From Advenella mimigardefordensis DPN7 (lineage in GTDB: Bacteria; Pseudomonadota; Gammaproteobacteria; Burkholderiales; Burkholderiaceae_B), in assembly GCF_000521505.1 (NCBI RefSeq), contig NZ_CP003915.1:682001-746000 (forward strand): DNA of 64,000 nucleotides, given 5' to 3'. This document shows, one piece after another, positions 1 to 64,000 of the stretch. A program made the position numbers and the translations under genes. The notes below the pieces were generated by a model, which saw only the letters and a list, made by a program, of their open reading frames with translations, had not been told where the DNA came from and ran no database searches. The first letter of the stretch is position 1, and every line of letters starts with the position of its first letter.

Positions 1-31
1 ATAGGCCGACATTCACAAAAAAGGAATCCAA

Positions 32-877
32 TTGGATCAAGTGGCATTTATCGTCTGGCGTGAAAGCGTCGAGGCGCTGCTGGTAGTAGGTATTCTGTAC
101 ACGTGGCTGCGTGCGTCTCCCGATGGGCGGCGCGGCCTGCCCTGGCTATGGGGTGGCGTGGCGGCAGGGCTGGTTCTTGCCATTGCGCTGGCCCTGGTGT
201 TCATGGGTGTGTCCACCTGGCTTTCCGATACGGGGCAGGAGTGGTTCCAGGCCATCATGGCGCTTGTGGCCTGCGGGCTGGTGGTGCAAATGGTGCTGTG
301 GATGAAAAAACACGGTGCACGCCTCAAGAGTGAACTGGTCAGCGGTGCGGCGGTGAATGTGCAGCGCAACAGCTGGTGGGGTTTGTTGATTCTGGTCATG
401 ATTGCAGTTGCCCGGGAAGGCAGTGAAACGGTGGTCTTTCTGTGGGGTACGGTTTTGGCTGGCGCTCAGCAGGACCAGGCGCTTGCCCTGGCTGCTGCCG
501 GCGTTGGCGGGTTTCTGCTGGCGCTGCTTACGTTCTATGTTTTGCAGTTGGGCGGTAAGGTGATTACCTGGCGCCGCTTTTTTCAGATCACTGAAATTCT
601 GTTACTGCTGCTGGCTGCTTCGCTGCTCATGAACGGGATTGATCATCTGATTTCACTGGAGGCCATCCCAACGCTGGTGGATCCGGTATGGGATACCAGT
701 GCGGTGCTCGACGATAGCAGTGGCTTAGGTAAAGTGCTGGCCGATTTTGCCGGATACCGGGCCATGCCATCACTCACTCACGTGATTGTTTTTATCCTGT
801 ACTGGCTTGCAATCGGCTTGTTGTATCGTTGGTTGCGTCCCGCCGTTGCGCCGAAGATGGTTTCCTCGCACGGCTGA
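32..877 (+). CDS. ftrC: FTR1-family iron permease (FtrC-like)
   Basis: Inner-membrane high-affinity iron permease of 281 aa with about seven hydrophobic segments. The two iron-binding REXXE-type motifs of the FTR1 family are visible: RESVE near residue 10 and REGSE near residue 128. A TTG start at 32 is preferred because AAGGA lies six bases upstream. The next gene is a polyferredoxin-like membrane protein, the pairing found in the FtrABCD systems of Bordetella and Brucella. There FtrC is the permease, working with a periplasmic iron binder and a cupredoxin that would lie left of this window. The family is clear; assignment to the Ftr rather than the EfeU branch rests on the neighbour. Confidence 0.88.
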   Translation: MDQVAFIVWRESVEALLVVGILYTWLRASPDGRRGLPWLWGGVAAGLVLAIALALVFMGVSTWLSDTGQEWFQAIMALVACGLVVQMVLWMKKHGARLKSELVSGAAVNVQRNSWWGLLILVMIAVAREGSETVVFLWGTVLAGAQQDQALALAAAGVGGFLLALLTFYVLQLGGKVITWRRFFQITEILLLLLAASLLMNGIDHLISLEAIPTLVDPVWDTSAVLDDSSGLGKVLADFAGYRAMPSLTHVIVFILYWLAIGLLYRWLRPAVAPKMVSSHG

Positions 878-1002
878 TGCCTGCGGCCTTACCGGGCCGC
901 GTGTGCTGCTACAATGGCAGGCGTCCTGGGTCGACAGACCAGGACGCCTGGCCGTTCTTTTTCTGTCCACAAGAGTGGATTCGCTCTTCAAAGGTTTGCT
1001 CC

Positions 1003-2370
1003 ATGAGCGCCATGCTTCAATCGTTTGCCTATCGGCTTTCGTCATTTCTGCGGGACCATAAAAAACTGCTTCGCAACCTGCAGTGGTGCGTTGTTGGTAT
1101 CTATTTTTTTCTCATTCTGGTCCCGGCCGCGTTGCCCTTGCCGGGCAATTCCGCACACATTTTTTCCAATCTGACCATTTTTGCCCAGTTTGCCTTCTGG
1201 GGTATCTGGTGGCCTTTCGTGCTGGTCTCCATGCCCCTGATGGGACGAGCGTGGTGCGGCTGGTTCTGTCCCGAGGGTATGCTCAGCGAATGGGCCAGCG
1301 AACATGGTCGTGGCCATGCCATTCCCAAGTGGATGCGCTGGGGTGGCTGGCCATTTGTGGCCTTTGCGCTGACAACGGTCTACGGCCAGCTGGTGAGCGT
1401 ATATCAATATCCCTGGGCGGTGCTGGCCGTATTAGGCGGTTCGACGGCAGCAGCGATGGTGATCGGCTATTTGTACGGCCGCAATAAACGGGTCTGGTGC
1501 AAGTATCTGTGCCCGGTCAACGGGGTGTTTCAGTTGCTGGCCAAACTGGCCCCCTGGCATTACAAGGTGAGTGAAGATGCCTGGCGGCATCCGGTTCGTC
1601 GCATTGAAACAGTCAATTGCGCGCCGCTGGTACCGCTGCGCCATATGAAGGGGGCCACCGACTGCCACATGTGCGGACGTTGCGCCGATTATCGCGGTGC
1701 GATTGCGCTCACCACCCGTTCGCCCGAGGAAGAAATTGTTGACGTGGCGCAAAACAGTGGGTGGCAGACGGCGCTGATCGTGTGGGGGCTGATGGGCATT
1801 GCCGTGGGTGCCTTCCTCTGGAGTGCCAGCCCTTGGTTTGTCAGCCTGAAACAGGGCATGGCCGAGTGGCTGGTTAACCGTGATATTTTCTGGCCGCTGG
1901 AGCAGAATGCGCCGTGGTTTATTCTGACGCACTATCCTGAAGTGAATGATTCCTTCAGCTGGCTCGACGGGTTTACCATTTTGCTGTTCATTTTTGGTAC
2001 AGCGCTGGTTACCGGTGGCGCGTTGTGGCTGAGTTTGCAATGCATACAGAAGGTCGTGGGTAAAACCTTTATTGATGCGGCCAATACCGTCGTGCAGGCA
2101 CTGATTCCCTTGGCTGGGGTCGGTGTTTTTCTGGGGCTGTCGGCGACCACCATCACGCTGTTGCGCAATGATGGTATTCCGACAGGCTGGGCGGGGCCGG
2201 CGCGCCTGGCACTGTTATCCTGTGCGCTGCTGTGGTCATTGCGACTGGCCTGGAAAATTCTGCAACGCCATCAGGTGGCACTGCGCCAACGGCTCTCCTG
2301 TATGCTGTTGCTGATGGCCGGCCTGGCGCCATTCACTTACGCGTGGCTGCTGTTCTTTGTGATCTGGTAA
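1003..2370 (+). CDS. ftrD: Membrane-bound ferredoxin-like protein of ferrous iron uptake (FtrD-like)
   Basis: Polytopic membrane protein of 455 aa of the NapH/NosR-type 4Fe-4S group. Two cysteine pairs follow membrane segments (CGWFCPEG and CKYLCPVNG), and a further cluster CHMCGRC lies near the middle. These would carry electrons through the membrane, in the Ftr system probably to recycle the cupredoxin partner. The frame stays open upstream to 829, but ATG 1003 (MSAMLQSF) is preferred because the extra 58 residues overlap the end of ftrC and look non-native. It follows ftrC by 125 bases, and four or five further hydrophobic segments follow the ferredoxin part. A generic 4Fe-4S maturation role is possible, but the FTR1 neighbour favours iron uptake. 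Confidence 0.82.
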   Translation: MSAMLQSFAYRLSSFLRDHKKLLRNLQWCVVGIYFFLILVPAALPLPGNSAHIFSNLTIFAQFAFWGIWWPFVLVSMPLMGRAWCGWFCPEGMLSEWASEHGRGHAIPKWMRWGGWPFVAFALTTVYGQLVSVYQYPWAVLAVLGGSTAAAMVIGYLYGRNKRVWCKYLCPVNGVFQLLAKLAPWHYKVSEDAWRHPVRRIETVNCAPLVPLRHMKGATDCHMCGRCADYRGAIALTTRSPEEEIVDVAQNSGWQTALIVWGLMGIAVGAFLWSASPWFVSLKQGMAEWLVNRDIFWPLEQNAPWFILTHYPEVNDSFSWLDGFTILLFIFGTALVTGGALWLSLQCIQKVVGKTFIDAANTVVQALIPLAGVGVFLGLSATTITLLRNDGIPTGWAGPARLALLSCALLWSLRLAWKILQRHQVALRQRLSCMLLLMAGLAPFTYAWLLFFVIW

Positions 2371-2533
2371 GCAGCGGCGCACCGCCACTGGGTATGCAGT
2401 GCTGCGGTGTCGCAATGATGCGGCCAGCCGCCGCGCTGTTGTCTTGTTCGTCCTTTCTACGTGCTTTACACAGATGACGGGCATGATCCAGTTTGCTACT
2501 ATGTGAGGCTTCTGGATATTCTGATGTTTATGT

Positions 2534-3844
2534 ATGAAAGAAACTCCTTCTGATTGGCTGGCGCTGGCCGGCGTACAGCTTTCTCCTATTGTTGCGCTCA
2601 TTGTCACCCTTGGCGTCATGCTGTGTTTACTGGTGCTGCTGCACGCTGTCCTGCATTATGGTGTGTTGCGCATGCTGCGCGGCAGAATGCGTAACGATCG
2701 CTTCCTTTTTATCAAGCTCGTTGGTCACTCGTCCCTGTTCCGCTATGCTGCCATGCTGGTGCAGGGTCTGGCCCTTGGCCTGCTCACACGCCTGTGGGTG
2801 GCACCTGGTACGGTGCACGAAGTCCTGCTTGGCTTCTCGCGAATCTGGATGCTGGTCTATACCATTCTGGCGGTATTCGCATTCCTGGATATTGTGCTGG
2901 ACTGGTGCTTTCGTAAACAGGTTGCGGTCCAGTTTCCGCTCAAGGGCATTGTTCAAAGTCTGAAAATCATTGCTGCCATTGCAGGCGTGATTTTCATTGT
3001 CTCGGTCCTGATCGGTCAGTCGCCGGTGATCCTCATCAGCGGTCTGGGTGCCATGACTGCTGTGCTCATGCTGATTTTCAAAGACCCGATACTGGGTCTG
3101 GTGGCCGGTATTCAGTTGTCTGCCAATAATATGCTCAGTATCGGCGACTGGCTGGAAATGCCTAAATACAATGCAGATGGCGCGGTCATCGATATCGGGC
3201 TGACCACGGTCAAGGTGCGTAACTGGGACAATACCGTGACCACCATCCCCACGTATGCGCTTATTTCCGACTCATTCAAGAACTGGCGGGCCATGTCCGA
3301 ATCGGGCGGCCGGCGTATCAAGCGCGCTATTCATATCGATGTGAACAGCATCAAGTTCATTACCGACAGTCAGATGCAGCGCCTGACCAAAAGCCGGCTG
3401 CTGTCTCAATATATTCTGGACAAGTCCCGGGAAGTCGAAGACTACAATCAGTCGCGCAGCGAAGACCTGTCGTCAGCCCTCAACGGCCGACGGCTTACCA
3501 ATATTGGCACCTTTCGTGCGTATCTGGAAGTCTATCTGCGCAATCATCCCCATATCCATCGTAATATGACTCTCCTGGTGCGACAGATGGCGCCCGGATC
3601 CACGGGCGTTCCCATTGAGATTTACGCCTTTACAACCACCGTGGTCTGGGCCGAGTATGAACGCATCCAGTCCGACCTGTTCGATCATATTTTTGCCGTC
3701 GTCGGCGAGTTTGATTTGCGCGTCTTTCAGGAGCCCAGTGGGTATGATATGGCAGCGCTCAAACCGGCTATCGCCGGACAGGTGAATTTCAATACCCCTA
3801 TCGATAACGATCGCAGTGCTGTCGCGGCACAACCCAATTCGTAA
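2534..3844 (+). CDS. Mechanosensitive ion channel, MscS superfamily, YbdG type
   Basis: Inner-membrane tension-gated channel of 436 aa, close in length to E. coli YbdG (about 415 aa). N-terminal hydrophobic segments are followed by the MscS pore/beta-domain region around residues 165-250. This includes QLSANNMLSIGDWLEMP and a stretch ending in VRNWDNTVTTIPTY. The run FKNWRAMSESGGRRIKRA is typical of the YbdG branch. A C-terminal cytosolic domain completes it. No strong ribosome site precedes ATG 2534, so the start is less certain than the family. It probably protects against mild osmotic down-shock. It ends 10 bases before the next gene, so the two may be co-transcribed. Confidence 0.88.
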   Translation: MKETPSDWLALAGVQLSPIVALIVTLGVMLCLLVLLHAVLHYGVLRMLRGRMRNDRFLFIKLVGHSSLFRYAAMLVQGLALGLLTRLWVAPGTVHEVLLGFSRIWMLVYTILAVFAFLDIVLDWCFRKQVAVQFPLKGIVQSLKIIAAIAGVIFIVSVLIGQSPVILISGLGAMTAVLMLIFKDPILGLVAGIQLSANNMLSIGDWLEMPKYNADGAVIDIGLTTVKVRNWDNTVTTIPTYALISDSFKNWRAMSESGGRRIKRAIHIDVNSIKFITDSQMQRLTKSRLLSQYILDKSREVEDYNQSRSEDLSSALNGRRLTNIGTFRAYLEVYLRNHPHIHRNMTLLVRQMAPGSTGVPIEIYAFTTTVVWAEYERIQSDLFDHIFAVVGEFDLRVFQEPSGYDMAALKPAIAGQVNFNTPIDNDRSAVAAQPNS

Positions 3845-3854
3845 AGGAGACGTC

Positions 3855-4634
3855 ATGGGCCCAACCCCTCATGAGCTGGCACTGCAATTGCAGCAGCAAT
3901 TTGATAACCGGGTGCATTTTTCACCCTTGCTGGCAGATGGTAAGCCACTCAATCTGGAGCAGGCTTACGCGGTTCAGGAGCAGTTGGTGCAGATTCGTAT
4001 GGCGCGTCTTCATGCCCGGCGGGCCGGCTTGAAAATCGCCCTGAATGCGCCTGCCGCCTGGAGCAGGCTTGGCCTGAGCGAGCCCGTCTATGGCCAATTG
4101 CTGGATACGGCATTGCTGCCTTCCGATGCCGTGCTTTCCATGGGCGACTACACGCACATGAAATTTGAGTTCGAGGTGGCCGTACGCATCGGTAAAACGC
4201 TCTCGGGCGATGATTTGCCCAGCGTGCAGGCAGCAGCAGACTGGATCGATGCCGTCGCGCCGGCGGTCGAGGTGCTTGACGATCGCTGCCCGGAAAAAAC
4301 GCCACCCGATGCGCAGACACTGGTGGCATGTAATGTCAATAACACCTCGGTTATTCTGGGGCCGTGGCAGCCCGCCGTGGCCGATTTTGACCGGAATATC
4401 ACCATTACCGCGCATGGTACAGTGATCGAAGAGGGCAACGTCGCAGAGATTGTTAATCCGCTGGAGTCCGTCTATTGGCTGGCGAAAGTCATGGCCAGGC
4501 AGCAGCGCAGCATTCCTGCCGGTGCCGTGCTTATTACCGGTAACCTGATGACAGTGCGTTTTCCCGACGCCGGCGATCAGTTTACGTTTGCACTCGAAGG
4601 GCTGGGATCGGTATCGTTTCGCTGCACTGCCTAG
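3855..4634 (+). CDS. 2-keto-4-pentenoate hydratase / fumarylacetoacetate hydrolase-family enzyme
   Basis: Soluble enzyme of 259 aa of the MhpD/DmpE/HpaH group, which hydrates 2-hydroxypenta-2,4-dienoates in meta-cleavage pathways or decarboxylates oxalocrotonate. Features seen: the N-terminal LEQAYAVQEQL helix, KFEFEVAVRIGK with the acidic residues that bind the divalent metal in this fold, and a C-terminal region containing ITGNLM and the segment VRFPDAGDQFTFALEGLGSV. The start is ATG 3855, with AAAGGAG seven bases upstream; an upstream ATG at 3816 lies inside the previous gene. No other meta-cleavage gene is nearby, so the substrate cannot be inferred. Confidence 0.8.
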   Translation: MGPTPHELALQLQQQFDNRVHFSPLLADGKPLNLEQAYAVQEQLVQIRMARLHARRAGLKIALNAPAAWSRLGLSEPVYGQLLDTALLPSDAVLSMGDYTHMKFEFEVAVRIGKTLSGDDLPSVQAAADWIDAVAPAVEVLDDRCPEKTPPDAQTLVACNVNNTSVILGPWQPAVADFDRNITITAHGTVIEEGNVAEIVNPLESVYWLAKVMARQQRSIPAGAVLITGNLMTVRFPDAGDQFTFALEGLGSVSFRCTA

Positions 4635-4919
4635 CGGAGTGAGCAGGGTTCTTGTTCTATTCGTAGGCGCCAGCCTGCGTGACGTGTAGGCACGCTGGCT
4701 AAACGCATGTGGCGTTGCTCTTTGTTCGTCCAATAATATGACGAGAAGAGGTGGCCACGCGCCAGGCTATCGGGTGTCGTGTGTGCTGTATTGCTCATCA
4801 ATCATTTGATTCGGGGCGCGAATATTATGGATTTCTGACGCGCTTAGACTAGTTGGTTCGACCTGTTTGATTCAAAATGGTTGCGGTTTATTCGCTTTGT
4901 CGTACTGTCAGTCTTGTCG
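4635..4919. other. Intergenic region upstream of the AraC regulator
   Basis: This gap of 285 bases holds no convincing ORF and no strong terminator. It must contain the promoter of the AraC-type gene. I see AT-rich stretches but no box I would call. Confidence 0.4.
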
Positions 4920-5972
4920 ATGAATTTCAAAGATTTTATCAATGGGCAAGTGGCACCATTCAGACTGAATTCGGTCATGGCGGCTACAGAAATTGATCTG
5001 CCGCGTTTCAATCAAATCCTGCCACAAGTCCTATCCAATGCCCAACTGCATCCCGCAGCCCATCCGCTTCCTCAGGTCAGTGTCAATCTGTCCGCGTTTG
5101 CCTTAACAGCCAAAGCCAGCGTGGTCCTGCTGCAGGCGCATCACGCCAATCTGGTAATGGCGCCAGCGGCGTCGGCAGCGGCCGGCAGTAATATCGAGCA
5201 GTGGTTTCTGGTTTGTACCTGGGAGGCGGTGGAGTTCGTCGAAAACGCCAGCCGCTGCTCATTGCAGGCAGGTGATCTGATACTGATCAACAGTGCCAGT
5301 TCGGTCAGCTTGCGGCCGCATCGGAAGCTGGACTGCACCATCATTGCCTTGCAGAGCGAGTATGTCGGACACTGGCATGCACTGTTTCGGCAGGCTTGTC
5401 ATCGGTACTTTCGTGCAGATGGCGGTTGGGCGCGGTTGCTCTCGGTCTATTTGCGCGAATTGAATGATCCGTTCATGCAACGGATTGCCACCGTCCCATC
5501 GGACCAGGCCGTCTGTCTGGATACGGTACTCTCGCTGGCGGCCATGGTGATGGGGCAGAGCCTGCATTATGGCCTGGCGGATCGGGTTCCCGACAGGCAG
5601 CGTCAGGCCCGGCATAAGCTGTACTCCGATATCACGCTATGGCTTTATCTGAATTTCGGCGAGGCCAGCCTCACTGGCAAAAAGGTGGCGCGCGAGTTTG
5701 GTATCTCGGTGCGTACCTTGCATAAGCTTTTTCAGGAGTTCAACGATTCCGCTTCTTTTGCGATTTTTCTGAACGATATCCGCATGCAGAACGCCAGGAA
5801 CATGCTGCGCGATTCCCTGCTGGGGCACCTTAAAGTCAGTGATATCGGCTGGCTTTGCGGATTCGCCGACCCGGCGCATTTTGGCAAGGTATTCAAAAAG
5901 CATCATTCAATCACACCCGGACAAATGCGTGAGAGTGTGCAGGGTAATGGGGAGGTCGGGGCAACGGGGTAA
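4920..5972 (+). CDS. AraC-family transcriptional regulator
   Basis: Transcription factor of 350 aa. The N-terminal two thirds resemble the AraC-binding-like sensor domain of FeaR-type regulators. The C-terminal ~110 residues carry two helix-turn-helix motifs, one around VAREFGISVRTLHKLFQEF and one around KVSDIGWLCGFADPAHFGKV, ending in the usual HHSITPGQ signature. ATG 4920 is chosen over the TTG at 4881 because homology-like sequence begins at MNFKDFINGQ. Neither start has a clear ribosome site. The effector and targets are unknown. It is followed by the convergent catabolic operon and preceded by the hydratase gene. Confidence 0.85.
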   Translation: MNFKDFINGQVAPFRLNSVMAATEIDLPRFNQILPQVLSNAQLHPAAHPLPQVSVNLSAFALTAKASVVLLQAHHANLVMAPAASAAAGSNIEQWFLVCTWEAVEFVENASRCSLQAGDLILINSASSVSLRPHRKLDCTIIALQSEYVGHWHALFRQACHRYFRADGGWARLLSVYLRELNDPFMQRIATVPSDQAVCLDTVLSLAAMVMGQSLHYGLADRVPDRQRQARHKLYSDITLWLYLNFGEASLTGKKVAREFGISVRTLHKLFQEFNDSASFAIFLNDIRMQNARNMLRDSLLGHLKVSDIGWLCGFADPAHFGKVFKKHHSITPGQMRESVQGNGEVGATG

Positions 5973-6082
5973 GTGCTCGGGTTCTGGCGTTTGTGGATGC
6001 TTTAACATTTTTGTTCAGTCATACTGCTTGCGCACCGCAACGTCAATGTGTGCGGTGGGCTGTCGCGTTGTTGCGCCGGGAG

Positions 6083-7090
6083 TTAATCGAGCTTAATATT
6101 TTCCCGCTTGATGACTTCGGCCAATTGCTTGGTTTCGCCCGCAATACGCGTGGCAAAATCTTTCGGATTGGTCATCACAATGGTTCCTTGCGCGCTTAGT
6201 GCTGCATTCGCAGCCGGTACTGACATAGCCTGCTTGGCTTGCTTATACAAGGTGTCAATGATCTCCGGTGGCGTACCAGCAGGTGCCAGCAGGCCCAACC
6301 AGAATGTTACATCTATATCCGGAAAGCCCGCTTCCGCCATCGTGGGAATATCGGGCATCTGGGAGATGCGTCGTGTTGGTGTCACTGCGAGCGCCTTGAG
6401 TTTTCCAGCGCGAATTTGCGGAACGCTGGCTAACGTGTCGAACGAAGTATTCACTTCGCCGGCAATCACCGCCATGCTTGCCTGTGATGCCGCCTTGTAT
6501 GGGACGTGCGTGGCTTTAAAATTTCCTTCATTGCTCAACATCGCATAGGCCAGGTGCGCAAGATTGCCGACACCGCCTGACCCGTAGCTGAGCTCAGAAG
6601 GATGATCCCTGGCAAACGCAACCAGGTCCTTGACGGAGTTGATCGAATGCGTTTTTGCCCAATCAGGATTGACGTTTAATATGAATGGGGCATCCAGTAC
6701 CAGCGCAATTGGAGCAAAATCTGTCGACTTGTATGGAGAGCTTTTGTAAATCAACGGATTGCCGGTAATGCTGCTGCTGTTTGTGGCTAACAGGGTGTAG
6801 CCGTCCGGTGCTGCGCGAGCCACTTCCGTGGCTCCGATTGAACCATTGGCGCCACCTTTATTTTCTACAATAACAGTCTGTCCCAGAGACTTGGACAGAC
6901 CGTTGGCGAGCAGGCGTGCCATCGCATCGGTGATGGATCCCGCAGGGAATGGAACGATGATGCGAATCAGCTTTACAGGCCATTTTTTCTCCTGCGCAGA
7001 CGCGACGCCGGAACGCAGCCCAAATGCCGAGGCTCCCGCAACGTTTGCGGCTGCAATTAGAAAACTTCTTCGCGAGCTGAATGTATTCAT
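6083..7090 (-). CDS. Bug-family tripartite tricarboxylate transporter receptor
   Basis: Periplasmic solute-binding protein of 335 aa of the Bug (Bordetella uptake gene) family, which binds carboxylates. The family core IIVPFPAGSITDAMARLLANG and the later NKGGANGSIGATEVARA block are visible. The N-terminus has SSRRSFLIAAANVAGASA, a twin-arginine-type signal, followed by a likely AQE cleavage region. ATG 7090 is chosen because GGAGAC precedes it; a TTG at 7105 lacks this. It lies 141 bases downstream of the CoA-transferase gene on the same strand, so it is probably the last gene of the operon. No TctAB membrane genes are present here, as is common for Bug receptors. Confidence 0.87.
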   Translation of the reverse strand: MNTFSSRRSFLIAAANVAGASAFGLRSGVASAQEKKWPVKLIRIIVPFPAGSITDAMARLLANGLSKSLGQTVIVENKGGANGSIGATEVARAAPDGYTLLATNSSSITGNPLIYKSSPYKSTDFAPIALVLDAPFILNVNPDWAKTHSINSVKDLVAFARDHPSELSYGSGGVGNLAHLAYAMLSNEGNFKATHVPYKAASQASMAVIAGEVNTSFDTLASVPQIRAGKLKALAVTPTRRISQMPDIPTMAEAGFPDIDVTFWLGLLAPAGTPPEIIDTLYKQAKQAMSVPAANAALSAQGTIVMTNPKDFATRIAGETKQLAEVIKRENIKLD

Positions 7091-7231
7091 GTTATATGTC
7101 TCCAAATAGTTTTTGTACAGAAAATAAAAAATTCAAATAGTGATATTCACTGGTTACGCTGTGCCACATTAGCCAGCCGGATATGCGAGGCAAATACGAA
7201 AACTACTTAAACTAATCTGAAACTGCATTTT

Positions 7232-9691
7232 TTACTGCCGATCGGCTTTCCGGGTTGCCTCTGTGCCGGTGATGCCGCAATTCTCAAGCGCTTGCTGTTG
7301 TTCCTTTGTCATACCCAGTATGCGATCGAATACCTCGAGGTTGTGTTCGCCCAGCGTCGGCGCCGGGCGAACCATCTCCGTTGCTGCGCTCGTCTCTCGG
7401 AACCAGGGGGTGGTCGCCCGATATTTACCAAGGTAGGCACGAGGTATCGTTTTGAAAAATTCCCGTTCATTGAGGTGAGGGTCGTCCAAAACCCGCCACA
7501 CTGGATTTACCACACCGGCCGCAATACCGGCCTGTTGCAGTTCACCCATGGCCCTGTCTGCAGATCGTTGTCTGGACCACCTGTTTATCTGAGCGTCGAT
7601 CTCCTGTTTTCGTAAACGACGACCCTCGACCTGATTCAGCGTGACATCGGCGCTGAGTTGACGGGCCTCAATGAGGTTGACCAGAGCCTGCCACTGTGTG
7701 TCGCTGGTAATGCTCAGGACCACCCACTCGTCACTGCCGGCACACTGATACACACCGTGAGGAGCGAATACGGGGTGTGCGTTACCTTGGCGTGGGATGG
7801 TTTGCCCGCAAACAGACTGCTCAATGATAAATGGCGCCACCATAGGCAGCATGCATTCAACCTGTGAGAGATTGATGTGCCGGCCTTTTCCAGTGCGCGC
7901 TTGCACGAAAAGCGAGAGTAGGGCAGCAGCCCCGCCGTTCCATCCGCCGACAGGATCGCCATACGCGTAGGACGTGAGCGAGGGCGGATTCTGTGCAAAA
8001 CCGGTATGATGGGGCAGACCGCTGGCTTGCTCAAGCGTGCCGCCATATGCCCGGGTGCCACTCCAGTCGTTACCCGCACCAAATGCGGGCATGGATACCA
8101 TGACCAGCCGCTCATTGACTTTGGTCAGCGCGGTGTAATCCAGCCCCAGCTTGGGCAACACCTCTGTCGAATAGTTTTCGATGACCAGATCGGCGGTTTT
8201 GACTAATTCGAGTAACACGGCGCGTCCTTCCTGGCGCGTCAAATCCAGGGTAATGCCCAGCTTGTTTCGATTCATCAGCGCAAAGTTCGAATTTTTCTCG
8301 TACAGCCGCTCTTTGTAGAATGCGTCGGTGTAATGCGTTCCTCGCCACCAGTCAGGATATTGAGCGCCTTCGACTTTGATGACCTCGGCGCCAAAGTCCG
8401 CGAGGGTGCGTGCTGCCAAAGGCCCCGCCCACCCCATGGTCAAATCGATTACTCGAATCTTCCGAAGCGGCGGCTTCATCTCTGTCGCGCAGGCGCGGCG
8501 TACACGTGGCGCCAGTGCATCCTCGCTGCGATAGAAGGGGTTGTCTGCACCCTTTAGTGGTGCTGCACCACCCGGTAACGGTCCAGCATCGCCGAGTGGA
8601 AATGGAACGACTACGCCCTCAAACTGATTGGTGCCGGACTGCACCGGTACAAATGCGCCACGTTCACGATGAACCGATTGCACAAGCAGTTCATCCATTG
8701 TTGGCACGAGCACGGCAGGAAATTTAACTTTAGCAAGCTCTTCAAACCATTCTGTGGCTGTGCGGGTAAGCAGGGCTGGCGTCAGGAACGCATCAATCTC
8801 GTCGGCATGTCTGATGCGTGTTGGACCGCTTTCGAATCGGGGATCATCGGCATGTTCCGGGTATCCAATTGCTGCACACAGCGCGGCCCATTGTGGGCCT
8901 GTGTGCGCGAAAATGCCGATCCAGCCTTCCCGGGCCTTGTAAATACCACCAGGATGGGTCGTGCAGAACCGGTTGACGCCCAATCGCGCTTTGGGGTGAC
9001 GTCCGTCCTGGACCATCCCCACCTCCATCTCTACAACAGAGAAGGCGAGTTCATGAATGCTGAGCACATATCGCCGGCTTCCGTCAGACTCACCCAGCAA
9101 GGCGGATATCGCGCTTGAGAAGGCGGCAAGACCCGCCACTATTCCGGTTTGTATGTCATGCGGCAGATGAGGCGGCCCTTCCACTGCGCCGCTGCCATAG
9201 ACAGCACCGGCCAAAGCGCGGCAGACTGCAGGCGCTCCCACATAGTGGCTGTACGGACCGGTTTCACCAAACCAGGTCAGGCAAACCTCAATAGGCACAT
9301 TTTGTGTATTGGCTGCATCACGTGTGCCATAAACAGGGCGCCTCAGCACATCGATGCCTTCACGCAGCGCCCGGGCGTCAAGAACCACGTCGCAGGTTTT
9401 CGCCAGTCGCGATAACCATGCGTGCTCTTCAACATGGTTACTTCCTAATGTGACGCTGCGTTTATTGGTGTTGAGCCAGGCATTCAGTGCGCTTTGCTGC
9501 TCTCTATCTGAATTTGCCAGCAACGGCGGGAACGAGCGTAGCGCGTCTCCTTCCCAATCCTCTACTTTGATGACCTCAGCTCCAAAGTCTGAGAAGAGCT
9601 TTCCCGCATAAGCCAGTGCCGCTCCGCTGCCGATTTCCAGAACGCGCAGTCCGGCAAGCGCGAGCGAGGCCGTCGATTCATGCTTAATCAC
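7232..9691 (-). CDS. Fused tandem class III CoA-transferase (CaiB/BaiF family)
   Basis: Cytosolic enzyme of 819 aa, about twice the usual length of about 400 aa, made of two CaiB/BaiF domains. The first begins at LAGLRVLEIGSGAALAYAGK (near residue 12). The second begins at IRVIDLTMGWAGPLAARTLADF (near residue 410). Each copy has an aspartate where the formyl-CoA transferase catalytic Asp lies: PHDIQTG in the first, YGDPVGGW in the second. Such enzymes move CoA between carboxylic acids. The start lies 28 bases beyond the carboxylase stop, so translation of the two is probably linked. The role here is probably CoA activation of the acid brought in by the Bug receptors. The exact donor and acceptor are unknown. 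Confidence 0.88.
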   Translation of the reverse strand: MIKHESTASLALAGLRVLEIGSGAALAYAGKLFSDFGAEVIKVEDWEGDALRSFPPLLANSDREQQSALNAWLNTNKRSVTLGSNHVEEHAWLSRLAKTCDVVLDARALREGIDVLRRPVYGTRDAANTQNVPIEVCLTWFGETGPYSHYVGAPAVCRALAGAVYGSGAVEGPPHLPHDIQTGIVAGLAAFSSAISALLGESDGSRRYVLSIHELAFSVVEMEVGMVQDGRHPKARLGVNRFCTTHPGGIYKAREGWIGIFAHTGPQWAALCAAIGYPEHADDPRFESGPTRIRHADEIDAFLTPALLTRTATEWFEELAKVKFPAVLVPTMDELLVQSVHRERGAFVPVQSGTNQFEGVVVPFPLGDAGPLPGGAAPLKGADNPFYRSEDALAPRVRRACATEMKPPLRKIRVIDLTMGWAGPLAARTLADFGAEVIKVEGAQYPDWWRGTHYTDAFYKERLYEKNSNFALMNRNKLGITLDLTRQEGRAVLLELVKTADLVIENYSTEVLPKLGLDYTALTKVNERLVMVSMPAFGAGNDWSGTRAYGGTLEQASGLPHHTGFAQNPPSLTSYAYGDPVGGWNGGAAALLSLFVQARTGKGRHINLSQVECMLPMVAPFIIEQSVCGQTIPRQGNAHPVFAPHGVYQCAGSDEWVVLSITSDTQWQALVNLIEARQLSADVTLNQVEGRRLRKQEIDAQINRWSRQRSADRAMGELQQAGIAAGVVNPVWRVLDDPHLNEREFFKTIPRAYLGKYRATTPWFRETSAATEMVRPAPTLGEHNLEVFDRILGMTKEQQQALENCGITGTEATRKADRQ

Positions 9692-9719
9692 ATCTGTTCC
9701 CTCTATTCATATTGCGTAC

Positions 9720-12700
9720 TTACCAGGCGTCGACAAAGGAGCGACGGGGGCGGTCCGCACGCAATGATGCGGACGCAATACCCTGACGAATCCATGTTCT
9801 TGTTTCTGCCGGATCGATGACAGCATCGATTTCAGTCGTGGAGGCAACGTTGATTGCATGGCCGCGTTCGTATGCGCGTGCCACGAGTTGGTCATAGAGT
9901 GCCTGTCGTTCCGGTCCCTCCGGCACGTTTTCGAGTTCTTTTTTGAAGCCCAGCCGGATCGATCCTTCAAGACCCATAGGGCCAAACTCCCCGGTTGGCC
10001 AGGACACTGAGCAACTCGCCGATCGAAAGCCGCCGCCGGCCATTGCCATTGCTCCAAGGCCATAACCCTTTCGCAGGGCAATGGCGAGGATTGCGACGCG
10101 TAATTTGGCAGCGGTCAGGAACATGCGGGAGACGTGACGCACCTGAGCTTTTGCCTCTTCATCGGGTCCGACCATGAATCCGGGCGTATCGATCAGCGAA
10201 ATGATCGGCAGGCCATGTACATCACAAAGATTCATGAATCGGGCGGCTTTGTCTGCAGCATCGGCATCAATGGCGCCGCCCAGATGTTGCGGGTTGTTGG
10301 CGATGATGCCCACAGGCTGCCCCTCAATGCGCGCGAGCGCGGTGTGTATGCCGTGTCCGAAGCCTGCACGCAGCATCAACACACTACCCACGTCGGCTAT
10401 GCCCTCGATGACTTTGCGGCTGTCGTAAACGCGCAGGCGATTTTCTGGCACCACATGCCGCAGCTCCAGTGGGTTTGGGGCGGACCAGTCCTTCGTTCTG
10501 CCCTGAAACATCGACAGATAATGCTTGGCGACAGCAACGGCGTGAGCTTCATTGTCCACAAGTATGTCGATGACGCCGTTCGCAAACTGCACGCTTGCCG
10601 GGCCTACATCTTCCGGCTTGAATACTCCCAGACCACCGCCCTCAATCATTGCGGGGCCAGCCATGCCGATATTTGAATTCCTGTCTGCGATGATGACGTC
10701 ACAGACACCCAGAAAGGCGGCGTTGCCCGCAAAGCATCGGCCAGACACGATGCCCAGCAGGGGCACTTCGCCGCTGAGTTCGGCCAGTGCAGCAAAGGAC
10801 GGTTGGTACAAGCCGGATACGAATGGGAAGTCTACATCGCCGGGGCGGCCTCCCCCCCCTTCGGCGAATAGTACAAACGGTAGCTCGTCCCGACGCGCAC
10901 GTTCCACCATACGGTCGGTTTTGATGTGGTTGCGCTTGCCCTGCGTGCCGGCCAGAACCGTTGCATCATAGGCCATGACCGCACTGAGCGACGATTCATA
11001 TCCAAAGAGGTCACCGTTGATGTTGCCGAGACCTGTAACGATACCGTCAGCAGGCGTGTTGACGATCAGATCTTCTTTCGTGCGGCGGCTCGCCTGTGCG
11101 GCAATGACCAATGCACCGTACTCGACAAAGGAACCGTCATCACACAGATCAGCGAGGTTTTCACGGGCGGTGCGTTGCCCGCGAGCACGCCGCTTGGCCA
11201 CCGCGTCGGGACGAGCGTCATCGTACAGAATCGCATGGCGATCAAGGACCGCTTGTAAATCGGCGCGAATGGCCGTTAAATCGACTGTTTCAGCAGCGGC
11301 TTGTGCATCTGTGCTGTTCAGATCCTGTTCCAGTACAACCAGGACGTCGTCTTCAGTCGCCTGATTTCCTTTTTCTGCTCGTATTTCAACGACGCGTCCA
11401 TTGACCTCAGCGGTAACCGAGTGCTCCATCTTCATGGCCTCGATAACCGCAATGGGCTGGCCTTTTAAAACCACATCGCCAATGCCGACTGACATTTCGA
11501 CAAGACGCCCGCTCAAGGGCGCACGCGAGGCGACGAGTCCCTCTTCAAATACTTCCTGATTGAGGTTTTTCGCAGCGGGTGATGCAGAAGCAGGACGCGT
11601 TGTTTCTCCAATCAGTTGATCCTGCGACGCCTGTTCGCTTTCGAGCTGAGTAGCCGTCTCAAGCAGTTCCGGTAGAGTCGATTCGATATAGCGGGTATGG
11701 TTCTTTTGCAGGCGGAAGTCATCGCGATCGACCAGTGCTTTAAGCAAATGAATGTTCGTCGCAATGCCCGCGATTCGGAATTCGGCCAGACTGCGTCGCA
11801 GACGCCTGACGACATTTGAAAAGTCATCCGTAGCGCTCGATACGATCAGCTTTGCCAACAGTGTATCGAAGGCCGGCGCGGGCGCGTACCCGCTATAGGC
11901 GTGTGTATCCACGCGCACGTCAGGACCCGTAGGTGGGTCAAAACGTTCCAGACGACCCTGCGCCGGTCGTGCCAGGCCATGGGCGTCGGTGGACTCTGCC
12001 GTCACTCGCACCTGAATGGCATAGCCTTTTGGCTGTGGCGGCTTTGCCGGGTCCAGACCCAGCATGTCCAACTGCTTTCCTTGCGCAATGCCAATTTGCA
12101 ATGCTACCAGATCCACTCCGGTCACCTGTTCGGTGATCGTATGTTCGACCTGAAGACGCGGATTGGCCTCAATGAACACAAAATCCGTTTGTACACCGCT
12201 TTCATCTTCCTCAACAAGGAATTCGAACGTACCCAGGCTGCGGTAGTTCACCTTCGATGCGAGCTTGCTGGCTGCAGCGAGAATGTCGGTACGCAAGCGG
12301 GCATCCAGAACAGGGCTGGGAGCGATCTCAACCACCTTCTGGAAGCGACGTTGCAAAGTGCAATCGCGTTCGCCCAGCGCAATGACATGTGTGCCATCTC
12401 CCACAATTTGTACTTCGATGTGACGTGCACGGTTGACCAGGCGTTCCGCATAGAGGGAATCTACCCCAAATGCGGACATCGCCTCGGATCGGCAGCGCGC
12501 ATAGAATTCAGGGATTTCTGCTCTGGTTTTGACGACACGCATACCGCGACCGCCACCACCACCCACTGCCTTGATGACGATACCCACTCCGCCCTGTTCA
12601 TCGAAAAACCGCGTGATTGCTTCCAGCGACGCACCTCCAGGCGTGGCGGGCATCACCGGTACGTCGCACTCCCGTGCAAGTTGCAAAGCGCTGCCCTTGT

Positions 12701-13037
12701 CCCCAAACAAGGCCAATTGGCTGACCTCAGGTCCAATGAAGGTAATGCCGGCAGTTGCACATGCCTGAGCAAAATCCGGACGCTCGCTTAGAAAGCCGTA
12801 ACCAGGGTGGATAGCATCGCAGCTTTCCCGTTGGGCTGCGGTGATAATTGCATTGATATCGATATAGGCAGAAGGACCTGCCTCATTTAATGCAACCGAC
12901 GAGTCTGCCAGAATACGATGTCGTGAATTGGCGTCGTCACTCGAATAGACCGCCACGCTGTGCATGCCCAGATCGCGTACGGCGCGAAGGAGGCGAACTG
13001 CAATTTCGCCACGGTTGGCAACCAAAATTTTCTTCAT
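9720..13037 (-). CDS. Single-chain biotin-dependent acyl-CoA carboxylase (BC-BCCP-CT fusion)
   Basis: Enzyme of 1105 aa joining all three carboxylase functions. Biotin carboxylase covers about residues 1-450: KKILVANRGEIAVRLLRA, the glycine-rich ATP loop KAVGGGGGRGM and EANPRLQVEHTITEQVTG. A biotinyl domain lies near 500-575, with the acceptor Lys536 in AMKMEH. A carboxyltransferase covers about 590-1105 and includes ARGQRTARENLADLCDDGSF and SLIDTPGFMVG. It would carboxylate an acyl-CoA using ATP and bicarbonate. Most bacteria split these activities over two or three polypeptides. Single-chain versions are known in some actinobacteria and proteobacteria. The neighbouring CoA-transferase and thioesterase suggest a catabolic rather than fatty-acid-synthesis role. 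The substrate is not deducible. Confidence 0.9.
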   Translation of the reverse strand: MKKILVANRGEIAVRLLRAVRDLGMHSVAVYSSDDANSRHRILADSSVALNEAGPSAYIDINAIITAAQRESCDAIHPGYGFLSERPDFAQACATAGITFIGPEVSQLALFGDKGSALQLARECDVPVMPATPGGASLEAITRFFDEQGGVGIVIKAVGGGGGRGMRVVKTRAEIPEFYARCRSEAMSAFGVDSLYAERLVNRARHIEVQIVGDGTHVIALGERDCTLQRRFQKVVEIAPSPVLDARLRTDILAAASKLASKVNYRSLGTFEFLVEEDESGVQTDFVFIEANPRLQVEHTITEQVTGVDLVALQIGIAQGKQLDMLGLDPAKPPQPKGYAIQVRVTAESTDAHGLARPAQGRLERFDPPTGPDVRVDTHAYSGYAPAPAFDTLLAKLIVSSATDDFSNVVRRLRRSLAEFRIAGIATNIHLLKALVDRDDFRLQKNHTRYIESTLPELLETATQLESEQASQDQLIGETTRPASASPAAKNLNQEVFEEGLVASRAPLSGRLVEMSVGIGDVVLKGQPIAVIEAMKMEHSVTAEVNGRVVEIRAEKGNQATEDDVLVVLEQDLNSTDAQAAAETVDLTAIRADLQAVLDRHAILYDDARPDAVAKRRARGQRTARENLADLCDDGSFVEYGALVIAAQASRRTKEDLIVNTPADGIVTGLGNINGDLFGYESSLSAVMAYDATVLAGTQGKRNHIKTDRMVERARRDELPFVLFAEGGGGRPGDVDFPFVSGLYQPSFAALAELSGEVPLLGIVSGRCFAGNAAFLGVCDVIIADRNSNIGMAGPAMIEGGGLGVFKPEDVGPASVQFANGVIDILVDNEAHAVAVAKHYLSMFQGRTKDWSAPNPLELRHVVPENRLRVYDSRKVIEGIADVGSVLMLRAGFGHGIHTALARIEGQPVGIIANNPQHLGGAIDADAADKAARFMNLCDVHGLPIISLIDTPGFMVGPDEEAKAQVRHVSRMFLTAAKLRVAILAIALRKGYGLGAMAMAGGGFRSASCSVSWPTGEFGPMGLEGSIRLGFKKELENVPEGPERQALYDQLVARAYERGHAINVASTTEIDAVIDPAETRTWIRQGIASASLRADRPRRSFVDAW

Positions 13038-13111
13038 GATTTCCTAGTTTTTCTCTAAATCGTTTACTTACCTAACATCAGATACTGCGTATTGGAAGCT
13101 GAGCAATACGT

Positions 13112-13552
13112 TCACCGCACTCTCGGCACCAGTTTGAATACGGCACGTGCAACAGCCAAAACGCCGCCGTCTCGGTCTTGAACCTCACCCTCGCAGAATG
13201 CAATACTTTTACCGCGTCGTTTGCATGTGGCAATAATGTCCACGTCCGATTGGGCAGGTTCATAAAAACACGTCGACATATCAATCGTTGCTGCGCCCAC
13301 ATTGAGCGGGTCGTGAGCACGCGCCACGACGCTCAATGTGAAATCCAGTGCGCTCATCAACGCGCCACCGTGAATGTCTCCCCGACTGTTGACGAGCTCG
13401 CGTTTCAATTTCAAGTGTGTGCGGCAACAGTCATTATCGAGACTGATACTTTGGAGGCCAATATGGTTCATGAAGGGCACATCAATGCCAAAGTGCTTCA
13501 ATTGAAAGTCATCTGCCTCTATACTGGCTTTGTGATTATTTGCACTGCTCAA
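13112..13552 (-). CDS. PaaI-family hotdog-fold thioesterase
   Basis: Small acyl-CoA thioesterase of 146 aa. The hotdog signature is visible: GIDVPFMNHIGLQS near the start, then NSRGDIHGGALMSALDFTLS, where the HGGA turn and following acidic residue form the active site, and the conserved strand VGAATIDMSTCFYEPA. A TTG start at 13552 is proposed because AGAGGA lies eight bases upstream and it avoids overlap with the receptor gene. The frame is open to an ATG at 13630. It sits 35 bases after the first Bug gene and 74 before the carboxylase. Its likely job is to free CoA from the pathway's product or from dead-end thioesters. Confidence 0.78.
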   Translation of the reverse strand: MSSANNHKASIEADDFQLKHFGIDVPFMNHIGLQSISLDNDCCRTHLKLKRELVNSRGDIHGGALMSALDFTLSVVARAHDPLNVGAATIDMSTCFYEPAQSDVDIIATCKRRGKSIAFCEGEVQDRDGGVLAVARAVFKLVPRVR

Positions 13553-13587
13553 GCTGGGATCCTCTGGTATACAAAAAAAACTAAAGA

Positions 13588-14586
13588 TTATTGGGCAGTG
13601 ACGTGTGCTTCGTTCACAACCTGCTGCCATTTATCGAGCTCTGAATGAATGAACGCAGTGACTTGTTGCGGCGATAACTTCACGGTAACGGAGTTGTTGT
13701 CGGACAGCCATTTGATGTTGTCCTCTTTCGTGTTGGCTTGTTGTGCGATGTGATTGAGCTTGGTAATTATTTCTGTGGGTAGGCCTGGCGGTCCAAACAA
13801 CCCTACCCAGGCTTGAGATTCGTAGCTGGGATACCCGGATTCAGCGATGGTTGGCACTGATGGCAATGAAGGCAATGGCTGCTTTGAGGTAACCGCCAGT
13901 GCCCTGGCCTTGCCGCTTTGAATAAAGCTTGAGGCAGATGTCGCGTCCAGGAATGCGGATGGAATTTGTGCACCAATCAGGTCGGTGGCTGCAGGTGCTG
14001 CGCCCTTATAAGGGATATGGCGCAGATTCGCACCCGATACGAGTTTGAACAGTTCGCCCGACAAATGAGCAGAACCGCCTACGCCGCTTGATCCGAAGGC
14101 AAGGCCGTCCGGCTGCTTTTTCGCATAGTCAACCAATTCTTTTACGCTGTTGACGGGGGATTGAGCCGGCACCAATAGCACGTTTGGCGCCAGCGCCAGA
14201 ATCGCTATGTTTGAGAAGTCTTTCTTTGGATCATATGGCAGATGAGGTTGCAAGGCGGGATAGATGACGTGCTGAGTCGCCGTAACCAGCAAGGTGTATC
14301 CATCGGGCTTCTCTCGGGCAACGATTGCGCTGCCGATCTGTCCGCTTGCACCCGCTTTGTTCTGAACAACTACGCTTGTTTTCAATTCACGTCCCAGATC
14401 AAGCGCAAGGCGCCGTGCAATCAAGTCTGTGAATCCACCTGGCGCGAACGGCACAATGATGTTGATAGGTTGCCCGCTCGGCCAGTCTGCAGCGCGGGCA
14501 CTATTTGAAAAAAACAATGTCGACGCGACGGCGAGCATTGGCAATACCGCGAACACTCGGCGGTTCAAGGTGTAACTTGTCAGCAT
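13588..14586 (-). CDS. Bug-family tripartite tricarboxylate transporter receptor
   Basis: Periplasmic solute-binding protein of 332 aa and the first gene of the minus-strand catabolic operon. A Sec signal peptide with a hydrophobic core after LNRR ends near NSARAADW. The Bug core IIVPFAPGGFTDLIARRLA and the block QNKAGASGQIGSAIVAREKP follow, then a mature two-lobe fold through to the C-terminus. GGAGAC lies just upstream of ATG 14586. It differs from the other Bug protein of the operon at 6083-7090, so the two may bind different acids or serve as backup. It is expressed away from the LysR gene, which is its likely regulator. Confidence 0.88.
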   Translation of the reverse strand: MLTSYTLNRRVFAVLPMLAVASTLFFSNSARAADWPSGQPINIIVPFAPGGFTDLIARRLALDLGRELKTSVVVQNKAGASGQIGSAIVAREKPDGYTLLVTATQHVIYPALQPHLPYDPKKDFSNIAILALAPNVLLVPAQSPVNSVKELVDYAKKQPDGLAFGSSGVGGSAHLSGELFKLVSGANLRHIPYKGAAPAATDLIGAQIPSAFLDATSASSFIQSGKARALAVTSKQPLPSLPSVPTIAESGYPSYESQAWVGLFGPPGLPTEIITKLNHIAQQANTKEDNIKWLSDNNSVTVKLSPQQVTAFIHSELDKWQQVVNEAHVTAQ

Positions 14587-14923
14587 TTTTGTCTCCGAAA
14601 ATTTTTACCTCCATTCGTCCATACGATTATGCGTACGGGCGCTGGAGATTTTTATTGAATGCTCAACTTTTGACTGACACTGTTTGACGAAGCAGTTAAA
14701 TCAGAAAAGCCCTTGTGGAACTTTTCATACCATTGGATGGCTTGGGGCGACTGTGGGTGATCGTCAGTCGAATTTCTTTACTGCTAAAAGCCTGGCTAAG
14801 TAGTGGTTATGCTCGTGCAATTCAGTGATGTAATAGTAATTTGCGTGCATCTGTGACACAATTCACTTCTTTCTCTGACAGCTATAGCGGTTCGGCATAG
14901 ATCTCAAGTGGGGTGAACTGACG
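14587..14923. promoter_or_regulatory. Divergent promoter region between the Bug operon and its LysR regulator
   Basis: This 337-base gap separates a minus-strand operon from a plus-strand LysR gene, the classic arrangement in which the LysR protein binds the shared region. It contains no credible ORF. I did not find one dominant T-N11-A palindrome that I would defend, so the operator remains unplaced. Confidence 0.5.
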
Positions 14924-15859
14924 ATGGACTTAAGACAACTTCGGACCATCCTGGCGATTGCGGAAACGGGTAGCCTGACCAAGGCAGCCGAACTGCTTCA
15001 TATCGTTCAACCTGCTTTGTCCCGACAATTGAAGCAACTGGAAGATGAGCTAGGTGCGCCGTTGTTTGAGCGAAATCGCCTTGGCATGGTACTGACCGTG
15101 CCAGGTCGGCGCTTCGTCGATCAGGTGCGGGTTTCACTCAAGGGGCTTAATCGAGCTAAAGCTGAAATCGGCGCAGCTGCCGCGAACCTGATGGGTTCAG
15201 TTGCTATCGGTATGCTGCCTGGTCTGGCCTCTGTCCTTGCCGGGCCACTGGTTACCTCTTTGCGTCGGCAATACCCGGACCTGAAAGTCCGAATCGCTGC
15301 CGGCTTTTCGGATTTCCTGCAAGATGGCCTGGAGGACGGCAAGCTGGATATTTGCCTTATGGGCGATTATTTGCAATCCGAGATGCTTGTGACCTCACCG
15401 GTATTTCGCGAACCCATTTATGTTGTGGGACTGCCTGATTGCGGCTTATCACCATCTCACCCTGTCAACCTTGCTGAAGTTGCGAAGAAGCCCATGGTGG
15501 TTCCGGAAGCACAAAGTCTGCGCAATGTCATCGACCGTGCATGTACCATCATTGGGGTCAACCTGAACCCGGTAGCGGAATCAGACAGCACCGCCGTCAT
15601 CCTGGACCTGGTTGAGCGCGGGGTGGGCTACACCATTTTGCCGGTCATGCCGATTACGCCTATGCTGAACGCAGGACGTATAGTTGGCGCACCCATCGTT
15701 AGCCCTCATCTGTGGCGAACAGTGATCATTGGCAGTCCGGTGATCAACCGCAACCCGCATACGGTGAATGCACTTCAGGGTGAACTGATCGGTTTACTGC
15801 GACCATATGTTCAGCAATTCAGTTGCGTGGGGGTGGAGTGGCTGGCTGATACGCCATGA
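14924..15859 (+). CDS. LysR-family transcriptional regulator
   Basis: Regulator of 311 aa. The N-terminal winged helix is textbook: MDLRQLRTILAIAETGSLTK, then AAELLHIVQPALSRQLKQLE and LFERNR. The effector-binding domain begins near residue 90 and includes SVAIGMLPGLASVLAGPLV. It resembles the NAC/Cbl and aromatic-catabolism LysR groups. GGGGTGA lies upstream of the start. It is divergent from the receptor-thioesterase-carboxylase-CoA-transferase operon and probably controls it in response to the pathway substrate. Confidence 0.9.
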   Translation: MDLRQLRTILAIAETGSLTKAAELLHIVQPALSRQLKQLEDELGAPLFERNRLGMVLTVPGRRFVDQVRVSLKGLNRAKAEIGAAAANLMGSVAIGMLPGLASVLAGPLVTSLRRQYPDLKVRIAAGFSDFLQDGLEDGKLDICLMGDYLQSEMLVTSPVFREPIYVVGLPDCGLSPSHPVNLAEVAKKPMVVPEAQSLRNVIDRACTIIGVNLNPVAESDSTAVILDLVERGVGYTILPVMPITPMLNAGRIVGAPIVSPHLWRTVIIGSPVINRNPHTVNALQGELIGLLRPYVQQFSCVGVEWLADTP

Positions 15860-15882
15860 CCGCGGGATTCTCCCTCGCGGTA

Positions 15883-16665
15883 TTATTTTGCCGGATCAGC
15901 CGGGATCCATTTTTCAGCCATCTCATCGTACTGGCCACTCGCTTTGAGCAGGTGCATCCACTGATCGACATACAACTTGAACCGGATGTCATTGTCTGGA
16001 ATCAGGTAGCCCATTTCGGCATATTGCAGCGGCTGATCCGGGTTGACGGCGCACAGTTTTGGATTCAGTTTGCTCTGGACGCGGGCTTCAGCCGCTTCCG
16101 TTACAAAGGCATCGGCTTTGCCGTTGGCCACCTCATCGAAGATGGTCAGATTGTCTTTGTGCATGGTGAGCGAGGCTTTTGGTAGCATGGTGCGAGCAAA
16201 TTTTTCATTGCTGCCGCCCGGATTGGCCACAATCCGCACTTCCGGACGATTCAGGGCATCAATGCTTTGATATTGCTCTTTATCTTCGCAGCGAACGATA
16301 GGCGTTTTGCCGTTTACCATATAGGGCGCGCTGAAAAAAGCCTTTTTCTGGCGTTCGACAGAAACGGATATGCCGCCGGCACCGATATCGCATTTGCCGG
16401 AGGTGAAATCGGCCATCAGGTTGGCCCAGCTGGTTTTGACGACCTCCATTTTGGCGCCCAGGGTACCGGCCAGCGCATTCATCAGGTCAATATCCAGACC
16501 TTCAAAATGTCCGCCCTGGTCGAAACTGAACGGTTTGTAATCGCCTGGCGTGCAGACGCGCAGGGTCTTGCTGTCGGTCACCTGTTTGAGCGTATCGGGG
16601 GCTGTCTGCGCCAATACCGAAAGCGGCAGGGTGCAGAGCAGGGCGGACAGCAAGGTTTTTTTCAT
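15883..16665 (-). CDS. pheC: Periplasmic cyclohexadienyl dehydratase-like protein (PheC family)
   Basis: Secreted protein of 260 aa with a Sec signal (MKKTLLSALLCTLPLSVLAQ) and the type II periplasmic binding fold. It resembles P. aeruginosa PheC over its whole length: LRVCTPGDYKPFSFDQGG, TSWANLMADFTSGKCDIGAG, NPGGSNEKFARTML and TEAAEARVQSKLNPKLCAV. PheC converts prephenate to phenylpyruvate and arogenate to phenylalanine in the periplasm. The glutamate of the EARVQSKL segment corresponds to its catalytic Glu. ATG 16665 is chosen because GGAGAA precedes it. The alternative is an amino-acid ABC binding protein, but no permease or ATPase gene adjoins it, which favours the enzyme. Confidence 0.75.
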   Translation of the reverse strand: MKKTLLSALLCTLPLSVLAQTAPDTLKQVTDSKTLRVCTPGDYKPFSFDQGGHFEGLDIDLMNALAGTLGAKMEVVKTSWANLMADFTSGKCDIGAGGISVSVERQKKAFFSAPYMVNGKTPIVRCEDKEQYQSIDALNRPEVRIVANPGGSNEKFARTMLPKASLTMHKDNLTIFDEVANGKADAFVTEAAEARVQSKLNPKLCAVNPDQPLQYAEMGYLIPDNDIRFKLYVDQWMHLLKASGQYDEMAEKWIPADPAK

Positions 16666-16792
16666 GGTTCTTCTCCGAAACAAGGATGAGCAAAACAGCT
16701 AGTCTGGCGCAATTTCAGATGCAATACAATCAGGCTTAACCCAATATACGGGTAAACTGGCTGCTGCATGTCCAATCAAAAACACTGACACA

Positions 16793-17290
16793 ATGAATAC
16801 CTCGCCCTGGCTGACGGGCTTTGCACCGCTATATTCGCCACATATTACGCATCTCATTCTGGGGAGTTTTCCATCAGAAGCATCGCTTGCGCGCCGGGGT
16901 TACTACGGGCATCCGCAAAACCAGTTCTGGCGTCTGATGGGCACGATTCTGGATGAACCCATGGATACCATGGACTACGAGGCGCGGACGGCGACCCTGC
17001 TGGCACACAGAATCGGGCTGTGGGATGTTTACTCAGGCTGCGAACGGGTGGGTAGTCTGGATAGCGCGATCCGTCGGGGTCAGCTTAACCCCTTGCATAC
17101 GCTTTTTGCGGCGGCACCGGCACTGCAATACGTGGGGTTCAATGGTAAGGCGGCTGCCAAAGCGGGGCAATCGCATATTCCCGAACACATCCGGACGCAG
17201 ACGTTGCCTTCAAGCAGCCCCGCCTACACATTGGCGTTTGCGGCCAAGCTGCAGCAATGGCAGCCGTTTTTTGCGCAAGGCCGGGTCTGA
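16793..17290 (+). CDS. DNA-deoxyinosine glycosylase (uracil-DNA glycosylase superfamily)
   Basis: DNA repair enzyme of 165 aa of the family 6 (hypoxanthine-DNA glycosylase) branch of the UDG superfamily. It removes deoxyinosine left by adenine deamination. Motif I is ILGSFPSEASLARRGYYGH, followed by PQNQFWRLMG. A central GLWDVYSGCER follows, and the C-terminal motif is LPSSSPAYT, which enters the DNA minor groove. The length matches the family. It is divergently placed from the PheC-like gene and stands alone. Confidence 0.85.
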   Translation: MNTSPWLTGFAPLYSPHITHLILGSFPSEASLARRGYYGHPQNQFWRLMGTILDEPMDTMDYEARTATLLAHRIGLWDVYSGCERVGSLDSAIRRGQLNPLHTLFAAAPALQYVGFNGKAAAKAGQSHIPEHIRTQTLPSSSPAYTLAFAAKLQQWQPFFAQGRV

Positions 17291-17590
17291 CCTTGTCGCT
17301 GTGCCGATGTCGTACTGCCGGGGCCGCGGCCCGACGGGTGCGTCTTGGTAATAATCACGATTGTCTTCCCCCTATAGGGTTCTGATACAATACCCCGGTT
17401 CGCCGCTGTACATGCTGCGCCTATCATCCGTCGCTTTTTTGCCGATCCGTCGTCAGGGGCTTTTGCCCTGTATGGCAGGCTGGATTCGCAGGGACAATAC
17501 GGCGGATGCCCGGAACGGTTCGAACCGGCACAGCGCAATTCCAGTTGTCATCAATCAACCTCTTCCAGAACAAAAACCAAGGAGCAACAC
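17291..17590. other. Intergenic region before the ABC transporter operon
   Basis: These 300 bases contain no convincing ORF. The promoter of the ABC operon must lie here. A TACAAT hexamer near 17386 is a possible -10 box, but I find no well-spaced -35. AAGGAG lies seven bases before the following ATG. Confidence 0.35.
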
Positions 17591-18625
17591 ATGAGTCTCT
17601 CACGTCGTCATTTACTGAAGGCCGCCGGTTTGTCCGGCCTGGCAACTGTCTGGCCAGGTATCGGCCTGGCGCAGAATGCACCCAAGCTGGAAAAAACCGA
17701 TGTGTCTATTGCCGTTGGCGGCAAAGGTCTGGTGTACTACCTGCCGCTGACCATTGCGGAACAAAAGGGCTTCTTCAAGGACGAAGGGCTTAACGTCAAG
17801 ATTGCCGATTTTGCCGGCGGCTCCAAGGCCCTGCAGGCTGTTGTTGGCGGCAGTGCCGATGTGTGCTCGGGCGCGTTTGAACACACCATCAACCTGCAGG
17901 CGAAGAAACAGTTTTTCCGTGCGTTTGTGCTGCAGGGGCGCGCGCCCATGATTGTCCTTGCAGGCAACAAGAAAACACTGGCAGGTTACAAAACGCCGGC
18001 AGACCTCAAAGGCAAGAAAATCGGCGTCACCGCGCCAGGCTCTTCCACCAATATGCTGGTTAGTTTCTTTCTGGATAAACACGGCATGAAAGACTCCGAT
18101 GTGTCCATTATTGGGGTGGGTGGCGGCGCCGGCGCAGTCAGCGCCCTGCGTGCCGGCCAGATCGATGCGCTCAGTAATCTGGATCCGGTCATCAGCCTGC
18201 TTGACGGCACCGGTGACATTTTCACCATTGCCGATACGCGCACAATGAAAGATACGCAGGCGATTTTCGGTGGTCCTATGCCTGCCGGCTGCCTGTACAC
18301 CTCGCAGAAATATATCGATGAAAATCCAGGCACGGTGCAGGCGCTCACCAACGCCATGGTCAAGGCCGACAAGTGGATTCAGACTGCCGGTCCGGACGAA
18401 ATCATGAAAACAGTACCCAAGAATTATCTGCTGGGTGACCCCGAAGTGTACAAGCTGGCCCTCACCAGAAGCTTCGAAGGGCTCTCTCCCGATGGCAAGA
18501 TTGACCCGCTGGGCGCAGAAACCTCATTGAAGGCGCAGGCCGCCTATATTGCAGGATTCAAGGCCGATGCTATTGACCTGTCCAAATGCTGGACCAATGA
18601 ATTTACCGATAAAGCCAATGCCTGA
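17591..18625 (+). CDS. ABC transporter substrate-binding protein, SsuA/TauA/NMT1-like
   Basis: Periplasmic binding protein of 344 aa. The N-terminus SRRHLLKAAGLSGLATVW is a twin-arginine-type export signal ending near GLAQN. The body shows the NMT1/SsuA pattern: SIAVGGKGLVYYLPLTIAEQ, KGFFKDEGLNVKIADF and GGSKALQAVVGGSADV. Such proteins deliver sulfonates, nitriles, aromatic acids or pyrimidine precursors to an ABC importer. The two following genes supply the ATPase and permease. AAGGAG precedes the start. The substrate is unknown; the downstream dehydrogenase hints at a carboxylate. Confidence 0.85.
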   Translation: MSLSRRHLLKAAGLSGLATVWPGIGLAQNAPKLEKTDVSIAVGGKGLVYYLPLTIAEQKGFFKDEGLNVKIADFAGGSKALQAVVGGSADVCSGAFEHTINLQAKKQFFRAFVLQGRAPMIVLAGNKKTLAGYKTPADLKGKKIGVTAPGSSTNMLVSFFLDKHGMKDSDVSIIGVGGGAGAVSALRAGQIDALSNLDPVISLLDGTGDIFTIADTRTMKDTQAIFGGPMPAGCLYTSQKYIDENPGTVQALTNAMVKADKWIQTAGPDEIMKTVPKNYLLGDPEVYKLALTRSFEGLSPDGKIDPLGAETSLKAQAAYIAGFKADAIDLSKCWTNEFTDKANA

Positions 18626-19439
18626 TGTTATGACTGATCCTGCTTTAAGCCTGGACAATATCACCTGCACGTTCGTCTCCCGGGATGATCGTGACAAGAA
18701 GTACACTGCAGTCCGGGATGCGACGCTGCATATCGCACCCGGGGAATTCGTTTCCGTGGTTGGACCCACAGGCTGTGGCAAATCAACGTTGCTCAATGTG
18801 GGGGCAGGCCTGCTCACCCCTTCGTCAGGACAGGTGCGGGTGTTCGGCCAGCCCCTGTCGGGCATCAACAAGCGGGCCGGTTATATGTTCCAGGGTGAAG
18901 CGCTGCTGCCGTGGCGCAACGCGCTGGACAATGTAACGGCTGGTCTGGAGTTCGCGGGCACGGGCAAGGAAGAGGCCAGGCGCCAGGGGCTGGACTGGCT
19001 GCGCCGCGTGGGCTTGTCCCAGGCCGAGTATAAATACCCGCATCAAATGTCCGGCGGCATGCGCAAGCGCGTGATGCTGGCGCAAACACTGATCCGCGAT
19101 CCCGATATCATTCTGATGGACGAACCGTTTTCGGCGCTGGACATCCAGACCCGTCAACTGATGGAAAATGAAGTGCTCGATATCTGGATGAAGCAGCGCA
19201 AGGCCGTGCTGTTTATCACCCACGATCTTGACGAAGCTATTGCCATGAGCGACCGGGTCGTCGTGCTCTCGGCAGGCCCCGGAACCCATATCATGGGCGA
19301 GTTTCACATCGATCTGCCGCGTCCGCGCGATGTGGCCGAGGTGCGTGCCCATCCGCGCTTTGTTGAACTTCACCAGGCTATCTGGAGCGTCCTGCGGGAC
19401 GAGGTTCTCAAAGGCTACGATCAACAAAAACGGAAGTAA
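18618..19439 (+). CDS. ABC transporter ATP-binding protein, SsuB/TauB-like
   Basis: Cytoplasmic ATPase of 273 aa. Walker A is VGPTGCGKST, the signature motif is MSGGMRKRV and Walker B is DPDIILMDEPFSALD; the switch histidine is in FITHDLDEA. The start ATG 18618 overlaps the end of the binding-protein gene by eight bases, suggesting coupled translation; ATG 18630 (MTDPALS) is an alternative. The permease gene starts two bases after its stop. The three genes form one importer. Confidence 0.9.
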   Translation: MPDVMTDPALSLDNITCTFVSRDDRDKKYTAVRDATLHIAPGEFVSVVGPTGCGKSTLLNVGAGLLTPSSGQVRVFGQPLSGINKRAGYMFQGEALLPWRNALDNVTAGLEFAGTGKEEARRQGLDWLRRVGLSQAEYKYPHQMSGGMRKRVMLAQTLIRDPDIILMDEPFSALDIQTRQLMENEVLDIWMKQRKAVLFITHDLDEAIAMSDRVVVLSAGPGTHIMGEFHIDLPRPRDVAEVRAHPRFVELHQAIWSVLRDEVLKGYDQQKRK

Positions 19440-19440
19440 T

Positions 19441-20235
19441 ATGTGGAACGCCATTAAACCCTCACCCAAAAACTACCGCGCGTGGCAACTGCTGATCGTC
19501 ATTGTGCTGCTGGGTGCCTGGTATCTTATTTCACTGAATGACACGGCGGCGTTTTTCTTCGGCCAGCCGCTGGGCGTGGCCGAGGTCATCTGGAACTGGT
19601 TCGTTGTTAATGCCGATATTTACATGCATTTGGGCATCACGCTGGTTGAAACCCTGCTGGCATTTTTTCTGGGTACGGTCTTCGGCATGGGCTTTGGCCT
19701 GTGGCTGGGGCTGTCCCGCACGGCCAGCCTGGTGCTTGATCCATTCCTGACTGCACTGAACTCCATGCCACGGGTGATTCTTGCGCCTATCTTTGCCCTG
19801 TGGTTCGGGCTGGGCATTGGTTCCAAAGTCGCGCTGGCCTTTACGCTGGTGTTCTTTATCGTGTTCTTCAACGTCTTTCAGGGTATCCGGGAAGTAAGCC
19901 CAACGTTGCTGGATAATGCGCGCATGCTGGGCGCCAACCGACGCCAGTTACTGCGTCACGTCTATATACCGTCAGCCACCAGCTGGGTCTTCTCCAGCCT
20001 GCATGCGTCGGTCGGCCTGGCCTTCGTGGGGGCGGTCGTTGGCGAGTATCTGGGATCTGCCAGTGGTGTAGGCTACCTGATTTTGCAGGCCGAAGGGACC
20101 TTCGATATTAATACGGTGGTGGCCGGCATCATCGTGCTGACGGCCTTTGCCCTTATTCTGGACGGTATTGTCAGCATTACCGAGAAGTATGCGCTCACCT
20201 GGCGCCCGGCAGCGGGTGAAACCGAAAAGCTGTAG
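19441..20235 (+). CDS. ABC transporter permease, SsuC/TauC-like
   Basis: Inner-membrane permease of 264 aa with about six hydrophobic helices. The ATPase-contacting EAA-like loop is visible around EVSPTLLDNARMLGANRRQL. Its ending, near ILDGIVSITEKYALTWRP, is typical of the SsuC/TauC group. ATG 19441 is chosen; the frame is open upstream to 19330 but that part lies inside the ATPase gene. It completes the importer encoded by the two previous genes. Confidence 0.88.
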   Translation: MWNAIKPSPKNYRAWQLLIVIVLLGAWYLISLNDTAAFFFGQPLGVAEVIWNWFVVNADIYMHLGITLVETLLAFFLGTVFGMGFGLWLGLSRTASLVLDPFLTALNSMPRVILAPIFALWFGLGIGSKVALAFTLVFFIVFFNVFQGIREVSPTLLDNARMLGANRRQLLRHVYIPSATSWVFSSLHASVGLAFVGAVVGEYLGSASGVGYLILQAEGTFDINTVVAGIIVLTAFALILDGIVSITEKYALTWRPAAGETEKL

Positions 20236-20319
20236 TCATTTGTCCCGGGAGCACCGCCGGGGCAATCGCTTTATCATCCTTAACCTATCAAGGCGTTGCA
20301 ACGCCAGGAATGTGTAGTT

Positions 20320-21411
20320 ATGACCAAACAGATTAAGATCGCCGCTATACCCGGAGATGGTATCGGCAAGGAAGTCATGCCGGAGGGGCTGCGGGTTCTG
20401 CAGGCCGTGAATGAGAAATTCAAGCTGAATCTGGCCATTACCGAATTTGAGTGGGCCAGTTGCGACTACTATGAAAAGCACGGGCAGATGATGCCCGACG
20501 ACTGGTTTGAAACGCTCAAATCGTTCGATGCGATTTATTTCGGCGCGGTCGGCTGGCCTGACAAAGTGCCGGATCATATTTCCCTGTGGGGTTCCCTGCT
20601 TAAATTCCGTCGTGAATTTGATCAGTATGTGAACTTGCGCCCTGTGCGGCTGATGCCGGGCGTGCCATGTCCGCTGGCCAATCGCAAGCCGGGCGATATT
20701 GATTTTATGGTGGTGCGTGAGAACACCGAAGGCGAATATTCCTCAGTGGGTGGCAAGATTTTTGAAGGCACCGACAGGGAAGTCGTGCTGCAGGAATCGG
20801 TTTTTACCCGCAAGGGCGTGGATCGTATTCTGAAATACGGCTTTGAACTGGCCAGCAAGCGGGAACGCAAGACACTGACGGCAGCCACCAAGTCCAACGG
20901 TATTTCAATCAGCATGCCCTACTGGGACGAGCGGGTCGTGGAGATGGCCAAACAGTACCCGGACGTGAAGTGGGACAAGCAGCATATTGATATCCTGAGC
21001 GCCCGTTTTGTTTTGCAGCCGGACCGGTTTGATGTGGTCGTGGCTTCTAATCTGTTTGGCGATATTTTGTCTGATCTGGGGCCGGCATGCACGGGCACCA
21101 TCGGCATCGCGCCGTCGGCAAACCTGAATCCTGAACGTGATTTTCCTTCTCTGTTCGAGCCGGTGCATGGTTCCGCGCCCGATATTTATGGCAAAAACAT
21201 TGCCAATCCGGTAGCCATGATCTGGTCAGGGGCGATGATGCTGGCGTTTTTCGCAGGTGATAATCCGGAAGCGCAAAAAGCAGCAGACTGCATTATGCAA
21301 GCGGTGGAAGCGACGCTGGTGAATGGGCCAAAGACGCCCGATCTGGGCGGGCAGGCAGGCACGACCGAGATGGGCAAGGCGATTGCGCAACTGGTCGCCG
21401 GTCAGCAGTAA
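20320..21411 (+). CDS. Tartrate dehydrogenase / D-malate dehydrogenase family enzyme
   Basis: NAD-dependent beta-hydroxyacid oxidative decarboxylase of 363 aa, from the isopropylmalate/isocitrate dehydrogenase superfamily. The start KIAAIPGDGIGKEVMPEGLR is typical. Tartrate/D-malate branch features include GAVGWPDKVPDHISLWGSLL, RENTEGEYSSVGG and the metal-binding aspartates in the region ASNLFGDILSDLGPA. It oxidises D-malate to pyruvate or tartrate to oxaloglycolate or glycerate. It follows the ABC permease by 84 bases and is followed by a strong terminator, so it may be part of that operon. The superfamily is certain; the preferred substrate is not. Confidence 0.85.
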   Translation: MTKQIKIAAIPGDGIGKEVMPEGLRVLQAVNEKFKLNLAITEFEWASCDYYEKHGQMMPDDWFETLKSFDAIYFGAVGWPDKVPDHISLWGSLLKFRREFDQYVNLRPVRLMPGVPCPLANRKPGDIDFMVVRENTEGEYSSVGGKIFEGTDREVVLQESVFTRKGVDRILKYGFELASKRERKTLTAATKSNGISISMPYWDERVVEMAKQYPDVKWDKQHIDILSARFVLQPDRFDVVVASNLFGDILSDLGPACTGTIGIAPSANLNPERDFPSLFEPVHGSAPDIYGKNIANPVAMIWSGAMMLAFFAGDNPEAQKAADCIMQAVEATLVNGPKTPDLGGQAGTTEMGKAIAQLVAGQQ

Positions 21412-21479
21412 GGTAGGCAAGTTTCGGAAGCCGTTAAACGCCGGTGTTTTCCCGATGAATCGCCATAGTAAAAAGGACG

Positions 21480-21517
21480 ATCGTCAGAACGGTTTGACCG
21501 TTACTGACGATTTTTTT
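21480..21517 (+). terminator. Rho-independent terminator after the tartrate dehydrogenase gene
   Basis: A perfect two-part hairpin: ATCGTCAG pairs with CTGACGAT, and inside it AACGGT pairs with ACCGTT across a TTG loop with one unpaired A. Seven T residues follow on the plus strand. It starts 69 bases after the dehydrogenase stop and ends the ABC-dehydrogenase unit. Confidence 0.92.
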
Positions 21518-21798
21518 ATCTGTTATCGTGTGATAATCAAACGATTGCTAACGGCAGCATCGAGAATCTGTTCGGTATAGATCTGAAAGATATTTGCATG
21601 TATCTGTAAGCTATTTATTGGCTGTGCATGATTTACCTGCGCATCGTTCAACGGGGCATCTTTCCAGGCTGTTTGCATACAGAGCGCTGCAGGCACGGTA
21701 TATTTCAGCATCATCCGGTTTTCGTTTTCGTTTTCGTATGGTCGATGCACCGCCGGATTTATCCGTTAAAGTGTACTGTCAGACCTATTTGCAAAAGA
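21518..21798. other. Intergenic region before the asparaginase gene
   Basis: About 280 AT-rich bases with no credible gene. The frame of asparaginase is open from 21628, but the sequence before 21799 is not asparaginase-like. The promoter is expected here; none is clear enough to place. Confidence 0.4.
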
Positions 21799-22806
21799 AT
21801 GAGTATGAGCAACATCGACCATAAACCCATTATTTCCATTGGTGCCCTGGGCGGCACGATCAGCATGACCGGCACGCCGGGCAGCCAGGGCGTGAGCTCG
21901 AACCTGGGCGCCGAGGAACTGGCCCGGTCTGTACCAGGGCTGGCACAGGCCGCCACACTGCAATTGCATACGCTGGCCAGAATCGCCAGTGGTTCTATTC
22001 GTTTCCAGCATCTGTTTGATACGCTGGCATGGGCCGGGCAGCAGATTGATCAGGGCGCGCAGGGTGTGGTTGTGACTCAGGGCACCGATACACTGGAAGA
22101 GACGGCGTTTCTGCTTGATTTATTCTGGAACCGGCACCAGCCGCTAGTGCTGATGGGGGCTATGCGCAACCCGCAAATGCCGGGCGCCGATGGCAGCGCC
22201 AATCTGCTGGCTGCCGTACAGGTTGCTGCCGACGATAACAGTTGCGATCGCGGCGTACTGGTGGTCATGAATGATGATATTCACGAGGCGCGGCGTGTGC
22301 GCAAAATGCATACGACGCATGTTGATGCATTTGTCTCGCCTGTATTCGGGCCAGTCGGCGTGGTTGTGGAAGGACGGCCGCAGTATCTGCGTGATACGCA
22401 GCAAAGGCCGCGCCTGCCGGTGCCGCCCGCGTATAAGCACAAGGTGTTGTTGCTGGAGCATAGTCTGGATGACGACCCGGATATCGTCTCTTATGCGGTG
22501 AGTGCAGGGTATGCTGGTATCGTCGTTGCCGGGTTTGGCTCGGGACATGCGTCAGAATCGCTGCGTGATGCGCTGGTGACGGCAGTCGCGCAGGTGCCTG
22601 TCATTATGTGCAGCCGTACCGGCGCAGGTAGCACCACCACCGCCGTGTATGGTTATAAGGGAGCAGAAATTGATTTGCAGCAGCACGGCATCCTGATGGG
22701 TGGCTGGTTGTGCCCGCGCAAGGCCCGGCTGCTGCTTGCTGCCGCCCTCTGGAACGGGCTCGGTCGCGATGCGCTGGCCAGCCTGCTGGCCGCCTGGTCA
22801 GTGTAA
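21799..22806 (+). CDS. L-asparaginase/glutaminase family protein
   Basis: Amidohydrolase of 335 aa that hydrolyses asparagine to aspartate and ammonia. The first active-site motif is IGALGGTISMTG, with the nucleophilic threonine. The second is VVTQGTDTLEETAFLLDL, with the Thr-Asp pair. A lysine and histidine-rich region VRKMHTTHVDAF follows. ATG 21799 or 21805 (MSMSNID) is the likely start. There is no signal peptide, which suggests a cytoplasmic enzyme. The N-terminal extension seen in the longest frame is not expected in the family. Confidence 0.87.
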   Translation: MSMSNIDHKPIISIGALGGTISMTGTPGSQGVSSNLGAEELARSVPGLAQAATLQLHTLARIASGSIRFQHLFDTLAWAGQQIDQGAQGVVVTQGTDTLEETAFLLDLFWNRHQPLVLMGAMRNPQMPGADGSANLLAAVQVAADDNSCDRGVLVVMNDDIHEARRVRKMHTTHVDAFVSPVFGPVGVVVEGRPQYLRDTQQRPRLPVPPAYKHKVLLLEHSLDDDPDIVSYAVSAGYAGIVVAGFGSGHASESLRDALVTAVAQVPVIMCSRTGAGSTTTAVYGYKGAEIDLQQHGILMGGWLCPRKARLLLAAALWNGLGRDALASLLAAWSV

Positions 22807-22846
22807 TTAACAGTTTATTTCAAATGTATTAGCACAAGGAAATATC

Positions 22847-23857
22847 ATGTCATATCGGTATCTGGGTAAAAGCGGTTTGAGCATATTTCCCCTTACGTTA
22901 GGGACCATGATGTTTGGTCAGCAGACGGATGAGGCGCAGGCGCATCGGATTATTCAGGATGCACGGGAGCGGGGCATCAATTCCATTGACACCGCAGATG
23001 TCTATAACGGCGGTGAATCCGAGCGTGTAGTGGGGCGTGCCCTTAAAGACAGTCGTGATTTCTGGGTGCTGGCGACCAAGCTGGGCAACCCTGCCGGTGA
23101 GGGGCCTAATGAACGGGGCATTTCCCGCAAGTGGATTATCCAGTCTGTGGAAGCAAGCCTGAAGCGCCTGGGTACGGACTATATTGATATTTTGTACATG
23201 CATCGCGAGATCCCCACGGAGCCGCTGGGAGAAGCGATTCGTGCCATTGCTGATCTGATTCGTCAGGGCAAGTTGCGCTATTTCGGCGTGTCGAACTTTC
23301 GTGGCTGGAAAATCGCTGACACCGTCAGGCTGGCTGATGAGCTGGGTATTGATCGTCCGGTGGCCAGCCAGCCTTTATACAATCTGGTCTCACGCAATGC
23401 GGAAGTAGAGCAGTTGCCTGCTGCGGCAAACTATGGAATTGGCGTGATATCCTACAGCCCGCTGGCGCGTGGCGTGCTGACCGGCAAATATGCGGCGGAT
23501 GCGCCACCGCCCGCCGATTCGCGTGCCGGTCGTGGCGACAAACGTATTGCGCAAACGGAATTTCGTACCGAGTCGCTGCTGGTGGCGCAGACCATCAAGG
23601 CGCATGCGGAAGCGCGGGGTATTTCTGCTGCCGATTTTGCGTTGGCCTGGGTGTTGAACAATCAATATGTCACGTCGGCCATTGTCGGGCCACGCACATT
23701 CGAACAATGGCAGGCTTATCAGAAAGCGCTGGAATACCGCCTGACAGCAGAAGACGAAGCATTGGTTGATTCACTGGTCACGCCGGGGCATGCGTCTACG
23801 CCTGGCTACAATGATCCGGGTCATCCGATACGGGGCAGGGTGCCCTATGGGTCATAA
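22847..23857 (+). CDS. Aldo/keto reductase
   Basis: NADPH-dependent oxidoreductase of 336 aa with a TIM-barrel fold. The N-terminal YRYLGKSGLSIFPLTLGT, the catalytic Asp and Tyr region SIDTADVYNGGESERVVGRA, the catalytic Lys in LATKLG and the His in DYIDILYMHRE are all present. It resembles the YajO/YghZ/general stress protein 69 group. AAGGAA lies upstream of ATG 22847. It follows asparaginase by 40 bases. The substrate is unknown. Confidence 0.88.
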   Translation: MSYRYLGKSGLSIFPLTLGTMMFGQQTDEAQAHRIIQDARERGINSIDTADVYNGGESERVVGRALKDSRDFWVLATKLGNPAGEGPNERGISRKWIIQSVEASLKRLGTDYIDILYMHREIPTEPLGEAIRAIADLIRQGKLRYFGVSNFRGWKIADTVRLADELGIDRPVASQPLYNLVSRNAEVEQLPAAANYGIGVISYSPLARGVLTGKYAADAPPPADSRAGRGDKRIAQTEFRTESLLVAQTIKAHAEARGISAADFALAWVLNNQYVTSAIVGPRTFEQWQAYQKALEYRLTAEDEALVDSLVTPGHASTPGYNDPGHPIRGRVPYGS

Positions 23858-23864
23858 AGGTAGA

Positions 23865-23891
23865 CCGTTACCGGACAACCACCGGTAACGG
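23865..23891. terminator. Stem-loop between convergent genes
   Basis: CCGTTACCGG and CCGGTAACGG form a perfect 10-bp stem with a seven-base loop. It lies just after the aldo/keto reductase stop and before the stop of the convergent acxR gene. There is no T-run on the plus strand; on the minus strand it is followed by a modestly T-rich stretch. It may stop transcripts from both sides. Confidence 0.6.
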
Positions 23892-23989
23892 CAGGGGCAA
23901 GAATGGCAGGCACGTGTGATCTTGTGACGCCTGATCGTGGTCATGAGCAGCGCGTTCAGTTCAATATAGGTTCAATGGGCTGACGTCGT

Positions 23990-26050
23990 TTACGATGCCT
24001 GACGTTCCTGCCTTATTTTATGTAACTGACCAATCAGACCAAACTTATTGAGTTTCGCATAGAGCGTACTTTTTGCGACACCCAGCTGCTGTGCCGAGAG
24101 TGTAAGGTTGCCGCGACAGGCCCGAAGGGCTTGTTGAATCACCTGTGATTCTGCAACCTGCAGCCCACCCGACAGAATTGGGGACGACTGGCTCGCCGGA
24201 TCAGAACCGGATATGGACTCCGCCAGTAAGTGTGCGGGCAGATCGCTGATGTGCAATTGAGCGGTGGTAGACGTGAGATACATGCTTTCGATTGTATTGC
24301 GCAACTCCCGAATATTACCCGGCCACCGATACTGGCAAAGCCACGCCATGGCCTCATCCGAAATGGATTTTACGCCAGCATGATATTGTTCGGCGAAGCG
24401 CTGCAATAGATGTGTCGCCAGCAAGGGGATGTCTTCTGCCATTTCACGCAATGACGGCAACCGTATGGTGGTGACCGACAGTCGATAATACAAATCTTCA
24501 CGGAAGCGTCCCTGGGCCACTTCATGTTGCAGATTTCGATGTGTGGCTGCGATGAGTTTAAACTGAATTTGCCGCGGGCTTGTTTCTCCGATACGGTAGA
24601 TTTCTCCTTCCTCCAGTACGCGCAATAGATGCGGCTGCAGTGCCAGTGGCATTTCACCGATTTCATCCAGAAACAGAGTACCGCCATGGGCGGCTTCCAC
24701 TTTGCCTGTCATGCCACCTTTGCGGGCGCCTGTGAATGCACCATCGGCATAGCCAAATAGCTCGCTTGCAAGCAGGTCTGCGGAGAGTGCGCCGCAGTTG
24801 AGGGCGACAAAAGGACGGGGGGCCTGCGCACCCGCGCCTGTCGTGGCATCAGATAGGCGACTATCCTGTGCGAACTGATGCATGGCGCGAACGATGTTTT
24901 CCTTACCGACACCTGTTTCACCCAGCACCAGCACCGGGACGTTGACTGCGGCCAGTTGCTGTGCCTGATCGATTGCGGTCAGGAGTGGCGGCGCATGGCC
25001 GATAATACGGGAGAAGGCCGGCGAACGTGTGGTGCGCCTTTGTTGAATGGCCAATTCGGGTTGCTTGCTGAGACAGACGGTTTGCTGCGGTTTGGCACGC
25101 GGAATCGTCAGAATGGTGCCGACCCGTGTGCCCTGGATGGTGACGGTCTCCAGCCACTCGGGATTGATCCAGTCAGGTAACGATGTGTCGGCAATGTCAT
25201 CGGCCAGATTCAGTGATGGAATGCTTGCCAGCGCGTTGCATTTGAGGTGGATAGCCCAGGCATGCAGCGCCGCCCTGGCATGGCGGTTCATTGTGATCGG
25301 TGTTCCGTGTCTGTTCACAATGATGATGCCATCCTGACTACAGGCCAATTTATCCATACTGTGTTCCAGCAACTGACAACGAAAGCGCAGTTCGGAGTTG
25401 GCCCGAAGGTTTTCGATTCGGCTGGCGGTGGTTGCAATAAATGCCAGGGTGTTTGGTGTATAGGTTTTCTGTCTCCCTGATATATTGACCGCGCCAAGTA
25501 TATTGCCGTTCAGCGGATCGCGGATAACGGTTGCGGTACATGTCCAATCCTTGACCGGATGGCAGAAGTGTTCGGCGGCATGAATTTGTACCGGTGACCC
25601 GGTAACCAGCGCCGTACCGATAGCATTGGTGCCGGAAGCCAGTTCGTTCCAGTTGTGTCCGGACATCAGGGACACGTTTTCCGCATCGGTGCGTGTACGA
25701 CTATCACCTTCGATAGAGAGAATAACGCCTTGTGGATCGGTAATCATCATGATTGCGCCGGTATTGTCCAGATCGTCCCGAGCCATTTGCATGACTGGAC
25801 GACAAATGGAGAGCAGCGCAGCGTGGCGGTTCTGCAGGTCGCGAAAAGAGGTGTCTTCCAGGGCCGGCGCGAGATTCGGCTGAAAGGGGTCGATATGGGC
25901 ATGCAGGCAGCGTTGCCAGGAGTCTGTGACAAGGGGCCGCAGCACGTTCGATTCACAGGGATTGCCATGAACCAGGCGTTCCCAGGCAGACATGACGAGG
26001 TCATTTTTATGAGGATCCGATAGTCTTTGTGCTCTCTCTATGTTGATCAT
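23990..26050 (-). CDS. acxR: Sigma-54-dependent activator of acetone carboxylase genes (AcxR/AcoR-like)
   Basis: Enhancer-binding protein of 686 aa. A GAF-type sensor region covers about residues 80-210. The AAA+ domain covers about 330-570, with Walker [11 protein letters not shown], the sigma-54 contact loop GAFTGA, and the Walker B region [13 protein letters not shown] Fis-type helix-turn-helix lies at the C-terminus ([20 protein letters not shown]). It is divergent from acxABC, as in Xanthobacter and other acetone users, and would activate the -24/-12 promoter at 26457-26472. GGAG precedes ATG 26050. The likely inducer is acetone or a related ketone or alcohol. Confidence 0.88.
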
Positions 26051-26308
26051 AGTGTCTCCGGTTGCATTGGGTGCCGGCCGTCTTTACCGCGACCGGTCTG
26101 ATAGGCTTGCAATTTGGCGATGATGAGCATGGGTGCAGTGTGGGTACGTACTCCCTGCGTATCGCCTGCAACGTATTGATAACGTATCGACTATAACGCT
26201 GCGCGCCGTTACTTTGCAATATATGAAAAACCGAAGACGCTTGCATTTGCGGTAAGGCGGATACTTTTTAAAGTGTGCCGTTCATGGTCTGTCGCGCCTG
26301 CCTATTTA

Positions 26309-26355
26309 CGTTCGAATTTTGTACGTCCATTCTATTTTCGAACGGAATTCGAACG
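26309..26355. promoter_or_regulatory. Cluster of three TTCGAACG octamers, likely AcxR enhancer sites
   Basis: CGTTCGAA at 26309-26316, and its reverse complement TTCGAACG at 26337-26344 and 26348-26355. The latter two start 11 bases apart, about one helical turn. They lie about 100-165 bases before the -24/-12 promoter, where enhancer-binding proteins usually bind. Assignment to AcxR is inference from position. Confidence 0.65.
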
Positions 26356-26456
26356 ATCACTATCGGGAAAATAACTTGGTGTAAATACCAATTTTTTCCG
26401 CCATAGAAGAAATTTTTTTTCGAAAAATCAAATAATTAAATTCCTGAGAAAAAAAC

Positions 26457-26472
26457 TGGCCCGAAATTTGCT
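26457..26472 (+). promoter_or_regulatory. Sigma-54 (-24/-12) promoter of acxABC
   Basis: TGGCCC-GAAAT-TTGCT fits the sigma-54 consensus TGGCAC-N5-TTGCW with exactly ten bases between the GG and GC pairs. It lies 104 bases before acxA and downstream of the octamer cluster. The adjacent regulator is a sigma-54 activator, which supports the call. Confidence 0.85.
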
Positions 26473-26575
26473 GATAGCGCTACGCAACAGACAGATCTGT
26501 TGTGCAGCCGTCCTGATGTCGCACCAACGGTGCGGATCTCGGGATGCGAAGTCAAAAATCATTCGGAGATAAATT

Positions 26576-28723
26576 ATGCAAACTGAATCTATGCCCGTTC
26601 AGGTAATGGGTATCGATGCCGGCGGCACGATGACCGATACCTTTTTCGTCAGCAGCGATGGGCGGTTCGTGGTGGGCAAGGCGCAAAGTAATCCAGGCGA
26701 CGAATCTCAGGCCATTTATGAATCATCGCAAGACGCGCTGGCTGCGTGGGGGCGCAGTGTCGAAGATGTCTATCCCGAACTGCTCACCTGCGTGTATTCA
26801 GGTACGGCGATGCTCAATCGCGTTGTGATGCGCAAGGGGCTGGATGTCGGCCTCATGTGCAATAAAGGGTTTGAAGATATCCATTCAATGGGCCGGGCGC
26901 TGCAAAGCTACCTCGGTTATGCGCTGGAGGATCGCATTCATCTGAATACCCACCGCTATGATGAACCGCTGGTGCCGCTTTCCCGTACACGCGGCGTTAC
27001 TGAGAGAACCGATGTACAGGGAAAAATCGTCATTCCCCTAAATGAAGACGAAGTGCGCTCGGCCACACGCGAGCTGGTCCGGAATGGCTCACAGGCTATC
27101 GTGATCAGTCTGTTGCAATCGCATAAAAACGGAACCAACGAGCAGCGCGCCCGTGATCTCTGCCTGGACGAACTTAAAAAACTGGGCAAAGAGATTCCCG
27201 TCTTTGCGACGATTGATTACTATCCGTCAAGAAAGGAAAGTCACCGCACCAATACGACCGTGCTCGAAGCTTATGCGGCAGAACCGTCACGCGCAACGCT
27301 CAAACGAGTCAGTGACCGTTTCAGGAAACATGGCGGCAAGTTCGATCTGCGGGTCATGGCTACGCATGGCGGCACCATTGGCTGGCGCGCCAAGGAACTG
27401 GCCCGCACGATTGTATCCGGTCCGATTGGCGGGGTGATCGGCTCCAAATATCTGGGCGAACTGCTCGGCTACGACAATATCGCGTGCAGTGATATTGGTG
27501 GTACCAGCTTTGACATGGCGCTCATCACCAAAGGCAATTTTGCCATCAAGTCGGACCCCGACATGGCGCGGCTGGTGCTGTCGTTGCCGCTGGTCGCGAT
27601 GGATTCGGTGGGTGCGGGTGCCGGCAGTTTTGTGCGTATCGATCCTTACAGCGGAGCCATCAAGCTCGGCCCCGATAGTGCCGGCTACCGTGTGGGTATG
27701 TGCTGGCCCGAAAGTGGCCTTGATACGGTGTCTGTGACCGATTGTCACGTGATTCTGGGCTATCTGAATACAGACAATTTCCTGGGCGGCGCGATCAAGC
27801 TTGACGTTGAACGCGCGCGTCGCTGCATGAAAGAGCAGATCGCCGATCCGCTGGGGCTGTCCGTCGAAGACGCGGCGTCCGGTGTGATTGAGTTGCTTGA
27901 CCTGCAACTGCGTGAATATACCCGCTCCATTATCAGTGCCAAGGGCTATAACCCGGCCGATTTCGTCTGCTTCTCCTATGGCGGGGCAGGCCCCGTTCAC
28001 ACCTATGGCTATACGGAAGGGCTGGGTTTTGAAGATGTCGTGGTGCCTGCCTGGGCCGCCGGCTTCTCTGCTTTTGGCTGCGCTTGTGCCGAGTACGAAT
28101 ACCGCTACGATAAAAGTGTGGACGTCGCCGTTCCTCCTACAGCCGGTGATGACGTCAAGATGGCCGCAGGCAAAACCCTGACTGAAGCCTGGGCCGAGCT
28201 GGCAGAAAAGGTAATCGAGGAGTTCATTATCAACGGCTTCAAGCGAGAAGATGTCTTGCTTCGTCCGGGTTATAGCATGCAGTATCTCGGTCAGCTGAAT
28301 GATCTTGAAATCGATTCTCCTATCAGTGCTGCGGCCACTGTGGCCGATTGGGAAAAACTGGTAGAGGCGTTTGATCAAACCTATGCGCGCGTTTACGCTA
28401 CCTCTGCCAGTTCGCCCGAACTCGGATTTGGTGTAACCAGTGCCATCATGCGTGGTAGCGTGGTGTCGAAAAAACCGGAGTTGCCGGAAGAGCCGCTAGT
28501 GGGGGAAACGCCGCCGCAAGAGGCATTGCTGGGCAAGCGGGCATTCTACCGACGCAAGCAGTGGGAGCAGGCCGATGTCTGGTCGATGGAAAAGCTGCAG
28601 GCAGGAAACCATATCGTTGGCCCTGCAGTGATCGAATCGGATTCGACCACATTTGTCGTGCCCAAAGGATTTGAAACCAGACTGGACACGCATCGCTTGT
28701 TCCATCTGAAAGAAATCAAATAG
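26576..28723 (+). CDS. acxA: Acetone carboxylase beta subunit
   Basis: Subunit of 715 aa of the HyuA/hydantoinase A family, with the ATP-binding acetate/sugar-kinase-type fold. Seen: VMGIDAGGTMTDTFFVSSDG at the start, the segment CSDIGGTSFDMALITKGNFA and the glycine-rich YGGAGPVHTYGYTEGLGF. Acetone carboxylase turns acetone and bicarbonate into acetoacetate with ATP hydrolysis to AMP and two phosphates. The size and gene order (A, B, C) match the acx operons of Xanthobacter and other bacteria. GGAGATA precedes the start. It is the first gene of the sigma-54-controlled operon. Confidence 0.93.
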   Translation: MQTESMPVQVMGIDAGGTMTDTFFVSSDGRFVVGKAQSNPGDESQAIYESSQDALAAWGRSVEDVYPELLTCVYSGTAMLNRVVMRKGLDVGLMCNKGFEDIHSMGRALQSYLGYALEDRIHLNTHRYDEPLVPLSRTRGVTERTDVQGKIVIPLNEDEVRSATRELVRNGSQAIVISLLQSHKNGTNEQRARDLCLDELKKLGKEIPVFATIDYYPSRKESHRTNTTVLEAYAAEPSRATLKRVSDRFRKHGGKFDLRVMATHGGTIGWRAKELARTIVSGPIGGVIGSKYLGELLGYDNIACSDIGGTSFDMALITKGNFAIKSDPDMARLVLSLPLVAMDSVGAGAGSFVRIDPYSGAIKLGPDSAGYRVGMCWPESGLDTVSVTDCHVILGYLNTDNFLGGAIKLDVERARRCMKEQIADPLGLSVEDAASGVIELLDLQLREYTRSIISAKGYNPADFVCFSYGGAGPVHTYGYTEGLGFEDVVVPAWAAGFSAFGCACAEYEYRYDKSVDVAVPPTAGDDVKMAAGKTLTEAWAELAEKVIEEFIINGFKREDVLLRPGYSMQYLGQLNDLEIDSPISAAATVADWEKLVEAFDQTYARVYATSASSPELGFGVTSAIMRGSVVSKKPELPEEPLVGETPPQEALLGKRAFYRRKQWEQADVWSMEKLQAGNHIVGPAVIESDSTTFVVPKGFETRLDTHRLFHLKEIK

Positions 28724-28739
28724 AAAACAGGAGACACAC

Positions 28740-31064
28740 ATGAATATGATGACCAAAAAAGTATTTGGTCCGGGGCAATTGCTGGGCAATGGCAAGACGC
28801 TGCGCGAGCATCGCGGGGAGGTACTGTCAAAAACCCGTGAGACCGGGTACTACAATGGCCTGACGAAACTGGCCCTGAAGGAAACGGACCCGATTCGCTA
28901 CGAGAAAATGTTTTCCCGGCTGCGCGGCGGACTGGTTCATGCCCGCGAAACCGCCAAGAAAATCGCGGCCTCTCCTATCGTGGAACAGGAAGGCGAACTG
29001 TGCTTTACGCTTTATAACGCGGCAGGCGATTGTATCCTCACTTCAACCGGCATTATTATCCACGTGGGTACCATGGGTGCGGCGATCAAGTATATGATCG
29101 AAAATGATTGGGAAGCGAACCCCGGTATCAATCCGGGTGACATGTTCACCAACAACGACTGCACCATTGGTAACGTTCACCCTTGCGATATTGCTACGAT
29201 TGTTCCCATTTTCTGGGCGGATCGGCTGGTAGGATGGGTGGGTGGCGTAACGCACGTGATCGATACCGGCTCCATCAGTCCGGGTTCCATGTCTACCGGG
29301 CAGACACAGCGATTTGGCGATGGGTATATGACCACCTGCCGCAAGACGGGCGTCAATGATCAACCTATGCGCGACTGGCTGCATGAAAGCCAGCGCTCAA
29401 CCCGCACGCCGAAGTACCTGATTCTGGATGAACGTACCCGGATTGCCGGCTGCCATATGATTCGGGCGCTGGTCGAGGAAGTGATTGAAAGCGAAGGTGT
29501 CGAGGCATTTGAAAAGTTTGCCTACGAAATCATCGAAGAAGGGCGTCGCGGGCTGCGCCAGCGGCTCAAAGACATGACCATTCCCGGCGTGTATCGTAAG
29601 GTGGCGTTTGTTGACGTGCCCTATGACCATGAGGATGTGAACCTCACCTCGTCCTACGCCAAGATGAATACCATCATGCACGCCCCTACCGAACTCACCA
29701 TTCGTCCGGATGCCTCGTGGCGCATGAGCTTCGAAGGTGGCAGCCGCTGGTGCTGGCATAGCTTCAATGCCAATCAGGTGGCGTTCACCAGCGGGATCTG
29801 GGTGATGCTGACCCAGACGCTGGTGCCCACCCAACGGATTAACGACGGTGCTTATTACGCTACCGAGTTTCATATTCCGAAAGGAACCTGGATGAATCCG
29901 GATGACCGTCGTACCGCTCATTCCGACGCCTGGCATTACCTCGTTTCTGCCTGGACCGGCATGTGGCGCGCCATGAGTCAGTCCTATTTCAGCCGTGGCT
30001 ATCTGGAGGAGGTCAATGCCGGTAACGGTAATACCAGTAACTGGCTGCAGGGCGGCGGGATCAACCAGGACGGCGAGATTCATGCTGTCAATAGTTTCGA
30101 GACGGCGGCAACCGGCACCGGCGCCTGCGCAGTGAAGGATGGACTGAACCACGCTGCCGCAGTATGGAATCCCGAAGGCGATATGGGCGATATCGAAATC
30201 TGGGAAATGGCAGAGCCACTGCTGTTCATGGGGCGTAATGTCAAATGTAATTCCGGTGGCTATGGCAAGTATCGCGGCGGTTGCGGTCTGGAAACCCTGC
30301 GTATGGTCTGGCATGCACAGGATTGGACCATGTTCTTTTCTGGCAACGGCTATATGAACAGTGACTGGGGTCTGATGGGCGGTTATCCTGCTGCCAGCGG
30401 TTACCGCTTCGAAGCACACCATACCGGTTTGAAAGATCGCATTGCCAATCGCCAGTCACTGCCGCTGGGTGCAGATGCCAATCCCAATTCGCCGCTATAT
30501 GAGCAGCATCTGAACGAGGGTGCGGTGGTCAAACGCGACAAGCAATGCATGACAACCGAAACCGTCTTCGATGATCATGATCTGTATCTGAATTACATTC
30601 GTGGTGGCCCGGGATTTGGCGATCCTCTGGATCGTGAGCCACAGGCCATTGCCCGGGATCTCAACAGCCGATTCGTTTTGCCTGAATACGCTGAACGTGT
30701 TTATGGAGCGGTCATTGCCAAGGATGAAGCTGGCGTATGGACGATCGACGAGGATAAAACCATCGCGCGGCGTAAGGAGATCCGTCAGGCGCGGCTGAAA
30801 CGCGCCGTGCCGGTACGCGACTGGATGAAACAGGAGCGCGAACGGATTATCGCCAAAGACGCCTCATTGCCGGTACGTCATATGTACTCCACCAGCTTCG
30901 GGCTGAGCGAGAAATTTACCAACGAATTCAAATCGTTCTGGGATCTGCCAGCCGATTGGTCGTTGCCCGAATCCGAACTGGGCGTGCCCTCCTTTGGCGC
31001 GAAGTATCGCAACGATCTATCCGAGATGCCCGATGTTCGTACCGTTGTGCTGGTAGAAGAGTAA
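28740..31064 (+). CDS. acxB: Acetone carboxylase alpha subunit
   Basis: Subunit of 774 aa of the HyuB/hydantoinase B family. It resembles the large alpha subunit, which carries the manganese site where acetone is carboxylated. Seen: SPIVEQEGELCFTLYNAAGD and the region around NPGDMFTNNDCTIGNVHPCD, rich in Asp, Asn and His. Many His residues near TGSISPG and SNWLQGGGINQ add to the match. GGAGACACAC lies before the start, 16 bases after acxA. It is the second gene of the operon. Confidence 0.93.
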   Translation: MNMMTKKVFGPGQLLGNGKTLREHRGEVLSKTRETGYYNGLTKLALKETDPIRYEKMFSRLRGGLVHARETAKKIAASPIVEQEGELCFTLYNAAGDCILTSTGIIIHVGTMGAAIKYMIENDWEANPGINPGDMFTNNDCTIGNVHPCDIATIVPIFWADRLVGWVGGVTHVIDTGSISPGSMSTGQTQRFGDGYMTTCRKTGVNDQPMRDWLHESQRSTRTPKYLILDERTRIAGCHMIRALVEEVIESEGVEAFEKFAYEIIEEGRRGLRQRLKDMTIPGVYRKVAFVDVPYDHEDVNLTSSYAKMNTIMHAPTELTIRPDASWRMSFEGGSRWCWHSFNANQVAFTSGIWVMLTQTLVPTQRINDGAYYATEFHIPKGTWMNPDDRRTAHSDAWHYLVSAWTGMWRAMSQSYFSRGYLEEVNAGNGNTSNWLQGGGINQDGEIHAVNSFETAATGTGACAVKDGLNHAAAVWNPEGDMGDIEIWEMAEPLLFMGRNVKCNSGGYGKYRGGCGLETLRMVWHAQDWTMFFSGNGYMNSDWGLMGGYPAASGYRFEAHHTGLKDRIANRQSLPLGADANPNSPLYEQHLNEGAVVKRDKQCMTTETVFDDHDLYLNYIRGGPGFGDPLDREPQAIARDLNSRFVLPEYAERVYGAVIAKDEAGVWTIDEDKTIARRKEIRQARLKRAVPVRDWMKQERERIIAKDASLPVRHMYSTSFGLSEKFTNEFKSFWDLPADWSLPESELGVPSFGAKYRNDLSEMPDVRTVVLVEE

Positions 31065-31119
31065 TTGGCAGGGACCGGCGCCAGGTTCGCCGGTCCCGCT
31101 ACAAAACGATTGGAGATAA

Positions 31120-31629
31120 ATGATGTCAGTTTATACAAAGGAACAGGTCAGCAATCTGGTTGACGGAAAACTTGATTGGGACACCACCTTGCGCATGTTG
31201 CAGATGCCCAAGGACAAGGAACGCTTTGAAATGTACCGCGAGGTGTTGCAATCCAAAATGTCATGGGCAGATGAAATCATTCTGCCGCTGGGGCCGCATC
31301 TGCATATCGTGCGCTCGGCAAAAACAGGTGAATGGATTACCAAATGTGAGTGCGGACATGAATTTTGCGCCTACGACAAGAACTGGAAACTGGAGGCAGC
31401 GATTTTCGTGCGCGATACGCCGCAAGCGATGGAAGAGGTGTATCCACTTCTCATGGCGCCTGACACGCAATGGCAAGTCTATCGGGAATATTATTGCCCC
31501 GATTGCGGTGTCATGCTGGATGTGGAAGCGCCCACACCCTGGTATCCCGTGATTCACGATTTTTCGCCGGACATCGAGGCGTTCTATAAAGACTGGCTTG
31601 GGTTGCCTGTGCCGAAGAAAGGCAAATAG
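31120..31629 (+). CDS. acxC: Acetone carboxylase gamma subunit
   Basis: Small subunit of 169 aa, matching the roughly 19.6-kDa gamma chain. Two cysteine groups, CECGHEFC and YYCPDCGVML, suggest a zinc-ribbon-type metal site, and the C-terminal WYPVIHDFSPDIEAFYKDWL is typical of the family. GGAGATAA sits before ATG 31120 and ATG 31123; the second gives better spacing. It completes the alpha2-beta2-gamma2 complex. Confidence 0.93.
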   Translation: MMSVYTKEQVSNLVDGKLDWDTTLRMLQMPKDKERFEMYREVLQSKMSWADEIILPLGPHLHIVRSAKTGEWITKCECGHEFCAYDKNWKLEAAIFVRDTPQAMEEVYPLLMAPDTQWQVYREYYCPDCGVMLDVEAPTPWYPVIHDFSPDIEAFYKDWLGLPVPKKGK

Positions 31630-31643
31630 CCTGGCATAGTTAA

Positions 31644-31678
31644 CCGGAGCGGGCTGGCGCTGCTCCGCTCCGCTCCGG
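31644..31678. terminator. Possible hairpin directly after acxC
   Basis: CCGGAGCG pairs perfectly with CGCTCCGG across a 19-base loop, starting 15 bases after the acxC stop. The GC-rich stem could slow or end acxABC transcription. It has no T-run, so a factor-independent terminator is unproven. Confidence 0.45.
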
Positions 31679-31716
31679 CTTCCTGCGCCTGCGTGTATTA
31701 AATACGTTTGTAAACA

Positions 31717-31769
31717 CCAGGGCCCTATCACGCATGCTATGTGGTTAGCATTTTGTGATAGGGCCCTGG
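31717..31769. other. Long perfect hairpin between acxC and the GntP gene
   Basis: CCAGGGCCCTATCAC (31717-31731) pairs with GTGATAGGGCCCTGG (31755-31769) over 15 bases without mismatch. Inside the 23-base loop, ATGCTA (31734-31739) pairs with TAGCAT (31746-31751). There is no T-run after either arm. It lies between convergent genes, so a bidirectional terminator or RNA-stabilising structure is likely; a mobile repeat relic is possible. Confidence 0.6.
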
Positions 31770-31922
31770 GTTATGCGGTGTTTCTGCAGAGTGCAGTTCG
31801 ATCGATCAGCTTAGTGTGTGGAACAATTTGCTGGACAACTTGTCGGTTGCGCTTGCGACCGGTACCGACGCGGTTGCTTTGTCGGGTCGGGTACGGCCAT
31901 TAACACTGTCTGCCGTTTGTCT

Positions 31923-33281
31923 TCACAGTAAAACCAGGCTAAGCAGCCATATTGTTATCATCCCAACGACACCCTGAATCAGCGTGGCTACGGTCTGGGC
32001 ATAATAGGCAGTTGAAACGCGCATGCGGCTGAACTGAGTCACTACCCAGAAGAAACTGTCGTTGGCGTGGGATACAGTCATGCCACCAGCGCCAATGGCC
32101 ATCACAGTCAGCACACGTCCCATTTCGCTATCCAGGCCCAGTTGGCCGAGCATCGGCGCGACCAGCGCTGAAGTGGTGACCAGTGCAACGGTGGTTGAAC
32201 CCTGAGCGGTTTTGAGCGCAGCCGAAACGATAAAGGGCATGAACAGCCCAATGCCCATGGCCGATAAGGTGGTGCCGATATAGTCACCCAGTGGCGTTAC
32301 TTTGAGAATTGCGCCAAATGCACCACCAGCACCCGTGATCAGCAGAATCGGTGCCGCAGAAGTCAGCCCTTCGGCCACATAGTCATGGAACTGCTGGCGT
32401 TTGCCTGAGCCTTTGAGCAGGAACATGGCAGAGATCATGCCCGCGAGCAGCGCGACGACAGGATGTCCCAGGAACAGCAGGATATTGGCAAACGTGCCTT
32501 CACCAAATGGCTTGCTGGGGAAAGCAACGACCGAGCCAATGCAGATCAGGATGATAGGCAGGAAGATGGGAGTGAACGCCTGCGTTGCGCTGGGCAGTAC
32601 ACCATATTCTTCGCGGGTTTTCATCAGCTCCTGATTCGGACCGGTAGCCACCACCGGTGCTTCCAGTTCAATGTCTTTTTTCAGGAAAATATTAGCCCAG
32701 AACAAACCGGCCAGCGCCGTCACTGCAGCAACCACCAGCCCCACCAGAATCACCAGACCCAGATTGTCGCCCAGACCCAGATTACCGGCAGCTGCGATGG
32801 GCCCGGGTGTTGGCGGTACGAAGGTATGTGTTGCATACAAACCGGTTGCCAGTGCCACGCTCATGGCGATCAGCGAGACATTCATGCGTTTTGCAATCGC
32901 TTCTTTCAGCGAGTTCAGAATGACGTAGCCTGAATCGCAAAATACGGGAATCGAAACCAGATAGCCAATAACAGACATGGTCAATGTGGGGAAGCGATTG
33001 CCCAGCAGTTTGATGATGCTGTCGGCCATTGTAATGGCGGCGCCGGTTTTTTCCAGAATGACACCGATGATGGTGCCCAGTACAATCACAATCCCGATAC
33101 TGCCCATGATGCCACCAAAGCCGGTGGTAATGTGTTTGACAATATCCAGCAGCGGCACCTGATACATGAAGCCGCCGATAAATGCCGCCGCAAGCAGGGC
33201 CAGAAATGGATGGAGTTTGAGTTTGGTTGTTGCCAGGACGATCAGCGCGATCAATATGGCAAGAATGGCGACCAGGTACAT
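31923..33281 (-). CDS. GntP-family permease
   Basis: Secondary transporter of 452 aa with 12 or more hydrophobic helices. It belongs to the gluconate:H+ symporter family, whose members carry gluconate, D-serine, fructuronate or related hydroxy acids. Seen: TGFGGIMGSIGIVIVLGTII, VIGYLVSIPVFCDSGYVILN, FVPPTPGPIAAAGNLG and the late AMGIGLFMPFIVSAALKTAQ. It is convergent with acxABC and stands alone, with no sugar kinase beside it, so the substrate is open. The start is ATG 33281; a weak GGA lies upstream. Confidence 0.87.
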   Translation of the reverse strand: MYLVAILAILIALIVLATTKLKLHPFLALLAAAFIGGFMYQVPLLDIVKHITTGFGGIMGSIGIVIVLGTIIGVILEKTGAAITMADSIIKLLGNRFPTLTMSVIGYLVSIPVFCDSGYVILNSLKEAIAKRMNVSLIAMSVALATGLYATHTFVPPTPGPIAAAGNLGLGDNLGLVILVGLVVAAVTALAGLFWANIFLKKDIELEAPVVATGPNQELMKTREEYGVLPSATQAFTPIFLPIILICIGSVVAFPSKPFGEGTFANILLFLGHPVVALLAGMISAMFLLKGSGKRQQFHDYVAEGLTSAAPILLITGAGGAFGAILKVTPLGDYIGTTLSAMGIGLFMPFIVSAALKTAQGSTTVALVTTSALVAPMLGQLGLDSEMGRVLTVMAIGAGGMTVSHANDSFFWVVTQFSRMRVSTAYYAQTVATLIQGVVGMITIWLLSLVLL

Positions 33282-33753
33282 TTCAGTTGTCCTAATTCAA
33301 TTGCTATTAAAGATTTAGATAGAGTACAGAATAATCCGGCGATTGTATCTTAATTTTTCCTGAATTCTGTATCTGGCCGGCGTGCCGGCGCACATGGCGG
33401 CCAGACTAAAACTGGCGTTTTAATTACGATCTCGCTATCTGGGGAACCCACAGTAACGCTGGTTTTATCGTATGGAAAGTGGAGACGGGAGACGGGAGAC
33501 GGGAGACGGGAGACGGGTGAGTTGGAGGCTGATGGCGCAGTGACGTCCGCTATCCGATTGGAGGGCGGCGGCTCGTCAGAAAAAGTAAAGGCTATTAAGA
33601 AAAACTGGCTTGCCAGTCGTGGGTGGCTTGTTCACAATGATGACAGTCTAGCGGTCGCCGTAGTTGTGCAGGGTTGTTGGCGATGGCCGGTATCGCAGAC
33701 GGCGACTGCAACGCGATGCGGTGCAGTATTATCGAGGTCGTTCAGGAAAAAGC
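33282..33753. other. Divergent intergenic region holding a heptamer repeat
   Basis: About 470 bases lie between the divergent GntP and EamA genes. Apart from the GGAGACG tandem repeat at 33481-33515, I see no RNA gene and no convincing ORF; the plus-strand frame at 33522-33866 overlaps the EamA gene and has no recognisable content. Promoters for both genes must lie here. Confidence 0.4.
33481..33515. repeat. Five tandem copies of GGAGACG
   Basis: Five perfect seven-base units in a row, followed by GG. The tract is non-coding and lies about 240 bases before the EamA gene. Such short perfect tracts can change copy number by slippage; the close match of the unit to a ribosome-binding sequence may be coincidence. 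Confidence 0.9.
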
Positions 33754-34734
33754 ATGTTAGAAAATACAAAAAAGGAAAACGCAGGTCAGCTTCAACTGAT
33801 ATTGGGGATGGCCATGTCGGGCACGATAGGGCTGTTCGTTGTCTGGTCTGGTCAGAATCCCTTTAACGTGGGGTTCTGGCGCTGTCTGGTTGGCGGGCTG
33901 TGCCTGCTGCTGTTCTGCTTTGCCAAAGGATATCTGAAGCTGGCGCATGTATCACGGTTGCAATGGGTCTTGCTGGCGGTCAGCGGCGTAGTGCTGGTCT
34001 TGAACTGGGCTGCGCTGTTTGCTTCGTATCTGCACGCGGGCATCGGGGTTGGGACGGTTATCTATAATACGCAGCCGTTTTTTCTGTTGCTGGCCGGACC
34101 GTTGATGTTCGGCGAGCGCATTACGCTTAAACAGGTGCTGTTGGCCATGCTGGCTTTTGGCGGGGTGATTCTGATTGTGTTGCCTGCTTTGTTTGGGGTG
34201 AAAGTGGATCTGCTGTTCCTGCAGGGCGCCGGTTTTGCCTTGCTGGCAGCCATCCTGTATTCAGGCCTGACCATTGTGACCAAAAAACTGACCGGCATCA
34301 AACCCCATGTCGTGGCTATGTGCCAATTGGGCGTGGGCCTGGTCTTCCTGGCGCCGATTATGGCGTTTGACCAGATGCCGCAGACTTCAACGCAGTGGCT
34401 GTGTGTGGTTGTGCTTGGGGTATTTCATACCTTCCTGATGTATATCCTGATCTACTCTGCGTATCAATCGTTGCCAGTGGGAAAAATTGCCATTCTGTCC
34501 TACGTTTATCCGGTAGTGGCAGTCATAGCGGATTATTTTGCTTTCGGCCATGAAGTGGGCGGCTGGCAATGGCTGGGCATTGTGATGATTATTGTTGCCG
34601 GCGTGGCGAATGCTCGTCAGGCGGGGGTAAAAAGACAAGCGCCGGATCCGCTGTCGAAAAGTAAACCGTTGACGCAGGATGCGGTTGCACGTGATGTGAG
34701 CGCCAACGGTTTGGCGCGAACACAGTCGCAATAA
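33754..34734 (+). CDS. EamA/DMT-family transporter (drug/metabolite exporter)
   Basis: Membrane protein of 326 aa with ten hydrophobic helices in two EamA repeats, the first around GMAMSGTIGLFVVWSGQNPF, the second around LQGAGFALLAAILYSGLTIV and ending at QWLGIVMIIVAGVANARQAG. A polar tail of about 35 residues follows. ATG 33754 (MLENTKKEN) with CAGGAAA upstream is preferred to an open frame reaching 33664. Members export amino acids, metabolites or drugs. It converges with a LysR gene. Confidence 0.85.
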   Translation: MLENTKKENAGQLQLILGMAMSGTIGLFVVWSGQNPFNVGFWRCLVGGLCLLLFCFAKGYLKLAHVSRLQWVLLAVSGVVLVLNWAALFASYLHAGIGVGTVIYNTQPFFLLLAGPLMFGERITLKQVLLAMLAFGGVILIVLPALFGVKVDLLFLQGAGFALLAAILYSGLTIVTKKLTGIKPHVVAMCQLGVGLVFLAPIMAFDQMPQTSTQWLCVVVLGVFHTFLMYILIYSAYQSLPVGKIAILSYVYPVVAVIADYFAFGHEVGGWQWLGIVMIIVAGVANARQAGVKRQAPDPLSKSKPLTQDAVARDVSANGLARTQSQ

Positions 34735-34810
34735 ACAACCTTCCAGCAGCGGCCGGTATCTGCACAAATAAGAATATGGGTTCTGCCCACGCCGCGCCTG
34801 GAGTGCCCGG

Positions 34811-35758
34811 TTACCGATCAGAAAAAGCCGATGACCGGGTGTGGTGCTGCGCCTGATATGTCGCCGCTTCCTGTAGCAGCCACTGCCGAAACTTTTGTGC
34901 CCCTTCGGACAGGCCCGCCAATGACGGCCCCAGCAGAAAGTATCCCAGTTCGGAGTGCAATGTAAGCGGGTCCAGCACGATCAGCTTTTGCTCTTTGAGC
35001 AATGAATCCAGCAGTACCAGTCGCCCCAGTAACATACCCTGATGAGCAAGGGTGGCGTCCACTGACAGGCCCGAGTCGGTATAGGTGATGCGGTTTTCCG
35101 GCAACGTGGCGTCGGGCGCTTTCGCGTGCAGCCATTCGCGCCAGGTCACATCCTGATCGTCACCGCCCAGCATGCCCCGGTCGCCGATTAATGGCAGGCG
35201 GGCGAAGTCGCCCGATTCGATCAGCGGCGCCCACGCCGGATACTGTCTTGGTGTACAGACAGCCTGATGCGCTTCCTTCATAAGGCTGTCGCATAGTGGT
35301 GTTTCGTAATGACCTTTGCCATAGCGGATGGCCAGATCCAGATCATCAAAGGTGAAATCAATTAATTTTGAGGAACTGTCTATATCCAGCCGGATACCTG
35401 GGTGCTGCCGAAAGAACGCCGGCAGGCGCGGATTAAGCCAGAAGCGTGCGAACGAAGGCAGTACGCTGATGCGCACCAGCATGGGGTCGCGCGGATGATG
35501 AAAGGACGCGGCCAGCAGATCAAACGCCTGAGATAGTTTGGGTAAGGCATCGCGTCCGCTTGCGGTCAGTACGATCCCGCTGCGTGACTGAGTGATAACG
35601 CGCTGGCCAAGGTGATGTTCGAGCTGTTTAATCTGCTGGCTTATCGCCGAGGCGGTGACATGCAGCTCCCTGGCCGCGAGCGCCATGGATTTAAGACGCG
35701 CAGTGGCCTCGAATGCCTTGAGGCTGTTCAGGGGAGGAAGCGGCTGGCGGATTTTCAA
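34811..35758 (-). CDS. LysR-family transcriptional regulator, GcvA-like
   Basis: Regulator of 315 aa. The winged helix reads PLPPLNSLKAFEATARLKSM, AARELHVTASAISQQIKQLE and LGQRVITQSRSG. Then follows an effector domain with YGKGHYETPLCDSL, the layout of the GcvA subgroup. It is convergent with the EamA transporter; its own promoter side faces the repeat-rich gap before putP, so no divergent target gene adjoins it. Target and effector are unknown. Confidence 0.88.
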   Translation of the reverse strand: MKIRQPLPPLNSLKAFEATARLKSMALAARELHVTASAISQQIKQLEHHLGQRVITQSRSGIVLTASGRDALPKLSQAFDLLAASFHHPRDPMLVRISVLPSFARFWLNPRLPAFFRQHPGIRLDIDSSSKLIDFTFDDLDLAIRYGKGHYETPLCDSLMKEAHQAVCTPRQYPAWAPLIESGDFARLPLIGDRGMLGGDDQDVTWREWLHAKAPDATLPENRITYTDSGLSVDATLAHQGMLLGRLVLLDSLLKEQKLIVLDPLTLHSELGYFLLGPSLAGLSEGAQKFRQWLLQEAATYQAQHHTRSSAFSDR

Positions 35759-36017
35759 GCTGGACCTTGAGGATGCAGGTGTTCGGATTGATCGGGTATA
35801 GTCGATTGTAGGGCTTAACCGGTCATTTGCCGACAGGATTCGTGCAAATCACTGATTATGTTGTACAAAGCGTACGTGTTCGGCGTTGGTATCAGAAAAA
35901 TGGCACAAGAAGACGCGTGCGCCATGACACGCTGTATGCCTGTCCGGTGGGTAGGTGGGCAGAAGTGTCCGGTGCGCCAGCATTCACATTGCGGCAGGGC
36001 AGGGAACCCGACAGACA

Positions 36018-36119
36018 TCAGCCACCAGATAAAATCAGCCACCAGATAAAATCAGGCAGCAGATAAAATCAGGCAGCAGATAAAATCAGGCAGCAGATAA
36101 AATCAGGCAGCAGATAAAG
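36018..36119. repeat. 17-bp tandem repeat, about six units
   Basis: The unit AGATAAAATCAGGCAGC occurs four times exactly (36044-36111). It is preceded by a variant copy with CCACC at its end (36027-36043), a partial unit (36018-36026), and followed by a partial unit AGATAAAG. It is non-coding and could vary in copy number between strains. Confidence 0.93.
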
Positions 36120-36154
36120 AAAAACGCGCGGTCCCGGGCGGGACGCGCGCGTTT
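36118..36154 (-). terminator. Rho-independent terminator of putP
   Basis: AAACGCGCG-GTCCC pairs with GGGAC-CGCGCGTTT, with one bulged G at 36145. On the minus strand the stem is followed by a T-rich run (TTTTTCTTT). It lies about 50 bases after the putP stop and immediately next to the 17-bp repeat tract. Confidence 0.85.
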
Positions 36155-36202
36155 GCTTGCTGCCTGCAGGCCGGCCTGTCTCACAAGGCGGCCGATGGCG
36201 GC

Positions 36203-37702
36203 TTATACGGCGGATTTGAAGTCACGATCTGCACGGTCGAAGTTGTCAACCACTGCCTGCGCAGGCGCTTTGGTTAACAGTGAAACGACGACGATGGCGA
36301 TCAGGCCTGCAATGAAACCGGGGACGATTTCATACAAGTTGCTGCCGCTGTACTGTTTCCACAATACGACGACCAGCGCACCCGCTACCATACCGGCCAG
36401 CGCACCTGCCGCATTCATGCGACGCCAGAAGACCGACAGAATAATGACCGGACCGAAAGCGGCGCCGAAGCCGGCCCATGCGTAGGCAACCAGGCCAAGC
36501 ACTTTGCTCTCCGGATCAGACGCAATCCAGATGGAGATCAGCGCGATCAGCAGTACCATTGCGCGGCCGATCCACACCAGTTCTTTCTGGGCGGCATGCG
36601 GGCGGATAAAGCCTTTGTAGAAGTCTTCGGTAATGGCGCTGGAGCAAACCAGTAACTGGCAACTTAGCGTACTCATAACAGCGGCCAGAATGGCGGACAA
36701 AATCACACCTGCAATCCAGGGATTGAACAGAATCTGGGCCAGTTCGATAAAGATACGTTCGCTGTTATTGGTGACTTCGCCCGCTTGTTCCGGGTGTAGT
36801 TGGAACCAGGCAATGCCAAAATAGCCCACCGCGACCGCGCCACCTAGGCACAGAATCATCCAGGTCATGCCAATGCGACGGGCTTTTTTAAGGCTTTTGA
36901 CCGAATCGGCTGCCATAAAGCGCGCCAGAATATGTGGCTGGCCAAAGTAACCCAGGCCCCACGCAGCAGCACTCACGATTGCAATAAAGCTTGTGCCGGA
37001 AATCAGACTTGAGTAATTCTTGCCGGCGGTGGCGGCCGCCTGATCAATGGTTGTGATGACGGCAGACAGATCGCCCAGCCCAAGCAATACCATGATGGGC
37101 GTAAGGATGAGTGCGAAAAACATCAGAGAAGCCTGAATTGTGTCGGTCCAGCTGACTGCCAGAAAGCCGCCGATGAAGGTATAGACGATGGTGGCGCCGG
37201 CGCCCAGCCACATGGCCGTGACGTAATCAACGTGGAAGAGGCTCTCGAAAAGACGGGCACCAGCCACAATGCCGGATGCGCAATAGATGGTAAAGAAAAA
37301 CAGAATAATGGCCGCAGCCGCAATTTTGATGATGACGTTGCCGGCGCCAAAGCGGTGGTGAAAATATTCAGGAAGCGTGAGCGCATTGTTGTTGTATTCG
37401 GTGTGCATGCGCAGACGGCCGGATACCAGCAGCCAGTTGAAATAGGCGCCGACAGTCAGGCCGATCGCAATCCAGGCTTCGGACAGGCCGGTCAGATAAA
37501 TCGCGCCGGGCAGGCCCATCAGCAACCAGCCGGACATGTCGGAGGCGCCGGCCGAGAGTGCCGTTACAAAACTGCCCAGACTGCGTCCGCCCAGAATATA
37601 GTCGTCAAAATTACGTGTTGAAAAGTAGGCGATAAACCCGACTGCCAGTACGACAATCAGATATATGGCGAACGTGATGATCATTGGATTTATGCCACTC
37701 AT
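36203..37702 (-). CDS. putP: Sodium/proline symporter
   Basis: Inner-membrane Na+/proline symporter of 499 aa of the SSS family, with about 13 hydrophobic helices. The N-terminus aligns directly with E. coli PutP: TRNFDDYILGGRSLGSFVTA and LSAGASDMSGWLLMGLPGAI, then SWTDTIQASLMFFALILTPI. ATG 37702 is chosen because it matches the family start. Three GTTAAC boxes lie 72, 92 and 148 bases upstream and match those before putA, so I expect PutA to repress it. It is separated from putA by the T6SS block rather than adjoining it. Confidence 0.93.
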   Translation of the reverse strand: MSGINPMIITFAIYLIVVLAVGFIAYFSTRNFDDYILGGRSLGSFVTALSAGASDMSGWLLMGLPGAIYLTGLSEAWIAIGLTVGAYFNWLLVSGRLRMHTEYNNNALTLPEYFHHRFGAGNVIIKIAAAAIILFFFTIYCASGIVAGARLFESLFHVDYVTAMWLGAGATIVYTFIGGFLAVSWTDTIQASLMFFALILTPIMVLLGLGDLSAVITTIDQAAATAGKNYSSLISGTSFIAIVSAAAWGLGYFGQPHILARFMAADSVKSLKKARRIGMTWMILCLGGAVAVGYFGIAWFQLHPEQAGEVTNNSERIFIELAQILFNPWIAGVILSAILAAVMSTLSCQLLVCSSAITEDFYKGFIRPHAAQKELVWIGRAMVLLIALISIWIASDPESKVLGLVAYAWAGFGAAFGPVIILSVFWRRMNAAGALAGMVAGALVVVLWKQYSGSNLYEIVPGFIAGLIAIVVVSLLTKAPAQAVVDNFDRADRDFKSAV

Positions 37703-37773
37703 TCCTCGTTCCCTGTGTCTTGTCTGTTGAAAGTGTGGGATTTTACGGAAAAGTAAAAGTCATGAATATAAGG

Positions 37774-37855
37774 GTTAACTCTTATAAATAACGGTTAACA
37801 TTTTGATTTTATATGTATATTGTTTTTGTTTTTTCTGATTTTTATTAAGGTTAAC
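37774..37855. promoter_or_regulatory. Triple GTTAAC operator region of putP
   Basis: The palindrome GTTAAC occurs at 37774-37779, 37794-37799 and 37850-37855, spaced 20 and 56 bases apart, with flanks close to GGTTAACC. The AT-rich surroundings suit a promoter. The same three-box layout stands before putA. PutA is the obvious candidate to bind, but this is inference. Confidence 0.72.
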
Positions 37856-37927
37856 CTCGATATTCCTCTATAAATTACCCGGGAGGCGGGCAATTCGCAA
37901 CTAATCCCGTGATGAGCAGGTGGCTCG

Positions 37928-38962
37928 TTATTGTCGTTCGCGCAATTCGTAGTCAATCACTACATCGTGCGCATCGCCGGCGCTGTCGGGGCGCAGGCCC
38001 ATCCAGGTGCCCAGACCCAGTGGTGAGGCCTCACCCAGACGAATGCCCTTGATGTCTTCTTTTTTGAGCACGATTTCGGCATCCCAGTTCAGTTCGATGC
38101 CCACGTAATGTCGCAGCCAGTGTGTGAGCTGTTTGGCCTTGCGCGTGCCAGGCATGAATTGGTCAAATTCCGAGCGGGTCAGGGGCCCCAGCGATAATCG
38201 GAATTTATGCTGCGCGTCGCGCACCGAGCTGCCCAGAATCGTATCCTGGCCCAGCCCCATGCTGCCATTAAGACCGAGCTGCTGCGAGGGATGCAGCTGA
38301 ATCCACTGTGGTACGAATTCCTTCAGGCTGACGTTGATATTGAAGAACGTTTTCAGTATCTGGATAATGCCTTCCGGATTGCGCGTCTGGCGCACCAGAT
38401 GGCCGGCAAAGAAATACTTGGCGTGATCCATGATGGAGTCACGATGTTTGAGTGATTCCTGCCCCTGATTAATCAGACTGGCAACATGGCGACTGAAATT
38501 TTCTTCAGGGCGATCCAGACTGACCGTGCTTTGCGCATCGGCCCAGGCCCGATAGAAGAGCGCAATCAGGCGATGATGAAAAATATCGGCAAAGGCCGAG
38601 AGCGTATGGTCCCGATGATGCACGATTCGTTCGCGCACATATTCTGTTAAATGCAGGGGGAGCGGGCCGTTGGGACCGAACAGGCCATAGCTCAGAATGG
38701 AGACCACGGGCGGACCATCTTTATCACGATCGACATCGCAGATGGTGGACGGCGCGAACGCCATGGAGGGTTCCTGGCGCAGTCGCACCGGTTCGCGTGA
38801 GGGCAGCGAATCGCGGCCCAGCGGTTTGCGTGTGCCGCTGCGCGCATCCAGCCAGCGCAACACATGATACAGACCATAACGATAGGGGTCTGCTTCAAGC
38901 TTTTGCCAGAAGTCTGGCGGCAGCGTATGTGTTGGGGTCACAGGAGCCGAAGGAGTATCCAT
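37928..38962 (-). CDS. tssG: Type VI secretion baseplate protein TssG
   Basis: Baseplate wedge protein of 344 aa of the TssG/ImpH/VasB family. Seen: YRYGLYHVLRWLDARSGTRK near the start, RLRQEPSMAFAPSTI, and the typical LSYGLFGPNGPLPLHLTEYV near residue 90. LGQDTILGSSVRDAQHKFRL marks the later half. TssG normally sits next to tssF and tssE; here it stands alone on the minus strand, divergent from clpV. ATG 38962 has no clear ribosome site. The length fits the family, so the gene appears intact. Confidence 0.9.
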   Translation of the reverse strand: MDTPSAPVTPTHTLPPDFWQKLEADPYRYGLYHVLRWLDARSGTRKPLGRDSLPSREPVRLRQEPSMAFAPSTICDVDRDKDGPPVVSILSYGLFGPNGPLPLHLTEYVRERIVHHRDHTLSAFADIFHHRLIALFYRAWADAQSTVSLDRPEENFSRHVASLINQGQESLKHRDSIMDHAKYFFAGHLVRQTRNPEGIIQILKTFFNINVSLKEFVPQWIQLHPSQQLGLNGSMGLGQDTILGSSVRDAQHKFRLSLGPLTRSEFDQFMPGTRKAKQLTHWLRHYVGIELNWDAEIVLKKEDIKGIRLGEASPLGLGTWMGLRPDSAGDAHDVVIDYELRERQ

Positions 38963-39325
38963 GCGAGGGTGGGGCCAGTTAAAAGGTGTGCAGTTAAAAG
39001 GTGTGTACAGACAGCCTGATGAAATGATATGGCGTTTGCAATCAGTGTACCTGAAAGCGAAAGATCTTGTGAATAGTGACCGCGCTCTATGGCGCTGATA
39101 ATATCAGACAGGGAAATAGGGCCGAGCCTGCACCAACACGAATATCGCCTCCGGTGGCGACGAACGCCTAGATATCACCGCTGCAGCCTGCTTACATTTA
39201 GCAAAACTTTAGGGTTCGAAAACCTTCGCGGATACACGTAACATACAGGTCATTATTCACAGGCAGGTCATATTTTTAGGCTACGCTTTTCTATTCACAA
39301 ATGACAGCAAGCAAAACAAACAACT
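38963..39325. promoter_or_regulatory. Divergent region between tssG and clpV
   Basis: A gap of 363 bases that must drive tssG leftwards and clpV rightwards. It begins with a perfect tandem duplication of CAGTTAAAAGGTGTG at 38976-38990 and 38991-39005. No sigma-54 box or remnant of tssE/tssF reading frame is visible. Confidence 0.5.
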
Positions 39326-41953
39326 ATGTCTGAAATCAATCGCAGTGATCTTTTTGGAAAACTTGACACCCTGCTGTACCGCTCGCTGGAAGGCGCCACG
39401 GCATTTTGTAAACTTCGCGGAAACCCGCATGTAGAGCTGGTTCACTGGCTGCATCAGATCATGCACGAGCATGACAGCGATCTGCAGAAAATCATTCGCT
39501 ATTTCGAACTCAATACCGATCAGCTGGAGCGTGGCATTGTTGCGACGCTGGACGAATTGCCGCGTGGTGCATCGTCGGTCTCCGATCTGTCAGAGCATCT
39601 GGACAATGCAACCGAACGTGCCTGGGTATATGGTTCGCTCAAGTATGGCGAAGCGCGGATCCGTAGTGCGCATCTGATTCTGGGGATTCTCAAGACGCAT
39701 TCGCTGCGCAATGTGCTTTACGGTATTTCATCTGAATTTAAAAAAATCACGCCGGATGTGCTGGCTGATAATCTGCCTGCCATCGTCAAAGATTCTGTTG
39801 AGCAGCAGGACAGTGCTGCTTTGTCTGAGGGGGGCGCCGCGGCGCCTGCGACAGGCCCCGGCGGCAAGTCTGCCTTAGCGCAGTATGCGGTCGACATGAC
39901 GGCCCGGGCGCGCAACAATGAAATTGATCCGGTGTCTGGCCGTGACGAAGAAATCCGCCAGATTGTTGATATTCTGATGCGGCGTCGCCAGAACAATCCC
40001 TTGCTGACCGGTGAGGCCGGTGTAGGTAAAACGGCAGTGGTGGAAGGGCTGGCGATACGGCTGGCCAGCGGCGACGTGCCGCCTTCGCTGCGCGAGGTAT
40101 CACTGTATTTGCTGGATATCGGGCTATTGTCTGCGGGCGCGAGCATGAAAGGTGAGTTTGAATCACGCCTGCGCCAGGTGATTGATGAAGTGCAGGCCAG
40201 TGAAAAACCGATAGTGCTGTTTATCGATGAGATTCATACCCTGATCGGCGCTGGCGGGGCAGCCGGTACGGGTGATGCCGCCAACCTGCTCAAACCCGCG
40301 CTGGCCCGTGGCCAGTTGCGCACCATTGGTGCCACGACCTGGTCGGAATACAAGAAGTACATCGAAAAGGACCCCGCGCTCACACGCCGTTTTCAGGTGG
40401 TGCAGGTGCATGAGCCGGCTGAAGCCCGTGCGCTGATTATGTTGCGCGGTCTGGCTGGCAGGCTGGAGTCGCATCATCAGGTGCTCTTGCTGGACGAGGC
40501 GATCGATGCCGCCGTGCGGCTGTCGCATCGATATATTCCGGCGCGCCAGTTGCCCGACAAGGCGGTCGCCTTGCTGGATACGGCCTGCGCCCGCGTGGCG
40601 GTCAGTCAGCATGCGCAACCGCCGGCTGTAGAGGATTGCCGGCGGCGGATTGAGCATCTGCAGATCGAACGCGATATTGCGCAGCGCGAATGGCAGGTGG
40701 GCGTTGGCAGCGAGGCACGCATTGCCACGATTGATAGCGATCTGGAAGCAGCACGTGAGCAGTTGGGTCAGTTGGAAGAAAACTGGCGGATCGAGCAGGA
40801 GCTGGCCGCCAGAATGTTTGAATTGCGGCAGGTGTTGCGTAATGAGGATACCGACGAGCAATTGCGTAGCGAAAGCCTGGCTGAACTGCGGCAGGTGCAG
40901 GCGCAACTGGAGGAGCAGCAGGGCGAGGCACCGCTGATTTTCCCATCGGTGGACGCCAATGCCGTTGCGGCCGTCGTGGCCGACTGGACTGGCATTCCGG
41001 TCGGGCGTATGGTCAAGGATGAGGCCAGTTCGGTATTACAGTTGTCCGATTCGCTGGAAAAACGCGTGATTGGGCAGCGTGACGGCCTGGATGCGATCAC
41101 CCGCCGTATTCAGACGTCGCGCGCTCGCCTCACGGATCCGAATAAACCGGTAGGGGTGTTTCTGCTATGTGGCCCCAGCGGTGTGGGTAAAACCGAGACG
41201 GCGCTGGCCCTGGCTGAAACGCTTTACGGCGGCGAGCAGAATCTGATCTCCATTAATATGAGTGAGTTTCAGGAAGCACACACTGTTTCTACGCTTAAAG
41301 GTGCACCTCCGGGCTATGTTGGCTATGGCGAAGGCGGTGTGCTGACCGAAGCCGTGCGGCGACGTCCCTATAGTGTCGTGCTGCTTGATGAGGTAGAGAA
41401 GGCGCACGCCGACGTCCACGAGATTTTCTTTCAGGTCTTCGATAAAGGCTGGATGGAGGACGGGGAAGGGCGGTATATCGACTTTAAAAATACGGTGATT
41501 ATTCTTACCTCCAATGTGGGTACGGACCGTATTGTGGATTTGTGCAAGGATCCGGACCTGATGCCTGATGCAGAAGGCCTGGCCGGCGCCTTGCGTGATC
41601 CATTACTGGGCGTGTTTCCTGCGGCCCTGTTGGGGCGACTGGTGGTGGTGCCGTATGTGCCGCTATCGGACCAGATGCTGGGCAGTATCGTACGTCTGCA
41701 ACTGGATCGCATCAGGGTACGCCTGCAGCAAAATCACAATATTGATTTTGACGTCACTGATGCTGCGGTTGCGCAGATCGTCGGGCGCTGTACCGAAGTG
41801 GAATCCGGCGGACGGATGGTGGATGCGATTTTGACCAATACGGTCCTGCCCAAAGTAAGTCAGGAAATTCTGCAGAGCACCATCGAAGGCCGCAGTCTGA
41901 CGCGGGTGTCTCTGGATGCGCAGGACGGCGAATTTGTCTATCAATACAGCTGA
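39326..41953 (+). CDS. tssH: Type VI secretion AAA+ ATPase ClpV (TssH)
   Basis: Cytosolic double-ring ATPase of 875 aa that disassembles the contracted sheath. It has a ClpN-type domain (about residues 1-165), a first AAA+ domain with GEAGVGKTAVVEG and LFIDEIHTLIGAGG, and a second with GPSGVGKTETALAL and VVLLDEVEKAHADV. A middle coiled-coil region rich in Glu, Gln and Arg lies near 430-530. Length and order match ClpV rather than ClpB. No sheath gene (tssB, tssC) is in the window, so its substrate must be encoded elsewhere. Confidence 0.92.
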   Translation: MSEINRSDLFGKLDTLLYRSLEGATAFCKLRGNPHVELVHWLHQIMHEHDSDLQKIIRYFELNTDQLERGIVATLDELPRGASSVSDLSEHLDNATERAWVYGSLKYGEARIRSAHLILGILKTHSLRNVLYGISSEFKKITPDVLADNLPAIVKDSVEQQDSAALSEGGAAAPATGPGGKSALAQYAVDMTARARNNEIDPVSGRDEEIRQIVDILMRRRQNNPLLTGEAGVGKTAVVEGLAIRLASGDVPPSLREVSLYLLDIGLLSAGASMKGEFESRLRQVIDEVQASEKPIVLFIDEIHTLIGAGGAAGTGDAANLLKPALARGQLRTIGATTWSEYKKYIEKDPALTRRFQVVQVHEPAEARALIMLRGLAGRLESHHQVLLLDEAIDAAVRLSHRYIPARQLPDKAVALLDTACARVAVSQHAQPPAVEDCRRRIEHLQIERDIAQREWQVGVGSEARIATIDSDLEAAREQLGQLEENWRIEQELAARMFELRQVLRNEDTDEQLRSESLAELRQVQAQLEEQQGEAPLIFPSVDANAVAAVVADWTGIPVGRMVKDEASSVLQLSDSLEKRVIGQRDGLDAITRRIQTSRARLTDPNKPVGVFLLCGPSGVGKTETALALAETLYGGEQNLISINMSEFQEAHTVSTLKGAPPGYVGYGEGGVLTEAVRRRPYSVVLLDEVEKAHADVHEIFFQVFDKGWMEDGEGRYIDFKNTVIILTSNVGTDRIVDLCKDPDLMPDAEGLAGALRDPLLGVFPAALLGRLVVVPYVPLSDQMLGSIVRLQLDRIRVRLQQNHNIDFDVTDAAVAQIVGRCTEVESGGRMVDAILTNTVLPKVSQEILQSTIEGRSLTRVSLDAQDGEFVYQYS

Positions 41954-41988
41954 AGCACGCGGGCCGTTATTCTGATATTCGAAAAATG

Positions 41989-42022
41989 CCCCAAAGGTTG
42001 GATTGATGTCCAACTATTGGGG
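41989..42022. terminator. Nested inverted repeat between clpV and the FHA gene
   Basis: CCCCAA pairs with TTGGGG, and inside it TTGGA pairs with TCCAA around a six-base loop, with three-base internal loops. It lies 36 bases after the clpV stop and before the convergent FHA-gene stop. There is no T-run, so this is a possible bidirectional terminator only. Confidence 0.45.
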
Positions 42023-42134
42023 TGCGGTTCCCAGGCGGGCATTTCTTTTGACGGGTAGAGGCCAGGCAGGCCACGTCAGATACCACCATTGTCGAGGGGG
42101 CGCTTCATCGCGTGTCGTATGGTTACCGGACGCC

Positions 42135-43247
42135 TTATTTTTTTTCCGGATATTTGTCTTTATATCCGGCATGCACCGCGCGGTGCAGCGTATCAAGTAT
42201 GTTGTCCTGCTTGTGGCTGTCCAGCGCAGTGTCTTTGTTCAGCGTAGTCGGACTATCGTCACTGAAAATGGTGTAGCGATCTTTGTCTGTGCCATCGGAA
42301 GGCAAGGCATCTAGCGGGTCACCGTCTATCGATGGATGGCGCATGCCTTCCGGCCTGAGCAGTTCTACCGGATTATGATGATTGCGATTGGTGGCCGATT
42401 CCATGTCAAATGGGTGGCGCTCATCGGGTGTAGAGCCGCCCACGGGTAGTACGCCCGGGCCGCTGAGCAGATCCTTGAAAATATCGTCGGGATCTTCTTC
42501 CGGAACGGGTGCGGGGGGCTCAGGTGGCGGGTTGTCGCTGGCATCGGCAGGAGGCGCAGCCATTGCATTGTCCGGTAGTGCGCGCGATACTGCCTGGCTG
42601 TCACCCAACGGAGCAACCGTGGTGTTGGCCACAGGCGCTGGAGGCGGCATCCGGTTAATGGGTGTGCCAAGCGGGTGTTCTTCAGGATAGGGATCCGGTT
42701 GCCCGGTGCTGGCGGTTTGTTCTGCCGGTGCCTTATAAGCCGGATGCCAGGTTGGCAGGGCTTCGTCATTGCCGGGGGCGGTCATCGGTGTAGCGGCAAA
42801 GGCGCTTGTTGCGACGGGGGTGCCCGCCGCTACGGTCTTGCCGGAGAATGCTGCCGTGTCATACGGGGTTGCACTCAGTTCTTTGTCGTTCAGAGCGGCC
42901 GGCGTGGCAGCCGGTGCGGCCGACGCTGTGGCAGCGGCAGACGGCTCGTTAACGATAATCAGATAATCACCCACGGTTATTCGGTCGCCGCAGCTGACGC
43001 TGACTTCCTGAGACAGGCCAAGTGGTGTGTCGTTGACAGCAACGTGGCTCATGCTGCTCATATTGAGCAAGGTGCCCGTGTTGCCTGTGTCCTGCATGCG
43101 GACGATTGCCTGCAGGGTGCTCAGGTCGCCCGAGGAATCGGGCAGATTCAGGTCGTTCTGTTCGCCACGGCCAATTGTGCCGCCGGGCGGCTGCAACTGA
43201 CAGGTAAACGTGGTAGCGTTGTGCAGATGTTGTACGGTCAGTTTCAT
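42135..43247 (-). CDS. FHA-domain protein of the type VI secretion locus
   Basis: Protein of 370 aa with an N-terminal forkhead-associated domain (about residues 1-100): GTIGRGEQNDLNLPD, TLQAIVRMQD and VAVNDTPLG match the phosphothreonine-binding core. The rest, about 270 residues, is rich in Ala, Pro, Asp and Glu and looks disordered. In P. aeruginosa Fha1 is phosphorylated by PpkA and activates secretion. No active kinase is encoded here; the only kinase-like protein nearby is the pseudokinase at 51923-54598. It lacks the conserved C-terminal domain of TagH, so Fha-like is the safe name. It follows the lipoprotein gene by 58 bases. Confidence 0.82.
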   Translation of the reverse strand: MKLTVQHLHNATTFTCQLQPPGGTIGRGEQNDLNLPDSSGDLSTLQAIVRMQDTGNTGTLLNMSSMSHVAVNDTPLGLSQEVSVSCGDRITVGDYLIIVNEPSAAATASAAPAATPAALNDKELSATPYDTAAFSGKTVAAGTPVATSAFAATPMTAPGNDEALPTWHPAYKAPAEQTASTGQPDPYPEEHPLGTPINRMPPPAPVANTTVAPLGDSQAVSRALPDNAMAAPPADASDNPPPEPPAPVPEEDPDDIFKDLLSGPGVLPVGGSTPDERHPFDMESATNRNHHNPVELLRPEGMRHPSIDGDPLDALPSDGTDKDRYTIFSDDSPTTLNKDTALDSHKQDNILDTLHRAVHAGYKDKYPEKK

Positions 43248-43305
43248 GATGGATTCTGCTCCTTGAGCGGAGGCGATGGTAACGCCTCCGTCGTGTCGCG
43301 CTCGC

Positions 43306-43797
43306 CTACTTTGTCAGAGGACGGATAGGCGTAATGCTGCCGCTGGTCTGCGCGCCAGAGCTGGCTGTGTTGCCGCTGGCGGGCTGATGTTCTGCCTGTA
43401 CGCGTTCAAATACAGGGCCCCAGGATGGGTGGGATTTCTCAGCGGGAAGCAATGTGAAATTGGGATTCAGTGTCAGAATTTGTTCAAATGTGCTGGCACA
43501 ACTGCGCTTGGCCTCAGTCAGGCACTCGCTGAATGCCTTGTACTTGAGGGCTGTCGTGTGCAGGGGAACCGAGCCGCTGCTCAGCGCCGGCGTGCTGTTT
43601 ACCTGCGTAATGACTGCGTCGTACTGTCCTGCCATGAAACTTTCACGTATCGGGCGGATCTGTATTTCTTCAGATGAAGAAAGTGCTGTTGAATCGGAAC
43701 CGCCCCACAGGGAACATGCCGACATAAATACACCGGCGGCCAGTACGCCGGACAACCGAAACACACGTAAAGCATTCATTTTTTTCAATTGAGACAT
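43306..43797 (-). CDS. T6SS-associated lipoprotein (TssQ-like)
   Basis: Lipoprotein of 163 aa. A signal peptide runs to a lipobox around GVFMSACS, with the acylated Cys near residue 28. The mature part has a TPR-like helical segment (AGQYDAVITQV, then TTALKYKAFSECLTEAKRSC and FEQILTLNPNFTLLPAE) and a Ser/Gly-rich tail. Similar proteins in Burkholderia and Bordetella T6SS loci are called TssQ; I recall this without being able to search. It shares a direction with the FHA gene and is divergent from tssJ. ATG 43797 or 43779 could be the start. Confidence 0.65.
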   Translation of the reverse strand: MSQLKKMNALRVFRLSGVLAAGVFMSACSLWGGSDSTALSSSEEIQIRPIRESFMAGQYDAVITQVNSTPALSSGSVPLHTTALKYKAFSECLTEAKRSCASTFEQILTLNPNFTLLPAEKSHPSWGPVFERVQAEHQPASGNTASSGAQTSGSITPIRPLTK

Positions 43798-44316
43798 GTT
43801 TGTGTAATAGAAATATTAAATAATACTGTTTGCCATAGCCTGTTAATGCAAATGAAATATGCCCGCTTATTTATGGCAAATGACATATGCAGGTCAGTCA
43901 ATGTGCTGCCATTTCTGCGAAGGAGGAACCCGTCTTTGGAGTGTGTACGGCAGCAGGACTAAATACTAAATCATATTAAAACCTGTAGATGACAATAACA
44001 TGTTAATCCGGCACCGTCGTGCTTAAGAAACGTAAATTGTGTAACACATACGTAACTTTGGAAAAATACTGTTTAATTTAACTACATCTTCGTCAATTTC
44101 AGTAAGAGTATAGGCTTTGCGCTTAATGTTTTGGTCTGTCACAAACACAGTTGAAATTGGCGATTTTGCCGGGTATCTTTTGGCGCGGGCAGACGGAACC
44201 AGGCAGGTGCAAAGCCCCAGGCAGATGCCCGCACTGCGGCCCTGGCTGCAGGGCCATCTTAAGGTCGGCCGGCGCTGGCCAGCTACTTGCACGCAATTTG
44301 AACGAGGATATGCTAA
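43798..44316. promoter_or_regulatory. Divergent AT-rich promoter region of the T6SS genes
   Basis: About 520 bases between the lipoprotein-FHA pair and tssJ. The left part is strongly AT-rich (43800-44100), as promoters of secretion islands often are. A possible sigma-54 site lies at the right end. Small ORFs here are unconvincing. Confidence 0.5.
44276..44291 (+). promoter_or_regulatory. Possible sigma-54 promoter of tssJKLM
   Basis: TGGCCA-GCTAC-TTGCA has the GG and GC pairs exactly ten bases apart, as sigma-54 requires, and lies 25 bases before the tssJ start codon. The expected transcript would begin almost at the GAGGA ribosome site (44304-44308), an unusually short leader. No sigma-54 activator such as VasH is present in this block. 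Confidence 0.4.
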
Positions 44317-44844
44317 ATGACATTTATTCATAACAAGATCATGAAACTGGGTGCGGTCAGCCTGATTGCAGCTGGTGCGCTGGCCGGATGTGCATCAACC
44401 GAATCGAAAATGGCCGTTCCCTATGTCGTAGAGTTAAAGGCAGATAATCAGGTCAACCCTAATGCGTCGGGCAAGGCTTCCCCCGTCAAGGTCACTGTCT
44501 ACGAACTGAAGTCCACCAATGCCTTTGATACGGCAGACTATTTTGCCCTGATGAAGGATCCGCGCGCGGTGCTGGGCGATCAGATGCTGGAGGTCAATTC
44601 CCGTATCCTCAAGCCAGGCAGCACAGAGCAAATCAAGGCATCGGGCAGCACCCAGGCCAAGGCACTGGGCATTGTCGCTTCGTACCGTGATCTGAACAAC
44701 AGCCAGTGGCGTCTGGTGGTAGACCTGCCGGAAGCCAGAACGACCAATTTCTATAAATTCTGGCAGTTCTCTCCTGACGAGAAGCGTATTCGCATCGATG
44801 TGCAGAGAGCTGCTGTCAACGTCAACAAAACAGAACCAAAATAG
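44317..44844 (+). CDS. tssJ: Type VI secretion outer-membrane lipoprotein TssJ
   Basis: Outer-membrane lipoprotein of 175 aa that anchors the TssLM membrane complex. A signal peptide with lipobox GALAGC (Cys near residue 25) is followed by VYELKSTNAFDTADYFALMK, a typical TssJ beta-sandwich segment, and VASYRDLNNSQWRLVVDLPE. ATG 44317 is chosen because GAGGA lies eight bases upstream; ATG 44341 would shorten the signal. It is the first of the genes tssJ-tssK-tssL-tssM-tagF on the plus strand. Confidence 0.9.
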   Translation: MTFIHNKIMKLGAVSLIAAGALAGCASTESKMAVPYVVELKADNQVNPNASGKASPVKVTVYELKSTNAFDTADYFALMKDPRAVLGDQMLEVNSRILKPGSTEQIKASGSTQAKALGIVASYRDLNNSQWRLVVDLPEARTTNFYKFWQFSPDEKRIRIDVQRAAVNVNKTEPK

Positions 44845-44859
44845 ATCGCAGATTGTTTT

Positions 44860-46203
44860 ATGAGCATAAAAGATAAAGTAGTCTGGTCCGAGGGCATGTT
44901 TCTCCGTCCTCATCATTTTCAGCAGTTCGAACGATTTCTGGAACACAATCTGAGGGTACGCATTGAAAGTATCACGAGTGTGTTCTGGGGGTTTCAGGAC
45001 CTGGATATTGACATTGATGCCCTGGCGCTGGGCAAGATTGCGCTGAAAAAAGCGACTGGCCTGTTTCCCGACGGCACCCCGTTCAGCTTTGATGCAGAGT
45101 CCGCGCCATTTGCGCTTGAAGTGCCGGCTGGCACGCTGGACAAGCGCGTGTATCTGGCGATACCGCGCGTACGCGAAGGTGCTGAAGACGTCGTGTTTGA
45201 AGAGACGCCCGACTCCCTGGCGCGTTATAGCGTGATTGAAGACGAAGTGGTCGATACCTGTGAGGTGTCCCTTGGAACGGCGGTGGTGCAGGTTGGACGC
45301 TTGCGTTTCCGGCTGATGCTTGAGTCTGATTTCGGCGACGAGTGGATCGGCATGCCGCTGGCCTGGATCACCGAACGCAGCGCTGACAATAAGGTGGTGC
45401 TTGACTTCAATTACATTGCACCGGTGTTATCGAGCAGTGTGAGTTTTGCGCTTACGAGTTTTATCCGCGAATTGTTCGGCTTGCTGAATGCCCGCAGCGA
45501 ATTGCTGGCGGCACGGCTGAATCAGCCTGGGCGCGGCGGCGTTGCCGAAGTTTCGGAATTCCTGATACTGGAAACCATCAACCGCTATCGTGGTGCCATC
45601 TGGCACATGGTCACGCTGGGCAATCTGCATCCGGAACGCATTTTTCACGACTTCCTGATGCTGGCCAGCGATCTGGCCACCTTTACCGGAACCGGTAAGC
45701 GGATGGAGACGTTCCCCGATTATGTGCATGATAATTTACGCCTGAGCTTTGAGCCGCTGATGCAGGTACTGCGTCGGGCGCTGACGACGATTCTGGAAGA
45801 GCAGGCGGTTCGCATACCGCTGCACGACAAAGGGCAGGGGCTGCGGGTGGGGCAGATTACCGATCCGCACCTGCTGCAGTCTGCCGATTTTATTATCGCT
45901 GTCCATGCCGATATGCCAGCCGAGCTCACACGAACCCGCTTCCCGGCACAGGTCAAATTGGGGCCGGTGGAACGCATCCGCGACCTGGTGCACCTGCAAT
46001 TGCCGGGCGTTTCACTCAAGCCTGTCACCAATGTACCGCGTCAGTTGCCGTACAGTGCCGGGCATATTTATTTTTCTCTGGAAAAAACCGGCGACATGTG
46101 GAAGCAGCTGGAACGGACCGGCGCGCTGGCACTGCATCTGGCCGGGGACTTTCCGGGGCTTACGCTTGAGTTCTGGGCGGTCAGAGAGGATCGGGACAGA
46201 TAA
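44860..46203 (+). CDS. tssK: Type VI secretion baseplate protein TssK
   Basis: Protein of 447 aa that links the baseplate to the membrane complex. The N-terminus VVWSEGMFLRPHHFQQFERF is the hallmark of TssK/ImpJ/VasE. VYLAIPRVREGAEDV and VPRQLPYSAGHIYFSLEKTG near the C-terminus fit the three-domain family. It starts 15 bases after tssJ and ends two bases before tssL. Confidence 0.93.
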   Translation: MSIKDKVVWSEGMFLRPHHFQQFERFLEHNLRVRIESITSVFWGFQDLDIDIDALALGKIALKKATGLFPDGTPFSFDAESAPFALEVPAGTLDKRVYLAIPRVREGAEDVVFEETPDSLARYSVIEDEVVDTCEVSLGTAVVQVGRLRFRLMLESDFGDEWIGMPLAWITERSADNKVVLDFNYIAPVLSSSVSFALTSFIRELFGLLNARSELLAARLNQPGRGGVAEVSEFLILETINRYRGAIWHMVTLGNLHPERIFHDFLMLASDLATFTGTGKRMETFPDYVHDNLRLSFEPLMQVLRRALTTILEEQAVRIPLHDKGQGLRVGQITDPHLLQSADFIIAVHADMPAELTRTRFPAQVKLGPVERIRDLVHLQLPGVSLKPVTNVPRQLPYSAGHIYFSLEKTGDMWKQLERTGALALHLAGDFPGLTLEFWAVREDRDR

Positions 46204-46205
46204 AC

Positions 46206-47519
46206 ATGGCAGAAAATTTCGCGGGGACGCCGATCGGTCCCTGGGCAAACTCCACCGCAGAGCCCGATACGGGCAAGTTGCGGCCCGACGATTATGTCAT
46301 TAGTGGTTCCAATACACTGGTTGCTGCAGCCAATCCGCTGCTGGTGCTGATTCCGCAAATCCGTAATACCCGCTCGCATCCTTCGCCAGCGCAGTTGCGC
46401 GAACATCTGGTGGACGAAGTGCGGCAGTTCGAATTGCGCGCGCAGCATGCAGGGATCCGCAACGAGACGATTCTTGGCGCGCGTTACTGCTTGTGTACGG
46501 CACTGGATGAAGCGGCCGCGCTGACCCCCTGGGGTGGCGGCGGGATGTGGTCGGCCAACAGTCTGCTGGTGACCTTCCATAACGAGACCTGGGGCGGCGA
46601 GAAATTCTTTCAGCTGCTGGCCAAGCTGTCGCAGAACCCGGCACAGCACATCGACTTGCTGGAACTGCTTTACTATTGCCTGGTACTGGGCTTTGAGGGT
46701 CGCTATCGGGTCGTGGACAATGGGCGCTCGCAACTGGAAACATTGCGCCAGCGCCTGCTGCTGATCTTGCGCAACGCACGTGGCCAGTATGCCGCTGCGT
46801 TGTCTCCGCATTGGCAGGATGCCCCGATTCTGAATAAGGTACGGCGTTTGCCGATTCCCTTGTGGGTCTTTGCCGTGCTGGCTGCAGCACTGGGTTTCCT
46901 GTCGTTTCTCGGCCTGCAGTGGAGCCTGGGGGACCGTTCAGACAAATTGTTTGCAGATGTCATTAAAATCAAACCGCCCACGGTGCAGATCAGTGCGCCG
47001 CAAGTGACGCGTGAGCCGGTCAAAACTGACAGGATTGCACCGTTTCTGGCACCGGAAATTCGCGAGAATTTGCTTACGGTTCGTGATGAAGCCGATCGCA
47101 GTGTGATTGTGCTGCGTGGCGACGGTCTGTTCGAATCGGGTGCGGATGGCATCCGCTCGCAATACCTGCCGGTGCTCTCGCGCGTGGCCGATGCGCTCAA
47201 CGCGGTGCAGGGCAACATTCTGGTTACCGGCTACAGCGACAATGTACCGATCAAAACCATTAAATATCCCTCGAACTGGGAGTTGTCACAGGCCCGTGCC
47301 GATGCCGTCAAAAAGCTGCTGGATGAGCGGCTGACCGATAAATTACGCGTTCGTGCCGAAGGCCGCGGCGAAGCCGATCCGGTCGCGGCGAACGATACGC
47401 CTGAAAACCGGGCGCGCAATCGGCGCGTGGAGATTACCTTGCTCGTTTCACCTGTTGCCCCGGGCTCGTCGGCCCCGGCTGATCCGTCTGCCATGCCTGC
47501 GCGGGGAGCGAACCGATGA
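46206..47519 (+). CDS. tssL: Type VI secretion membrane protein TssL with OmpA domain
   Basis: Inner-membrane protein of 437 aa. The DotU-type cytoplasmic domain covers about residues 30-215, with AARYCLCTALDEAAAL-like sequence and FQLLAKLSQNPAQHIDLLEL. One membrane helix is at LWVFAVLAAALGFLSFLGL. A periplasmic OmpA-type peptidoglycan-binding domain follows, with ILVTGYSDNVPIKT and NRARNRRVEITLLV. This extended TssL holds the complex to the cell wall. Its stop overlaps the tssM start (ATGA), so translation is coupled. Confidence 0.93.
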   Translation: MAENFAGTPIGPWANSTAEPDTGKLRPDDYVISGSNTLVAAANPLLVLIPQIRNTRSHPSPAQLREHLVDEVRQFELRAQHAGIRNETILGARYCLCTALDEAAALTPWGGGGMWSANSLLVTFHNETWGGEKFFQLLAKLSQNPAQHIDLLELLYYCLVLGFEGRYRVVDNGRSQLETLRQRLLLILRNARGQYAAALSPHWQDAPILNKVRRLPIPLWVFAVLAAALGFLSFLGLQWSLGDRSDKLFADVIKIKPPTVQISAPQVTREPVKTDRIAPFLAPEIRENLLTVRDEADRSVIVLRGDGLFESGADGIRSQYLPVLSRVADALNAVQGNILVTGYSDNVPIKTIKYPSNWELSQARADAVKKLLDERLTDKLRVRAEGRGEADPVAANDTPENRARNRRVEITLLVSPVAPGSSAPADPSAMPARGANR

Positions 47520-50500
47520 TCAGTCGCTTCTTCAGTTTTCTTTTCAGTCGTGGTTTGTGGGTCTTTCTCGGACTGCTGGTTATTTCGTTCCTGATCTGGA
47601 CAGTAGGACCGAGTCTGTCGGTCAATAACTGGTACTTGCTGGATTCCCAGGAGGTGCGGTTGTGGGTGATTGGCACGATCTGGGCGATCTGGCTGCTGCG
47701 CATTATCTGGCGCAAATGGCGCGAAGGACGCCTGAATGCGCAGTTGCTGGGACAATTGCGCAAGCCCAAACCCGAAGCTGAACTCAAAGAAATGCCCGAA
47801 GCCGAGCGGGCAGAGATCAAGGTCCTGTCTGAGCGCTTCGACGAGGCCATCACCCTGTTGCGTAATTCGCGTTTTGAAGCGGGTGAAAACAAATCGCCAC
47901 TGGCGCGGTTTTCCAAGCAATATTTGTATCAACTGCCCTGGTATGTGTTCATTGGTGCACCCGGTTCAGGAAAAACCACTGCGCTGGTCAATTCCGGCCT
48001 GAATTTTCCGCTGGCAGACCGCTTCGGTAAAGTGGCGCTCAAAGGGATCGGCGGTACCCGCAATTGTGATTGGTGGTTTACCGATGAAGCGGTGTTGCTG
48101 GATACAGCCGGCCGCTATACCACGCATGAAAGCGACCCGACCGGCGATGAGCAGGAGTGGAAAGGGTTTCTGAATCTGCTGACCAAGTACCGCGGCCGTC
48201 AGCCGATTAACGGCGTGATGCTGACGGTCAGCGTTGCAGACCTGCTGAGCGCAACCGACACGGAACGGGTGGCGCATGCTGCCGTGTTGCGGCGTCGCCT
48301 GCAGGAATTGCGCGAAGAGCTGGGGATTCAGTTCCCGGTGTATGTGCTGGTGACCAAAACCGACTTGCTGTCCGGTTTCGAAGAGTATTTTGCGACCTTC
48401 AGTCGTCAGGAACTGGATCAGATCTGGGGCTTTACGATACCGTATGAGCAGGGGCAGAAGCCGGACTTCAAGCTGATGAACGCCTACGACGCCGAATATG
48501 AGCTGTTGCAGAAGCGGCTGTACGAGGCCCTGCCGGATGTGCTGGCGGCGGAACCGGATGAAACCCGACGCGCGCTGGCTTATTTGCTGCCGCAGCAGTT
48601 TGCCGGCCTGCGCCAGGTATTGGGGCATTTTCTGAGCGATGTGTTTTCCAGCTCCAAGTTTGAATCGGTAGTGATTCCGCGGGGGATTTATTTCACCAGT
48701 GGTACGCAGGGTGGCCAGACATTCGATCGGGTAGCAGGACAGCTCAAGAAATATTTGAAGATTGAAGGCATCCGGGATCCAGGCTCGGGCATTCCGCTGG
48801 AGTCGGGCAAAAGCTACTTTCTGCATAATCTGCTCAAGGATGTGGTGTTTCCCGAGTCCATGCTGGCGGGCCTGAATCTTAAATGGGAACGCCGCTATCG
48901 CACGATTCAGTGGGGCGGCTATGTGCTGCTGACGGCTGTACTGGCGATTTGTCTGCTGCTGTGGCTCAATAGCTATCGGAATAATCGAAACTATCTTGCC
49001 GATGTGAATGACAAGCTGCCGGGCTACACTCAGCTCAGTCGCGACATCAAGATTACCGAATCGGGTGATGTGCTGGGTCTGGTGCCGTTTATGAACGCGA
49101 CCACTGATTTGCCTAATGGCAAGGATTTCCCGGCAGACAGCCCTCCTGTGTGGAATACGTTCGGCCTGTATCAGGGTAGTAAAATCGCTGCGGCGGCTAA
49201 CAGTATTTACGATGAAACGATCAAGCAGGTGCTGTTGCCGCAAGTATCGCGACGCATTGAAAATGCGCTGGAGAACGCACCGCCTGACGATCTTGAATAC
49301 TCGTACGAGGCCTTGCGTGCCTATCTCATGATGTACGATACCGAGCATTACGATCCGTCGTTCCTGCAGTCCTGGGTGCTGTCCGATATGCAGAAAATTC
49401 TGCCGGCCGGCTACACCACAGAGGATTACGATATGCTCAAGCTGCACATCAACCGCCTCTTCAATAATGGGGTCGTGTCCTCGCCGTTTCCCAAAAATGA
49501 CGCGCTGATCGAACGGGTACGCGGCAGTCTGGATCGCCACGCGCTGGCCGAAAGGGTCTATAGCCGCATGTTGCGCCTGTTGTCCGGCCAGAGTCTGACT
49601 CAGAGCACGTTTATCACACTGGGCGGTGCGGAAGCCTCTACGGTTTTTTTTCGCAAAAGCGGTAAACCCCTTAACGAGGGGATCCCCGGGCTGTATACCT
49701 ACAACGGTTATTGGAATGTTTTCAGCAAGAATGTAGAGAACGTGGCCACACAATTGCGTGAAGATGACACCTGGGTGTTGAACGTCAAGGCAGGCAGCTT
49801 TGCCGATGGCAGCAATCGCAAGCTGTTCGAAGATGTAAAAAAAAGATACTTTGACGACTATGTGCAGTATTGGGATAGTTATCTGGCCGATGTGTCGGTG
49901 CGTAAACCCCAGACCATGCTGCAGAGTATAGAAATCGCGCGTAGCCTGTCCTCGTCCAATTCGCCGCTGGTCAAGTTTGTCAAAGGGGTTGCCCTGGAGA
50001 CCACGCTGCTGCGTGAAGATGAAGAGAACCAGCGATCGCTGATCGACCGGGCACGGGAGCGGGTAACCGGTTCGACCCAGTCGCTCGAATCGATGTTTGG
50101 CGCGACCGGGATCGACAATCCGATACGGCGCGATGCGACGCAAGAGAAACTGGAAAAAATAGTTGATAACCATTTTGTACAGTACCGCGAACTGGCGCGC
50201 AGTGCGGGACAGGGCGTGGCACCACCGATAGAGGGTACGACCGGGCTGCTCAACGAGCTGTATACCTATCTGACGGCCGCCGATACGGCCTTGCGCAGTC
50301 AGAGTCCGCTGCCCCCGGCAGATGTGCTGACCAAGCTGCAGGCCGAAGCGGGGCGAGTGCCTCCGGCGGTGGGCGGCGTGCTGACCGATTTATCGGTTAC
50401 GGCATCACGGCAGGTGGCTGGCGTTCGTCAGGAAAAAGTGGGTGAAGATGTGAATGCAGTGCTGGGCAATTTCTGTCGTCGTTCAATTGCCGGCCGGTAT

Positions 50501-51127
50501 CCGTTCGGCAACTCCTCCAAGGATGTTGCTCCCAATGACTTTGCCCGCTTTTTTGGCCCTCAGCAGATGATGGATCAGTTTTTCCGCGAGAACCTGGCCA
50601 GCCTGGTTGATATGAGTGGCGGCAGTTGGCGATTCAAGCCGGGCATTGATGGCACCAAGGGCGGCGTCGCCGGCTTTCTGGATTCCTTTGAAAAAGCGGC
50701 GGTCATTCGCGATGTCTATTTTGCTGCCGGAAAACTGGAGCCGTCCTTCAAGGTCGCTGTGCGTCCCATCGATATGGACCCTGAAATCACACAAATGGTG
50801 ATGGAAGTGGATGGCCAGACGCTCACCTATGCGCATGGCCCTCAGGTAGGCGTGACCATGGAATGGCCTGGCAAGCAGGGCAGTAACCAGGTCAGTATCA
50901 GTCTGCAGCCGCAAATCGGCACGTCCGGCATTTCCGCCTCAGGCCCGTGGGCACTGAATCGTCTGCTGGACCGGGCCAGTCAGCGGCAGGGGCGTTCACC
51001 GGAAGTGACCGTCGCCACCTTTAATATCGGCGGTCGCCGGGTGACCCTGGAGTTTGCCGCCTATTCGGCCAAAAGCCCATTTCGCCTGAGCGATATGCGC
51101 AGTTTCAGATGTCCGGGGAAGGGCTAG
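47516..51127 (+). CDS. tssM: Type VI secretion membrane protein TssM (IcmF)
   Basis: Large inner-membrane protein of 1203 aa. Two N-terminal helices (around residues 10-35 and 42-65) precede a cytoplasmic GTPase-like domain with the Walker A motif GAPGSGKTTALVNSG and DTAGRYTTHE. A third helix near residue 470 (YVLLTAVLAICLLLWLNSY) leads to a long periplasmic part that contacts TssJ, ending in VEFAA-like beta segments and SFRCPGK. Walker residues are intact. It overlaps tssL at the start and probably tagF at the end. Confidence 0.95.
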   Translation: MISRFFSFLFSRGLWVFLGLLVISFLIWTVGPSLSVNNWYLLDSQEVRLWVIGTIWAIWLLRIIWRKWREGRLNAQLLGQLRKPKPEAELKEMPEAERAEIKVLSERFDEAITLLRNSRFEAGENKSPLARFSKQYLYQLPWYVFIGAPGSGKTTALVNSGLNFPLADRFGKVALKGIGGTRNCDWWFTDEAVLLDTAGRYTTHESDPTGDEQEWKGFLNLLTKYRGRQPINGVMLTVSVADLLSATDTERVAHAAVLRRRLQELREELGIQFPVYVLVTKTDLLSGFEEYFATFSRQELDQIWGFTIPYEQGQKPDFKLMNAYDAEYELLQKRLYEALPDVLAAEPDETRRALAYLLPQQFAGLRQVLGHFLSDVFSSSKFESVVIPRGIYFTSGTQGGQTFDRVAGQLKKYLKIEGIRDPGSGIPLESGKSYFLHNLLKDVVFPESMLAGLNLKWERRYRTIQWGGYVLLTAVLAICLLLWLNSYRNNRNYLADVNDKLPGYTQLSRDIKITESGDVLGLVPFMNATTDLPNGKDFPADSPPVWNTFGLYQGSKIAAAANSIYDETIKQVLLPQVSRRIENALENAPPDDLEYSYEALRAYLMMYDTEHYDPSFLQSWVLSDMQKILPAGYTTEDYDMLKLHINRLFNNGVVSSPFPKNDALIERVRGSLDRHALAERVYSRMLRLLSGQSLTQSTFITLGGAEASTVFFRKSGKPLNEGIPGLYTYNGYWNVFSKNVENVATQLREDDTWVLNVKAGSFADGSNRKLFEDVKKRYFDDYVQYWDSYLADVSVRKPQTMLQSIEIARSLSSSNSPLVKFVKGVALETTLLREDEENQRSLIDRARERVTGSTQSLESMFGATGIDNPIRRDATQEKLEKIVDNHFVQYRELARSAGQGVAPPIEGTTGLLNELYTYLTAADTALRSQSPLPPADVLTKLQAEAGRVPPAVGGVLTDLSVTASRQVAGVRQEKVGEDVNAVLGNFCRRSIAGRYPFGNSSKDVAPNDFARFFGPQQMMDQFFRENLASLVDMSGGSWRFKPGIDGTKGGVAGFLDSFEKAAVIRDVYFAAGKLEPSFKVAVRPIDMDPEITQMVMEVDGQTLTYAHGPQVGVTMEWPGKQGSNQVSISLQPQIGTSGISASGPWALNRLLDRASQRQGRSPEVTVATFNIGGRRVTLEFAAYSAKSPFRLSDMRSFRCPGKG

Positions 51128-51129
51128 AC

Positions 51130-51873
51130 ATGGGCGGAATCAGTATTGATCAACTTTCGGATTCGCTGGGCTGGTATGGCAAAATGCCGTCCAGTGGCGA
51201 TTTTGTCCATCGGCGACTTGACCAGGGCCTGATCGGCTGGTGGCATCGCTGGCTCAGTTCCGGTCTGATTGCCATGCATGAGTCGGTGTTGCTGTCGGCC
51301 GAGCAGGAATACATGAGTGCACCCATCTGGAATTTTCTGATTCCTGCATCGCTGGGGTGCGATATGGTGCAGATGGGATGCCTGGCGCCCAGTCGCGATC
51401 GGGTCGGGCGCGTGTATCCATTGCTGGCCGTTCTGTATGTACCGGCAGTGCAGTATGAAGCGCAGCAGGTAGCGGGTTCGGGGCGGTTTTACGAACATCT
51501 GGGGCGCAGCCTGCTGGCAGCGGTCGGGCATGGCTGCTCGGCGACGCAGTTTGAGCAGAATATCCAGGGCGCGCGCGGTACTTTGACACAAATGCTGACA
51601 CGTGCGTCCACCCAAATGACCGAAGATGACGGCAGCAGTGATATTCTGGATATTCTGAATGGCGGCCATGAAACGGCGCCGATTGAAAAGCTTGACCAGA
51701 ACGACTCGCGCTGGCCGGAACTGGCGTTGTGCTTCAATAGCGACGCACATAACAGTTATTGGTGGACCAATCAGGCCAATGGCGCCGCGCAAAAGTCTCT
51801 GGTGCATGGCGGGGCGCTGAATATTCCGCTGTTCAATTCGCTGTTTATCACGCACACCAATTTCAGGCTGTAG
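51130..51873 (+). CDS. tagF: Type VI secretion protein TagF
   Basis: Protein of 247 aa of the TagF/ImpM family, a post-translational repressor of T6SS in P. aeruginosa. The start segment GWYGKMPSSGDFVHRRLDQ and the following GWWHRWLSSGL are diagnostic. IWNFLIPASLGCDMVQMGCL continues the fold. ATG 51130 with GGGAAGGG upstream is preferred to ATG 51109, which overlaps tssM. In many species TagF is fused or paired with the phosphatase PppA; no phosphatase is here, but a kinase-like protein follows. Confidence 0.88.
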   Translation: MGGISIDQLSDSLGWYGKMPSSGDFVHRRLDQGLIGWWHRWLSSGLIAMHESVLLSAEQEYMSAPIWNFLIPASLGCDMVQMGCLAPSRDRVGRVYPLLAVLYVPAVQYEAQQVAGSGRFYEHLGRSLLAAVGHGCSATQFEQNIQGARGTLTQMLTRASTQMTEDDGSSDILDILNGGHETAPIEKLDQNDSRWPELALCFNSDAHNSYWWTNQANGAAQKSLVHGGALNIPLFNSLFITHTNFRL

Positions 51874-51922
51874 CTATTTACTCATTATTGCATTTGACAA
51901 GCCAGGCATAGGAAACAACATT

Positions 51923-54598
51923 ATGGCGACCTCGTTACAGGATCTTCTACGCAACGTCGACCCCTCATGGCAGCCGCTGGACAAGACGGCCCTTGGCACC
52001 GGATCTGCATCACAGGGCCAGCTGGAAGATCTGGTGCTCGATTTGCTGCCGCAATTGAAGGCACTGCATGCGCAGCAGCGCGCCTATGGTGTCTGGTCCC
52101 TGCAAACCGTATTTCTTGATCCGGTAGGTCGTGCCAAGCTGCTGCCGGGAGTTGGCCAGCCCTTTATGAAGCAGGGGGCGCCTGTTGTGCCCGGCACAGA
52201 GGCATTTGCTGCGATTGAGTTGCAGACAGACGATGTGGCCTGGCGTATCGGCCCCTGGACCGATGTTTACGGTCTGGGTGCCCTGTTACGCGCCATGATT
52301 AGCGGGCAGGAGCCCCAAAGCCCGGTACGCCGTTTCGTTCAGGATACGCAGCAACCGCTGGCCGCCGCCGCGCCTGCAGGCTATTCACGCCAGTTTCTGC
52401 GGACGGTGGATCTGAGTACGGTGCTGCAGTCAGCCTTGCGTTTGCAATCGGTTGATGAATTATCAGTGATGATGGGCTTGTCGGCTGCCAGCGCGAGTGC
52501 ACCTGTGGCACCTGCTGCGTCTGGGGGCATAGCAGCCGCCGGTGCGGTTGCGGGCGGCCTGGCTGCGCAGGGGATATTGAGTCCTGCTGCGGGCGACGAC
52601 CAGCAGGCAGCCGCAGAACAGGCAGCGGCGCGTCAGGCGCAGGAGGCACAACAAGCCCGTGATGCTCAGGTGGCTCAGGACGAGGCCCGGCGTAAAGCGC
52701 AGGAGGAGGCGGAAGCGGCAAGGGCGGAGCAGGCTCGGCAGGCTCAGGCCGATGAGGCGGCACGACAGGAGCAGATCCGTGCAGAACAGGAGCGGGCAGA
52801 ACAGGCCAGAGCAGAGCAGGAACGAGCAGAGCAGGAAGGGCTGGAGCAAGTACGAGCCGAACAGGCCAGGGCAGAACAAGCTAGAGCCGAACAAGCCAAA
52901 GCCGAACAAGTCAAAGCCGAACAAGTCAAAGCCGAACAGGCTAGGGCAGAACAAGCCGAAGCAGAACAGACTCAAAGCCGGCGTGATGCCGCAGCGGCAT
53001 CGACAGATGCGAGCGCGGACGACCAGTCCGTAGACGCGACGGCAGGGACCAGCGGCGCAGCCGGTTTGCCGCCGGATGGCGCCGGTGGCGGACAGCCCGC
53101 CAGCCCGGTACCTCCTGGGGAGGACAAAAAGCGCGCGCCGGTGTTACTCATTGCCGTGGTGCTGGCAGCGATTGCAGCAGGCGCCTATTTCGGTTTTGGC
53201 GGCCAGAAAGAGGGTGAAGCGCCCCCCGTGGCGAGTTCTACGGAGCCGGCAACGCCGCAAGCTTCCGGTACGGCTGCCACGCCAGCGCCAGCAGTGGCCG
53301 ATCAGGCCGCTGGTGAACCCGCACCCGGCGCGGCAGCGTCGCCGTCCGAGGCTTCACCAGCAGCGGAGGGGGCCACGATTGCAGGGGGCGCTGCGCCAGC
53401 GACGACTGGCAATACCGGGAGCGGGTCGGCGTCGAATGAGGCAGAGCCGTCACAGTCTGCTACTACGTCAACCAATGAGCCATCCGGCCAGAATCAGACT
53501 GCCGGCGCTACTGCGTCGGTAACCGATACAACGCAGCCGGCAACGCCATCAGGCGCTACGGAGCCGGCTGCCAGCACCAGCGGTGCACCCGCAACTGCCA
53601 CAACAGAGAACACGACACCTTCGGCAACGGGCGCCAGCCCCATGCCGACCGAGTCGGACAACACGCTAAGCGCTACGGGCGGGGCTGCTGCACAAGCGCC
53701 AGGCACGGCGCAGAGCGCTGCTGTCAACGAGCAGGCCGCTGCCGAGCAGGCGCGGCGTGAGGAGGAAGCGCGACGTATCGAAGAGGCAACCAAGGCAGAA
53801 GAGGCGCGACTGGCTGCAGCGAGCCAGCAAGCGCCAGCGGCGGTGGCGCCAACTGCTAACGATACGGTTGGGGGTACGGCAGCAGGGGCAGCGACGAGTA
53901 CGGCCACAGCGCCGGATGCCGCCGCTCAGGCTGCACCGTCAGGTCGCACCAGCACGTTTGCCCAAGAGAGTGCGCCCGCCACATCGGCTGGTGGTACTGC
54001 GGCAGGCACATCTGCACCGGCTGACGCGGCCACCCCATCTGCCGCAGCAGGCGCTGAAGACGCGCCCGCCAATGCAGCCAATAACACTGAAAACACGACT
54101 GCTACCGCCACCGACAATCAGGTAGCGGGCGGGGCTGCCGGTCTTGCTGGTGCAGCGGCTGCGGGCTCATCCTCCACGACGGGCGCTGCAGCGCCGGCTT
54201 CAGGCGCCAGCGAATCCGTGGAGATGACAGCGGCAGATGCAGCACGTGAAGAAGAAGCGACGCAGGCCCGAGAGCAGGCGGCACTGGAAAAAGCCCGCCA
54301 GGAAGATGCGCGCCTGAAAAGGGAGCGGGAACGCCGGGCTGCTGCCGAGGCACGCGCCGAACGCAACGCGGGCACGACACGCAGTTCTTCAAAAGGTACG
54401 GTTTCATTTGTGATACGGCCATGGGGCAATGTGTTCATCAATGGCCGCTCGCGTGGTGCCAGTCCGCCGTTCCGCAGTCTGCAACTGGCTCCGGGTACTT
54501 ATAATATTATGATTACAAACGGGGATTTACCGCGGTATGTAAGGGTGATTACCGTCAAGGCAGGTGAAAATATCACGGTTGTACATCAATTCCAGTAA
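51923..54598 (+). CDS. Pseudokinase/coiled-coil/transmembrane/PEGA-domain protein of the T6SS locus
   Basis: A protein of 891 aa that I do not recognise as a standard T6SS part. Residues about 1-190 resemble only the C-lobe of a Ser/Thr kinase: LKALHAQQRAYGVWSLQTVF stands where the HRD loop should be, LLPGVG where DFG should be, then GPWTDVYGLGALLRAMISGQ matches the DVYSLG region. The catalytic Asp residues are missing and no N-lobe or ATP loop is present. Residues about 228-355 form a Glu/Gln/Ala/Arg-rich coiled coil with AEQAR-type repeats. A membrane helix follows (about 405-425, LLIAVVLAAIAAGAYFGF). Then comes a very long Ala/Pro/Thr-rich low-complexity linker, a short second charged stretch, and a C-terminal PEGA domain (about 823-891, VFINGRSRGASPP). 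AGGAAA precedes the start, 50 bases after tagF. Confidence 0.75.
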   Translation: MATSLQDLLRNVDPSWQPLDKTALGTGSASQGQLEDLVLDLLPQLKALHAQQRAYGVWSLQTVFLDPVGRAKLLPGVGQPFMKQGAPVVPGTEAFAAIELQTDDVAWRIGPWTDVYGLGALLRAMISGQEPQSPVRRFVQDTQQPLAAAAPAGYSRQFLRTVDLSTVLQSALRLQSVDELSVMMGLSAASASAPVAPAASGGIAAAGAVAGGLAAQGILSPAAGDDQQAAAEQAAARQAQEAQQARDAQVAQDEARRKAQEEAEAARAEQARQAQADEAARQEQIRAEQERAEQARAEQERAEQEGLEQVRAEQARAEQARAEQAKAEQVKAEQVKAEQARAEQAEAEQTQSRRDAAAASTDASADDQSVDATAGTSGAAGLPPDGAGGGQPASPVPPGEDKKRAPVLLIAVVLAAIAAGAYFGFGGQKEGEAPPVASSTEPATPQASGTAATPAPAVADQAAGEPAPGAAASPSEASPAAEGATIAGGAAPATTGNTGSGSASNEAEPSQSATTSTNEPSGQNQTAGATASVTDTTQPATPSGATEPAASTSGAPATATTENTTPSATGASPMPTESDNTLSATGGAAAQAPGTAQSAAVNEQAAAEQARREEEARRIEEATKAEEARLAAASQQAPAAVAPTANDTVGGTAAGAATSTATAPDAAAQAAPSGRTSTFAQESAPATSAGGTAAGTSAPADAATPSAAAGAEDAPANAANNTENTTATATDNQVAGGAAGLAGAAAAGSSSTTGAAAPASGASESVEMTAADAAREEEATQAREQAALEKARQEDARLKRERERRAAAEARAERNAGTTRSSSKGTVSFVIRPWGNVFINGRSRGASPPFRSLQLAPGTYNIMITNGDLPRYVRVITVKAGENITVVHQFQ
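52781..52960 (+). repeat. 15-bp coding repeats for AEQ(A/V)(R/K) units
   Basis: Twelve 15-base units, the clearest being GCCGAACAAGTCAAA repeated exactly at 52901 and 52916. They encode five-residue AEQAR/AEQVK/AEQAK units in the coiled coil of the pseudokinase protein. The near identity of neighbouring units points to recent slippage or unequal crossing over. Confidence 0.85.
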
Positions 54599-54639
54599 CA
54601 TGAGAGGTATGATCAATCACTAATACGGATGTTCAAGGA

Positions 54640-55851
54640 ATGAAAAGGGTAGTATCTTGCGGTTTTTTTCTTCCCGGGGCCTGTGCTGCATTTTTGCTGC
54701 TGCAGGCGCCGGCAGCCCTGGCACAAAGTGCGGGTGGCTATAAGCCCGAGTATTCGCTTTCCTTTGTCTCCGATGAACGGATCTCCATCGGGCGCACCGC
54801 CCAACGCTGGCGTGAACTGGTAACAGAAAAAACCGAAGGGCGTGTCAACATCCGCATGTATCCCAACGCCTCGCTGGTCAAAGGTGAACAAACCCGTGAG
54901 GCAGCGGCGGTGCGCCAGGGCGTGGCAGATATGTCGGTTGCCCTGGCCAGTAACTGGTCCAGCCAGTTTCGCGCACTGTCGGTCTTTTCCCTGCCCTTTT
55001 TTGTGCCCGATATGAACGGGACGGCAGCGCTCATTCGTGGCGATCTGGGCAATCTGGTGCGTGACAATATGGACAAGGCCGGTATTGTGACCCTGGCCTG
55101 GGGCGTATCGGGCTATCGTCAGCTAAGTAATGCGCTGCGGCCCGTGCAGGCGCCTGCCGATCTGAAGGGAATGCGGATCCGTGTGATTGGGCTGCCGCTG
55201 TTCATGGACTTTTTCAAAGCCCTGGGTGCAGCGCCGGTACAACTGAATCTGACCGGGCTGCCAGACGCCCTGCAGAAAAAGGACATTGATGGCCAGGATA
55301 ATCCGCTGTCACTATTTACCGGTTTGAAGTTCAATGAGTTGGGTCAGAAATACCTGACGGTGTGGAATTATCCGGCAGAGCCGATCTTTATCGCCGTTAA
55401 TAAAAATGTCTGGAATAACTGGTCGCGCGATGATCAGCAACGCGTACGTGAAGCGGCCGAGCAGGCTATCAGTGAAACGGCGCCGATTCTGACCTCCCAG
55501 GAGGCCAGCCAGGCAGTGGATGCAACGGTGGGGCAGCTGGAGCAGGCCGGTGTACAGGTAACGCGCCTGACGGATCAGCAGAAGGCCGCCTTCAAAAATG
55601 CGGCCTCTGAAGTACTGCGGAACTGGTCCGAGCGTATCGGTCAGGATCTGATCGCCATCGCCAATGCTGATATCAAACGCGGACCAACGTTGCCACCGGC
55701 CAGTGATCCAGCCACCGCGCCAACATCTGCCGTACCTGCATCACCCAATCCTGCACCTCCACCAGTTGACGAAGCTGCTCCGGCTGCGACCGGCGCGGCG
55801 GCGGATAAGGCAAAACAGAGTGCGCCAGCCGCTACGGGAGCGGGCGGCTAA
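54640..55851 (+). CDS. TRAP-type solute-binding protein (DctP family) with a disordered C-terminal tail
   Basis: Periplasmic binding protein of 403 aa. A signal peptide ends near ALAQSAGG. The DctP fold shows YSLSFVSDERISIGRTAQRW, VNIRMYPNASLVKGEQTREA and the region LKGMRIRVIGLPLFMDFFKA, with the arginine that usually pairs with a substrate carboxylate. After about residue 345 the protein continues with a Pro/Ala/Ser-rich tail of about 55 residues, which is not typical of DctP. No dctQ or dctM gene adjoins. It lies 41 bases after the PEGA gene, on the same strand. A sensor or moonlighting role is possible; its ligand is unknown. Confidence 0.8.
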   Translation: MKRVVSCGFFLPGACAAFLLLQAPAALAQSAGGYKPEYSLSFVSDERISIGRTAQRWRELVTEKTEGRVNIRMYPNASLVKGEQTREAAAVRQGVADMSVALASNWSSQFRALSVFSLPFFVPDMNGTAALIRGDLGNLVRDNMDKAGIVTLAWGVSGYRQLSNALRPVQAPADLKGMRIRVIGLPLFMDFFKALGAAPVQLNLTGLPDALQKKDIDGQDNPLSLFTGLKFNELGQKYLTVWNYPAEPIFIAVNKNVWNNWSRDDQQRVREAAEQAISETAPILTSQEASQAVDATVGQLEQAGVQVTRLTDQQKAAFKNAASEVLRNWSERIGQDLIAIANADIKRGPTLPPASDPATAPTSAVPASPNPAPPPVDEAAPAATGAAADKAKQSAPAATGAGG

Positions 55852-55930
55852 AACCACCAGCCGCCTCCGGTCAGACGCAGCGGCACGATGGTGTGCACCG
55901 CTGATCTGACTTCTTTACCACAACGAACAA

Positions 55931-58900
55931 CTAGGCAATGGTCATCAGGCTCGCATTGCCGCCTGCCGCAGCGGTATTGGTGCTGATACTTTGTTCGTGC
56001 ACCAGGCCGCTGATGGCATAGCGATGTCCCTGCGGAATCTCATCGGTTTGCAGGCCCTGAGCAATCACAATCGGCCCTTTTTTGGCGGCCAGTTGCAAAT
56101 TCAGTCGCCGCAGCGTGTCGCCATCACCTTCGAACAGGGCGGCATCCACGGTTGCATGATCAATCTGCTCTTCGTTAACAAACGCAATACGCTCACGGTT
56201 ATCCGCATTGGTCAGTGCGTCAACCCACTCACGGATTGCCGGTGTATCAACGAACAAGGCCTGATTGCCGGTTTCAAGAATCTGCTCCAGTTGCAGGCGA
56301 GCGCCTTCGGCTGAGGCTGGCCAGGCCAGTACCACGCCGCGAGGTACCAGGCGATAGACATTGGTTTCGCCGGTCGGTCCGGGCAGCAGCATGCCTGCTG
56401 GATTGAGGCCTGGCAGGTCAATGCCTCGGGGCATGTCGTCGTTGCCCTGGGAGAGCAGGCGATACAGATAAAGCGGTCCGCCGGCTTTGGGGCCGGTTCC
56501 GGACAGTCCCTGGCCGCCGAAAGGCTGAACCCCTACTACGGCACCCACGATATTACGGTTGACATAAATATTGCCGGCATGGATGCGGTTGCTGACACGG
56601 GCGATGGTTTCATCGATGCGTGAATGGATACCAAAGGTCAGGCCATAGCCGGTCGCATTGATTTTATCGATCAGTGCGTCCAGCTCAGACCGCTTGTAGC
56701 GTATAACGTGCAGGACGGGGCCGAATACTTCGCGCTCAAGCTCGCTGATGTCGTTGAGCTCGATAATGGCCGGTGAAACAAACGTACCCTTTTCAGTGGA
56801 CGCGTCCATGGGCAGTTGTTCAACTGCATGTCCGGACTGGCGCATTTTCAGGATATGGCGCTCAATGATCTGGCGCGCTTGCGTATCGATGACGGGGCCG
56901 ACATCGGTAGACAGCAGGTCGGGGCAGCCGACGGACAGCTCTTTCATGGCGCCCTTGAGCATGGTCAGGACGTGATCGGCTGCATCTTCCTGAATGCACA
57001 GGACACGCAGCGCAGAGCAGCGCTGGCCGGCAGAGTCAAAGGCGGAATTGAGCACGTCGTACACAACCTGTTCTGCCAGGGCTGATGAGTCAACGATCAG
57101 GGCATTCTGGCCGCCGGTCTCCGCAATCAGCGGAATCGGATGGCCATGATTGTCCAGGCGGCCGGCCAGTTTGCCGGCAATAATGCGGGCGACTTCGGTG
57201 GAACCGGTAAACATCACACCGCGAATGTCAGGATGTGAAACCAGTTGATCACCCACGGTTTCACCTGCACCGGGCAGCAACTGCACCGCTTCTTTCGGGA
57301 TGCCTGCTTCATGCAGAATGGCCACGGCCTGTGCCGCGATCAGTGGCGTTTGTTCGGCTGGCTTGGCCAGCACCGTGTTTCCGGCAGCCAGCGCGGCACT
57401 AACCTGGCCCGTGAAGATTGCCAGCGGGAAATTCCAGGGGCTGATGCACAGCACCGGTCCCAACGGGCGGTGGTGATCTTCATTGAAGTTGTCTTCGATC
57501 TGGTCGGCATAATAGCGCAGGAAGTCTACCGCTTCGCGTACCTCGGCAATGGCGTTGGGCAGCGATTTCCCGGCTTCGCGTACGATCAGGCCCAGCAATG
57601 GCTGCATGCGCGATTCCAGCAACTGCGCGGCACGACGCAGGGCGCGAGCGCGGTCTTCGATAGGCGTGGCCTGCCAGATGGGCGCCATGGTGGTGGCGGC
57701 CGCCATGGCCTGATCCACGTCCTGGGCGCTTGCTTCAATCACCTGCCCAACCACATCACGATGATCGGCGGGATTCAGCAGGGGCTTGCGGTTTGCGGTG
57801 TCGCTTTGGCTGCTGTCGGCGTTATACAGGGTTGGCGCGGCCACCCATGGCTGGGTGGCGCCATTGAGCAGTGCGGCGGCAAGCGAACCCAGGCGATGTT
57901 CGTTGCTCAGGTCCAGGCCGCTTGAATTGCGTCTGCCTGGTTTGCCGTCGGTGTCGTACAAATCGCGAGGCAGGGGGATTTTTTCATGCGGTGCACCCAG
58001 CGGCGTAATGGCGCTGGCCACTTCAATCGGGTTGGCAATCAGCATGTTGATGTCGATGTTATCGTCGCCGATCTGGTTCACAAAGGAGGTGTTGGCGCCG
58101 TTTTCCAGCAGGCGCCGTACCAGATAGGCCAGCAGCGTTTCGTGGGTGCCAACAGGGGCATAAACGCGGCAGGGGCGGTTGAGCTTTTTGCTGCCGACCA
58201 CTTCGGAATACAGGGGCTCGCCCATACCGTGCAGGCACTGGAATTCGTATTGGCCAGGGTAGTAATTACTGCCAGCCAGATGATAAATTGCCGCCAGTGT
58301 TTGCGCGTTATGCGTGGCAAATTGCGGGTATACGGCATCGGGTGCGGCCAGCAGTTTGCGCGCACATGCCAGATAGGATACGTCGGTGTAGACCTTGCGG
58401 GTATAGACGGGATAGCCCTCCAGTCCATCCAGTTGCGCGCGCTTGATTTCCGTATCCCAGTAGGCGCCTTTAACGAGGCGGATCATCAGGCGATGGCGGG
58501 TACGACGACCCAGATCAATCACATAATCAATCACATGCGGAGCACGTTTTTGGTAAGCCTGGATCACAAAGCCAATACCATTCCAGCCTTCGAATTCACG
58601 CGTTGCGCAAAGGGCTTCCAGCAGATCCAGCGAGAGCTCCAGCCGGTCGGCTTCTTCGGCGTCGATATTCAGGCCTACATCGTAGGAACGGGCCAGGCGG
58701 GTAAGTGCGACCAGGCGCGGCAGCAGTTCGCTCATCACGCGATCGCGCTGGGCGCGCGAATAACGTGGATGCAGGGCAGACAGTTTGATGGAAATGCCCG
58801 GTCCCTCATAAATACCCCGTCCGCCCGAGGCTTTACCGATGGCATGGATGGCCTGTTCATATGACTCGTAGTAGCGCTGGGCATCGGCTGCCGTGGTGGC

Positions 58901-59755
58901 GGCTTCACCCAGCATATCGTAGCTGTAGCGAAAGCCTTCGGCCTCGAATTTGCGGCTGTTGGCCAGCGCTGACGAAATGCTCTGGCCTGATACAAATTGT
59001 TCGCCCATCATGCGCATGGCCATGTTCACGCCCTGGCGGATAAGTGGCTCGCCGCCTTTGGCGATCATGCGTGTCAGGGCCTTGGACAGGTTTTGCTCAC
59101 TGTTGACGGCCACCAGTTTACCGGTAAGCATCAGTCCCCATGTCGCGGCGTTGACGAACAGCGAGGGTGAGCTGCCCATATGCGATTTCCAGTCGCCGTG
59201 GCTGATTTTGTCGCGGATCAGGGCATCACGTGTGGCGCGATCCGGGATGCGCAGCAGCGCTTCGGCCAGACACATCAGGGCGACGCCTTCCTGGCTTGAC
59301 AGGGCAAACTCCTGGATCAGCCCCTCGACACCGCCGCCGGGACTTTTCTCTTTGAGTGATTTGACCAGTTTCAGTGCCAGTTCCCGGGTCTGTTCGGGCT
59401 TGACCAGTGCAGCCTGTTCCAGCAGCAAGGGTACACACTCCGGCTCAGGACGGCGATAGGCAGAGGTAATCGCGGCGCGCAGCACAGATTGTGGCTGCAC
59501 ATCCTGGCCGAATTCATAGAAGGGCGGCTTGCGGCTGTCCTGCATATCGGTCACGACGCCATCGCTGTCGGTCGCTGACGGCGCCAGATGCCGCAATTCA
59601 TCGGGCGTCATGCCGCGTTCGATTTGTTCCAGATAGGTGATCAGCGCCTGTTTGTGTAGCCAGTGCGGCGTACAGTTCAGTTTGTCAGCGTGATATTGAA
59701 GGCGGTTTTTCAGGTCTGTATCAACCTTGATGCCCAGTGTGGTAGTCGTAGCCAT
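55931..59755 (-). CDS. putA: Bifunctional proline dehydrogenase/P5C dehydrogenase and repressor PutA
   Basis: Protein of 1274 aa that oxidises proline to glutamate in two steps, close to the 1320 aa of E. coli PutA. The N-terminal ribbon-helix-helix domain (about residues 1-47, TLGIKVDTDLKNRLQYHADK) suggests DNA binding and autoregulation. The FAD proline dehydrogenase region includes GRGIYEGPGISIKLSALHPR and RLVKGAYWDTEIKRAQ. The aldehyde dehydrogenase region has SPWNFPLAIFTGQVSAALAA and the catalytic Cys913 in GQRCSALRV. ATG 59755 is chosen; the TTG at 59761 would add two residues only. Three GTTAAC boxes lie 69, 88 and 143 bases upstream, as before putP. Confidence 0.95.
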   Translation of the reverse strand: MATTTTLGIKVDTDLKNRLQYHADKLNCTPHWLHKQALITYLEQIERGMTPDELRHLAPSATDSDGVVTDMQDSRKPPFYEFGQDVQPQSVLRAAITSAYRRPEPECVPLLLEQAALVKPEQTRELALKLVKSLKEKSPGGGVEGLIQEFALSSQEGVALMCLAEALLRIPDRATRDALIRDKISHGDWKSHMGSSPSLFVNAATWGLMLTGKLVAVNSEQNLSKALTRMIAKGGEPLIRQGVNMAMRMMGEQFVSGQSISSALANSRKFEAEGFRYSYDMLGEAATTAADAQRYYESYEQAIHAIGKASGGRGIYEGPGISIKLSALHPRYSRAQRDRVMSELLPRLVALTRLARSYDVGLNIDAEEADRLELSLDLLEALCATREFEGWNGIGFVIQAYQKRAPHVIDYVIDLGRRTRHRLMIRLVKGAYWDTEIKRAQLDGLEGYPVYTRKVYTDVSYLACARKLLAAPDAVYPQFATHNAQTLAAIYHLAGSNYYPGQYEFQCLHGMGEPLYSEVVGSKKLNRPCRVYAPVGTHETLLAYLVRRLLENGANTSFVNQIGDDNIDINMLIANPIEVASAITPLGAPHEKIPLPRDLYDTDGKPGRRNSSGLDLSNEHRLGSLAAALLNGATQPWVAAPTLYNADSSQSDTANRKPLLNPADHRDVVGQVIEASAQDVDQAMAAATTMAPIWQATPIEDRARALRRAAQLLESRMQPLLGLIVREAGKSLPNAIAEVREAVDFLRYYADQIEDNFNEDHHRPLGPVLCISPWNFPLAIFTGQVSAALAAGNTVLAKPAEQTPLIAAQAVAILHEAGIPKEAVQLLPGAGETVGDQLVSHPDIRGVMFTGSTEVARIIAGKLAGRLDNHGHPIPLIAETGGQNALIVDSSALAEQVVYDVLNSAFDSAGQRCSALRVLCIQEDAADHVLTMLKGAMKELSVGCPDLLSTDVGPVIDTQARQIIERHILKMRQSGHAVEQLPMDASTEKGTFVSPAIIELNDISELEREVFGPVLHVIRYKRSELDALIDKINATGYGLTFGIHSRIDETIARVSNRIHAGNIYVNRNIVGAVVGVQPFGGQGLSGTGPKAGGPLYLYRLLSQGNDDMPRGIDLPGLNPAGMLLPGPTGETNVYRLVPRGVVLAWPASAEGARLQLEQILETGNQALFVDTPAIREWVDALTNADNRERIAFVNEEQIDHATVDAALFEGDGDTLRRLNLQLAAKKGPIVIAQGLQTDEIPQGHRYAISGLVHEQSISTNTAAAGGNASLMTIA

Positions 59756-59823
59756 ATGCAACTCAAGTCAGGTTCGAATGATGACGCTGAGCGTACCGAA
59801 TCTATCAATAAAATAATATTAGG

Positions 59824-59903
59824 GTTAACCCTTTATTGTTTAGTTAACCTTTGGATTTACTGAACTATTTGTTGATAATAGGTGATTGCTGATTCGGGTT
59901 AAC
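59824..59903. promoter_or_regulatory. Triple GTTAAC operator region of putA
   Basis: GTTAAC occurs at 59824-59829, 59843-59848 and 59898-59903, spaced 19 and 55 bases apart. This repeats the putP layout (20 and 56) almost exactly, and the distances to the start codons also match. The surroundings are AT-rich, as expected for a promoter. Confidence 0.72.
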
Positions 59904-59926
59904 CACAGCGCCGGCTGTGGCTTTTT
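59903..59926 (+). terminator. Hairpin with T-run, plus-strand orientation, in the putA upstream gap
   Basis: CCACAGC pairs with GCTGTGG around a four-base loop, then CTTTTT follows on the plus strand. It touches the last GTTAAC box. No plus-strand gene precedes it, so it could end a divergent transcript from the putA promoter, or act on the minus strand after ubiA. Confidence 0.5.
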
Positions 59927-60034
59927 CTGCCGGGCTTGTTGCAACACAAAGGCTGGGATGTGGGGGCGATACGATGAGCTGTCCGATACGATGAGTCGTC
60001 ACACTCCCGTTTCTGTCCATTCCCGTTTCTGTCT

Positions 60035-60949
60035 TTACAGCAGCGTGCCGCCAAGCGAGCCGGCTACCAGCAGGCAGCCTGTCCATATGTTGGCGCGGAA
60101 CAGGGCAAAGCTGCGCCCGGGATTCTGGATGTCAAAGGTTGCCAGTTGCCAGTAAAAATGCAGGGCTATCGCCAGCATGAACACGTAATAGAGCCAGCCG
60201 AATCCCAGCAGGAAGCCGGGCACGGTCCACAACACCACAGTGGCTGCGTAAAACCCGATGAGCCAGGCCAGCCCCTGATCCCGGAAGCGTAGTGCGGTAG
60301 ACCGCAGTCCCAGTTGTTCGTCGTCTTTCATATCGGTGTAGGCATAGATCGTGTCATAACCGATCTGCCAGGTCACCGCGCCCATCCACATAAGGACGGC
60401 GGCCAGCGGTACGCTATTGGTGGTGTCGGACCAGGCCATCAGCATGCCCCAATTGAAAGCAATGCCCAATACCAATTGCGGCCAATAGGTGAAGCGCTTG
60501 CATAGCGGATAGATAAAAACCAGCGGTACCAGGGCCACCGCCAGCCAGCGGCTATAGCTGTTAATGAAAAACAGCAGCAGGGCGGCCATGGCCAGTTGAG
60601 CCACCAGAAATAGGATGGCCTGTTTAAGTGTGATCTGGCCGCTGGTGAGCGGGCGAAAACGGGTGCGCTCTACATGTTTGTCAAAGTTGCGATCACAAAT
60701 GTCATTGACGGTGCAGCCCACGCTGCGCATCAGCAAGGCACCCAGGCAGAAAACCACAAGGCGCAGCAGGGTGGGCAGGCCGTACTGGGCCTGGATCAAT
60801 GCGGCGATGCAGGGCAACAGCGTGAGCCAGGTGCCAACAGGGCGGTCCAGCCGGCACAGTCGGGCATACGGACGCCAGGAGGCGGGCAGGTACTGTTCCA
60901 CCCAGTCGTTGTGGCGAATGTCATTGAGGTCGGGGTGGGTACTGGCCAT
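60035..60949 (-). CDS. ubiA: 4-hydroxybenzoate polyprenyltransferase UbiA
   Basis: Inner-membrane prenyltransferase of 304 aa that attaches the polyprenyl chain to 4-hydroxybenzoate in ubiquinone synthesis. Both aspartate-rich motifs are present: CTVNDICDRNFDKHVERT and YAYTDMKDDEQLGLRS. About eight hydrophobic helices follow the family pattern. The start ATG 60949 gives MASTHPDLND, a typical length. It stands alone on the minus strand upstream of putA, 280 bases from it. Confidence 0.92.
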   Translation of the reverse strand: MASTHPDLNDIRHNDWVEQYLPASWRPYARLCRLDRPVGTWLTLLPCIAALIQAQYGLPTLLRLVVFCLGALLMRSVGCTVNDICDRNFDKHVERTRFRPLTSGQITLKQAILFLVAQLAMAALLLFFINSYSRWLAVALVPLVFIYPLCKRFTYWPQLVLGIAFNWGMLMAWSDTTNSVPLAAVLMWMGAVTWQIGYDTIYAYTDMKDDEQLGLRSTALRFRDQGLAWLIGFYAATVVLWTVPGFLLGFGWLYYVFMLAIALHFYWQLATFDIQNPGRSFALFRANIWTGCLLVAGSLGGTLL

Positions 60950-61230
60950 GGTATATGCGGATTGTCGCGCGGTTTGCGGCGTATTGATACTGAAAAAGAG
61001 ATTTTAAAGGTTTTACCGGTCAAGAGGGCGGCCCTGACCGTACCTGACAATTTCCAGCGAGGCCGTGGCAGGATTTTGCTGTCGGGGTCGCTTTGTGGAT
61101 ACAATCAGAGTCCCGCGGTAGGCCAATTGTCATGCCTGCCTGTCACCGTTGCCGTCTGTCGAGCGAGTGCCCCGCTATGGGGCGGTCTTTTGCGCAGCGG
61201 CGACGCACATTCTATTCAAGACACATCATC
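60950..61230. other. Divergent gap between ubiA and the msrC-like gene
   Basis: About 280 bases that carry the promoters of both genes. The frame of the right gene stays open to 61093, but that part is rich in Arg and Cys and unlike its family. I see no clear operator or terminator. Confidence 0.35.
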
Positions 61231-61728
61231 ATGTTCAGTTTCGATCATTCTGCCGGCTTTGAATCGGTTCCCGCCATGTATGACACCCTGGTCAGCCAGG
61301 CGCGGTCGCTGTTTGAAGGCGAACCCAGTCATATCGCCAATGCCGCCAATCTGGCGGCGCTGGTGTATCACAGCGTGCCGGATCTGAACTGGGCCGGTTT
61401 TTATTTTTTTGATGGCAGCGAGCTGGTGCTGGGGCCTTTTCAGGGAAAAATTGCCTGTGTGCGTATTGCATTGGGAAAAGGGGTTTGCGGTACGGCGGCA
61501 GCGACCGGCCAGGCGCAACGGGTGCCGGATGTGTTTGCTTTTCCGGGGCATATCGCCTGCGATGCGGCCTCCCGTTCAGAAGTGGTCATTCCCTTGTTCA
61601 GCGGTGACAAACTGATCGGCGTCTGGGATGTGGACAGTCCCAAGCCGAATCGTTTTACCGTGGAAGATAAAGACGGCATGCAGGCGCTGTGTCAGGTATG
61701 GCTGGATGCCTGCAGCAGTGCTGCTTAG
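61231..61728 (+). CDS. msrC: Free methionine-(R)-sulfoxide reductase (GAF-domain protein)
   Basis: Cytosolic repair enzyme of 165 aa that reduces free methionine-R-sulfoxide with thioredoxin. A single GAF domain carries the three characteristic cysteines: GKIACVRIALGKGVCG and FPGHIACDAASRSEVV. LNWAGFYFFDGSELVLGPFQ and GVWDVDSP complete the family pattern. ATG 61231 is chosen because the family begins near this MFSFDHSAG segment. It is divergent from ubiA. Confidence 0.9.
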   Translation: MFSFDHSAGFESVPAMYDTLVSQARSLFEGEPSHIANAANLAALVYHSVPDLNWAGFYFFDGSELVLGPFQGKIACVRIALGKGVCGTAAATGQAQRVPDVFAFPGHIACDAASRSEVVIPLFSGDKLIGVWDVDSPKPNRFTVEDKDGMQALCQVWLDACSSAA

Positions 61729-61782
61729 TTGGGCGATGGTGCACAGATAAACCCTTATTTGCCTGTGTTCCGATTGAAATCC

Positions 61783-61800
61783 TTACGGAGATATCCGTAA
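61783..61800. promoter_or_regulatory. Perfect inverted repeat TTACGGA-GATA-TCCGTAA
   Basis: Seven-base arms around a four-base centre, 46 bases before the antiporter start and 54 after the msrC stop. No T-run follows. It could be an operator or a weak transcription stop. Confidence 0.4.
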
Positions 61801-61846
61801 AATCCCCCCTTTCCCCTTTCCGTTAGTTACAAATAAAAGGATGATA

Positions 61847-63148
61847 ATGCCGGACAAGATCGAGTTGATCGCAACGGTCCTGTTTGCGATTGCCATTGTG
61901 CACACTTTTTCCGTGCCGTTTTTTGCCAAAAGAGCGCATCAGGGCGGGCCGCACTCAGGTTTGTGGCATGCCTTTTCCGAAGTGGAAGCGGTGTTTGGCT
62001 TGTGGGCCGCGATCCTGATCATATTCATGGGTGTGTCCGGCGGGCTCGATAGTGCTGTCAAGTACATGGACAGCCGCAACTTCACTGAGCCGCTCTTTGT
62101 TTTTGCCATTATGGTGGTTGCGGCCAGCCGGCCCATTCTCGTGCTGGTTGGTTCAATCGTGCGCTATCTTGCCCGCGTACTGCCGCTGCCTACTCCGGTT
62201 GCTACCTTTTTGCTGACCCTCACACTGGTGCCGCTGGCGGGGTCGTTCATTACCGAGCCGGCTGCCATGACGCTGGCCGCCTTGCTGCTGAAGCGCGCGT
62301 TCTTTGATCATAGTAGCCATACACGCTTCAAATACATGGCGGTGGGGGTGTTGTTTGTCAATATTTCCATTGGTGGCGTGCTTACCTCCTATGCTGCGCC
62401 TCCCGTGCTGATGGTGGCAGGTTCATTTGGCTGGGATACCGCGTACATGGCAACGCATTTCGGCTGGAAGGCGGCGCTTGCGGTTATGATCAATGCGGGC
62501 GTACTCACTTTTCTGATGCGCAGGGAGCTGCTGATCGCAGGTGAGCACGCCAGCGAGCAGAACCGGGCTGATGGTGACGCGCGCCCACCGGTGCCCTGGA
62601 TTGTGATTCTGATTCATCTGGTCTTTCTGGCCAGCATCGTGGTGTTTGCCCATCATCCGGCCGTGTTCATCGGTCTGATGATGCTGTTTGTCGGTTATTG
62701 CACCGCTTACGAGCATTACCAGGACAGGCTGATGATCAAAGAGGCGCTGATGGTGGCGTTCTTTCTGGCGGGCCTGATTGTGCTGGGTGGGCTGCAGCAA
62801 TGGTGGCTGCAGGATCTGCTGGCAGGGCTGTCGCCAACCTTGTTGTACTGGGGTGCCACGGCATTGACGGCCATTACTGATAATGCTGCATTAACTTACC
62901 TGGGGTCGCTGGTAGAAGGTACCAGCGAGGTTTGGCGTTATATGCTGGTCGCGGGGGCGGTCACGGGGGGTGGCCTCACTGTGATTGCCAATGCACCCAA
63001 TCCTGCCGGATTTTCCATTCTCAAGGGATGTTTTCCCGATGAGGCGATTTCGCCCAAATATCTGTTTCTGGCGGCGCTGGTACCTACCCTGGTCGCTGCG
63101 GCGATGTTTTTGCTGCCGGTGCAACTTCTGGGAAATACAGGCCTGTAA
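61847..63148 (+). CDS. Putative Na+/H+ antiporter (Na_H_antiport_3-like)
   Basis: Membrane protein of 433 aa with about 11-12 hydrophobic helices. It resembles the putative Na+/H+ antiporters of the ion-transporter superfamily; conserved parts are FSEVEAVFGLWAAILIIFMG, SFITEPAAMTLAALLLKRAF and the polar run ALTAITDNAALTYLGSLVEG. ATG 61847 is chosen because AAAGG then lies at good spacing; ATG 61841 touches it. Its role would be sodium and pH balance, though direct evidence for the family is limited. Confidence 0.8.
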   Translation: MPDKIELIATVLFAIAIVHTFSVPFFAKRAHQGGPHSGLWHAFSEVEAVFGLWAAILIIFMGVSGGLDSAVKYMDSRNFTEPLFVFAIMVVAASRPILVLVGSIVRYLARVLPLPTPVATFLLTLTLVPLAGSFITEPAAMTLAALLLKRAFFDHSSHTRFKYMAVGVLFVNISIGGVLTSYAAPPVLMVAGSFGWDTAYMATHFGWKAALAVMINAGVLTFLMRRELLIAGEHASEQNRADGDARPPVPWIVILIHLVFLASIVVFAHHPAVFIGLMMLFVGYCTAYEHYQDRLMIKEALMVAFFLAGLIVLGGLQQWWLQDLLAGLSPTLLYWGATALTAITDNAALTYLGSLVEGTSEVWRYMLVAGAVTGGGLTVIANAPNPAGFSILKGCFPDEAISPKYLFLAALVPTLVAAAMFLLPVQLLGNTGL

Positions 63149-63309
63149 ATTGCGATAAAATAGGGGGTTAATTTGGGGATTAGTCCGTTGGTGGGCAAGT
63201 GTGTGTTGTAAAGTGTGTGTTGTATCTGGGTAGCAAGCCCTGAATCCTTCCCATTGGCGTCCTGTTTCGCAGGCGTATCCCTTTTCACCCTGTTTTTTGC
63301 GAGTTCGTT

Positions 63310-63615
63310 GTGCCTATTTATGCATATAAATGCAGCGCCTGCGGCCATGCCAAGGATGTGCTGCAAAAGATGTCCGATGCGCCGCTTACCACCTGTCCCG
63401 AGTGTGGTCAGAGCACGTTTTCCAAGCAGGTTACTGCTGCCGGCTTTCAGCTCAAGGGCTCTGGCTGGTATGTAACCGATTTCCGCGGCGGTGGCAACAA
63501 TGGCGCGGGCTCGGGCTCTGCTGCGGCCACGTCCGATAGCGGCGCCACCGGGCAGAGTGCGGCTGCACCAGCGGCAGCGCCGTCCTCGGCCTCTTCTAAC
63601 GGCAGCGCGACCTAA
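63310..63615 (+). CDS. FmdB-family zinc-ribbon protein
   Basis: Small protein of 101 aa with a GTG start. The N-terminal zinc ribbon has [20 protein letters not shown] and [20 protein letters not shown], giving two CxxC pairs. [12 protein letters not shown] follows, then a disordered Gly/Ala/Ser-rich tail of about 40 residues. FmdB proteins often precede aspS, as here, sometimes with a DUF502 gene between them that is missing in this window. The function is unproven. Confidence 0.88.
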
Positions 63616-63701
63616 TTTACCGTCTGCCGGCAGCACAAGGCGTCTGTGCCTGTGTTGCTTCAAGTATTTACACCAAATCAAAGAATTTCGGAGCATTTTT
63701 C

Positions 63702-64000
63702 ATGCGTACCTGCTATACCGGTCAAGTCAGCCTTGATCAGCTGGATCAAACTGTTACCCTTTTCGGCTGGGTGCACCGCCGCCGCGATCATGGGGGCGTG
63801 ATTTTTATTGATCTGCGTGACCGTGAAGGCATTGCACAGATCGTTTTTGATCCTGACAATGCGCAGGCGTTTGCCATAGCGGAAGAAATCCGTAACGAAT
63901 ACTGCATCCGCATCACCGGTCTGGTGCGCCGTCGTCCTGAAGGCACGTCCAACAAGGAACTGGTCTCCGGTGAAGTCGAAGTGCTGTGCCGCGAGGTCGA
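63702..64000 (+). CDS. aspS: Aspartyl-tRNA synthetase, N-terminal part (runs off the window)
   Basis: The frame opens at ATG 63702 with GGAG ten bases upstream and stays open to the window edge, about 99 residues. It reads [20 protein letters not shown], then [19 protein letters not shown] and [11 protein letters not shown]. This is the OB-fold anticodon-binding domain of bacterial AspRS, which charges tRNA-Asp. The catalytic domain lies beyond the window. Confidence 0.95.

Follow-up and report, generated by a model that had tools for sequence, protein, structure and literature searches.

The window, by which we mean the whole 64,000-nucleotide stretch of Advenella mimigardefordensis DPN7 DNA analyzed here, carries part of a type VI secretion system (T6SS) together with a gene for an 891-aa protein (Table 1). 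The genes tssJ, tssK, tssL, tssM and tagF lie upstream of this gene and run in the same direction; its open reading frame starts 49 bp beyond the end of tagF and, as the initial annotation stated, follows that gene directly. The genes for an FHA protein and a TssQ-family lipoprotein are divergent, and clpV and tssG are found further out. The same annotation had noted an FHA protein in a locus free of active kinase or phosphatase, and indeed no PppA-type phosphatase was found nearby. The T6SS core genes of this organism are distributed over two loci, with tssG, H, J, K, L, M, tagF, FHA and tssQ at window positions 37928-54598, and tssA, B, C, hcp, impE, tssE, tssF and a DUF3540 gene ~3.6 Mb away, at ~4385000-4393300. 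The lipoprotein has no Pfam match and belongs to a family encountered mainly where PpkA or its relic ends in a PEGA domain.

Table 1. Features of the T6SS locus and of the 891-aa protein (window positions)
Feature	Position	Strand	Basis
tssG	37928..38962	-	T6SS_TssG
tssH (clpV)	39326..41953	+	TIGR03345
Degenerate TagH/FHA protein, FHA domain only, without T6SS_FHA_C	42135..43247	-	TIGR03354 53.7 bits (cut-off 120.25); Pfam; pocket R..STxQ
TssQ-family T6SS lipoprotein	43306..43797	-	NF038027, 96.9 bits (cut-off 65)
tssJ	44317..44844	+	profile matches
tssK	44860..46203	+	profile matches
tssL, long form with OmpA domain	46206..47519	+	profile matches
tssM	47516..51127	+	TIGR03348, 1200 bits
tagF	51109..51873	+	TagF_N E 4.7e-34; TIGR03373 over cut-off
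PpkA-derived putative pseudokinase, 891 aa	51923..54598	+	translation, match to PpkA, locus comparison
Kinase C-lobe relic, ~residues 28-186	52004..52480	+	keeps E99, D114, R173; without HRD, catalytic Asn, DFG
A/E/Q/R-rich repeat stretch, ~residues 225-350, possible coiled coil	52595..52972	+	read from translation
Single transmembrane helix, residues 407-425, N-terminal side KKR	53141..53197	+	helix scan of relatives
PEGA-like domain, residues 836-887	54428..54583	+	profile matches of the segment and homologous segments

The protein had been described from its letters as the C-lobe of a Ser/Thr kinase with HRD and DFG replaced, followed by a single membrane span and a C-terminal PEGA domain. 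We recovered each of these elements, and found that the catalytic-loop Asn and the entire N-lobe, with its catalytic Lys, are missing as well; at the columns of HRD/Asn and DFG the window protein reads YGVWSLQT and P-G. The C-terminal segment is best called PEGA-like, since it scores 20.3 bits against PF08308 where the Pfam gathering score is 20.8; 25 of 28 homologous PEGA segments match PF08308 at E <= 0.1. Exactly one transmembrane helix, situated between the C-lobe and PEGA, was predicted in 37 of the 40 relatives scanned.

We classified 100 loci, consisting of 20 from relatives of the window genome and the best 80 of at least 309 loci confirmed in named genomes, and found the kinase N-lobe present in 72 and absent in 28. 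The motif table had 94 rows; eight loci in which the anchor motif is missing were excluded (L038, L039, L049, L067, L074, L083, L088 and L100). In these rows, drawn in part from the best 80 of at least 309 loci, the catalytic Asp, Asn and DFG/DLG were kept in all 68 that bear an N-lobe, and the catalytic Lys in 66 of the 68, with the remaining two truncated at contig ends; Asn and DFG were absent from all 26 N-lobe-less rows, 10 of which still carry the letter of the HRD Asp. Among the residues invariant across 53 rows were E99 (APE-like Glu), D114 (the Asp of GPWTDVY) and R173, which we take to be the APE Glu, the helix-F Asp and the Arg partner of the helix-F Asp in kinase anatomy; they are taken as the structural core of the kinase, away from the active site. 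With a kinase fold, lost catalytic motifs and maintenance by selection, the 891-aa protein has the properties of a pseudokinase, and on its sequence we regard it as a catalytically dead, stripped-down kinase descendant. A genome search of the window organism returned no Pkinase match over the cut-off; the sole match, at 29.7 bits and below that cut-off, lies at 1719919-1720119 in a 267-aa frame.

The initial annotation took the relic for a component that replaces PpkA. Comparison with crystallized PpkA pointed elsewhere: residues 94-183 matched it with an E value of 9.5e-18 (next best, 0.26), and the predicted model of the relic was also closest to PpkA, so that the kinase-like lobe was upheld in sequence and fold as a homolog of the PpkA kinase domain and the notion of an independent component was not. 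Furthermore, in Burkholderia, Paraburkholderia and Trinickia loci (drawn in part from the best 80 of at least 309) a gene for an intact kinase-TM-PEGA protein lies directly after tssM-tagF, in the very slot of the window gene. In a C-lobe tree, which covered loci from the same best 80 of at least 309 and has long branches and a fast-evolving C-lobe that call for caution, the 26 N-lobe-less rows fell on one side of a single branch with support 100/100. The named N-lobe-less rows are Alcaligenaceae; L034, L037, L038 and L049 were left out of this tree. L037 and L056 are one and the same genome. The short PEGA tree leaves one clade unresolved and does not reject it (p-AU 0.474). Because of the PpkA match, the intact orthologs in the same slot and the one-branch grouping, we conclude that the protein is PpkA's own degenerate descendant. 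In an ancestor of the family the ATP-binding N-lobe would have disappeared together with the catalytic motifs, leaving in place the C-lobe, the helix that spans the membrane and the periplasmic PEGA domain. The N-lobe losses are nested in one lineage and may represent one event, so the counts and contrasts reported here are not independent of one another.

Comparison with its intact relatives shows what was kept. Like PpkA (PDB 5hnv, 5x1r), the window protein has the homologous C-lobe, the slot after tagF, one transmembrane helix, a periplasmic C-terminal part and an FHA gene in its locus; unlike PpkA, it has no N-lobe and no HRD, Asn or DFG, its locus has no PppA and its FHA partner is degenerate. 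The intact kinase-TM-PEGA proteins compared (L059, L062, L063, L065, L076, L089, L094 and L113) share the tssM-tagF-gene slot, the PEGA end and a TssQ in the genome, but have a complete kinase domain with VAIK/VAVK, HRD, Asn and DFG, and FHAs with the pocket R..SR. As to the earlier claim that no described T6SS component has this architecture, these orthologs after tagF are a precedent for everything except the N-lobe loss.

To map the distribution of the protein, we surveyed an evenly drawn set of 101 genomes from the window's family. The PEGA end was found in 33 of them, at 41 loci in all; the gene is thus present in the T6SS loci of relatives, as the initial annotation required. The N-lobe is absent from all 41 (40 called from the start of the profile match, the window locus from its translation), the kinase match beginning no earlier than position 141 of the 330-position model; in the three intact kinases of the family it begins at positions 21-32 of 330. 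TagF occurs in 32 of the 101 genomes and is accompanied by the PEGA protein in 29, within ~3 kb in 26 of these and apart in the other 3. The remaining three TagF genomes form one genus (g59), in which an intact PpkA-type kinase stands beside TagF. In four family genomes the PEGA protein occurs in the absence of TagF; many members adjoin tssQ instead of tagF. The genus g59 (L282-L290; G067, G098, G121) has a T6SS that is more distantly related, and its PpkA is intact and lacks PEGA. We also observed a second N-lobe-less type (L042, L044, L045, L057, L058, L060, L061, L069 and L080), for which the fetched locus has no tagF match and does have a tssQ match, sometimes divergent next door; some genomes carry both types.

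Selection was assessed by dN/dS from five Advenella sequences, in which some pairs are near synonymous saturation and the values are accordingly rough. PEGA was the most constrained segment (0.043), followed by the relic (0.076) and the transmembrane region (0.129), with the linkers fast and gappy (0.25-0.27). These values indicate that the relic is preserved by purifying selection within the genus. Reading frames are also maintained open across 14 genera of the family sample.

We then considered the partners of the kinase. A strict PP2C motif pattern matched 4 of the 72 kinase loci, and these four seeded an HMM. With this HMM, PP2C was found in none of 29 N-lobe-less loci versus 35 of 72 kinase loci, and, among loci with an FHA ORF, in 0 of 15 versus 29 of 30 (loci including the best 80 of at least 309; fetched loci end ~8-10 kb either side, so that a gene missing from a locus may still be present elsewhere in the genome). 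The frame-broken L034 is counted among both the 15 and the 29. For the window organism, the PP2C family search gave no PP2C_2 match genome-wide and no PP2C in the locus. Since PP2C_2 lies beside FHA in only 4 of 7 Burkholderia-type genomes with intact kinases (in two there is none, and in one it is on another contig only), phosphatase loss is not strictly tied to kinase loss.

The FHA pocket changed in parallel. In the same loci, again including the best 80 of at least 309, the pocket R..SR was found in 0 of 15 FHAs beside N-lobe-less proteins versus 27 of 30 beside kinases; the remaining three have R..AR. Whole genomes added eight Achromobacter/Bordetella FHAs, all eight with Cys in place of the pocket Ser, and Ser-Arg was kept in 9 of 9 kinase-bearing genomes; this survey had a TIGR03354 match in 18 of 19 genomes, and the pocket was read for 8 of 10 N-lobe-less genomes (L080 gave no match and the L057 match was missed by the FHA model). 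In A. tumefaciens, according to the available text of PMC3953482, the corresponding Arg and Ser bind phosphothreonine, and mutation of both abolished secretion while single mutations reduced it. The window FHA reads R..ST, with Arg and Ser kept and the next Arg lost; pocket loss in the window's genus thus appears to be partial. The T6SS_FHA_C domain was absent from all four FHAs tested from N-lobe-less loci versus present in five of five associated with kinases, and profile comparison of the FHA C-terminal parts of 20 N-lobe-less-associated and 45 kinase-associated ORFs detected no homology (probability 0.03%). The C-terminal ends in the N-lobe-less lineage have a conserved stretch of their own, with an HPFD-type start and DPL and TPS-L-type motifs. 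As a control within the family, FHA was found in two of the three g59 genomes, with the pocket R..SRxH and PP2C beside it. Judged from these alignments and profiles, the FHA partner has decayed along with the kinase. Of 14 genomes carrying the PEGA form, 13 have TssQ, versus 3 of 13 that do not carry it.

Elsewhere PpkA is needed against TagF repression, which it overcomes through phosphorylation of Fha or TssL. Here the kinase, the PppA-type phosphatase, the FHA C-domain and, variably, the FHA pocket are gone or changed, and phosphorylation therefore cannot overcome TagF in this way. Because this circuit has mostly decayed and yet the dead kinase is preserved by selection, its mode of action is probably binding and not phosphorylation. 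Work on other organisms makes such a role plausible. The available text of PMC6082577 reports that Serratia marcescens can regain Hcp secretion without PpkA once TagF is lost, Fha still being essential, and that a periplasmic signal enters PpkA via RtkS; the portions of PMC5995506 at hand describe binding of TagF to Fha in A. tumefaciens, and restoration of secretion when ppkA and tagF-pppA are removed. According to the text available from PMC9600267, YukC, a membrane pseudokinase of the T7SSb, binds FHA domains that do not conserve the phosphate-binding residues; its authors deduce a contact without phosphorylation, and they describe E. coli as having no typical Ser/Thr kinase of this type.

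From the bypass of PpkA by TagF loss, the TagF-Fha binding and the YukC-FHA precedent, we propose, with somewhat more belief than doubt, that the pseudokinase relays an envelope signal to FHA or TagF by binding, without phosphorylation. Specifically, the PEGA domain, which we infer to be periplasmic, would read the state of the envelope, with the TssQ-family lipoprotein as its likely partner there; the signal would pass through the transmembrane helix to the C-lobe relic, which would engage the FHA protein (or TagF) purely through protein contact; this binding would set whether TagF holds the membrane complex off, a direction of control that we likewise infer. A non-catalytic scaffold standing in for the PpkA/PppA switch had been suggested in the initial annotation, and much of this remains the best reading, with a non-catalytic relic in the kinase slot, FHA present and PppA absent; the implied origin outside PpkA does not stand.

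Other readings of the same data were weighed. The protein might be chiefly a structural part of the envelope, its helix and PEGA domain bracing the membrane complex or touching peptidoglycan or TssQ, and the relic a cytoplasmic cap without signaling function. The strong constraint on PEGA, the co-occurrence of TssQ with it and the copies located away from tagF are consistent with this; against it stand the low dN/dS of the relic, its 53/53 conservation of E99, D114 and R173, and the way the protein tracks TagF across the family genomes. We think this account rather unlikely, if worth keeping in mind. Less likely again is that the relic binds and titrates TagF rather than FHA. Their joint presence in 29 of 32 TagF genomes, 26 times within ~3 kb, would fit, yet four genomes have the protein without TagF, three have the two apart, and it is the FHA partner that changes along with the kinase. 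That the protein is still an unusual enzyme, or is a substrate of some other kinase that FHA then recognizes in the classical manner, seems to us very improbable: the window FHA does keep its pocket Arg and Ser, the HRD Asp letter persists in the 10 of 26 N-lobe-less rows (best 80 of at least 309 loci included), and a further Pkinase match over the cut-off, whose product could act there, occurs in 11 of the 33 family genomes that carry the PEGA protein, but the N-lobe, DFG and catalytic Asn are all missing, the window genome has no such match, and the pocket Ser is gone from most partner FHAs. Decay of the gene as a passenger pseudogene of the operon would explain the lost N-lobe and motifs and the fast, gappy linkers, and is hardly credible given that relic and PEGA are under strong purifying selection in the genus, that frames are open across 14 genera, and that the broken copies amount to L034 and a single PEGA match interrupted by an in-frame TAG (G123). 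In L034 (G007) frame breaks also affect tssK, tssM and putA of the one assembly, probably through sequencing or assembly error.

PpkA, PEGA, FHA and TagF are each already known individually. In the open-license literature (subscription papers fell outside its scope) we found no T6SS pseudokinase named, and no paper joining type VI secretion and the PEGA domain with tagF, kinase, truncation or Bordetella; a family-wide, selected N-lobe-less PpkA with coupled FHA decay was likewise not found described there. For PpkA in Achromobacter, the one paper that came up there concerns Acinetobacter, judging by title and abstract. Bacterial pseudokinase families with kinase-like domains and degraded motifs are treated in PMC12599244, in whose main text, as available, the words PpkA and PEGA never occur, so that the present family is not named there by those words. 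A further parallel is YukC/EssB of the T7SSb, likewise a membrane pseudokinase of a secretion system, and YukC binds FHAs without phosphate-binding residues (available text of PMC9600267). It differs in belonging to another secretion system and phylum, in lacking PEGA and in the more complete pseudokinase domain of EssB, and the likeness traced here is that of the kinase fold. EssB was outside the 50 entries listed for the model comparison, a listing that is no test of absence.

Post-translational control of the T6SS is explained by kinase, phosphatase, FHA and TagF in the available parts of PMC6082577 and PMC5995506, which also leave Fha with an unexplained phosphorylation-independent role and PpkA dispensable once TagF is gone. 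The lineage studied here is a natural experiment on this point, in which evolution has removed the chemistry and retained the scaffold, TagF and FHA, and in it the role of PpkA besides phosphorylation becomes directly testable. More tentatively, and with doubt outweighing confidence, we speculate that the family may have a phosphorylation-free T6SS switch, in which kinase activity, phosphatase, FHA phosphothreonine reading and the FHA C-domain were dismantled and the switch rebuilt as a stoichiometric relay between pseudokinase and FHA/TagF, driven by a PEGA-TssQ sensor and convergent with the T7SSb pseudokinase-FHA pair. The comparison suggests that the pairing of a pseudokinase with an FHA that does not read phosphate arose separately in two secretion systems.
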